From Pelecanus crispus (Eukaryota; Chordata; Aves; Pelecaniformes; Pelecanidae), in NCBI RefSeq assembly GCF_030463565.1, contig NC_134652.1, forward strand, positions 16,903,397 through 16,967,396: a stretch of 64,000 bases of DNA. Reading direction: 5' to 3'. The notes under the pieces were generated by a model. It ran no database searches. It was not told where the DNA came from and worked only from the letters and a program-made list of their open reading frames with translations. Shown here piece by piece: positions 1 through 64,000 of this stretch; position 1 is the stretch's first letter, and every line of letters starts with the position of its first letter. Position numbers and translations under genes: made by a program.

Positions 1-3000
1 CCTTTATCAGGGCTGCCCGGTAGCAAGAGGGAGGGTGCTGGAGGCATCAGGCTGTCACAGGAGGAGTGAGCTTGCCTGGAGATAAATGCTGATAGAAAAT
101 AGCTAATCTGTGATGGATGGGCCAGGGCAGGGCAGCTGGGGAGCTCGGCTAATTGCCATGGGAGCTGGGCTGGGGCCAGCGAGGCCTGGGAGCTGGTGGA
201 GGCAGAGGGAGCCTGCGTGTGCAGGATGGAGCTGCCAGTGTTTGGAATTGAGCTGCCGGTGTGCGGGATGCCAAAACCACCTTGCTCCACGGGTGTGCAT
301 TGTCCCCATGCTGTCCCCACGGCACTGCCAGCATTGGTGCAGTCCTGCTCTTGGCCATGGACCAGTTCCTGGCTCTCAGCCCACCCTGTCCACCAGCCTG
401 GTCCAGCCCTCAGCACCCACAGTTCCTCCCAGGAAGGTGCTGGGGGTGCCGAGCACCCTGTGACGGCTGGCACCCCACCAGCGGAAGGCAAGGGGGCTGG
501 TGGGGCCAGGGGATAGTGGGGGGAGCGAGGGGCTCCCTACCAGCTGGCCTAGCCCCCCTGTCTGTCATGATGCCTTCATTAGAGCCACTGAGTCACCTTT
601 TGGCAGCATGGCCATGCTGGGGGGAGCAGGGCTGGCCCCAGGAGAGAGGCATCCATTCCCTGCTCCAGCCCACTCAGGTGCCCTGGCAGCCTTGTCCCTG
701 AGCTGAGACCGTGCCTCTGCTCTGCAGGGGTCCCTGCTGCACCCCCATTGCTTCCTTAACCCTTCCCCACCCAGGCTGTCACAGGGCTGGGGGGAGACAT
801 AGCCAGGGGACGTAGATCTGGGCTGTACCCCGGGGAAGGGGATGGCCCTAAGGCAGCTGGAGCTGGCACCCTTCCCTGTGTCCTGTCTGCACAGGCTGCT
901 CCAGTGCCTGCGTCCCCGTCTTGCGTCCGCGCAGCCGACTGGGGACTGACACTTGCGCCTGTCACTCTGGGGAGCCGGCTGTGCCACCGCCTGTGTCACC
1001 TGTCACGGCAGCAAGACCAGAAGTGGGGCCATGGGGGCTGCCCCCTCCACGGTGGGGACCTCGGGGACAGCCAGCCAGGGTGGCATGGTAAGAGGACATC
1101 CCCCGGGGGTGCCCCCTCACCACTCCGGGCCCCCCCAGGGACCTGTGCCTGGCTGCAGCACAGGGCAGATCCGAGCCAGGCGAGCAGGAGACTCCTGGGA
1201 AATGAGATGCTGAGCAGGGTCTCGGTCACCTCTGTCCGTCCTCTCCTGTTCTGTCCCAGCTTCTTCTCCTGCTGCAGTTTTGGGTGCTGCTGTGGGCAGA
1301 GATGCATCCCCCAGGCCTGGGTGGGCTCCCTCCTGTCCTCCTGTCCTCCCCAGCTCTTTGTCCTGTCCCAGTCCCATCCCAGGCTCCTGGGGACTCCTGG
1401 CTTCTGGGCTGCATCAGTGCCGGGCATGAGCTGCAGCCGCCGGTGAGCAGGGACCCCAAGTTGGGGACGGCACGCCGGGGCTGGCCGTGCAGGGTCGGGT
1501 GTCCCAGGGTGTCCGGCAGCTCCCGGGCGAGAGCACCCCTGCACAAGGGACAACGCGGGGCTGGCAGCGCGGCTCCGCGGGGGTGGCCCTGCCTGGGGGT
1601 GGCCGAGGGAGGTCGGGGCGCAGCTGAGGGCACCCTGGGGCTGGGCTGGTCCGGGGGCATGGGACCGGTAGGGCGGGCAGGGCCAGCAGTGGCCGTGCAC
1701 TTGCCCTGCGCCCACACACGCTCCCGCTTGCCCGGCAGCCCCAGGAATGCGGCTGGCAGCGCTCCCGGCCCAGCTGCGGGGCTGAGGCTGCCCTGGCTCC
1801 CTCCCAGCCCCTCGGCAGCTCCTGGCCCGGCCCGGCTCCCGCCAGCCTGCACACAGACCCCCTGTTCACTGCCGACCCCCGGCCCTGGCCCCCGGCCCTG
1901 CAGAGAGGGACACATCCTGCGTGGGGAGGCTGCTGGGGAAGAGCCCCTTTGCCTCGCAGCATGGTGCTGTGCATGGGGACATGGGGACCCCCTCTGCAGT
2001 GCTGCTGGCCCCCCACCCTGCCAGGGAGCTGGGAAAAGCCACCCACGTCTGCTCCCAGCACAGCGCCATCCCTGGCACGGGCGCAATCCTCGCACAGCCC
2101 CAGGCTCCCAGCCGGCACCTTTGCCAAAGCTGGACCTTGGCACCTCCCTCTGAAAATGCATCCCCCCCCCGCTTGCCCCTTCACAGGAGGGTGCTGCTTC
2201 CCCCCAGCCTGTGCAGTTCTGACGTGCGTGCTGGGGGCCTGCCCCCACCTTCTGCGGGGGCTCCCGGTGCAATGGGGTCCTGGCACCACCCGTTGCGATG
2301 GACGCAGCCGGACATGGCCGTGCTGCGGGTGCCGTGGAGGGGTGCCCATCCTCAGGGTGTCCAGGCTGTAGGGCTGGTTGGCCTCGGTTTAGGGTGGCCT
2401 CCCCGTCCTGTGCGAAGGTGCAGGCTGGGGCACTTGGAGCTGTTTGCCAGTGGCTCCCGGTGTGGGGGACATGTCCCCCCCCATACTGGGGTACACATCT
2501 GGCATCTCCCAGGAAAGGTTATCAGCTAATCACCCTGCCCCGCTGTCTCTGCATGCCTCCCAAATGTCACCATTGTCCTCGCTGGGGTGGTGAGCTCATG
2601 CTCCCCCCCATCCTATTAATGAAAGCCCCCCCCCTCCAACGCTGCGTGAAGCAGCTGCCAGGGCCTGGCCCTGCTGTGGCTCCTTTGAAGCGGAGCCGGA
2701 GCCGCTGACAGCCCTGACAGGCTGCGGAGGGGGCTCAGCAGGTACAGGATGGGGTCCCAGGGGCTGGTCCTGGGCTGGTCGCAGGGCTCTGGCTGTCCTC
2801 CACAGCCCCCAGCCATTGTGCCAGGACTGCAGGGAGGGTTGGGATGCGGGGATGGGGTGCAGCACTGTGCACCCAGGGACACGCTGGGGGCACCCCCCAG
2901 TCCTGGCTTGAGAGCCAAGCACAGGGGCTGGACCAGGGGCATTGCTGGGACATGGCTGCCGCGGTGTGATGGGCACGGGCACGCTGGCTGCATGGGGCTG

Positions 3001-3412
3001 TCTGTAGCGGCCCCAAGCATACCCCACGCCTGTCCAGTGGGGCCAGGGGCAGGGGATCTGGGCGGTCAGCCAGAGCCAGGGGCAAGGGGAGGTCTGCAGG
3101 GTCTGTCTGCAGGACAGGTCAGAGGCCCCTCGCTCCAGGCAGGGGAGTAAAGGCAGGTCTGGCAGCAGCCATGCATGCAGTGCCCACCCCCACTGCCAGA
3201 CAGCCTAAAAATAGCCCCTCAGGGCTCAGCAGATGGAGCAGAAGGGCCAGAGCCCTGTTGCTGCAGGCACCCTGCCAGCCCCCCACACAGTGCCGGGGGC
3301 TGGGGGGGCAGCAGGGCCATGCAGCACTTTGGGGCTGCCCTGAGTCCCCACTGCTTGGGATCCCGTCAGCTACACCAGCCCCCTCCACCTCTGCCCTGCC
3401 CTCCTGGGAGCA

Positions 3413-3472
3413 ATGGCATGGCATGGCACAGCATGGCATGGCACAGCATGGCATGGCACGGCACGGCATGGC
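3413..3472. repeat. ATGGC-type pentamer array
   Basis: About 12 imperfect copies of a 5-bp unit (atggc, with cacggc and cacagc variants) run in a row. It is a simple tandem repeat and has no coding meaning. Confidence 0.85.
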
Positions 3473-4140
3473 AGCAGCCTGTCCCCTCTGCATGGGAGCC
3501 ATCAGGGTCTCTCCCTGCCCTGGTTAAAATTGTAAAGTCCATGATGGTGCATCGTGCATGGGGGTGCTGGCAGGCCCCGGTGGGCTGCAGAGGTGCTGGG
3601 GGGCTGCAGGGCACCACAGGCAGGGCTGGGTCTGTGCAGGGATGGGGAGCACTGTGGGGCAGGTCCAGGCCATCCGTGTCCTGCCTACCACTGGGCAAGG
3701 CTTGCTCCTGGGTAGTATGGCTGGGGGAAGGCAGCTGCCCGTGATGGAATGAAGACGTCCCACCAAAGGACATTCCTTGACACATGCTCTGGTCCCGCAG
3801 ACAGCAGGTCTGTGGCTTGTGAGGCAGCTGGAGCCCAGAATCGAGGGTCCAGCGCCTCGGCTGTGTTGGTGCAGCCAGAGAAGGGACACCCCTGGGGCAG
3901 CACCACAGGGTGCAGGCAGATGGACAGAGCCTGGGGCATCAGGGACAGCTGAGATCCCCCGGCTGCTCTCGGCCCCTCGCCGCGGCGTGGGAGAGCAAAC
4001 TTCATCTCCTGGCAGGCGCAGCATTGCCATAGCAACTGGCAGGGCGCTGCCAGGCGGGCAGGCAAGCCCTGACGTGGAGGTGATGGTGACACGCAGCGTG
4101 GGAAGGAGCCGGGACACAGGGCCTGGGGGCATGTGGGGAC

Positions 4141-4265
4141 ATGCTTGGGTGTGTAAGCACATGCACGTGCGCCTGGGTGCATGCCGGGGGGTGCAGGCAG
4201 ATGTGTGCATCTGAGTGCATGTACAAACACGCGTCTGTGTGCATGCATGTGTGCGCATACATGGG
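4141..4265. repeat. Degenerate TG/CA purine-pyrimidine alternating tract
   Basis: The tract is rich in gtgtg, catgca and gcatgtgtgc words. This alternating purine-pyrimidine composition is typical of decayed (CA)n microsatellites and is able to form Z-DNA. Similar tracts lie near 25757-25925 and 27150-27355. Confidence 0.6.
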
Positions 4266-4599
4266 AGAGTACACACCCCCCCAGGAGGGGCCTTTGGTTC
4301 TGTGGCACTGGGTGTACCCCACTGCTTGGGGGCGTGGGCTGGCAGGGCTGCTATGGACCCCAGGGACAGCAGGTTTCCCCCCTAAAGCTATGGGATCTGT
4401 AGCTTTGTGTCTGGGGGGGGAGATGCACCCTCCGACTTGGGTCGCTGCCTGCATGTGTCCCCTGGTCCCAAACCTGTCCATGCTCCAGCATGCAGGGGCT
4501 GCCCGCCAGCCACCCCAGGGCTCTGCCCCTGCTTGCTCTGCCTGAAGCCCACGCTGGTGCTCAGGGCAGGGAGCGGGAGTCAGCTGGCGCTGCTCCCCA

Positions 4600-5640
4600 T
4601 TCCATCAGGGCCCCTGCGCCGCAGGCAGCCGGCCGTGCTGGGTTAGCAGCCGGAGCAGCCGGGCGGGCAGGGCCTCGCGCTGCCTTCAGCATCGCCCAGG
4701 TGTTGAGGGAAGGGCTGGCTGCTCTTCGAGCTCTTCGGGCCTGTTGAGGGCCCTGTGCCCAGCCACCGCATCGCTCCCGCCTCACCCCGGCCCCAGCTGT
4801 GAGCACCCCCTCCTTTGCCTCTTGGGAGAGCCTCTGTTCCCCCCGTTTGGCATTTCTCCGGCTCTAATTGAGCTGTCAATGGGCAGAGATAACAGGGAAT
4901 TCGTTAGCTCTCTGCTTTGATGCCTGCCCGTGCTGCGATCGCAGCACCCGCTCCGGAGCACAGCTGCAAATCCTTCGCCGACAAACGGCTTCAGACGAGG
5001 CCCCTTGGCACGGCAGGCTGCCAGCCCCACGGTCGGCCCCCCAGACCCCCTCGGGACCACCGCCCCAGTTACCTCCGGCAGCCCCCCCTCGGCAGCCAGT
5101 TCCCCCCGGGACCTGCAGCCGCAACCCCTCAGCAGCCGGGCCCCGGCACCCACAGAACAGCCCCCCCCCCCCCCCCCGCCCCCGCCGGGGCCAGCCCCGG
5201 GGCAGCCGGACCCCGGTACCGCCGTCCCCAGCAACGGGGCCGCGTCCTCCAGGGCCCCCGTGCCGGTAGCGGCGGGCGCCCATCCCCACCGCCTCGGGCC
5301 GGGCCGTGGCGGGCCGGGCGGCTGCGCACACGGGGCGGGCGGGCCCGCCCCCGCCGCTCGGCACGGCAGCACCGCGGACAGCGCCGGTCCCGCCGCACGG
5401 CTCGGCACGGCCCCGGTGACAGCGCCGGTCCCCCCGCCCGGCACAGCCCAGCCCGGCCCGCCCCGGCCCGGGCGCACGCCGCGCCATGGCCACGGAGGTG
5501 GGTGCGCGGCGGGGGCCGCCCCGGCAGCGGGCACCTCCCGGCGCCGGGCTGCGGCGGAGCCCCCCCGCCCCGCCGCCATCGGCTGCCTGGGCGACGGGGA
5601 ACGGGGCCCGCGGGGCGTGCGCTGGTGCGGGAGGGCAGCG
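4600..5640 (+). promoter_or_regulatory. GOLGA7B: CpG island and presumed promoter of GOLGA7B
   Basis: The stretch is dense in CpG and G/C runs, including a C tract near 5160-5178, and leads directly into the GOLGA7B start codon at 5486. I see no clear TATA box, so a dispersed CpG-island promoter is likely. The exact transcription start cannot be read from sequence. Confidence 0.6.
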
Positions 5641-8118
5641 TGGGGCGGGGGCCTGCGTGGGGGGCACCGGGGAGTGGGGCAGCGCGGGGCGGGGGCTCGC
5701 ATGGGGGGCACCGGGGAGTGGGGCAGCGCGGGGCGGGGGTCTGCGTGGGGGGCACCGGGGAGTGGGGCAGCGTGGGGCAGGGGTCTGCGTGGGGGGCACC
5801 GGGGAGTGGGGCAGCGTGGGGCGGGGGTCTGCGTGGGGGGCACCGGGGAGTGGGGCAGCGTGGGGCGGGGGTCTGCGTGGGGGGCACCGGGGAGTGGGGC
5901 AGCGTGGGGCGGGGGTCTGCGTGGGGGGCACCGGGGAGTGGGGCAGCGTGGGGCAGGGGCCTGCGTGGGGGGCACCGGGGAGTGGGGCAGCGTGGGGCGA
6001 GGGGCGGGAAGGGGCACGCGGTCTGCATGCGCAGGAAGGCCGGGGTGTATGTGGGGTGTCTGGAGGGGCGGGGGGTGCGGGGTGCCCTTGTTGGAGGGAG
6101 CAGCATGGGTCTGGGGTGGGGCGCCCCGGGAGGAGGGGAGGCTGTGGGGCTGGGGGTCCCTCTCCCAGGTGCCGTGGGTGGGAGCCGGGACAGGGGCAGA
6201 GGGTCTGGGGGGCACACAGCAGGACGTGGCCCCATGTCACCCACGGGGAAGCACAGGGAGGGCTCTGACACCCGCCCTTGGCACAGCCTGGCCCCTCCAT
6301 TCTCCCATCCTCCTCTCCAGCCCCCCGCAGCTGCCCAGTGGCCCAGAGCCCAGGGGGCTGGCGTGGGCCCTTGTACACCGGGGGGGTGCCGGGGCTGGGC
6401 CGAGCGCCTGCCGCTGCCAGGGCTGCCGATCCCTTTTGTGCAGCCACCCCGATGCAGCCTGCCCACCCGCTGCGCTGCCGCTGCAGACCCACTGCCCGGT
6501 CCCTGCTCCTGCTCCGCTTGCTTCCCTCCTCCTGCCTGGGAGCTGCTGGGGTGGCTGCGTGCTGGGGTGCTGCTGGAGACAGAGGGCTGTCCCCTCCCTG
6601 GGCCATGGCCCACTGCGGACACACGCCCGAGTGTGCAGCAGCCAGTGCAGGCGAGGCCAGGCACCAGCCCGGGGCAGGGAGGACACACACTTGGCCACGC
6701 TCCGAGCCAGGGGCTGCCACGACGTCCTCCCCTTGCTGCCACCCTCATCTCACCCCTGGCCTTGCACCTCCTGCGCCGAGCTGTGCTCATGGCATGACAC
6801 AGCCCATGCCAGGGGCTCCCTGCCTCGGGGTGTGCGAGCCTGCAGCTCCCATGCCCTGGCGCTGGGGGAATGGCATTGCTCCCGGAGTCCCCAGCCCTCA
6901 GCAGGGATGCCCGTCACCCCATGGCTGTGGCCCCCTGGCTCACCCCACCGCCCTCCAGGTGCACAGCCTGCAGGAGCTGCGGCGCAGCGCTTCCCTGGCC
7001 ACCAAGGTCTTCGTGCAGCGGGATTACAGCGATGGGACCACGTGCCAGTTCCAGACTAAGTTCCCCCCCGAGCTGGAGAGCCGGGTAGGGAGCCTGGCAG
7101 GTTGACAGGGTGGGGGGGGGGGTGCGCTATGTTGGTGCCCTATAGGGGCTCAGAGGGAAGAGGGGTTTGAAGTCATGGGGCCCCCATAGGGTACTGTTCG
7201 GCCCTGGGCCAGCCGATGCTGCTGGGTGCATGCCATCACAGCCACTTTGTCTGGTGTGCAAGGGTTTGGGTGCTTCTGGGGACCAGGAGGCTCTGGTGAA
7301 GGGCTGCAGGCTCAGCAGGTCTTGGCATGGGCGGGCAGTGGGCAGGGGCCAGGGAGCTGAGGCATCAGCTGGGCAGGGACGAGAGGGTTAAGTGCTCCAC
7401 AAGTCCCCATGACAGGGCAGTTCAGGGGGTCAGCCTCTGGCCAGACTTGTCTTCATCCCGGTTTCTGCTCTAGATTGAGCGGCAGCTCTTTGAGGAAACT
7501 GTGAAAACCCTTAATGGCTTCTACGCCGAGGCAGAGAAGATTGGGGGCAGCTCATACCTGGAGGGCTGCCTGGCCTGCGCCACCGCCTATTTCATCTTCC
7601 TCTGCATGGAGACGCACTACGAGAAGGTGCTGAGGTCCAGGGGAGGGCTTGGGGTCAAGCATGGCTGGCAGGGGGTACAAGGATGGCACAGGGAGCAGAC
7701 AGGGGCTGGAGGCCAGAGCAGGCATCAGTGCTCTCAGGGGAGGACGTCAGGGCTGGCAGGCCCTGAGTGCCCTTCCATGTGCTGGCAGGTCCTGAAGAAG
7801 ATCTCCAAGTACATCCAGGAGCAGAACGAGAAGATCTATGCGCCACGGGGGCTGCTCCTCACCGACCCCCTGGAGCGTGGCATGAGGGTCGTATCCTCTG
7901 GGCAGTGGGGTGCTGGGGGGGGAGGAAAAGGGTGAGGGGTGGGGGGACACCAGGATTGCGTGCTGGGCAATTGGATTTGCAGCTGGCACATCCCACCAAT
8001 GATCCTTAGCAGGGCCCAGATCGAGATCTCCATCTATGAGGACCGGTGCAGCAGCGGCAGCTCCAGCAGTGGCAGCTCCAGCAGCAGCAGCGGTGGCGGC
8101 GGGGCGGGGGGCCGGTGA
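5486..8118 (+). CDS. GOLGA7B: GOLGA7B, golgin A7 family member B (five coding exons)
   Basis: Coding exons are 5486-5497, 6959-7084, 7474-7626, 7789-7890 and 8020-8118. They give 163 residues, against 167 in human. Most junctions are ordinary GT-AG and all are in phase 0. The product begins [13 protein letters not shown] and carries the family core with [20 protein letters not shown], the GCLAC cysteine pair (about residues 78 and 81, the acylated pair in paralogue GOLGA7) and [13 protein letters not shown]. It ends in a Ser/Gly-rich tail. The family binds and stabilises DHHC palmitoyltransferases (GOLGA7B with ZDHHC5) at Golgi and plasma membrane. The first exon holds only four codons. The exon 3 donor (GTGCTG) is weak, but the join to exon 4 is fixed by the conserved EKVLKKIS. 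The last exon overlaps an antisense CRTAC1 exon. Confidence 0.95.
5641..6000. repeat. 44-bp minisatellite, about 8 copies, in GOLGA7B intron 1
   Basis: The phrase caccggggagtggggcagcg recurs exactly every 44 bp, at 5665, 5709, 5753, 5797, 5841, 5885, 5929 and 5973. Copies differ by a few bases only, so the array is young or homogenised. The unit is not a multiple of three, and the long open frames through it on both strands are a composition effect. The G-run content makes quadruplex formation plausible. Confidence 0.95.
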
Positions 8119-8132
8119 CTGGCAGGGAGTCC
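7747..8132 (-). CDS. CRTAC1: Alternative distal last exon of CRTAC1 (isoform A type), antisense to GOLGA7B
   Basis: An acceptor (CCCTGCAG, just above 8132) joins in phase 1 to the donor of CRTAC1 exon 14 at 11629. The result continues TACVG with [18 protein letters not shown] and then [11 protein letters not shown]. The human CRTAC1-A tail, from memory, has TLGQSPGPRP, an Ala/Thr run and PVLVDGDLNLG, so this is its orthologue. The exon is read off the strand opposite GOLGA7B exon 5. The AGC serine repeat of GOLGA7B reads as GCT alanines here, and IEISIYEDR reads as PVLIDGDLD. Human stops about 11 residues later. Here the frame stays open through GOLGA7B intron 4 and across exon 4 antisense, to a stop at 7747. 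That makes a tail of about 127 residues, or a region no longer used as coding sequence in this lineage. I see no poly(A) signal that settles it. Confidence 0.65.
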
Positions 8133-9485
8133 CTGCAGGGACTCGTACTGCCGGGACAGTGGCCTCTCCGAGCTCCGCAGGCTGCACTACCAGAGCACCC
8201 GCTTCTGAGCCCAGGGCGGGCGGGAGGGGGAAGCTGGAGGCTGCCCGCCGGGGCTGCCCACCCCCCTCTGCTCTGTGCCCCCCACAGTGGCTCTGCCCAC
8301 GCTCAGACCCACTGCAGGTAGGGGCTGGTGCTGGGTCGTCCTAGGTGCTTCCCGCTGAGCCAAACCGGTGCCAAGGGGCTCCCACAGCCCTCTGGGTGCT
8401 CTGCACTGCTGCCCCTGCCCCAAGTGAAAGAGCTTGCCTTGCCACAGGCAGCCCCAGCCGGCAGCACCCTGCGTGCCATGCATCAGGGAGCAACGGGACT
8501 GGCTAAGCCCCAGGCAGTGCTAAGGGGAGGGGGGCTTAGCCCCCTGCCCATGGACACTGCCAGCCCTTGCTGGACCCCCTCCCTGGGGCGTCCTGCTCTT
8601 GGTGCTGCAGGGTGGGCTCAGCCACTGCGTGCCCACTGCCCAGGGCACCTGGCAGAGCCCTGGTGCTGCTTCATCTGCATGATGGTGCCATGTGTTTGCC
8701 CCAGCCCTGCCCCACACGCTGCCCGTTGCTGCTCCCCACCCCTGGCCAGATGCCCTGACCCATCTGGCAACAGCATCCTCTCCAGCAGCATCCTCCAGCA
8801 CTGCCCACGACACTGGGCGTTTGCTTCTGCTCCCTGCCCAAGCCAGTGCCATCCCCAGTCGGACCCAGAAAGCTCCCCAGCCCCGAGCCCTGTGCCCAGG
8901 GCGGAGAGATGCAGTGCTGGGCAGGCTCCTGCCCTTGTGCCGCATGCCCTGGGCTTGCGCATGGCCCAGCGTAGTCAAGGCTGAGCTGTGGCATGGGCGA
9001 GCCAGGCTCCCTGCCCAGTCCCAGCAGAGCCTGCCCACACCTGGCTGCTGGCAGCCCTCTGCCCGCTCTGCCCCAACGCAGGGAGGGTGCCCAGTGGAGC
9101 AGCTCCACCAGAAAGGACCCTTCCTCTCCTGCTGCTGAGCCCTCCCCTGCCCACATGTCCTGCATGCATCTACCACCAGCACCCCAATTCTCAGCCTAGC
9201 CTGCAGTGGGGACTCCGATGGGCACCTGGGCCCAGCTGCAAGGTGTGGGAGTTCATGGGCCAGGGTCAGATGGGGGGGAACAGGAGGGTCCCTGTGACAT
9301 CCAGCGCCCCAAGGAGATGAGTCCCTGCCTGGGTGCAGGGCTGAATGGAGCTGGAATTGCTCCCCTGGGGTCCTGGAGGAGGACCCTGCCCTGCGGGACT
9401 CCCTTTGGCTCGGTCATGGCATGTGTGCGGGGTGGCCCTGGCCCTGCCGTTCCCGCTAGGGCCCCCCTGCATGGAGACCTTCCTC

Positions 9486-9491
9486 AATAAA
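9486..9491 (+). terminator. GOLGA7B: GOLGA7B poly(A) signal AATAAA
   Basis: A canonical AATAAA lies about 1.37 kb after the GOLGA7B stop, followed by a T/G-rich stretch (cctgtgtcctcctgtgttgg). The 3' UTR would then be 8119 to about 9510. No other gene is seen in 8119-9485 on the plus strand. Confidence 0.8.
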
Positions 9492-9751
9492 CCCTGCGCT
9501 TCATCCCCTGCTGCCTGCCCTGTGTCCTCCTGTGTTGGAGGGGGGAGCAGGGAGATAGTGGGGGGCACAGAGCAGGCTGGGCTGGGCATCCCCCAGCATG
9601 CTGGGGTGCATGGAGCCCCCACAAGTAGCGTGACCATGGGGGAAATAAGGGGGAGGGATGGGGCAGTCCAAAGAGGGATGGGGACAGACCCATGTAGCAG
9701 TCGTGTGGTCCCGGTGACAGGGACCCACAGGGAAAGCAGTGCAGGGAAGGG

Positions 9752-9757
9752 TTTATT
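9752..9757 (-). terminator. CRTAC1: CRTAC1 poly(A) signal for the EGF-ending isoform
   Basis: TTTATT on the plus strand reads AATAAA on the minus strand, 70 bp past the stop of the last EGF exon at 9827. This gives a compact 3' end. Its tail lies about 250 bp from the GOLGA7B poly(A) site coming from the other side, a tail-to-tail arrangement. Confidence 0.8.
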
Positions 9758-9826
9758 CAGTTGGCACCGGGTGCAACCGGCACAGGGCTGGGGCGAGCAG
9801 GGGGCACCTGGCCGTGCTGGAGCAGG

Positions 9827-12800
9827 CTAGTTGCGCTGACAGCGCCCGCCTGCGCCCAGGGAGAAGCCGTGGAGGCAGTGGCAGTGGAAGGAGCCGTGGC
9901 TGTTGTGGCAGATATGGTCGCAGGGGCCAGGCTGTGCCTGGCACTCATCTATGTCTGGAAAAGAAGGGGAGAAGGTCAGAGCTGCGGCAAGGGTACGGGG
10001 CTCGTCTGGCACGGGCAGGGCAGGGGATGGAGGGGGCATGGTGGTGGCGGGGCAGCTCTGGGGCTGGGTGAAGCTGGGACATGAAGGCATCTCCAATGCC
10101 TGCAGCCGCGCAGCTGTGGTCCTGCCACCGCTTGTCCCCATGGCTGTAAGGTGGCAGACGCCTCCTCACTCCAACTCCTGCACAGCCACAGTCCCCAGTG
10201 GTTTGGGGCTGTGAGCACAACAGGGCACCCCAGGAAACAGCATCCCTGCTCTCAGGGCAGCACGGCTGCGCCTGGCAGCGGCAGGTGGGGGGGCACCGTG
10301 GGCTGCCAGCCCCGCTGCCTGCAGGTACTCACCCAGGCACTGGCTGGCAGCGGGATCAAGGGGGCGGAAGCCCGGGCGGCAGTGGCAGGCGTGTGCCCCA
10401 GGGGTGTTGGTGCAGAGCTGGCTGCAGTTGTGCAAGCCCTGGGCACACTCGTCGATGTCTGGTTGTGGGGAAGAGAGCGGCACAGGGTTACAGCACGGGG
10501 TGGGAAGGCAGCATGGCCCTGTTGTTGCTGCATGGGCAGAGCTGCCTGCTGCACCCCATTCCCTCCAGTGCTGCACATCTGGCCATGCTCCCAGAGCTGG
10601 GAGCAGGGATGGGCAGGGGCAGAGGTGCCCAGGACCTCTGCGCACCCTTCCAGCTAGCTCCTGGCCCCGAGCCCCGTTCCTGTGCAGTCCCAGAGCAGGG
10701 TGGGCAGAAGCATGTACACAGCTCTGCCCTGCACAGCTCAGCAGCCTGGGCTAATAGACAGGATATAGTTTATTGGGGGGGGGGGGGGGGGGTGTGTTCT
10801 CCGGAAGACTGAGCAGGGTCCGACTCCAAACAGTGGGGTCAATACATTAAAAAACAGACCAGGAGGGTCCTTCCCCTGCAGGGCCAGGAGGACCCTCCTC
10901 TGCCAGGGCTGGGGAGGGGGGTCCCCATCACCGAGGCGGGGGCAGGCGAAGCACACACGTCGCAGGCCAAACCAGCAGGCACATGGTACGGTATCGAGGC
11001 GACGGAGCAAGCGACCGCCCGGGAGGCGCCGGCGTGGTGGGAGCAGCGCTGGGGCGGGGAGGTGCCGGTGAAGGGGTGCTGCCCTGGGGCTGCTTTCCCA
11101 GACATGGTTCAAGGGGCAGCCGGGCTCCGTGCCTGTTCCACTGCAAACCGCCCCGGTAGGGCACAGCCAGCACTTCCAGGGCAGTTCAACATGGAGAGAA
11201 AGAGAGAAAGAGAGAAACAGGCAGAGGCCGGCCAGTCCTTCCACCAAGGCTGCTCTGGCATGTTACGGACAGGGGTTAAAGTGCATAGAGGCAAAGGCAG
11301 AGTCCGAGGACTAGAGGGAGGAGGGCACAGTGGACGGGCCCAGGCCAGCTCCCAGCAGAGGGATATCCCCCAAAAAAGGCCACTTGAGCTGCACAGAGAA
11401 GGAGAGAAGGACCAAAAGAGAGAAAGAGGGAAGGAGAGTCAGTGGCGGCTCAGCGGGAGGCACAGGATGAACAGATATGGAGACAGGGTGCAGGTAGCTG
11501 GGCAGACACCCGACAGGTTACAGGATGGGGCCAGGCCTTTGGCAGGGGTGCAACAGCATCCCAAGGTGGTGCTTTGGGGCTCCTGCATGCAGTGGCATAG
11601 GGTTCAGGGTGTCCCAGCCATCACTCACCCACGCAAGCTGTGCCATCCTCGTTGGGCTCGAAGCCCCGGCCGCAGCGCTTATTGCTGCGGCAGCGGTACC
11701 CGCCATAGGTGTTGATGCAGACAGGCTTGTCCCGAGGGCAGATGAAGGGGAACTCGGTGCACTCATCCGTGTCTGCAAGCAGAGGGGCCTTGGTGTGAGA
11801 TGGCTGGGCTGGGAGCTTGGGGCTGCCAGCCACAGCCGCTCCAGTTCCCCCTGCATGTGCTGGATGACCCCTGCATATGTAGCCACGCACAAGCTATGCC
11901 TCTGCCCAGGAGGCTCACGGCACAGCCACCCTGCCGCACCCCTGCTGCCCCTCCATTGCTTGTGGTTCTAGTGCAATGCCTGCCACATGCCAGCCATGCC
12001 TCCTGCGCCCAGCGCAGCGCTCTCCCCCCTCCTCGTGACACCACAGTCTGCCTCTGGAGCCATGCTGCTGCCCCCATTCCCAAGCCACGTGCTGGGCAGG
12101 CAGCTGTACCCCTGCACAGAGCCATGCGGCAGCCCTGCCTGCATGCCCAGCTGCCTCTCTGGCTGCCACCTCCCTGTAGCAGGGTGCTGCCCTCGTCCCC
12201 TCCGTGGGGCCGTGCTGCAGCATCCCGGGTGAGGCACGCCTGTGCCCCCAGCAGCCACTCACCTACACAGCGTCCGTTCTCGTGCTGGGAGAATCCCTGC
12301 CCGCACTGCATTTGGGGAGAAGCAAAGACCGCCGGGATGGGGAGGAATCAGCCCTGGGCAGCCACCGAGCCAGCAGAGCTCAGCCCCTCGTTCCTGCCTC
12401 CCACCCTGCGCCCACACCTGGCCCTCACCTCCAGCAGGGCAGGCATTAGTGGCTCCTCCATGTCCAGGGGGTACGGGACCTCCAGGACAGAGTTGGTCTC
12501 ACTGCTGGCCACGGCTCGTACCACAACGCGGCCATCCGGCCAGGTCACCTCCAAGCTGCTAGCTTCATCCTGCCCTGCAGGCGGGCAGCCCGTCAGAGTG
12601 GGGGTCTCCAGGGCAGGCAGGGGCTGAAAGGAGGCCAGGGGGGTGGTAGGGATGAAGGGGCAAAGCCTCCCCTTGCTCCCCGAGCCGGGCCCCAGGTGCC
12701 CGTGCTGACAGCCCATGCACAGGGATGCAGCACGAGGGGTGAACATGGGGACGATAGGATGCCCTGCTAGCGGGCAGGGACACCCCTGCAGGCAGCCCAC

Positions 12801-15800
12801 CAGCTGTGCTGAGCCAGGGGAGGGTTAATGGGCAGGGAAAGCCCTAGTGCCTGGGAAAGCAGCAGGCAGGGGGTTGGAAAGGGGGCAGCTCCCCCTTGCA
12901 GCAGGGCTGCAGCAGCTGGGCACCCTGCCTGCAGCCTCCCCTGGAGCCCACCATGCCCAGGGCGATGGGCACGGATGACTCCTGTGCTTCAGGGCACCGG
13001 GGCAGCAGAGGCGGCCCCAGCCCAGGGGGGGGTGCTGAGAAGGCTGGGGGTGGAGGCAGCCCCTTGCCCCCCCGGCTCACCCAGTCCAAAGTGCGCCACG
13101 GGCTCCATCTCGCAGAGGTACCCCGATCCGCCGTCGATGATGCGCAGGTGGGCCCCGCTGCGCCGCGTGAACAGCACCACTTTGGCCCCTCGCGCAAAGG
13201 CCCCAAAGCGGGTGCGCGGGATGACGCGCAGCCAGTTGTTGCTGGTGCCCTGCAAGGGAGGAGGGAGCAGGGAGACTGAGCAAGGAGAGGCAGAAAGGAT
13301 GGGGACAACAGGAGGACCCCCTGCTTGACTCACCTGGGTGCCCTTGAAGATGGAGATCGGCTGTGCCATGGACTCGCCGTGGGACAGGATGAGGTCCAGC
13401 ATCCCATCACCATCAAAATCTGTCACTGCACCCCCTGCCAGGACAGGACCATGTCATGCCTGGGGCGCAGCCCCACATCTCCCAGCACTACCCCCTGCCA
13501 CCAGCGTGGCCTCCCACAACTGGCAGCAGCAGTCCCGGCAATGCAGGGGCAATAAGGAAGATGGGGTGACCCCAGTGCAGGAGTAAGGGTCTCTGTATGG
13601 GTGGCACCCTGCACCCAGGTGGGTCAGCTCCCCAGGCAGTGGAGGAGACAGGCACTGCCTGGGGGCTGTGGAACACAGGAGGCTGCCTGGCCCCCTCACA
13701 AATGCAGAGGCTGGCTTTGAACAGTGGGCACCCAGGAAGGAGCCGCCCCAAGAGTGAAGCCCTGGGGAGCAACTGGAGATGGCACCGTTGGCTGGGTATG
13801 GGTGGAGGGAGAAAGCATGGGGCCACTCCTGGGTGATGGTGGTTCCAGGATGCTGGTGGGGAGCAGGCAGGTGACCTGCCAGGCATGTGGCATCCCCAGG
13901 CACAGAGGGTGCCAGGCGGTGCTGTGGCACACCCCCAGCATGGGCCCCCACTGCCAGGGCCAAGGGGACCCACCTGTGCCCCGTCCCTCAGGCTCCAGCG
14001 CGTCCCCTGGGTTCAGCTCTTCCACAATGGGGTCTGAGTGCTCCCTGCGGATGAGCCTGCCGAGCACAGACAGGACATGAGTGCCAGCCCCTGCGGTCTC
14101 CAGCACCTTCCTGGGAAGTGCCTGTCCTCTCCCACAGCAGCATGGCAGAGAGGTGACATCCCCGGTGGTCATGCAGGGTGGAAGGGGGACGGGACTGGCA
14201 TCTGCCTCTTAGCACCTCACGCCTCTGCTCCATGCAGGGGTGACAGGGATGTCATGAGAGCCCAGCTCTTGTGGGTCTAAATTGCGAAGCAGCAACGCCG
14301 TCTCCAAACACTGCTGCATCCCTCTGGGACCAGAGACTGTCCCCAGGGGCTCCCTGCCACACCACTGCCCTCCACCCACCCATAACACAGGGTGGACAAC
14401 CAGCTCCCACCACCCCACATGCCAGGCGAGGAGGTGCTGCACAGCAGTAACGAGGAATTGACCCCCGCAATTAACAGAAGCCACGAACAAGCTTCCATGC
14501 GGCTGCTAATCAGCGGTGCCGGGGACCCCAGGGGCTGCTGCAGGCACGATCGCAGCAGCTGGTAATGATGCCGGGAAGGGCTCAGTCACGGTGCCTTTTA
14601 TTAGCTGAGCCCAAGCAGTGGCACTGCTGGAGAGGAGCCCTGCGAGCCTGGCTGCGCCACGAGGGCTCCTCGACCCCCCAGAGCAGGGTGCGGGCTGCCT
14701 CGGCCCCCAGGCTCCTACCGGAAGAGGCGGTTGGCAGAGGAGCCACGGTAGGCGATGTTGTTGAAGAAAACTTCCAGATCCTGGTCGTTGTCAAAGTCAG
14801 CTGCAATGACGGTGCGGACGGGGGACGGCATGGAGAACTTGGGGGTGGCGATGTCCTGTGCGAGGGATGGGCATGGGGTGACAACAGGCACAGGCAGCAG
14901 GACATTGGGTCCCACTTTGGTGCTTTGGGTCCCCTCCTCGCTGGGAACCGGGGCTCAAAGCCAAATCAGGGTGAAGCCGGCCCCCCTGGCCAAGGAGGCT
15001 CAGTGGCAAAGCTGGCAGTGGGACCATCCCAGGGGGTCCCAGCCGCAGCCCTCACCCGGAATCGGATGCGCCCAGGGGCCCCGCTCTGCAGGTAGAGTCG
15101 GTGCGGCCCATTCCAGTTGCCGTAGACGATGTCCACCCGGCCATCGCGGTTGAAGTCAGCCAGCGCCACGCCGCGCCCGTGCTGGTAGGGGTCGTCCAGC
15201 CCTGGGGAGCCGCAAGGGGACAGGGGAAAACGGGACCCCCTCCCTGCCTTTGTCTCCCCAGGATGTGCCCCACAGTCCCCAGACCGGTCCTCCCTGCGCA
15301 GGGCTGCATCCCTGCGCTGATGGATGCCCTGGTGCACCTCGGCCACCCCCGGTGGTCAGCGGGGCCCTGGATCCCCAGGGCTGTCCCTCCACCCTGCACT
15401 CAACCAGCCTGTGCAGGCAGGGGCAGGCAGAGCCAGCCCTGCCCTGAGGTCCTTGACGCCTGGGTGCTCCCCCCGGCTCCCTCTACTCACCCACGGCAGC
15501 TGCCACGTCCTGGTACGTCCCATCGCCCCGGTTTTGGAAGAGGAAATTGGGGCTGTTCTCGTTACCGCAGAATATGTCAGAGGCGCTGTCGCTCAGGATG
15601 GGGCCCACGGCCACCCCACGGCCCCCTGGGGACAGCAGCCCGGGGGTGAGAGGACAGCTGCTGTCCCACCCCAGGGGAGATCATGCCCCCCAAACTCCCT
15701 CTGTGCTGCCCACCAGGTGCTCCCAGGACCCCCAGTGTCCCCTCCTCACCCACCTCCCGCCTTCAATCCCTCTCATCAGGAGCTAATTGGACCTGGCAGC

Positions 15801-18800
15801 CACTTGTGTCACTCCCAACCCTAATCACTGCCATCACCATGGTGACAACACTCCTAATTAGTGACAATTTACCGCTGGGGAGACAAGGCACAGCAGCGGT
15901 CCCTGCGGTGGTGGGGCTCCCCGCTGCCCTGCTCGTGTGCCCATGTCCCCCTGCCATGCTGCCAGCCCTGCAGATGCTGCGGGCTCCGGAGGCATCAGCC
16001 TGGCTGCCGGGCAGGGTGATGGTGGGCACGGAGGTCCTGGGTGAGCATCCCGTGGCCCTGGTCCCTTCCACGGGCCGTGGGGCTACCACTAGATGGGGCA
16101 ATCAGGCAGCCTAACGTGTGGCACACGCCCCTGCCTGCCTGCAAAGGGCACTGCCCTGCCTGCAATGGGGTCCCACGCTCACCGTGCCCAGCAGTGCCCC
16201 GTCCCCTCCGCGGGGCCGCAGCAGCCGGGTACCTGTGTACTTGCTGACGCCAACCTGGGCGGCCACGTCCACCAGCACCACGACGCCGCGGGCAGGGTCA
16301 CTGGCAGCCACGTCCATCTCGATCAGGGCGTGAGGGCCCACGTTGCCGCTGGCGTAGTTGGCGATGTAGATGGAGTACCTGCCGGAGCCCTGTGGCCGGC
16401 GGCACCTCCTCAGCACCCACCCACCCAAAACCTGACTCCACGGGGACCACGGGATCCCTGCCGTGGGGCTGGATGCTCTCATGGCTCCATGGGACCAGGC
16501 ACCAGTACCATGTGCTGAGCAAGGGCTCTGCAAAGCCCACAGTGAAAAGCACCCCAGGAATGGGGATGTGCCCCATTGCCTCCAAGACCTCTGCGGTCCC
16601 CAGGCTCAGGGTGCTGGCACAGGGCACCCTGCTCCCCCAGCATCCTGGATGTGCCGGGCCCCCCGCCCCCACCACCACCCCCCTTGTCCCGTGCAGCAGC
16701 TGGACCTTGATTTAGTGATAATCGTTTGGAAACAAACCACTGGGGGAGGAGGAAGAAGAAAGAGCAGGTGACAGGAACATAAATCACCTCGACAGGCACG
16801 TTTATCAGCTGGCGGCAACCGTGTGGACAGGCGCCCGCAGTCCCCATGGCCAGGGGGGCTGCCAGCCCTGACAGCCATGGGCTGCTGGGGGCACCCCTGG
16901 CCCCAGTGGGGGGTGGAATGGGGCTGGTGCCCAGGCGAGGGGAGAGGTCCCCCGGGGACGCTGCAGGGGAGGGCTGGAGGGGCACGGTGGGTGGGAAGGG
17001 AGCAGAGATACCCCCAGCCCGCCGTGCCCTGCCTGCTCACCGTCCGGTCCACGCAGGCGACAGAGCGCCCGGCAAAGCGGCTGGCCACATCCCGGTTCAC
17101 CTCATCACTCAGGAGGTCCTCCCAGCGCCCATTGCGGAGCTTGAAGAGCTTGTCCGTGTAGGTGGCCATGCCTGGGGGGGGGGCACGAGTCAGGGGGCTG
17201 CAGCATCCCACTCCCTCCCAAGAAGGGTGCCCTGAGGCAAGGGGAGGCTGGAGAAGGGGTATCCCAAACCCCTGCTCTGTCCCCAGTAGCCCCGGGGTGG
17301 GCACGATGCCCCTGTAAGAGCCCTTATGACCCTTAAGGGCCACTGGCAGACACGCAGAAGAATCAACTCATTAAGGTAATATGTGTCCCAATGGGGCACA
17401 GCTCCGTAGATCATCCCTGGGAAGGTAAAAAATCGATTTGGTGCCAGGCACAGGCAGTGAGACGCGCTGCCCGTGACAGCGCCGATGGCAGTGCCTGATT
17501 TAGGAAGAGGTGTGCTGGCGGCCACCACCAGCCCGGGTAATTAGGAGCGTCAGGAAGACAGATCCACTGCCTGGAGGTCAGGGCTGTGGGACAGGGACAC
17601 GGGGCAGAGCTGGGCTGGAGCACTGACCCAGGGAGCTCTGGGGATGCCTGGTGCCAGGCTGGGGCACGCAGGTCTCCTCCCCACAACAGACATCCTGGGA
17701 GCTGGGACAGCACCGGCAGGGTGGGATTAGACCTGGCTTGGTCCAGAGGGCACAGGAGAGTCATGGCAGAGGGGCACAGCTGCTGCAGGGCACAGCTGGG
17801 TTTTGCAGTGCAGGGTCCCTGTGGCAGGGCAGCCCCAGGGGTGGTGGGGAAACTGCTGTCCTGCTTGGGGTGCCACCAGGAGGGCGGTGGGCAGCTGGAA
17901 GTGCTGACTTGGCGGCTGGCTGGGCTCGGCGTCCCGCCTGCACTGCCATCAATCAATGGAGCCACTCAACTGAGAAATTAACTCCAGCCCGCACACATCC
18001 CTCACACGCCGAAGGTCGCAGGCGGCCGTGCCGGGAGCTGCCCCCACGCCCGGGGCTCGGCGGCCGGCAGGGCTCACCGGAGAAGGCGTTGTTGGTGTTG
18101 AGGAAGTAGATCTCCTCGCGGCCGTCCCCGTCAATGTCACAGGCTGTCACGCCGATGGCGTTGCCCTGCCGGTCCCGCAGCGCGTAGTACGGGGAGCCCC
18201 GCTCGTCCTCCGCCATGTTCACCAGCCGCCCCCGCGCCTTGTCGTACTTGAGCACCAGGTTGGGGCCATTGTACCTAGAGGTGTGAGCAGGGGCGATGGC
18301 TCCCCACAGCTTGGGGACAAGATGAAAGCCCCTGTCCCATCCCTGGGTGGATACTGGGTGTGACACCGGGTTTTCCCCATGATGGGCACAGCAGAGAACT
18401 GCATGGTCCATGGAGGCCAGGTACCCTGGGCTGCCCTCAGCACCCAAATGTGGGGCTGACTCCTGGCTGCCGATGGTGAGGGCTCAGCCTGGACCTGTTC
18501 CAGCCTGTGTCAGGCATCCCATGTCTACCTGGCCTGGGTACCCCAGGGCATTACCATGGCAGGGGTGGGGTCTGGGCAGCCAGTGGGGCAGGATGGGGCA
18601 CAGGTCCCTGCTTGCAGCCCTTTCCCAGGGCAGACAAGCCCGCCCGCAAGGCAAATCCTCTCAGCGTGGTGCGCCCCACTGGCTCCCCGCCCGCTCCTGC
18701 CCGGTGCAACAGTAAACAAGTTATACAACGGGCACCACGGGCGCTTACAAAACCCTGTCTGGCTGCTTGGCACAGCCTGTTTGGGAGTGGTGGCCTGGGC

Positions 18801-21800
18801 CCCCCCAGTGCTGCCCACTGTTCACTGCCCCAAGGTGATGCTCAGAGCAGCGGCAGGGCCAGACTCTGCCTGCCACCGTGGTGCCCCCAGCTCCCGCAGC
18901 CCCGCTGGATGGGATCTGTGGCAGTGAGGGGCTCCCTCCAGGTGAGCACACCTGCGTGTGCGAGCCTCCTCCCTCAGAGGTGAGCACGGTGGTGTGTATA
19001 CAGACACGCTGTGCCGGCTGCTCACAGCCATGCCAGCACACACACAGAGCCCGCACCGTGGTCCCCACTGTCCCTGGCCAGGGCCAGACCCACTGGCAGC
19101 AGCTGCTCCGTGTCCAGCCCCGCTCGGGCACTGGCAGCGCAGCACACGGCTCCCTGCCTCCTGCCAGCCCTTCCGAGCCATCACTCCAATAAAGAGCTAT
19201 AAAAAACCTCCAGCCAATTAACCGAATCTCCCGAGAGCGCCGAGTCCTGTCAGTGGAGCCGAGCCGGCTTGGGGACACGCTGGCTCTGCACTGCAGGGTG
19301 GACCCCAGCCGCTGGGCAGCTGCCACCACCCCACAGAGGGGGGACCCGGCCCCGGGGCCAGGATGGGGGCACCCACGTGGTCCCACGCAGGCACCCAACT
19401 GGCATCAACACCCTAAGTGGGTGCACACACGAGTGGGTACATGCAGACCCTAATCCCACCACTCTTACGCACACCCCCCCAGCCAGCCACATGCCCACGG
19501 AGGAACGAGGAGCTTCTGGCCCTGCAGGGCCACCAGGTCCCACTGCCACAGGCGCGCTGGGTGCACCACTCACCCTGCCACCACGATCTCGAAGTCACCG
19601 TCGGCATCCAGGTCGGTGACAGCTACACCATAGTTGAGCTGCGTGGGGTTGTTTTCATAGTCAGGTGGGAGGAGGCGGTGGGTGACGGCCGCAAACATGG
19701 GCTCGCTGCGCTGGGAGCCCTCGCTGAGCCAGGCCAGGGACAGCAAGCACAGCGCCAGCATCCTGGGCACCTGGGAGAGACCTGCAGCCCATCAGCTCCA
19801 GGAGGCGATGGCTTCGCCAGCCAGCAGGGACCCCAAGGCCCCGCTCCACAGTGCCCGAGCACCCGCACTACCCTTGCACACTCTCCTTCCACCCCTTGTC
19901 ACCCACCCCAGCCTGTGCCTCCCCGCCAGACCCGAGACCCTTGGGCACTGCCACAGCTCTGGCATCCCCGCGCACAGGTCCTCCTGGTTGCAGCTCACCC
20001 TCGAGGCTTCCTTGGAACAGGACCATACCCCAGTGAGCTGGGAGCCAGGGCTGAGCAGGAGCAGGGCCATGGGAGCCCATCCCATGGGAGGGACCCAGGA
20101 GGCAGCAGGAGGGCTGCGGGGTGCTGACAAACCTGGGCTCAGCCCCAGCTCGCCCTGCCCCAAGGGTCTGCTGGCACCCAAGCTCCTGGCAAGTCACGGT
20201 GCCAATCACTGCTCCCTTGGCAGGGCTGGAGGAAGCAGGCAGCTGCCTGGCTGGGGAGCTCGTCCCCTCTCCAGCTTGTCCTCCAGAGCCAGAGAAGGCC
20301 ATGGGGAGAACATGGGAATACTCTGCCAGGTGACTCCTGTGTGCCTCAGTTTCCCCACCCCGCTGGCACTGTTTCTCCCAGGGGCTCTGTGGGGTGAGCT
20401 CCTCCCAGCCTGGCCAGGGAAGGTGTCTGCACAGGGATGTGGTCACGGGAAGGAGATGCTGGGAGGAACAGGAGACTGGGAGGAGAGGCTCAATTAACCT
20501 GGACTGCGGAGGACAGTGTCTGCCAGCACTGCTGGCAATGCTGCGGAGATTTTGGAGCTGGCTCTGACCTGGCTGTAGCACAGGTGACAAGCAAGGTGGC
20601 ACTCAGGACAGCCAGCCCTTGCCACAGGCCAGGCAGTCCCTTCCAGATGGGAAAAGCCCAGCAGTGAGCTGTGTGTCTCCGGGCTGTGGGCACAAACCCA
20701 CATGCTGGCACTCCCGCTGGGAGCAAGAGCAGCCTGTCCCACTCTTGCAGCCTGGAGGGATGACTGGGGCACCTGGCCACCAAGGCAGTGGATACTGCTC
20801 CATGTGGCTGTGCCATCCCCCTGGGCAGGGCTGCTACCACTTCCCAGGGAGCCAGGAACAGCTCCCAGCACTGCCACAGGGATAGGGGAGAATGGCCCCG
20901 CCTGCCAGCTAGTCCCCATGCTGTGGACCCTGTCAGCAAGCAAAAGAAGCTGTGGCAGCTGCATGGTGCCACATGTGCCCAGCTTGGAGCAGGGAAGTTG
21001 CCCAATGGCTTAGATCCTGGCAGGCCCACTGGGCTGTGGTAGCAGCCTGCTGCTGCCTCCCCAGGAATGGGAATGGTCCCAAGGCTCTTTGGGGGGCCAG
21101 GATTCCCCCGCCACAAGCAAATAGCTTTCTTGCCACCTGGCCTGGGCAGGAAGGAGCTGTCCTGCAGCTGCAGAGGAGACCTTGAGCCCCACTGCCCAGC
21201 ACGCCCAGAGCCCTGCATCCCAGTGCCCAGACACTGCTTCCCTTCCCTCTCCAATCCCATCCATTCCCCGGGCCCAGCTGCAAGGTGTAAGTGGGTGGGG
21301 TGTGTGTGTGAGCATCCCCCCAGCTCTACTCTGTGCTGCTCCCATCCCCTCCCTGGCCTGACCCACAGACTCAGGTGCAGCCAGCCCCCCTCTGGCACTG
21401 TGCTGTTCACCACCCAGCCAGAGTTTGGACACTGTTCCCCATCACCCTTCCATCCTGTCTGGGGCAGCTCTCCAGGGGCAGGAGCCTGGGTCTTTTGCTG
21501 GTGCAGGTGCCCCGTGCAAGGCACATGTGACAGGAACGAGGTTTCATTGGGTTGCACAGGGACAGGACAGTCCCTGGGTGTCACTCCGCAGCCCCAGGCA
21601 GGGAGGGAGGGGGAGCCTTTGCCACAGCCCCACAGTGGGCTCACCAAAGCAAGCGTGGGGGAGAACCACCCACACATGGGCATATGGGTGCAGGGGTGCA
21701 GCCCCCTGATGATGCAAAGCAGTGCCCCCTCACCCCTGGCCACAGCTAGGCAATGGGTGACTGTCCCCAGGCTGCTGACAGGGCTCTCCCTGCTCTGCCT

Positions 21801-23865
21801 CCCCTCCAGCTTCTGCTCCCCGCAGGTTGGCCCATTCCTCAGGTACTCCCCTGCCCCATCCAGCTGCAGCCGAAATCCTTCCAGGCTAGATGGAGCCTTT
21901 CCAGGAGGAAACAATATTCCTGATTGGAGACAAAAGGCTTTTCCCAGCAGATCCGGTGCTTGGTGCCATGAGGAAGGGACACATGGGCCAGAGCCAGGCC
22001 ATTTTGGGAAGGGGGAGGGAGGGATGCCCAGGCTCTGCATGGTGGATGGGAAAGGCCTCGTGGTTCCCAGCGTGCTGCTGACAGCACTGAGGCCCCAGCA
22101 TGAAGCTCCACCTGAGGTTTGAGGCTATGGGGTCCTGCTTGTACGCAGGGCAGAGCTCAGCCTGTCTTGTCCCAGCAGAGCCACGTCCTGCCTTGTCTTG
22201 TGGCATCTGGTGGCAAGGTCACCCCAGGAGCTGCGGTCACCGCAGGGTGCCTGCTCAGCATGGCTAAGCCTGGTGACACGAAGCCAAGGTGCCAGGCAGG
22301 GGTAGAGGCAGCAGGAGGATAGGATCAAGGCAGAGGGTGCTACAGGCACCCACGCAGGGTGCAGCCAGGTAGCACAGGGACAGGGTGCTGGCTCCATGGC
22401 AGGGATGCAGCATGTAGGGCTCATCTGTCCCCACAGATGGCTGTGGCTGGCAATGCCCGGTGAGAAAGGCAGGATGGGACTGGGAAGGGAGCCATGGGGC
22501 AGGCAGGGGGTTGTGCCCTCACTGCAGGTGGGGAGATGCTGTCCCCAGTGCTCCTCCTGTACCCACATGCACATCTCCAGCCCTCGGCCCACATCACGGG
22601 GAGGGTGGGAGCTGGGTCTCTGTGTGGCCACCCCATCCCACATGTCACCGTGACATTGCGACCCACCACACCACGCGCCCCAGTGATGTCATGCTCCACC
22701 ACTGCAGTGACATCCCATCCCAGGCCGCAGCCACTTCCGGCACCGCTATAGCATTGCACGACATCGTGCAGCAGGGGCCACATCACACCCCAAAGGCACC
22801 CCAGAACAGTGACAACATGGTGACATCACAGCAGTCCATGACATCATGCTGCATGTGCCCCAGTAACACCATATTTCCATTCCTGCCATTCCCAGGCTGT
22901 CACAGCTGTACCTGCCAGGGCAGAGGACAGGCAGGAGATGTCCCGCAGACCCAGCAGCCTAGGGGTGCCAGCAGTCCCCACTCCACGGCGCTTCAGCCCC
23001 AAGCAGCCCAGCTCCTGCAGTGCCTCTGTTCCAGCCAAAGCGAACAAGCCCCGGTACCGCTGCCCCAGCTGCTCACTGCTGCCGAGGGCTCAGCACCGCT
23101 CCCTCCCACACCCCTCTCGCAGAGCCTGGCCTGTGCGTGCATCCCATCACGGATGCTTCTGACAGGCACAAAGCCCCCAGCTGCTGGCTGTCCCATCCCT
23201 CTCCTCTCCCACGCAGGACTCCTCAGTGCTGGACTTGGCAGGCTGGGGCTCAGCCAGCAGCAGCTAATGCAGTGTGGAGATGAGCAGTCACCTTAGCCTC
23301 TGAGCTCAGCCCAAAGGGACACCAGGTCCTTGGGGGGCTCAGCTGCAGCTGCCTGCTCCCAGACCCACCAGCGCACAACCAACCCCTTCCCACGCAGGCA
23401 GATGCACGGACGGACCCCTCTATCCGCAGCCCCCAGCCCCTCCACGGGCTCAGCCACGACCCAGCAGAAGTGTCCCTAGGAAGAGGAGCTGCTCTGTCCC
23501 TCGCTTCTTGCCACCCTGATGCCTCTCCCCCAGTCCCAGCCCACACCCCCATCACCGCTCCATCCTCCTGAGCCCGGTCCTCCCTAGCCCAGCATCCTGC
23601 CATCCCCGTCCCATCCTTCATCATCCTTCGATCCCCTTCCTCCCGCCTTGCCACCCCGCACCCCCTCCACGCCGCGGGGGCAGGCTGCGCGCCCGGCCCC
23701 GCTCCGCCCGCCACCAACTTCTCCGCGGGCCGGTGACCGTACCGGAGTTGAAAGCCACCCTCTCCCCGCCCCGGCGTCTCCGAAAAACTTCACGGAGCAG
23801 CAAAACCACCCCCTACTCACGGGCCAGGGGGGCTGCCCGGCGCCCCCGCGGCGGCGGGAGCGCAT
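9827..23865 (-). CDS. CRTAC1: CRTAC1, cartilage acidic protein 1 (16 coding exons, EGF-ending isoform)
   Basis: Exons, in transcript order: 23821-23865, 19574-19770, 18078-18274, 17041-17171, 16233-16389, 15491-15625, 15056-15201, 14719-14855, 13974-14056, 13334-13434, 13081-13249, 12429-12574, 12263-12305, 11629-11772, 10333-10458 and 9827-9954. Phases agree throughout and give 694 residues. A secretion signal ([15 protein letters not shown]) follows a short basic lead encoded by exon 1. Residues about 45-440 are an FG-GAP/VCBS beta-propeller with repeated calcium motifs ([40 protein letters not shown]). An ASPIC/UnbV domain follows (about 444-548), then EGF-like modules ([34 protein letters not shown]). 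The family is a secreted glycoprotein of cartilage. In brain, as LOTUS, it antagonises the Nogo receptor. Start: the ATG at 23865 precedes a strong donor (GTGAGTAG) and matches the human exon layout. An internal Met at 19761 is an alternative. Confidence 0.93.
10769..10774 (-). terminator. CRTAC1: Possible internal CRTAC1 poly(A) signal
   Basis: TTTATT on the plus strand reads AATAAA on the minus strand. It lies between exon 15 and exon 14, about 155 bp after the stop of a candidate alternative last exon at 10928. It is flanked by a long G homopolymer (10775 to about 10792) that may be unstable in sequencing. It could be a chance match. Confidence 0.35.
10928..11172 (-). CDS. CRTAC1: Candidate third CRTAC1 terminal exon (Pro/Ser/Thr-rich tail)
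   Basis: A long pyrimidine tract on the minus strand precedes an AG just above 11172. Joined in the required phase 1 to exon 14, this gives an open frame of 80 codons to a stop at 10928. The tail contains [20 protein letters not shown] and a hydrophobic patch ([14 protein letters not shown]). A poly(A) signal follows at 10769. Phase, pyrimidine tract, stop and poly(A) signal all fit, and mucin-like tails are known for CRTAC1-A. I recall no homologous protein segment, and GC-rich DNA often gives such frames, so this stays a hypothesis. Confidence 0.3.
11180..11450. repeat. Polypurine (GA-rich) tracts in CRTAC1 intron 14
   Basis: Runs such as gagagaaagagagaaag near 11190-11218 and a second GA-rich tract near 11396-11442 are purine-only or nearly so on the plus strand. 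On the transcribed minus strand they are long polypyrimidine tracts. They can fold as H-DNA and could also act as splicing pyrimidine tracts for the candidate exon at 11172. Confidence 0.6.
19771..23818 (-). other. CRTAC1: CRTAC1 intron 1
   Basis: This is the longest CRTAC1 intron, about 4 kb, between the signal-peptide exon and the CpG-island exon. I find no spliced gene or recognisable transposon in it. Around 22640-22870 there is a loose cluster of TGACATCA-like words resembling CRE/AP-1 sites. Nothing else stands out. Confidence 0.7.
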
Positions 23866-23912
23866 CCCGCAGCGCCCGCCTCGCCGCGCCGCGCCTCGCC
23901 GCGCCGCACCGC

Positions 23913-23944
<32 letters not shown>

Positions 23945-24270
23945 TCCGGCTCCGCCGCTCCCCGGCTTCCGACGGGGCCGGCCCGGCCGAGCGGCGCCTT
24001 TTGTAGGGCGGGCGGCGGCGGCAGCGCCAGTGAGCGGGGCGAGGCGCCGCGGCCAATGCAGAGCGCGGAGGTGGGGCCGCGCCGCGCTGATTTACAGCCC
24101 CGCGGCCGCGGCAGCGGGGTGCTCCGCGGGGGCCCGCCGGGGAGCATCGCCCCGGGCGCTGGAAGCGGTGTGGGGGGGGCCGGGGTGAGCGGGCCCTCGC
24201 TTCCCGGGCAGCCGGAGCCGCCGGGGGGTCCCGGCTCGCAGGAGAGGAGCTGCGCTCCCGCGGTCACCCC
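23640..24270 (-). promoter_or_regulatory. CRTAC1: CpG island with CRTAC1 exon 1 and promoter
   Basis: CpG-dense DNA surrounds the first coding exon (23821-23865) and its GTGAGTAG donor. A TATA-like CCTACAAAAGG on the minus strand lies at 24007-23997. If it is used, transcription would start near 23970, leaving a 5' UTR of about 100 bases that includes a GGAGCC-type hexamer repeat. The TATA assignment is tentative. The island itself is clear. Confidence 0.65.
23914..23953. repeat. GGCTCC/GGAGCC hexamer repeat in the CRTAC1 5' UTR
   Basis: Roughly six copies of ggctcc run in tandem on the plus strand (GGAGCC in the CRTAC1 sense strand) immediately upstream of the CRTAC1 start codon. Such GC hexamers vary in copy number and could alter leader folding. 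Confidence 0.85.
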
Positions 24271-27200
24271 CCGTGGGTGCTGGGGGGTGGGGGCACTCGG
24301 GGCACGGCTCCCGACCTCCTGCGAGGGCAGCTGGGGCGATGGGGTGAGCAGAGCCAGGGATCTGCTGGGGGGCAGCGGGGGTTTGCCCCACGGAGCAATG
24401 TGACTGCGGGCACAGGAGGGGGAAAGGGAGCGGAGCTGGGCAGCCCCCGTAGCGCAACACCCAGCTGCACCCCGAGGGCTCAGCACCCTCCGTGTGCCAT
24501 CACCCTGTGGGTCACCCACCTCCCTGCTGCCACCCTTCGTCTTCAGGGACCCCAGGAGCGGCTGTGCCCTGGCAGGGAGTCGACACCGCAAGAAAGGCCC
24601 CATCTCAGGCCACACAAGACACTGACTTTCCCAAAATTTTGTAGTCAGTGGATGCCCGAGCCAGGATTGCACTTAGCCCGCAAGCCTGCCCTCCCTGACG
24701 TGTCTTCCTGCTGCGGGCCTGGGCACAGAGCTCCCCATGCGTCTCTGGGTGCAGAAAGTGGCTGTGGCAGGGGCTGGGACAGCTCTGGCAGGTCACAAGG
24801 CTACCAGGTCACCCCAGTGGAGCACATTCACAGGTGCCCCAGCACGGACCCTGGGGCTGCAGCCACAAGGAGAGACAGCAGGAGACACCAGGAGAGACGT
24901 GGGGAGACAGCAGAAGCCGCAGGAGCCTGCACTGTTCGGGCTGCTTCGAGTTGGCTAATCACCTGCCCTGCTAAAACCCTTATTTCTCATTCGAACGTGT
25001 CTGGCTACAGTTTCTGCCTGTTGCTCCCAGTTCTTCTCTCCCTGCTGGATTTGAGAGCTCTCCAGTCCCAGTGATTATCTCCCATGAAGGTGCTTCCACA
25101 TGGCCATCAAGTACCCTTTGATTTCATTTCCGATGACCCCCTCTCGCAGGGTGCCTGGCTGAGCACTGGCCTTGCTGTGCAGCTGCTGGCTGCAGGGTCC
25201 CCATGGCCAGCATGACAGTGTCTGGGCACAGGGAACCTGCTGTGGGGCACTGCCGTGGGGCAGGAACTGCTGCTGCTCTCTATGTTCACCATGGGGAGGC
25301 CAGGATGCCCACTGGGGCTGGGAGGCCAGCGTGACCATCACACATGTGCGATGCTCTGCTCACGTGTCCTCGTGCACCCCAGAGCTGCGGGTGCGCTCTG
25401 CCTGCTGGTGGCCCACAGCCCCAGCACCTGGCTGCAGCCTTGCCCGTGCGTGTGCACCCAGGGCAAGCACCCCCTCTGATGAGTCGTTAGCTCATCCCAG
25501 ATTTAGTAACCACCTGAGTAATTATTAGCACAAACTCTGCAAGCTGGCTCCCAACGCTGTCCCTGTGACCGGCAGGTACAGAACACAAATGCCGGCAGGA
25601 AGCCAGCTCAAGCATGCCAAGACCGCGAATGGTGCTGGGCGCACCGGCTCCCTGGGGCCGCAAACCAGATGTGCCAGCATGCTGGGGCCCGGCCCTGGCC
25701 CTGAGCCCGTGCACACCCGCTGGCAGACGCAGGCAGGCCTGCCAGCACACCAGCACACTGCACGCATGCGCCTGTACACGTGTGTGTGTGCACAGGTGTG
25801 CACACATGGCTAGACATGCAGTGTGGTGCACACATGCAGCTCACAGGTGCACATGCTGTGTCAGCGGTGATGTGCTCACACCATGACATCCTGTGGGTAC
25901 ACACACCCTACGTGCACGTGGGGCACGCATGCTGAGAGGGCCTTGCACGCTGGAGCCCCCAGCCCATGCTACAGGCACCCAGCCCAGCAGGGTGATTTTC
26001 CACTTGTGGGGCTGCAAGGTGCTCCCCAATACCCGCTGTCAGAGCCCCTCGGTGCCACTCCCATGGATGCTGCCACCCCGCTGGGCTGGGACTTTTCTCT
26101 GGGGGATGACAGCAGCCAGCAGGCACCTTGTGATAACAACTGCCATGGCTGTACTCCACAGCCCTGCATCTGTCCCTGTGCCCTGTGCCAGCCCAGCCTG
26201 GCCCAGTTGTCTCTATCCCACCCCACTGCTTGCACCCGAGAGTAGGACATGGGTCTCTGCAAGGAGCTGCGGAGGGGAGCGCAGAGCATCGGTGAAACAA
26301 GCTGGGATGTATGTGCGGACGTTTGCGGGGCAGTGAGGCAGGGCGCGGGCGCCAGGGTGCAGGGAGCCTGGCTGTGCGGCTCCCGGGGGATGCGCAGGGG
26401 ACGGTGGCAGCGGCGGTGGGGACAATGCACAGGAAATTAGAGTGAGCGGCAGGCAGACATGCTGCGGGGGGAAGGGAGCTGCTGCGCTCCACCGAGGGCT
26501 GCAGGCAGGCAAGGGGAGGCTCTTCTGCTGAGCTGGGGCCAGCATGAGCGCCAGCCACCTCCTTGCACACCTGGGTCCCCCCTTTCCCATTCCCAGGGCA
26601 GAGGTGTCCCGCCTTTCCCTGGCTCTTGTTCGTGGGGTGCTTGCCCCATCCATGCCGACCCAGCCCCCTGGGAGTGGGGACCCCCTTGCAGCTGACCACC
26701 CTGGCACCCTGCATCTCTGTGCCTGGTGGCTCACCTGCCTCCCCAGGATCTCCCTGGGGAGAAGGGAGCAGGATGCTGGGGACCGGTCTGCCCCTTGCAT
26801 TGCAACGGGTGGAGGGGTGGCGCAGGGCTGTTTGCTGACAGTGCCAAGTGCTCCAGCCAGCCCGGGTGAGCCTGTGGGGTGGCAGTGCCAGGTGAGCCCC
26901 ATGGCCCTAGCAGGGACAGCACTGCTCTGGCAGCTGGGGGACCCTCAGCAGGGCAGGAATCTGCCCAGGATCAGCTGGATTCATGGAGCACCCAGTCTGT
27001 CCCCTCCAGCAAATTCCAGATGGTGCAATGCAAACTGGGCAGGTGGCAGAGCAGTGCTGACTGAAGGCACTAACCTTCAAGATTCTTCACTGGGGCTGTC
27101 GTTCCTCTTTCTAGAGCATCATGAAGGCCGAGACACCTGCACACAGCCTGGTGCGTGCACAGCACACACACAGCGCACTCACATGCACCTACACACACAC

Positions 27201-30200
27201 ATGCAAGAGTCTGTGTGCAGCCGCCCTGTCCGCACACGCTCTCTGTGCACACACATTGTGTGCGAGCACTCAATTTACTGCCCAAATGTGCGCACAGCCC
27301 ATGCACACGCATGCATCTGCACTCACACGTGCATGCAGTGATGTGCACGCACCCCACCAGGCATGCTGCCCTGTGCACTGCTGCTTGCTGCACCCACCAG
27401 CACAGCCGGGGCAGCAGCCAGGCAGACTGCACCAGCCGCCCTTGCTGCTTTTTGACACTAGAAGAGGGCACATGTTGTCACCGCAGCGCACTGCGGGATC
27501 CCTCAGCTGCCGAGCCGATCCCAGCTCCTGCCTGGCACTGCTTCCTTCTCTGGAGGGGCTGTGCTGGGACCTCCCTGCTCTGAGGGTCTAATTTCCACCC
27601 TAAATGTATTCATGGATAATTTATCCCCAGTCATTCCTGTGCTAACGTTGTCTTTTAGCTGAAATAGCTCTTCTCCTCCCTGGCGTTTACCCTGCTGATG
27701 TATTTATAGTGAGCGCTCTGTTCCCCCGCAGCCTGTGCTGTGCTGGGCATGAGCCACCGTCCTCCCATAATGGGTCTCCCAGGCTCGGCCTCCCCTGGCA
27801 GCCCCGTGACACCTCTGCTCCTCTCCCAGGCTGGCTCCAGCACAGGCAGGTCCCCCGGGGGCCATGCAGGGATGCAAGCAAGTCCCCAGCCCTGCCAGAA
27901 ATGCCTCTCCTGGTTCCTCCTAGGATTGCTCTTGCCTCTCCTATGACTGCATGCCCATCGTGTGGTGGCTCGCAGCAATGGAGTCCCACGCTCAGCTGGC
28001 TGCTCGCTCCATCCCTCTCTTCCCTGCTGTCCCATCCCTGTCACTATCCCACAGTGCCTGACCTCCTGGCTTGCCCACAGAGCCCTGCCGGCTCTGGTCC
28101 TGCACCCCGGGCCAGCCTGCTGCTCCCCGTGCTCAGACACCTCCCACCCTGGGGGTTCTGTGCCATGGCTGGCAGTGACCTGGTGACCGCCACACATCCC
28201 AGAGGCTCCCCATGAGCTGCTGCCTCCTGGCACCCTTCCCTGGTCCCCTCCTCCTGCCAGCGAGGTCTCTCTCAGGCTCTTGCTGGGCACAGGAACCCTT
28301 GGCGAGGCGTTATCTTATCACAGAGACCAGGTCAACCTGGAGGTGTGTTTAACCTCATCTCCCAGTCCTCTTCATCACAGGTTTACTGCACCCTCAGCAG
28401 CAACAGGGTGCAAAGGCTGGGCCCTGGGCACTGCCCAGGCAGGGGGGCCCCAGGGGTGCCCAGCCCCTGCCCTGGGACCCCCAGCTACGCAACTCTCTCT
28501 CACCCCAGCCCCTGGCTCTACACAGCCTCCCTGGCTCCCACATGGTCCCCAGCCGCTCCTGTCACCATGCACAGTGCCCCCAGGTCCCCGCTTGGACTCT
28601 TCCTGTCGCCGGGACATCATTAGAAATGTTAATTATTAATTATCACTAAAAGCCCTTTTTGCTGCATTGCTGTTCTCTGCCTATCTCTCTGCCCCGTGCT
28701 GCCTGTAACCGGATCCTCCTGCGCTCGCCTCCCGCCTCGCAGTCCCTGTCCCTGCTTTCCCTTGCTACCTGCTGGGGCGCAGGGTGGGGGAGCGAGGCCA
28801 GTCCCCCATCCCCCTGCAAGACATGGCCCCGTGGGATGAGCTGGACTTGTCCCCCTGGCATCCCAGAGTCATGGCTGGCATGGGGATGCACCAGTGCCAG
28901 CGCTCAGCCTGGGGACTGCTCTGCCCCATGCCAGGAGAGGGGACAGGAGGACAGAGGAGGGACCTGGCCAGTGCTGCGATGGAGCCAGGGACCATCAGCT
29001 CTTCTCGGCCAGGGACGGTGGGCTCCCTTGTGAAAGGAGCACTGGGATGGGGTGCTCTGGCTGGGGGGTCTCAGCAGGGTGGAGGCAGCAGGCTGTGCTC
29101 TAGCCAACCCAGGCAGCATTCCTGGCTGGGGAAGAGCAAACCAGGCTGTGGGTAAACCTGGGGTCCTGCTGGCAGTCAGCTGGGGCTGGCAGGACCTGTG
29201 GGGCCAGTACACGCTCAGGGCAGCTGGCTGCTTCGGAGGAGCCATGCAGCTGCAGGGAGGCAGGGGGATGCCCAGCCTGCCCAGCTCAGCCTCCTCTGCC
29301 AGGGCTCCTGAAAGATTTAATCAGCTCCAAGTGGATCCTGCTGATGAATCAATTCAAATCACGGTCTATCAAAAGCAGCCAGGTTCCTTCCCGCGGGGCA
29401 TCGGCTGTCACCCAACATGGTGGCACTGCCACGGCCACCGCTGGGCGAGATCGGGAGCTGCTTCCAGTTGCAGCATCCCCGAGCACTGGCTGGCAGGCAG
29501 AGACCACCTCCTGGCAGCACCTCTGCCTGCTGGAGCCGGCCACGGTGCCCTGGTACCTCCTAGGGACCATGGCAGGATGGGCCATGATGGAGCGGGCTGT
29601 GACATGGTGCCAATGCAGGGGGCTACCTCAAGTCAGGATAAAACCTGGATCCCCCCCAAGAGGACTCTCCTGCTTATTCCCCCCATCTCCCAAAAGAGCC
29701 AGGCTATCTGGGTTAGCAAGCTCCCCAGCCCCGGGGCTGTCACCGGCCACCCCATGCCGCTGCACAGTCCTGCTGAGAGTGCTGGAAGGCAAGACAATAG
29801 CGGGAAGGAGACAACAGCGGTAGCTCAGGGAGAGGTGTTCGGGGGGGCAGGCTCCCTGGGGAGCGCAGGGAGGAGCACCCAGGCTGCTCCTGGAGCGGTA
29901 TCGATTCCTGCAGCACAAGCACTGCCTTCTGTGCCTATTCATTGTAGATGTGCAGGAAAACAGGGAGCAAGAGACCCCAGCTCCCCCCTTTGCAGCCAGC
30001 CCACGCTCCTAGGGGCACGGCCCCATCGCCTCCCTGCCCGCACCGCGGGCTGCTTCCTCACATTATACAGCGCTGTCACGAGCTGCCGAGTGTCCAGGTG
30101 TTTGGTGCAATAATGCAAAGCAGATCTAATCCACCCTAGCCTCAAGCTCTCCGCAGTCCCCTCCCCACAGGCTGAACGTGTCCCCTGGCCAGGCGTGGGG

Positions 30201-33200
30201 GAGAGACCCAGGGCTGCGGGTGCTCTGGGTGCTCGGGCGATTCTTTCCTTGCCCCTGTGTGGCTGTTGCAGCTCCCCAGGGCTTTTCTCTGCCAAAAGCA
30301 CTCTGTAAGCATTTGCTCCGCAGCAATAAATCAGAGGGATGCTCACATGAGCACGGGACGGCACTGGGCTCCCTGGGACCGGGGTGCACCGAGGGGCCTG
30401 AGGTGGTGCTCGGCCCCAGAATGTGACTCATTAATTTCCTGGTGTTTCAGTGCTAAGCCCAGTGCTCACAGCTCACGGGGGAACCTGGGCCACGCTGGCA
30501 GGTCTCTGAGCTCCCCAGGTTGTCTGGTTCTTTTAGAGCCAGCGCAGAGCAAGCAGGGACTCCTCTGCACCCCACGTGCAGTCCCAGAGGGTCCCCAGGG
30601 CTGGCTGGGGGCTGATGTGGCTGCAGCAGCCTTGGTACCCCAGGATGAGGGGGTTCCCTGTCTCTGGACTGTGCCTGGCTGTCAGTGTTCCTCCTGCTCA
30701 CAGCCTGGCAGGGAGCCGGGGGGGCAGCCAAAACCCCTGCTCCCTCCGACACCCCCATGGGTGTGTTGAGCCAGCAAGTTCTCAGCTCCCTGAGGGCCCT
30801 GAGAGTCACAGTGGGTGACAGGATCTCTGGCAGCTGGGAGGAGGCTCCAGGGCTCAGAGGCAGGGCTCGGGGAGAAAAGGCCGCTCGGGAAGCCAGAGCA
30901 GAGCCGAGGTCGCCCCGTGCTGCCTCTCCTTCGCATCCTGAGGGCCAGGGCTCAGCCCAGTGCAGGATGCTGTGCGAGCGGGAGCTGGATGCATGGCTCG
31001 CCTGCGATCAGACCCAGATCTGGGGCCGCTGACAGCTCCTTTCTCTCCCGCGCTGCTCCTTTCAGCCTGTGCCTCCCTGCGGCCCCGGCTGACGCAGCTG
31101 CAGATGAACAGACAAGGAGAGCCAGGCAGCACTCCCGGCCCGCTCCACATCCCCTGGGAGGCACAGACACGGCAGCTTTAGATCAAGACTCTTCGAAGCA
31201 AGAGCAGCCCCGGCTATCAGCAGAGAGTGGCCGGCCGGCTCCCGGCACTCACTCCCACTGGCTGCGTGACATGGGCAGTGGGATTTAGGATGCCGAGGCA
31301 GCCAGGACTAGGGTGCTGGTCCCTCCAGTGCAGAGCCATGGGACGCTGCAGCTCCCATGAGTGCTGGGCTGAGCACCTGGGGCATGGCTGGGCTGAGGGC
31401 AGAGCTGGCAGCAACAGCCAAGCCCCTGCCCCAGCACTGGGAGCGGTGGGAGCCTGGTACCACACTGCTCTGCGCAGAACACCGGTCAGCCCTTGGCGAA
31501 CAGGACCTCCACTCCTGGGAAGACTCCCAGGACCCTTGAGCCCTTCCTAGCCCAGGAGAAGCTGGGCCATGGCAAAGCAAAGCTCTGCAGCCCCACTCTG
31601 GGCTAGCTGGCCTCAGGGGTTGGTGCAAGCAGGGTGCCTTTACACTGCTCCCTTGCCCCCACCCATCCCCTCTTTCCTGGGGAGCATGGGGGTGTCAGCA
31701 GTGCAGTGGGTCCCTGTCTCCGTGGGTGGCAGTCTGGAGGGTACTACGGTGTCCCTTGTGGTACAGGAGCACAGACAGAGCTGCTGGGACTGGAGGGGAC
31801 ACGTGAAGATGTCTCCAGCGGGGGAAAGTGAGGGGGTCCTTCTGCAGCCCACACCTTGCAGCACTTGAACCGCGCTTGCTGCTGCCATGGAAACCGCTGT
31901 GGAGCATCATCCTGCCACACTGGCCAGGGCAACCAGGCCACCACGGTTCCCAGCTTTCCTTGGGCTCTGTTCACGGACACCTGGGTTGACAGAGTGGGAG
32001 AGGCTGGGTGCTCTCTGCCAGCCACCGTCCCTCAGTCACCCTGGGGCTGTGACGAGATGGGGCACCCCTGGGCGGGACACCCAGGACACAGCAAGGATGG
32101 AGAGGCCAGGGAAGTGCTGCCGGGGGGTGTCTGGTGCCATTCCCAGACAAACCCAGCTCCTACGTGGCCAGGGGCTCCACGCTGCTTGGCCTCCCACAAA
32201 CATAAATCATTTTCTAATTTATAACATGAATAATTGATTTTGCCTCCATAGCTGGCAATAAATCTCCTGTGCGCACATGCATAAGAAAATAATAATAATG
32301 AAAGCGATCAGGATCTGCTGCCATCGATTACCTGCGAGAGGGACCACGGTCCCCTGTGTGCCACGGCAGGCTGGGGCAGGGGCTGCTCCCCGGGGGTGCT
32401 GGGTGGCCCTGCCTGGTGTGACCCTTCCTTGTCCTGCATGGGGCCACGTGGCTGGGGTGGGATGACCCTACCCATCCGTGTCTGTCTTGCCCGAGGGTTG
32501 CCCTGCCCAGCCCTCCCTTCCTGGTCCCAGGAGTGATCCCATAGGACTGTGGTGATGGAGCGCAGCTTCCTTCCCAGGGTCCTGTCTTGTTCGCATCTGC
32601 ACCTAAATAAAGGGAAATCAAAGGTAAAACACATTATCACTTGGGCCCACCGCTCAGCACAGAAGAACCAAGTCTCTGGGGCTAAGGTACCCTCTGTGCT
32701 GAGCCCCCGTGGCTGTACTGGGACCCACACTGGGCAGTCAGGGAGGTCCGAGTACTTCAGGGCATCCCAGACCTCAGGCATCAGCAGTCCCAGCCCTGTA
32801 GCTGCACCTGAGGAGGGATGAGACGCTTGGCACAGCCCCACACACCGATGCCCCATGCACCGATGCCCCATGCCATGCCTCAGTGACACCTTGCAGGGTG
32901 GCAGGTGACCGGTCCCCAGAAGCTGCACTGGCTGCTGGCTGACCCGGCAGCATCCTCGCGCCCCACCACACACAGGCGGTGTGCACGCTATGGGGCATCA
33001 CTCCTCCCTCACCCTCACGGGGCTGCCTGGGAAGCAGCTGCTTGGGAATTGCATCGGAGAGCTTCGGCTCATTAGGAAGCTGGTCTGGGACACACAGACA
33101 CACAGAGACCCCCTGTCCATCAGCCAAACAAACCAGGGCGGCTGCACCAGCCTGCCCAAAGCCTTCAGAACCCAGTGAGCCGGGTCATGGCCCTGCTCTG

Positions 33201-33300
33201 CCCTCGGCCCGCAGTGACAGCAAGCCCCACGGCTGCCTGCACCCCTGGCTGCCCCCCTCTCCCCTGCCAGCCCTCGCCCTGTCTGTGGGAGAATCCAGCC
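24271..33300. other. Intergenic stretch between CRTAC1 and R3HCC1L
   Basis: About 9 kb lie between two divergent promoters. I can support no spliced gene here. The stretch holds decayed CA/TG tracts (25757-25925, 27150-27355) and several AT-rich islets that stand out against the GC-rich background: 27590-27720, 28610-28680 and 32190-32345. The islets carry TAAT and ATTAAT words and are candidate conserved noncoding elements. Confidence 0.6.
32190..32345. promoter_or_regulatory. AT-rich islet, candidate conserved noncoding element
   Basis: The islet contains cataaatcattttctaatt, a nearby aataattgatttt and an aataataataatgaaagcg stretch, in an otherwise GC-rich region. It lies about 1.6 kb upstream of the R3HCC1L CpG island and 8 kb upstream of CRTAC1. 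Homeodomain-type cores (TAAT, ATTGAT) are present. Function is inferred from composition only. Confidence 0.3.
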
Positions 33301-33329
33301 CTGTTCCCTGGGGTGCCCCCTCCTTCCCC

Positions 33330-34300
33330 CGCAGGCGCAGGCCCCGGCTCGGGAGTGCTGTGCAGCTCCAGCGCTCCATCAGGCGCCGGCGGGTGCGGGG
33401 GTGCTGGGCCCGCTCCCCTCGCTGCCCACGCTGCCTGCGAGCGCCAGGGCCCCGTTCATGCTGTGCTGGGCGCAGGCAGGCTGCTCCTCGCCAAACCCCA
33501 GGAAGGACGTGGAGCAAACGTGCCCGGCGCAGACACCTTCCCCCGTCTGTGTGTCTGGGCAGCCCGCAGCCCTGCGGCGGGAGCGCGGGATGTGGTCCTG
33601 GGGGGGGGGGGGGGGGAGCGGGCTGAGCCCCCCGGCGATTCCCCCGGTGCCCCCCGGCAGGCGGGAGCGGGGGTCCGCCGGCACAGCCGGCACAGCCGCA
33701 GCCAGCACCGCTGCTCCCGGCAGCCTCCCGTGGGGTCACCCGCGGCGGGAGCAGGGGTCGCTCTCCCTCCCGCTGCCCCGCGTCCATCACCCCCCGCCCC
33801 GGCACGGAGCACCCTGCCCCGGCCCCCCGCCCCCGGCTGCTGGCTGGTGCCTGGGGGAGGAAGGGCCGCGGCGGCAGCGGGGCTGCCCGTGCCGGTCCCG
33901 GCTCCGGGGATGCGCCGAGGATCGGGGCGGGGGGGTGGCGGCCCAAATTCCCACGGGGTGCCGGGGCCGGGGGGCTGCGGGGCTGCCCCCGCGGGGGAGG
34001 AGCTGCCGCCGGGGCGCGGGGCGGTGCCGGTGCCGGTGCCGGTGCCGCACTACAGGTCCCGGCGCTCCCCGCGGCGGGGCGGGATGGGGCGGGCTCGGCG
34101 CGGCGGAAGCGGCGGTGGCGGCGCGGAGCGGCGCGGGACCCGGCGCGGCCACTGGTAACGGCGGGGGCCCGGCCCGGCCCGGGGGGCGCTCGGGGCAGGG
34201 GCAGGGGCACGGCAGCCCCGGGGGTGCGGTGCGCGCCTTGCCCGGTCCCCGGGCTGCACGCCGTGTCCCCTGCCCGCTCCCCGGGCTGCGGACTGTGCCC
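33330..34300 (+). promoter_or_regulatory. R3HCC1L: CpG island, presumed R3HCC1L promoter and noncoding exon 1
   Basis: A dense CpG stretch contains GC-box-like runs, (ggtgcc)n near 34024-34045 and a possible 5' splice site (CACTG then GTAACG) at 34153/34154. It is the nearest CpG island upstream of the R3HCC1L start codon at 39642, whose exon begins with a clear acceptor at 39628, so a noncoding first exon must lie upstream. Assignment is by position. Confidence 0.5.
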
Positions 34301-34377
34301 CCCAACCCGCTTTTCTTTCCCACCCCCTGTCCCAATCCTCACCCCCGCCCCGGTGCCCCAGTCCTTCCCTCCACCCC

Positions 34378-34575
34378 CGTGCCCCAGCCCTGATCCCCGT
34401 CCCGGTGCCCCAGCCCTGATCCCCGTCCCGGTGCCCCAGCCCTGATCCCCGTCCCGGTGCCCCAGCTCTGATCCCCGTCCCGGTGCCCCAGCCCTGATCC
34501 CCGTCCCGGTGCCCCAGCCCTGATCCCCGTCCCGGCGCCCCAGCCCTGATCCCCGTCCCGGTGTCCCAGCCCCGA
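34378..34575. repeat. 26-bp tandem array (about 7.5 copies)
   Basis: The word tgatccccgtcccggtgccc recurs every 26 bp, at 34391, 34417, 34443, 34469, 34495, 34521 and 34547. Copies are nearly identical. It sits at the start of the presumed R3HCC1L intron 1, next to the CpG island. This is the same placement as the 44-bp array in GOLGA7B. Confidence 0.95.
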
Positions 34576-34979
34576 CCCCCCACCCCTTGTGCCAGCCCCG
34601 ACCCCCCCCCCCGCCCCCCCCCCGCTGGCACGCAGCCCCTGGAGCACGCGGGTGACACAGCCCGCTGCAGACCCCACGGCTCTCCCCAACTTACTGGGGC
34701 TCGGGGCGATGCCGGCAGTGACAGCCCTCGAGGGCAGGGGAGTTATACGGCATCCCCAGGCATTCGGTGCACCGGGCTCCCGTGGCTCGTTAAAGCGTGC
34801 GCCCGGCGCTCCCAGGCGCTGGATGCTGTTTTTCACGGCTGCCTGCCTGCCCTCGGTGTCCCCTCCATCCTTCGCGCTGCCCGCGGGGCTCTGCGTGCTG
34901 CCCGCTGTGGGGCTGTCGCAGCCCTGGGGTGGCCTGTGGCACAATGCCAGCGTCCAGCTTTTGCCCCTTGCGTGTTTTG

Positions 34980-36040
34980 GGGTGGTCACCTTGGCCACCC
35001 GCTTTCCAGTTTGAGGACACCCAGGGTTCTGGGCCTTGCTTTCCAGGCTGCTCTGGCCCACCGAGTAGCTGCTTCCAGTTATTTTACCTTCATTTTTCCA
35101 GGCTGGGTCTCGTTTTCTTTCCTGCCTACGTTTCTCAGATCCTTTCAATCATTTCTCTGCTCTGGCCGGTGTTTGCAACACCTCTCTGCTCAGTATCATC
35201 TACAAGTATAACTACAATTCACTATTCAAGTGAAAGTTTGGGAGATGGTATAAAATGAGACCCTGAAGTTCAGCTAGATTGCATCTCGCTTGCCTTATCC
35301 ATAAACTTTGCCCAGCAATTACTCTGAAACAACTACTGCTGGGCAAGCCAATGTCCCTCATCCAGGAACCTGTCGCAGTGGGTGTGGAGGCTCCTTCTTC
35401 TGCATGTTCTGCGCTAGGGATGGGCACAGGGTTTATCCTGCGCCTGGCTCCGATTTTATTGTCCTTTCTCACACAGAAAATCAGTGCCTGGTTTGCTCTG
35501 CCCATCACCAGGGCCCTGGTTTCTTCCCGGCACCGTGTGTGTGTCTCTGGGTTAATTGGTTCGTCTCGGCGCTGGCCACGCTGGCCAGGTGACCGTGTCT
35601 ATGTGGAGATGCTGTTTTTGCTTTCCCTGCAGCTGGTTTTGTGAGGCCTCTGCCTCATTTGCATTTTTCTGGCTAAAAACAGTAATTTTGTCCTTTTGAG
35701 TCATCTTTATTTTTGAGCCGTCATTAATTTTCTCTCCCTCCTTGTTTATTAATAGACCTTTTCACTTTTGTGCTGATTCCGCCTGGGTATATTTGTAAAG
35801 TCCTTTGTATTCCCCTTAGCCCTCCAGCTGTTAACTCCTTCTGCTGGTTTCTTGTCCCTTTTTCCCCCTGCAGCTGCAAGGGGACACTGTCGACTTACAA
35901 ATCCCCCTCCTGTCTGAAACGTTCCCCTTCTCTTGTTCCAGGTATCTCCTAAGAGCATCACAAGTGAAAGACATGATTGAAATCTCTCTCTTTTGTCCGT
36001 GCCTTTGATGCCTTCATTGCCTCCTCGCGTAGCCAGCATT
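34980..36040 (-). mobile_element. Degraded CR1/L3-type LINE, ORF2 reverse-transcriptase region
   Basis: On the minus strand, across shifting frames, I can read the linker before the RT domain (AKGNTKDFTNIPRRNQHKSE near 35770-35850, then GLLINKEGEKIND). Next comes a VLGPILFNIF-like LQGLILYHLPNF near 35250-35300. The catalytic block appears as LVDDTEQRGVAN (family FADDTKLGGVAN) near 35170-35210, and a YRLG..LESS-like YSVGQSSLES lies near 35035-35080. Order and spacing follow CR1 ORF2. Several stops and frameshifts and heavy divergence show a very old, dead copy, truncated at both ends. It is antisense to R3HCC1L within its presumed first intron. Confidence 0.7.
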
Positions 36041-38388
36041 TTCTCCGGCTGCTGGAGAGCATCTTTCTCCCGGTAGCAGGGGACAGGGATGTCTTAAAGC
36101 CTGCGGGGCTGCAGGCAGGCGTCGGATGGAACGCGGCTCTCCACTCCTTGAAGCGCTTTGCTTTGCCCTGTGCCAGCAGCTCTGTGTTCTTGCCTTTGCT
36201 CTGCCTCTCCCTGCCAGGTATCTGGGTCCTTCCCTGGCCCCGTCGCCTGCTGTGTGAGCTGGGCGGGCTGGGCTGGAGCTCTGCTGAGGGCAGGAGAGGT
36301 GCAGGGTAGCCAAAACCTCTGACAACCCTTACGCAGGCTGCTGGGTGCCAGCGTTGTGCAGTCGGCGAGCGTGCTGCGGCACGTGCCTGGCATGGGATGA
36401 GCCCTGCGAGTGGCAGGTTCCCCAGTGGGGCTGTTTAGAATCTCCTTGTACCTGCCTTTTTATTAGTCTTGTTATTATATTTATTTTTTTTTCCCTCCAA
36501 AGAGCCCAGTCTGCGGCAGGCTGTAAAGAGTGACATTGTAGGTGCGTGAGCCGCATGCCAAGGCTGCGCACGGTCCCCCAAGGCTCCCGGTCCCCTGGTG
36601 CTGCTGTCCCCATTCACTGTCAAGGCTTTAAGGTTATCTGCTCTATTGATGGGAGTATGGATTGAGTGGAATTAGAAACCTCGGAGGCTAAAAATACAGC
36701 TCCTTGCCAGGAAATGCGGCAGCCTGCTGGGAGGGCGCTGGGTGGCACCAAAACTTTTCCGGGAACTGGCACGCTCCGTGTGAGCCCCACAGCCCGGCAT
36801 CCGCGTCCGTCCCCGGGCTCACTGCGCGGGGCCGTGGCTGATGTCTGCCTGCAGCAGGAGAAGGCGGGAGGAGCCCTGGCTTTGCCGTCGGAGCTGCGCC
36901 GTAGGTATCCTCACCTGCTGGACGGAGATGATGCAGATGCTGGAGGAATTCGGTGATGCGCTGTGCAGTGTGAAGTAGGGTCTGCGACGTAGTCAGCCCT
37001 GTCTTGCTGTTGTTTGTGGGGTCCTTCCCCAAAGAGGAGGGGGAGAGAAATCAGGGAGAAAACACTGCCCGTCTGTGCTGCAGGCGGTCGCTAGAGGAGA
37101 AATGCAGGCTGGCATGTCACCCAAGCAGCTGCTCTGAGTCCTCACAAACTCGAGCCATGAGCACAAGCTCCCCATGAGCAGCGTGTTCCTGGGGATGGTG
37201 CGAGGGGAGCCCGTGCCTGCAGGGAGCTCCGGCTACCTCCTGGCTGATGCTTCAGCATCCCCCCGGCCATGCCAGGCCGTGTTGCACTGGGCCAGCGGGC
37301 ACGACGTGCCAGGCGGCTGGGCAGCGCTCCCACCGCCACTTTTACCATGGTACCATGGTACACCCAGTCCGGGGCTGCCTTTCCCTGCTTGATGCTGCAA
37401 CGCTGAGTTGTTTCGCTAGCCAGCTCTGAAAAGCGGGGCAGCACTCAGGGCAGCACAGGCCCTTTTGGGGGTGCACTGCACATCGCTGCCTGGCTTTGTG
37501 GAGCAAACTTGGTCCTGGAGTCGGGAAGTGGCGGGGCTGCCCTGCCCAGTGTAGTGTGAATGAGACCCGAAGCCAGGGCCGTTGCTCTGCCTCCCGGTGC
37601 GTGAAATCGGTCGGTGCCGGCGCGTGGCTGTGGCATCGATGAAGTGTGTAATAGGCTGGGGGCAGGAGCTGTGCTGTCCTGTGGGGAAGAAAAAAGTGCT
37701 GCAGCATCCCTGCCAGCCTGGGCCGGCCAGCACCTTGCCATGCTTCCGCCTGGGCTGCGGGAAGCGGCTCTTCCCTGGTAGCGTGCAGCAGGCAGAGGAA
37801 GGGCTGTGCGGGGAGAGGATGCTCCCAGCACCAGCCGTCTGACTAACGCTGTACCATCTGCTTTGGAGGGTGAGGCAAGGTGAACGGCAAGCTTTCGAGG
37901 AGCCCATAAATCCTGTGTGCGAAGGTTCTTGGAGGTGACTGGGGATGTGTGTGGAGCAGTGCTGCTCCTGGCTGCTCCCTGTGCTGGAAATCCTCGGGAA
38001 GCAGAGCCTGGGAGGGATCACTGATCCCCCCCCCAAGGGTTTGGTGATGTCCCATGGGCTGAGAATCTGGGCTTGGCTGGGAAAAGTCCTTTAGCAGGAT
38101 GCGCTTTGGTGCAGCTGGAAGCTCTGTGGTTGGAAATGGTGGTGCTGGGGGGGCTCCCAGTGCCCCCTCCCCTCCGGCACCCGGGCTGCCGCTTGGTGAG
38201 AAAACATATAACGCCTTGGTGTTGAAAAATGACTAATCCAGACCTTGGAGGGTTTGTAGGATACGTTCCTTTCTCACAGTCGATACAGAGGATCGTTCTG
38301 CCAGCAAAATTAGTGTATCAAGGAGGGGGGAAAAAAATGACAAGAGCTGCGGAGGCAGAAAAATGGTTGGGGCAGCCCCTGGACCGTG

Positions 38389-38472
38389 CCCAGCATCACC
38401 GTGGTGCCCGTGCCTGCGCCTCGTGCCGCACGCGGCACGAGGCGCAGGCACGGGCGCCACGGTGATGCTGGG
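38389..38472. repeat. 84-nt near-perfect palindrome (41-bp arms, 2-nt centre)
   Basis: The left arm, 38389-38429, is the reverse complement of the right arm, 38432-38472, with a single mismatch (T/C, which pairs as G-U in RNA). The centre is the dinucleotide AC. Pairing ends abruptly on both sides. The arm is very GC-rich, beginning CCCAGCATCACCGTGG. Confidence 0.95.
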
Positions 38473-38729
38473 GAGCGCTGCCCTGCCCGGGCTTGCCGGT
38501 GGTTTCCAGAAAGCTGTGAAAGACCCATCCATCACGCTGAGGCAGCTGTCTGTCTGTCTGTCCATCAGGAGGAGGCAATGATGCCGTGCGGCATGGGCAG
38601 CCCCGGCCGCTTTCCAGCCGGCGGTTGGCCTCCCCTCGCCTTCCCGGCACCGCTGCCGGCTGTCGGTGAGGGGCCGCGGGGAGCGTTCGCGCCTCGGTCA
38701 GGGGCTGCGTGGAGGGGAGGCTAATGTAC

Positions 38730-38970
38730 CGGAGGTGCCTCGGAAATGAGAGCCTTGGACGGGTTCCTGGCCCTATTGATCCGCCGGCAGTTTATGCATC
38801 CTGACATTCATAATCTCGGTCAGCGCTGATGGTCCAGATTAATGGGCCCGGGGGCTGTCCATCCGTCACTTCACATTAATTACTGAAGAGGTGTTTTTCC
38901 AGTGATTTACCTGACAGCGGCCCGTGATGAATCCCCCTAAACGGAGTGGGCAGTGATTAATCACGGGGCC
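38730..38970. promoter_or_regulatory. TAAT-rich islet, candidate enhancer
   Basis: Homeodomain-like cores are packed into about 240 bp: agattaatggg, cattaattactg and the palindromic TGATTAATCA. There is also a tttatgcat octamer-like word. The flanks are GC-rich. The islet is 0.7-0.9 kb upstream of the R3HCC1L coding exon. Enhancer function is inferred from motif density alone. Confidence 0.35.
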
Positions 38971-39641
38971 CTGGCCCGGCCCCGCTCTGCCTTCCCCTCA
39001 ACCGCAGCGCAGCCCCCCACACCATCCGTCTCCATAAACCCTGCCTGATGCATATTTATAGGGGCAGGGGGGCCCGGCAGCTTGCGGCGTGCCTGCTTCT
39101 GCCAAAGATGATGAAAAATAAATCTCTGCTGGGACAGGGCAGCAGGTGAGCGGGGCTGTGGCATGCCAGGTTGGCAGCCGTGGCCCCTGTCCCTGGGCTG
39201 GGGTTTGGCTTCTGGTGCTCTGTGGCTGCCGTGGCCTTCTCTGAGTTTTTTTGATGCATGAATGGTGCAAGGGCTCTGCGTCCTGCTTCAGCCATGGCTG
39301 CTGGCCCCTGGGGCTGGGGGTCCCAGGCAGCAGCTGCCGGAGCAGGGCAGGCACCTCAGTGATGCTGGCAGGGTTTCTCTGCTTCCCCCATAGCCCGGTG
39401 CACCCCACTGAAGGCTGTAGGTCTGTGGGGTGCTCCAGGTGCCAAACCCCATCTGCAGAGCCGCTGCAGTGCTGGGGCCATCGCCGTGTGCCGGCTGCTG
39501 TGGGAGTGAGGGTGGGTGCCAGGCTGGGACCCTGACCCACTCACCTGGGCAGGGGCTTCCCACCACGTGCCTGGCCACGGGGCTTTTGGGACGCAGGCAC
39601 GGCAGTGACGCTGTCTCTCCTTGGCAGGCAGCGGTGGCACC

Positions 39642-45882
<6,241 letters not shown>

Positions 45883-46248
45883 GGTGGGAGGCTGCACCTT
45901 ACCCCTGCTGGGAACCCCCCTGGGCTGCCTGGGCCGCTCTCTGTGGGCAGGCAGGGCACCCTGCATCTTAGAGCGGGGACGGATCCCGCACCGCCTCCCA
46001 AAGCACGGGGCTGCTCCACCAAAGGGGCTGAGCAGGGTGCCCGCAGGCTGGTTGGTGCTATGCGGATGCTGCTGCCATCAGGCAACGCTGCCTGCCCTGC
46101 ACAGGGCAGGAACCCCTGTGCTGCCTGCTGCGGCGGGAGCAGTCGGTGGGATGCCAGAAGCTCGGCAGCGAGCACATGGGGCCGTGTGGGGCGGCCCTGG
46201 CGACCTGGCAGGGCCTTGTGAGCAAGAGTTTCTGTCCTTTATTTTGCT

Positions 46249-46254
46249 AATAAA
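46249..46254 (+). terminator. R3HCC1L: R3HCC1L poly(A) signal AATAAA
   Basis: Canonical AATAAA, 367 bp after the stop, in an AT-rich pocket (ttgctaataaataccattta). It is the first strong signal downstream of the stop codon. Confidence 0.85.
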
Positions 46255-46269
46255 TACCATTTATTTTAT

Positions 46270-47900
46270 TTGCCTGGCCGCGCTGTGGCTCTGCGTGCCC
46301 CTGCGTGCTGGGGGAGGGTGGGGGTTGCCATGCATGGTGCCTGCTGCTGTGGGGATGTCCACCCCTCCCAGGTGGTAGGTGTCCCCGACGGGTGGGTGGG
46401 GGGTGCAGGCAGGAGGGGTTGGGCAGGGCAGCAGGCAGGAATGTGCTGGCAGGGACCCTGTTTACTTCCGCGGAGCAGCTGCGGCCCCGAACAGCGGGGC
46501 CCTTGTCCGTGCATGGGCAGGGCTGCCTTCCCAGCCCCGCACCGGGCTGTGATGTGGCTGCGCTGCTGGCCTGGGCGGGCTGGGGGCTTCCTGCCCTGCC
46601 CCGGGGCAGGGGCGCGGGCGGGTGGCTGGGATCTGCCTTTGGGTCCTCTGCTTTGCATCGTCTCTCAGCACCCGAAAACCAGCCCTGTGTGCCCCAGCAC
46701 CCCTGCCCTGTAGCCCCCCAAACTCTTGGGCCACAGTTTGTGGGGCTCCCGATGCCCTTCGCAGCAGGTGGCGATGGGGACGGTGCTTTTCCACCACCCC
46801 TGCCAGCGGTTTGCGTGTTTTTGGTTGTGGCTGCTACACCCTAGCCCGCGCTGAAGGGCTTGTGTGGCTGCCCTGTGTCCCCTGGCTGTCCCCCGGCTCG
46901 GCGGCGGCAGGGCCGGTCATGACCCCCGCGGCGGTGGCTGCCTGCCCCCGCACCGGCAGCGCTGCCAGCTGGGCGCTGTCTCGGCTGCTCGTGGCTTGGC
47001 CAGTGGAAATTTCAGGGTGCGAAGCTACTCTCATGCGGAAAGCATCTTCCCCGCCATCCGGCATCCCTTGAATCCTGACCGCGGCGGAACAAGCCTCTGC
47101 TGGCACGCGCCTCGCCGTGGCCCCTGGCCTCGGGTCACCCCAGCAGCTCCTCCATGTGTGGGGACCGTCATGTGTGGGTACGACCCAGCCTGTCCCAGCT
47201 GTGCAGGGTCAAGGCGGGTGCTGGCAGCCCCTCACCCCGGGCTGGTGTCTGGCGGCAAGGTGGGGACGGCAGCAGTGTGCAAGGAGAGGGGTGGCACTGC
47301 CCGGTAGCTGGCTTGCCAGGGGCCGGGCAGTACAGAGTGTGGGTCGGTGGTGAATATTCACATTTATTTCCTTCAAAAAATATTTGCTAGAAACCACGGG
47401 AGGAAAGAAACACAGAGAGCAAGGGCACAGTGTCCCCTCTGTCCCCACCCTGTGCTCAGGAGCAAGGGTTTTGAGGGGCAGAGCGGCCCCATCCCTGCTC
47501 CTGGGTCTGGGAAGCTGCCAGGGCAGCCTGGGAAAGTCCGGCACGGCGGCTGCAGCCGCGGCAGCTGGTGGGCTGGCTGCCGGCCTGCGCTGCCACAGAG
47601 CTGGCCAGGTCCCTTTGCATGCACAGGGTCAGCCAGTTCAGGGCCAGGGTGCCCTGGCTGGCAGGGACCGCTGGTGGCGAGCCGGAGCCACTTGGCACCG
47701 GCCACAGGCAGGCAGCCGGGGGGCTGGTGGCCCTGGGTGGCAGAGCAGGGACACTGCCAGGCCACGGGGACATCACCTAGGCCAGGGCTGTTCACGGCAG
47801 GGGACTGGCTTCATGGTCCTGGTGCAGGGGAATAGCACAGGGAAGGAGCAGGGGATGGTGGGGTTGATAAGGGGGTACCCCCTCTCCCATCGCACAGCAC
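46270..47900. other. Intergenic gap between convergent R3HCC1L and LOXL4
   Basis: No gene is recognised. A second minus-strand AATAAA (TTTATT at 47363-47368) could be a distal LOXL4 poly(A) site. The rest is GC-rich unique sequence. Confidence 0.6.
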
Positions 47901-47922
47901 CCCTCTCCCATCGCACAGCACC

Positions 47923-47928
47923 TTTATT
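47923..47928 (-). terminator. LOXL4: LOXL4 poly(A) signal
   Basis: TTTATT on the plus strand reads AATAAA on the minus strand, about 360 bp after the LOXL4 stop at 48285. The 3' UTR would span about 47905-48284. Confidence 0.8.
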
Positions 47929-48284
47929 GAGGACAGGACTGGTGCACAGGTGGCAGTGGCCGAGCCCTGTCCTGAGTCTGCTGGGACTGGGGGGCCGGGC
48001 GGGCAGGCTGAGGTAGTTGTCCTGGGGGGCACTGGAGCCGCAGAGGTGAGGGCTGCTGCAGTACCCGGGGCCCTCTCGCAGGTCCCGCCAGCAGCACGGG
48101 GCTCAGCACCCCTGGGTGCTCCCTGCTGGCCCCGGTGCTCGTCTCCATCCTCTGCGGCAGCATCGATAAATACAAAAGTCTTCGAGTCCCTGAGCTCAGA
48201 CCGGTGCTGCTGGGGCGCAGGGGCCGGGGTGTGGGAGCTGGGCTGCCCCGCAGTGCTGCCGGGAACGTGCTGATGCCGGGGGGG

Positions 48285-53343
<5,059 letters not shown>

Positions 53344-53956
53344 TGCGGCTCCAGGAGTGAGATGCCTGGGGACAACCCAACACTGAGACCTAGGGACCAC
53401 AGTGGGGTAGGGGGGGGTGTGGCTGCAGCCCCCCTGTGCTCCAGGAGCTCGGCAATGGTGGAGGGATGTCATGGCCCCTTACACAGCAGTGACATCCCTG
53501 TCCCTGCGCTGCGGCGGATGCAGGAGCCGGTCCCTGCCATGCACAGCTGGCAGCATCCCCCACCCTGGGGCTCAGCCCCAGCCCCACACCCACCTACCCC
53601 TCGCCAGGGGCACCCAGCCCTGGCACAGCCCCCCCAGGCACCCACTGCCCCACACTCAGCCCTGCCTGCCAACAGCCATGGGAATCCCTGTGAAACTACC
53701 CTGCCCCTATTGCTTCCTGCCTGCCCCGTGCTTCGGGCCGTGGGTGGGGGCCCCACAGAGCCCCCCCCCCCCCCCCCTTATTCCCCACCTGAACACTGTG
53801 CTGGACACCAGAGTCCCCTCCCCATCCTGCACACAGCCCCTGTCCCCCATCATCCCATCTCCCCCCCTGCATCCCCACTCAGAGCACTAGTGGGGTTGCT
53901 GCCCCCCCCCCCCATGTGCCCAGAGCCCCCCTCCTGGGGCCACCCCCAGCACTCAC

Positions 53957-54110
53957 CCTGGCAGGGGGTGATGGTGCAGGACAGGCAGCAGCGTGGACAA
54001 GCAGCGGCGTGGGGCAGGCAGCAGCGTGGGGATGCAGTGCTAGCTCACGCCGGCCTCCAGCAGCGCTCCTACAGCCGAGCACCGCCTGCCGCTGCTTTTA
54101 TGCTGTGGCG
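53957..54110 (-). promoter_or_regulatory. LOXL4: LOXL4 TATA-type promoter and noncoding first exon
   Basis: On the minus strand a CATAAAAG box (54102-54095) lies about 30 bp upstream of a likely start near 54070. A noncoding exon to 53957 ends in a good donor (GTGAGTGC). The coding exon has a matching acceptor (GTTGTCCCCAG) about 25 bases upstream of the ATG at 53343. A TATA promoter fits a regulated matrix gene, in contrast with the CpG islands of its neighbours. Confidence 0.65.
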
Positions 54111-56370
54111 GGGTGGGCCGCCCCGGGTGGGGGCCCACGCTGCCCAGCCCGGCCCCGGCCCCCCCGCACCGTGCCTGGAGCCCAGCCCTGCACCCTGCCC
54201 CCCCCCCCCCCCCCCCGCCCTCCTCTGCCATCCTGGGGCAAACCTGCCCGTGCCTCAACCACTGCCCCCCACCCAGCCTGGGGGGGGTCTGAGAGCACCC
54301 CTGGGATAGCCCCTACCTGCCGTGAGCCTGGAGCGCCCCCCCAGAATGAACCCAATGCCCCCAGTCAGGGATGTCCCCTCCACTGCCTGCAGCACCACTG
54401 CACCATGGGGCTGGCCCCCAGCCAGGGAGAGTATGGGTTTTTCTGGGGGTGACAAATTGCCACGCTAGGATCACCCCAAAAGGACTCCCCTCGCCCCTTC
54501 CTGCCCCGCGCAGCAGCTCAAAAATGGGCATGCAGGCATGGGGTGCCTGGGGCTGCTGCAACGAGGCCAGGATCTGGGGGGCACAGAGACCAGGGGAGGC
54601 TGTGGGGTGGCACCGGGAGCCCAGAGTAGGGTACTTGGGGCATCACCTGGGCCACCCCTGAGGCAGGCTGGCTGTGGGGGTCCCCAGGCACAGCCCTCTT
54701 CCGTTGGACGTGGAGACGGGGGATCCCCCCCCCGACGTGCCCCGGGCTCTGGCTGGGTGTCAGTCCCCGGGGCACGCTGCTGCCTGCCCGCCCCGCCGTG
54801 CCACGCCGTGGGACGGGGATAAACAGGAAGCCCTGTGCCCTCGCCGTGGCCAGGGCTCGGCCAGGAATGTGCCGGTGGCCACGGGGCTGTTTGTTTGGAG
54901 TCGAAGCAGCTGGTTCCTGCCGGGAGGAGCCAGGATCAACACGGCCGGGAATAGCCCGTGAGCTCATCGCCACGTCCCGCAGGAGCCTCTGGCACCCCCG
55001 GGGCATGGGGGGGCACCCAGCCCCAGCACCCCCTCCCGGTCCTATGCCCCAGCCGAGGTCAGGGCACACGCTGGAGCCTCTCCTGGAGTGGGGGTCCCTG
55101 GCCAGCCCCAACATGGGGGCCACGGAAAGCCCTGGGGAAGGACAGGGCTGGGGCCAGCAGCGGTGCCCATGGCTCATTTGCATCGCAACGTTTTGGAGCT
55201 CAGTTACTCTAGTGTGAGGCCAGGACCACCACCCCCACCACCACCAAAGGCAGATCCTGGCAGGGGTGCAGGGCAGGCAGGTGCTGGGTCCTGCTCCCAG
55301 CTCTGCCTCTCTGCTCCTGGGGGCAGCAAGAAGAGGGCAGCGGGGGGTCCGGTGGGCTCTCCCACACCTGGGACCTGCCAGCAGCGGGGGCACTGTGTCC
55401 TGCTGCTCAGTGTGACCGTGGCAGGCTGGGGGTGTCCCCCCTCGCTGTCATCTCCCTCCAGCCCAGCCCTCAGGGCTCACTGGGTGCCAACACCTACAGC
55501 CCTGGGCAGCCAGCAACTGCAGCAGCTAAAAATACACTTGCCGGCAGCAGGGCAGCCCCGTGCGCGGGAAGCTGTGGGCAGCGGGTCAGGCGTGCGGGGC
55601 TATTCTCAGAGGGCTGCGGGACTATTCCTGGCCCGTCAATATTGATTCAGCCAGCTCAGGTGCAACAGCTCAGCCTGGAAGCACCGTATTTAGGGCCCGG
55701 TGGGAGGCGAGGCGGGTGGCTGAATCGGGAGCATTGTTCAGGGGAGGAAGAGGGCAGGGAGAGGATGTGAGCTCTGTAATCTGCAGTGAGCGGCTCCGGG
55801 GAGCAGCCCGGGAGAGGGGCACACCCCGGGCCTGCTGCCGGCTGAGGGGTGGCCAGCGAGAGCCGCTGGGCTGCACGGAGCATCTGCCCTGCGGATGAAG
55901 GGATGGGGCCAGAACACGTGCAGGCAGCTCAACAGGGATGGGGGGCTATGGGGGGGCAGCTGCCAGTCCTGGCTCCTGCAGTCTCTGAGCTGCTGGGCAT
56001 GTGGGTGCTGTACACACAGCCACCGAGGCTTGGGGGTGCAGAGGACAGTTTGGGGGCTCCGGGTAGCAAAGCTGGTCTCAAGCAGCTCCCTGGTTTCCTG
56101 CTTGTTCTAGGCACCTTGGGGTGGTCCAGGCCAGCCCAGGGCTGGGTGGCTCCAGCCAAATACCCTGCATGTACCTGAGCCTGCATCAGTGAGCAGAGGA
56201 GAGGGCGAAGGGCTGGTTGTCCCCACTCACTGCTCTGGGACATGCCTGTCCCCTCTGGCAGCTCCCCCAGGGCTGCATCACCAGCCACAGTACAGAAGGC
56301 ACAGTGCAGCCCCCCCATGCCAGCAAGTTATGAGCTGCATTAAGAGCTGAAAAACCACAGTGAGAGTGCT
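54111..56370. other. Intergenic region between LOXL4 and PYROXD2
   Basis: No gene is recognised. It contains C homopolymers near 54197-54215. A less GC-rich segment at about 55510-55760 includes ctaaaaatac, a tcaatattgattcag inverted-repeat-like word and gtatttaggg. It is a candidate LOXL4 upstream element. Confidence 0.6.
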
Positions 56371-56392
56371 CAGGACAGAGCCCAGGCCAGGG

Positions 56393-56398
56393 TTTATT
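56393..56398 (-). terminator. PYROXD2: PYROXD2 poly(A) signal
   Basis: TTTATT on the plus strand reads AATAAA on the minus strand, about 255 bp after the PYROXD2 stop at 56653. Confidence 0.8.
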
Positions 56399-56652
56399 TC
56401 CACGGGCACAGGCAGGGGCTGAACAAGACTCGCCATGGCCGCCTGGTACCCAGGAGCCATGTGGGCAAGGCTGGGCTGCAGCGGGCTGGGAGCACAAGGG
56501 ACCCTGCCAGCCTGCACCCGTGGCTCTCAGGGGGTGTTGCTGCCCTGTGGTACCTGGGAAGCAAGCTGGGGACAGGCACGGCACTGCATGGGGTCAACAC
56601 GGCTTGCTGCAGCCACAACCCTGCATAAGTGAAGTCGGTGTCACCACTGCCA

Positions 56653-59600
56653 TCACAGGCGCCTGAAGTCCTCAAGGGCCACCTTGGCAGCATTGCGTCC
56701 CGCTGCTCCCATCACTCCTCCTCCTGCAAGTGAGCAGTGGGCAGCTTCAGCCCCAGGAGATGGGGCCTAGGGCTGCAGCAGAGGAGCTGCCCCACCACCG
56801 TACGAGGGCAGAGAGGGGAGTGGACACCCCCCCCCCCACCCCGTGCTGCCCTTGCATCTCTTGCACACACCCTGCCCTCCTCCTGTAGCCCCCCCAGGAG
56901 GGTCCCAGCTCCCAGCCCTACTCACCAGGGTGGGCTCCGCTTCCACACAGGTACAAGCTGGGAATTGGGGACCGGTAGCCTGAGTAGGATGGTGCTGGCC
57001 GGGCAAAGTACAGCTGGTCCAGAGACATCCCTCCATGGAAGATGTTCTGCAAGCAGAGCTCTGTGTGAGCTGGCTATGCCTGGCCCAGGGCTGTGTGCCC
57101 ACCAGTGCTGGCACCGGGAGCGATGCTCAGAGCTGAGCCCACACGGCACCTACCCCGCTGGGCAGCCCAAAGATCCTTTCCAGGTCTGGTGGTGTCAGGA
57201 CGTCCCTGCCAATGACGGATGCCTTGAACCCTGGGGCATAGTCTTCGATGCAGTCAAACACTAGAGAGGGATGAAGGGACTGGTGGGCAGCTTGGAGGAC
57301 CTGGTGGCCGGCCCCTGAGCAGCTCCAGGGTGGCTCTGCCCATGGGCAGGGACCAGTGCGCCTGGTGTTACCTGGGTCCACATATGCATTACGTACCCAT
57401 GTCTGCATATGCATTTCTGGCCTGCTCATCCCAGGGCTGCCCGTCCGCCAGCATGGAGGGAGTGTACTGGGTGAAGAGGGACACGACGTGGCAGCCCTGC
57501 GGGGCCAGCCCGGGGTCCAGCACCGAGGGGATGCAGAGCTCAATCATGGGCCTGGGGGAGCAGGACACTAGCTGGGCAGGCAGAGGGGGACCCAGCCACC
57601 CCAAACCTCTTCCCCCAGCACCACCCACCATGGCTGTCCTGCCCCTTCCCCGGAGCACTGAGGTGTGCCAGTGCAGGCTCTTACCTGCTGGATGGGTGCC
57701 CATGGGTGGCCTCAGTGAAGGCCTGGTGCAGGAGATGGGTGCCCTCGCAGTTGAGATGGATGGAGCACTGGTGGTGGGGCAGGGGCCGGCCGTCACGGGT
57801 GTTGGGGGCAGCCAGGAAGCTTGGCAGCCGATCCACGGCCACTGGGCACAGGAGGGGGGACGGGAGAAGCGGGGTGCAGCCTCTTGCTGACCCTGGCGCC
57901 TGTGTCCCTCCAGTGGGGACAGCGTCGGAGGTGGCCCTGCCAGTACCTACCGTTGATCTTGGTGACGGGAGAGCGCGTGTCAACCTGCCGGATCCTCTGG
58001 ACAAAATCCTTTGGCAGCTGCTCCTGGGGTGGGAGAGGCCAGAGCAGAGCCCAGCGGTGAGGGGGGCAGCCTGGCTAGGGGATGGCACCACTACAACCTC
58101 TGCCAGCCCTGTGCGCCCCGTACCTGGGGGGTGAGCTCCAGGAAGGTGATCTGGGGGGAGGCGTTGGACAGCACCAGTTTGCTCCTCACCTCTGTCCCAT
58201 CCTGCAGCGCGACGCCCTGCGCCCGCCCGTCCCTGCCCAGCAGCACCTGGCACACCACCTGGGCGGGCAGAGGGGACAGGACCTCACCAAAAGCATCCCC
58301 GCTGCCTGCAGGCCGGCCAGGCAGCTCCCCGCACCCAGACATCCCGTACCTTCTCAGCAAAGATGTGGGCTCCCTGGGCAGCTGCTGCACGGGCAATGGC
58401 TTGGGACAGGGCCCCCATCCCGCCAGCCACGTAGCCCCAGGCCCCCCGCCGTCCCTCCAGCTCGCCCATCACGTGGTGCAACAGCACATACCTGCAGCAG
58501 CAGAATCCCAGGTTAGCCGCCGGCCGACGGGACAGGTCTGTCCCGTGCATGGGCATGGTGAGGGTGGTGCCATGGCCCCCATAGATGGGACCTCGCCAGC
58601 TTGTAGGATGCCAAATCAGTTACAGAGAGCACCCACCAGCCAGGACTTGACCTGACCTGGGGACAGAGGTGTCCAAACAGCAAAGGGGTAGGTGGGGACC
58701 ACTCAGGAGAGCCATATGGCAGGGATGGGGGGCAGCCCCTTGCCCAGCCCCATCCTGTGAGCCACCCTGGCAAGGCTGAGTGGCCAGTGGGAGGGAGAGG
58801 CAGGGGGCAGGGCACGGGGTGCCGGGGCACAGGAGAGCCAAGGAGCTGCCAGCACAGAGGATGGCACACGGGGACGGTGCAGCCACGAGCCCTGGGGGGA
58901 AGGGACCCTCACCCGCTGCCGGGGGTGTGGGGGCTGGCCATGGCTCCAATCACTGCGTCAGTAGCCAGAGTTGCCTTCAGGGGCTCTGACTCAAACCACT
59001 GATCCAGGATCTGGCCCGGGAGAAAAGGAAAGTGCCAGGTTTGGGGTGGGGGCCTGCTGCAGCACCCTCACAGGCAGGCAGGGAGGTGGCTGGTGGCTCT
59101 GCACCACTGCTGCCAGCACTCACCTTGGAGATGGGGGCTGTGAGCACCTCGTAATAGCGGGGCAGCTGCCACCCCAGTGCCAGCCCTGGGGGAGCAGAAG
59201 CAGCATGAGACCGGCACAGGCATGCCAGGGCCAGCTGCCTGCACCCCGCTGGCTTTGGGGGCAGGCAGTGGGCAAGCATGCTGGCCTGCCAGCCCAGCTG
59301 GAGCTCCTGAGGAGCCTGTGCCCTGGGAAGGAGCATCGCCCACTCCAGCTGCAGGCAAACACCTGTTGCCATCGGGGTCCCCCAGCATCCCAAAGGTACC
59401 TGCCCGCAGCAGGGGCCGCAGGGCTTGCAGGGCCCTGAGCCGCTGCAGCAGGGAACCCTGCCCCAGGGCAGCTGTATCCACCGGGGGGGCATCCAGCAGT
59501 GGGTCGAGGGCTGACACCAAGCCCCCCATGAATGCCTCGTACTCAGGGTAAGCCTGAAAGGGGACAGAGCGGGGCAAGATGGACTGTGCCATGGTGGGTG

Positions 59601-61036
59601 CAACAGATACCGCACCTAGGAGCATCCCTGCAGCTCCTCGGGGGCTTTGCCGTGCCAGGCACATGCTCCCGCAGTACCTGTGCATCCTTCTGGGAGAACT
59701 GAGCGATCTGCTGCTGGGTCTGGGCCATGTCATGCCCCAGCAGGAGGGAGCGAGGGGGACTCCTGTCCTCCAGCAGCGGGGTGAAGGAGTAGGGATCCCG
59801 TGGGAGCACCCTTAGACCGTGCCGCTGCAAGACAGGGATGGCAGGACCCAGCCTGTGGGGATGGCCTGGCAGCGGGCTCACCCTGCCAGTGTGCCAGGAG
59901 GTGCCGACAACCTGGCGAGGGATGGGTGCCAGTACCTGCAGCTCCAGCTCGGTGTAGATCTGGGGCCGCAGCAGGCTGAGCAGGTACGATGCCCGGGAAA
60001 ACTTGAAGCCTGGAAGATGTGGGGTGGTGGTGGTGGGGTGCTCGCGCCCAGGGCTGGCCAGGGCGGGGGACACGGGGTGCACAGGGGTACCTGGCACAAT
60101 CTCTTCCGTGACAGCTGCGCCACCCAGCACGTGGCGTTTCTCCAGCACGGCTGTGCGCACCCCTGCCCGCTGCAGGTAGGCAGCCTGGAGGGAGTGCAAC
60201 ATCATGCTGCCCTTCCCTCTGGGAGGGACGCGTCCTCATCACCCTGAGCACCCTCCTGCACACCGACCCCCCCCCTCACCAGGGAGGGCTCCGCTCCCCA
60301 CAGCCCTGTGGGATCCCCCAGCCCCATGGGCCCTGCCACCAACACCCTCCCTTGCCCACAGCGCACATCATCCCTGGTCCCCCACCGTCCCCCAGTGATG
60401 GGAGGCAGCAGCACCCCGCTCTCAGTACTCACTGCCACCAGCCCGTTGTGCCCTGCAAGGAGAGAGGGAGGTGAGCTGAGCCTGGTGGCGGGGCGGTCCC
60501 ACAGCACAAGGCACCCTGCCATGCCTGGGACGCAGGGCTGCCACAACCACCCAAATAACGGGGTTCTGGACATGGGGATACAGGTGACAGGGAGCATCCT
60601 CCCCATCCCTATTGCCCTGGCCCTAATGGTGCAGGGGAGGGGGGACAGAAGCGGTCAAAGCAGATGCTCCAGCTGTGCCTAGCACAAGCAGCATGGTGGG
60701 GGGGCACCAATGTGTGCCCAGCTGTGCAAGACCCCTGCAGCCTCCCTGGCACAAGGACCATGCCAGGGGGCTGCAACGTGCCCAGAACCACCATGCTCCC
60801 CCCCCACCAGCCCTGGGAAGAGCTGGGTGTCCCCACTGGCCCCCTGTAGCCCAGCACCAGCTCCCTCACCCCACATTACCTGCCCCAATCACCACTGCGT
60901 CGTACTCCCGCTGCAGCCCGTCTGCAGCCCTGGCATGGGCCAGCTGCGCTCCTGGCAGCCCTGGGGACAGATGCCAGCCCCGCAGCCAGCGGGAAGGGCA
61001 GCCTGTGCCCAGCCTTGCCAGGAGCCCAGCTGCCAT
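56653..61036 (-). CDS. PYROXD2: PYROXD2, pyridine nucleotide-disulfide oxidoreductase domain-containing protein 2 (16 coding exons)
   Basis: Exons, in transcript order: 60880-61036, 60433-60452, 60091-60184, 59936-60009, 59678-59824, 59400-59553, 59124-59185, 58913-59010, 58350-58491, 58124-58258, 57951-58023, 57685-57841, 57397-57551, 57154-57260, 56926-57046 and 56653-56723. They give 588 residues (human 581). The basic N-terminus ([20 protein letters not shown]) looks like a mitochondrial presequence. The Rossmann FAD motif is [20 protein letters not shown], completed by GGAAVTEEI and, near the C-terminus, [20 protein letters not shown], typical of the phytoene-desaturase-like amine oxidoreductases. 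The family member is mitochondrial and has been linked to complex IV upkeep and to methylamine levels. Its substrate is not settled. A 20-nt microexon encodes HNGLVA of the FAD motif. Confidence 0.95.
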
Positions 61037-61059
61037 CGCCCCGCAATGCCCGGCCACGG

Positions 61060-62300
61060 CTGCCCTGCACCCAGCGGCCTGGACTTTGCTTTCATGGTGG
61101 AGCTTTTCCCAGGGCTTCCGGGCACGAGGGGGGGCCAGGGCAGGGGACGCCTTGGCACAGGGCTGGACGCTGCGTCCCAGGGCTTGCGGGGAGGCTGGGC
61201 AGGACAGGGGCACATGCCAAGCACTGCCCCTCCAGTGCTGCCCACAGCAAGGCACACAGAGCTTTGCCAGGGACTTGCAGGGGGACAGAGACGAGCCCCA
61301 GTGCTGAGAAGGTGACAGGGTCAGATCCTGCCTGGTGCTCAGCACGTTGCCAGGTGCTCCCAAGCCTGTACCTTGGGAAGGTGCTGGGCAGGCAAGCGGG
61401 GGCCTGAGAGCCCCCCCATCCCCTGTTCTGCTCCAGGGAGCACCTGGGGGCACGTGGCTGGGGTGATGGGCCAACAAGCACTGCAAGACAGGGGGACCTT
61501 GCCCCCCGCCAAGCAGGCAAGCCCTGAGAGCAGCGAGAGAAGGGGCAGCTTGGGGGTGAGCTTGGCCCCGAATCCAGTGTTGTTGCTTGGCAGGGCAAAT
61601 TCCTGCCCAGCAGGATGGGGCAAAGGCCCCACCACAGTCCAGTGCTCCCTGAACCACCGTCCCCAGCCCCAGCGAGCAGCGCAGAGCCACAAGAGGCAGC
61701 AGCTGCTGGAGCCCCTTGGGGCTGGCCCCATCCCCAGCCATGCCCAGGGGGTTTACATGTGCACCAAGCCCAAATACAACTGGGAAACACACGAGCTGCC
61801 TCGGCTTTACCCCCTGTTCACAGCCGAGCTCGGCCCACAGCTGACCGGTGTCTGGGAGCCTGGGTGTGGCGAAGGGGGTGCAGGATGGGCTGCACCTCCC
61901 CAGAGCCTGCCAAGCCCCCAAGGACCCTGCACCCCGCATTTAGGGGGGAGGGAGAAGGGGGACGCAGCCTGGGCCGTTCCTCCACAGAGGTTTGGCTACA
62001 CCGTTTTGTTCTCCAGCCAAAGCCCAGCGGTGATGCCAAGCCAATGCTATAAATCCTGCTTTGGAAACACACTTTTCAGCAAGAAGGTGATTTGCCAACA
62101 ACCTCTCAGCCCCACTCTCCGCCCGTCCCTGGAGGCTGCTGGGTGCCAGCGAAGGCTGCTGGGAGTGGGGAATGGGAAGGCAGGCAGCAGGAGCCCCAGC
62201 CAGGCTGGAGGATGGGAAGGTTCCCCGTGGCTGCCTGCAAGCATGGCTGACAGCGCACAGACACCAAGAAAGCAGCCCAGGCGCTGGGAACACCCGCACA
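61060..62300. other. Gap between HPS1 3' end and PYROXD2 5' end
   Basis: This stretch must hold the PYROXD2 promoter, but I see no CpG island comparable with the others and no sure TATA box. A segment at 61990-62110 is less GC-rich and has a CCAAT plus TATAAA-like word (agccaatgctataaatcc) on the plus strand. No plus-strand gene follows it, so I do not call a promoter. Confidence 0.5.
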
Positions 62301-62305
62301 CCCAC

Positions 62306-62311
62306 TTTAAT
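62306..62311 (-). terminator. HPS1: HPS1 poly(A) signal variant ATTAAA
   Basis: TTTAAT on the plus strand reads ATTAAA on the minus strand, the commonest variant signal, 28 bp after the HPS1 stop codon. It would give a very short 3' UTR. I saw no canonical AATAAA between here and PYROXD2 on this strand. Confidence 0.6.
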
Positions 62312-62338
62312 CCTGGCCCTGAGGTAGCTGGAGGCAGC

Positions 62339-64000
62339 TCAGAGCAGGGGGATGCGGGAGGGCTCCCAGAGGCGCTGGGCCAAGTCGCAGGCTTGCTGGA
62401 CCACAAGCTCGGAGGGGATGATGCCCAGGTGCACGGTTAGCAGCTCATAGCACTTCACCACCTCTGCCTGGTGGTTCTTGCTGTAGTAACGCAGCAGCTT
62501 CCTGGGAAGGAGAAGACAGGGGGCTCGGCAGGTGCAGCGTGGCCTGGCACCCCCTTTCTAACCACCTTCCCCCTAGAAAATCCCTGGCAAGGACACAGTG
62601 CCCCTCCGCCAGCAGGACCACAGCACCAGGCTGGGGAGATGGGCTGTTGCAGCCCCACTGACACCACAGCGCTGGTACCACCCTGCAGCGACGTCCTGGC
62701 AAGGACAGCATCACTCATGGGGACCCCCGTGCCAGCACAGCCCCGGGCCCTGGTGCCAAACCACAGGGCTGGGGACTGCTCACCTGTAGTAGTCTCCTGC
62801 CAGCGTCCCAATAGGAGCAGAATCATCGGAGAGAACCGGCACCTCCATCACCTCCAGCTTGTAGCCCTGGGGAGAGATGACAGCAGAGGGCAGAAGCACA
62901 GAGGGGACCGCCAAGGAGCCGGAGCCGGGTGGTGCCTACAGCCCTGCTCCCTGCCCTCAGAAGGCGCTGGGGGAGAGGGGCTCAGCCCCTTCCTCGCCCC
63001 ACGTACCAGCTCGTTCTCAAACCAGAGGAAGTAGGAGCAGCAGTAGTCGCCATCCTGCAGCATGAGCGTCGTGTAGCCCTTCTGCAGGTATCGCCGGGCC
63101 AACGCAATCAGGGACCAGACCTGGGGGACAAGGGGCACCTGAAGCCTGAGCAGAAAACCCTCCAAACACTGCCCGCTCTTGTGGTCCCCATCCCACCCCC
63201 AGCCGCACAAGCAGTACCTTCCTCTTGATGAAGGCGGCCAGGGGGCCCTTGCCCAGCTCCGAGCTGGACTTCTCTGTCCCGCTGAGCGATGGTGCCATCA
63301 TCTGCCCAGCTGTGCGGTCCACATAGATGAAGTGCACCAAGCCAGGAAAGTCTTCCAGGTATGTGGGGTGGGTTAAGGGTGTCCAACAACTTTGGTGCCC
63401 TTCCAGGACAGCCCCTGAGCCTTGGGGAAACCGCCTTCACCCACCACGCTCCTCCCCTTGAGCCTGCTGCTGGGGGGACAGGGCCCCACTCCCACCTCTG
63501 CTACCCCCTGGGGACCCTTCCTCACTGGGCTGGGCTCCCAGCCGCAGGGACGGGTATGACACCATGGTGATATTGCGCCTGCTTTTCACCAGCAGAAAGT
63601 CCCGCCAGTCCAGCAGCTTCTCCCTGCCGAGAAGAGGCACAGTGAGAGGCCGGGACCTCCAAAACCCTGGCACAGCTAGGTGTGGGGCAATGCCCCAGCT
63701 CCCCCGGGGATGCTAGCAGCCCCTATGGACTCACCTCATCAGCTTCTGGGCACGGTCCCGCAGTCCCTGGGACAGGCTGTGGCCGGCGGAGCCCAGGAAG
63801 AGCTGGCGGTACATGGAGCAGAGCTGTCGCTTCACGTTGGCCAGTGCCTGCAGCAGCCTGAGCCGGGAGACATGGACGGCGCAGAGCTTGGCCCCTGGGC
63901 CCCCAGCACCGCAGGGACAGATGTGCCGCCCCCCGGGCTGGGAAAAGTCCCTGTCTGCCCCGGAGACTTTCCCTGGCCACCCCGTACTCACTCCAAGGAG
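62339..64000 (-). CDS. HPS1: HPS1, BLOC-3 complex subunit (3' part only; cut by window end)
   Basis: Exons, in transcript order: 63992-64000 (partial, runs off the window), 63735-63857, 63558-63623, 63218-63362, 63007-63120, 62784-62866 and 62339-62501. They encode about the last 230 residues. Landmarks matching human HPS1 are [72 protein letters not shown] and the C-terminus [14 protein letters not shown]1 pairs with HPS4 as BLOC-3, the exchange factor for RAB32 and RAB38 in melanosome and platelet dense-granule biogenesis. Loss causes Hermansky-Pudlak syndrome. The exon pair 63558/63362 is joined across an AT-AC intron. All other junctions seen are GT-AG. Confidence 0.95.
63363..63557 (-). 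other. HPS1: AT-AC (U12-type) intron of HPS1
   Basis: The coding frame MVS-YLEDF is kept only if the intron runs from ATACCCGT (63557 downward) to CCCCAC at 63363. A CCCTTAAC branch-site element lies at 63379-63372, about 10 nt from the 3' end. That is the position and sequence expected for the minor spliceosome (consensus TTCCTTAAC). The 5' site departs from ATATCCTTT at two of the first eight positions. Human HPS1 is known to contain an AT-AC intron. Confidence 0.85.

Follow-up and report, generated by a model that had tools for sequence, protein, structure and literature searches.

In the first 24 kb of the window (the whole 64,000-nucleotide stretch of Pelecanus crispus DNA that was analysed), GOLGA7B on the plus strand and CRTAC1 on the minus strand form a convergent, tail-to-tail pair, and the last exon of GOLGA7B shares its DNA with a possible CRTAC1 tail on the opposite strand. 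The geometry, register and phase of this arrangement, described in an earlier note on the sequence, are confirmed. The account that we find probable, taken as a whole, is that the two would be an ordinary convergent gene pair; we infer that CRTAC1 isoform A, the form that would use the shared DNA, is not, or hardly, made in the bird and that two other ends of the gene are used. The earlier note had taken the overlap to predate the bird-mammal split and to limit silent change in GOLGA7B. Of its interpretation, four points are supported: the antisense register, the fitting phase, an AG in the orthologous place and the mapping of the human tail. The age and the silent-site constraint are not supported.

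The identity of GOLGA7B is clear from its domain and its C-terminus. Its coding start, MATE, was read from the sequence at 5486-5497 (exon 1, donor gtgggt) and agrees with the human protein, which also begins MATE. Exon 2 (6959-7084) was located and its splice sites, like those of exon 4 (7789-7890), were examined; joined with exons 4 and 5, exon 3 (7474-7626) matches Pfam Erf4 (PF10256, E 3.3e-22), and the same joined exons match Golgin A7 in PDB chain 9oa6_B. The coding part of exon 5 (8020-8118) consists of IEISIYEDR, a Ser/Gly tail and a TGA at 8116-8118, and the GOLGA7B poly(A) signal, a plus-strand AATAAA, lies at 9486-9491. The bird protein thus carries both marks of the GOLGA7/Erf4 family, the Erf4 domain and a C-terminal IEI.IYEDR. 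In searches of the bird's own genome (1.31 Gb in 310 contigs), the GOLGA7 paralogue was found on a different contig, with the C-terminus IEITIYEDRGMTSGR followed by a stop. Searches with exon 3 gave 16 pattern matches in viral contigs and 97 in a collection of genome contigs without relatives of the window's genome, and none in either set was confirmed. Two peculiarities of the gene were seen in passing: the exon 4 donor, GTC/gtatcc (7890-7891), has an unusual C before the GT and scored -7.8, the lowest of 13, under a donor model of 13 positions, three of an initial 16 having been dropped because they missed a GT; and a G-rich unit can be seen by eye in tandem repeat in intron 1, at about 5630-6000.

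CRTAC1 extends on the minus strand from a signal-peptide exon at 19761 down to an EGF_CA exon at 11772-11629, which ends in a phase-1 donor, G/gtgagt. The joined exons match PDB chain 9etn_A (Cartilage acidic protein 1) with 1106 bits, and FG-GAP repeats, UnbV/ASPIC (UnbV_ASPIC) and EGF_CA were all found with Pfam, in keeping with the overall similarity. The alignment to 9etn_A runs through DGTACV and stops roughly where the EGF domain ends; the solved chain therefore cannot confirm the candidate tail.

GOLGA7B exon 5 can be read without a stop on the minus strand in exact codon register: CRTAC1 codons would be reverse complements of GOLGA7B codons, and the wobble position in either gene would pair with the first codon position of its partner. 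As the earlier note had stated, IEISIYEDR in GOLGA7B is PVLIDGDLD on the back strand, and the Ser/Gly run is an Ala-rich run. The candidate CRTAC1-A last exon (7747-8132, minus strand) encodes 127 residues before a stop at 7749-7747, and the 88 codons after LG lie opposite intron 4 and exon 4 of GOLGA7B. The junction proposed earlier, from 11629 to 8132, is possible on phase: the phase-1 donor and a CTGCAG/GG acceptor (CTGCAG at 8133-8138, minus strand) give ACV-G-TPCQSP. The bird has two features of a coding-on-coding convergent overlap, both strands open in the shared DNA and a phase-compatible donor and acceptor, of which the acceptor is weak. By itself the open frame is unremarkable. The first 24 kb, coding parts included, contain 1678 AGs on the minus strand, and 17.6% of these are followed by at least 127 open codons in the same phase and 56% by at least 39. 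The bird frame would be open mainly because the GOLGA7B protein is conserved and exon 5 has no TTA, CTA or TCA codons. That an AG stands at the very junction which the assumed human sequence predicts is a mildly informative sign; with an AG frequency of 0.074 over both strands of the first 24 kb, the chance of it is about 0.07.

For the human comparison we used assumed sequences, a CRTAC1-A tail of 55 residues after ACV and a GOLGA7B of 167 residues. With both proteins so assumed, the claim that human CRTAC1-A maps antisense to GOLGA7B held at 37 of 37 positions, all codon-compatible, stop included. The next best offset gave 28 of 37, a high figure because both tails are of low complexity. According to PMC10477339, human CRTAC1 and GOLGA7B overlap, in an arrangement termed head-to-tail, and the non-neural form ends in a 56-residue C-terminal segment that is an O-glycosylation target; the assumed tail has 55 residues after ACV, and the boundary or one assumed residue may differ. 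Four peptide fragments of the assumed human tail were not found in print in open-licence papers. Human CRTAC1 has alternative last exons 15A and 15B (PMC4945026). Transcripts of human CRTAC1-A (exon 15A) very probably continue as far as GOLGA7B, are spliced into its 3' end and take an Ala-rich tail, in codon register, from the strand opposite the last GOLGA7B exon. Provided that the two assumed protein sequences are right, human very probably has a genuine coding-on-coding overlap here.

The likeness between the bird and human tails would be mostly a shadow of GOLGA7B conservation, as judged from the aligned residues and codons. Because IEISIYEDR is conserved in GOLGA7B with few codon changes, PVLIDGDLD is expected in the bird whether or not CRTAC1 uses it. 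Outside the GOLGA7B coding DNA, in ungapped comparison, bird and assumed human tails agree at two of four residues on the 5' side (T and Q; TPCQ against TLGQ) and at none of 11 on the 3' side. The codon comparison covered 28 of the 33 bird triplets (19 from the start and 9 from the end), with the mid-repeat, which differs in length between bird and human, left out; human codons were inferred from the assumed proteins, and Arg codons were taken as CGG, AGG being also possible and either giving Pro in CRTAC1. Eight of the 28 triplets differ between the bird and the inferred human sequence: seven leave the GOLGA7B residue unchanged but replace one in CRTAC1, one replaces a residue in both, and none is silent in CRTAC1 alone. 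Such a pattern is the one expected if constraint acts mainly on GOLGA7B, and the supposed limit that CRTAC1 sets on silent change in GOLGA7B is not shown. If silent changes occurred at 0.3 per triplet, seven or fewer in 28 triplets would be seen in 37% of cases; the figure falls to 7% with a rate of 0.4 and to 0.6% with 0.5, the proper rate being one that needs control exons.

The acceptor model comprised 18 sites from the two genes, including those of two inferred extra EGF exons, and each reference site was scored with itself left out. The acceptor at 8132 scored -0.82, below all 18 reference acceptors, and 39% of 3540 other AGs scored at least as high. With the extra EGF exons left out of the model it scored 0.78, above one of 16 reference sites and below the other 15. 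Near-equal or weaker reference acceptors exist (0.26 and 0.30 in the 18-site model, -2.95 in the 16-site model), and an ancient acceptor at 8132 is possible; the AG at 8133-8138 may perhaps be a remnant or a little-used site. CTGCAG is the core of a perfect 18-bp palindrome that spans the candidate acceptor (8127-8144, GAGTCCCTGCAGGGACTC). The palindrome was ruled out as a special feature, there being four perfect 18-bp palindromes within the 64 kb. The minus strand was searched for 15 poly(A) hexamers, and none turned up between hits starting at 575 and 9752, which leaves the candidate tail with no recognisable signal for about 7 kb past its stop at 7747. When the window was divided into 564 overlapping stretches of 7.7 kb, 1.4% of them were free of all 15 hexamers on one strand; poly(A) sites with no hexamer exist.

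The bird CRTAC1 gene has other ends at hand. A CRTAC1-B (LOTUS)-like last exon, exon B, lies at 11388-11276 on the minus strand, a short segment that ends hydrophobic before a TAA. Its acceptor scored 9.39, above 16 of 18 reference sites in the 18-site model and 16 of 16 in the 16-site model, and an AATAAA suited to it lies at 10774-10769. Further along the minus strand are an extra EGF exon 2 (10458-10333, phase 1-1) and an extra EGF exon 3 with a stop (9954-9827, ending RCQRN), whose acceptors, left out of the model, scored above 9 of 16 and 16 of 16 sites, respectively; an AATAAA at 9757-9752 would suit an isoform that ends with them. These two in-phase exons would set the bird apart from human CRTAC1, for which PMC10477339 gives a layout with one EGF-like domain. 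They would yield a secreted CRTAC1 for which the back strand of GOLGA7B is not needed. We suggest that bird CRTAC1 most likely ends either at 11388-11276 (LOTUS type) or, after the two extra EGF exons, at 9827 (secreted type). Codon use was measured against a reference set that includes the two inferred extra EGF exons. The candidate tail frame gave no codon-use signal, 39% of noncoding segments scoring as high, and likewise exon B gave none (29%); because exon B, taken as real, lacks the signal, this test cannot exclude the candidate tail.

The open frame, its fitting phase and the presence of an AG in the orthologous place would also be explained if the CRTAC1-A exon were an ancestral amniote exon still used in the bird, one stretch of DNA encoding two proteins. 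The human overlap agrees with such an origin, both in the 37 of 37 compatible codons of the assumed proteins and in the gene overlap stated in PMC10477339. We nevertheless regard it as unlikely, as the acceptor is weak in both models, no poly(A) hexamer follows within about 7 kb of the stop, the 3' part of the tail is not common with the assumed human one, seven of the eight changes fall at GOLGA7B silent sites, and 3' RACE from mouse brain and articular cartilage gave only isoform B (PMC4945026). The same observations, with a PVLIDGDLD that is expected from GOLGA7B alone and so little agreement in the flanks, leave an overlap older than the bird-mammal split unsupported. In weighing the ordinary convergent pair, we counted against it the AG at the predicted junction, the fitting phase and the matching T and Q, and for it the strong acceptors (above all 16 reference sites) of EGF exon 3 and exon B, both of which have an AATAAA after them. 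The geometry, the phases, the site scores and the absence of a poly(A) hexamer are directly observed, and signs that the antisense reading is in actual use in the bird are weak.

It is also conceivable, but quite improbable, that the region past the GOLGA7B stop is kept by the plus strand, for a spliced alternative C-terminus ending LRRLHYQSTRF, the minus-strand AG being a by-product of the palindrome. A coding-like stretch, DSYCRDSGLSELRRLHYQSTRF and a stop, is found there in the GOLGA7B frame (8140-8208, plus strand), although it is not established as part of the gene. The signal starts at 8140, right after CTGCAG, which as a palindrome presents an AG on the plus strand too; positions 8140-8205 have a codon score of 14.16, a level that 0.014% of 29441 overlapping noncoding segments attain, yet two unannotated stretches in the first 24 kb exceed 8140-8208 in maximal codon score. 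Searched against the bird's own genome at E up to 10, DSYCRDSGLSELRRLHYQSTRF matched only its own locus. Readthrough of the GOLGA7B stop was rejected as a source of DSYC..., since the seven codons between that stop and 8140 score as non-coding. Two in-phase introns could reach the region. One of 93 nt (8046-8138) has weak sites at both ends, its acceptor scoring -2.47 (50% of other AGs as high) and its donor 1.53 (39% of other GTs as high). Another of 66 nt (8115-8180), whose removal would exchange the GOLGA7B stop for LHYQSTRF and a new stop, has a good donor, CCG/GTGACT (7.35; 2.3% of other GTs score as high), and at 8181 an acceptor that is also good (8.6 in the 18-site model; 8.31, above 15 of 16 sites, in the 16-site model), but is very short, at the lower edge of the vertebrate range. 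A still bolder combination, in which both strands use CTGCAG at 8133-8138 as a 3' splice site, for the CRTAC1-A tail on the minus strand and for the DSYCRDSGLSELRRLHYQSTRF end of GOLGA7B on the plus strand with the Ser/Gly repeat excised as the 93-nt intron, is a long shot and very improbable; if true, the same six bases would set alternative ends of both genes.

Birds and mammals parted about 300 million years ago, and if isoform A is used in birds, the pair would be a coding-on-coding antisense overlap of about that age and a natural test of how two proteins share DNA. If it is unused, the ordinary convergent pair would show clearly how an antisense frame can take on the look of conservation from the conserved gene opposite it. 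In human, if the coding overlap is true, many variants in GOLGA7B exon 5 would also alter secreted CRTAC1, which circulates and is under study as a disease marker.

Open-licence papers, searched apart from their supplements, yielded no description of a CRTAC1-A/GOLGA7B coding-on-coding overlap. Nor did such papers yield anything on CRTAC1 together with C10orf132, the old name of GOLGA7B. The passages covered in PMC11352776 have nothing on the last exons of CRTAC1. Coding-sequence overlaps are underrepresented and overlap is mostly species-specific, according to PMC2330155, and PMC2151771 gives 64 overlaps conserved between human and chicken, nine of them exon on exon. The present pair resembles vertebrate convergent antisense overlaps in being tail-to-tail on opposite strands, and a coding overlap between CRTAC1-A and GOLGA7B would be of a rare type among them. 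The human overlap is called head-to-tail in PMC10477339, whereas the bird window is tail-to-tail. With the human tails as assumed, human CRTAC1-A (exon 15A) and GOLGA7B are like the bird in the two genes involved, in the codon register and in the position of the junction relative to the GOLGA7B stop; they differ in that the assumed human tail stops 11 residues past LG, whereas the candidate bird frame runs on for 88 codons. According to PMC10477339, CRTAC1-B/LOTUS (exon 15B) is the form made in neural tissue, and its end is presumptively transmembrane. Bird exon B, putatively of this type, resembles it as a hydrophobic C-terminal exon placed after the EGF exon, and, unlike the candidate CRTAC1-A exon, it is not antisense to GOLGA7B.
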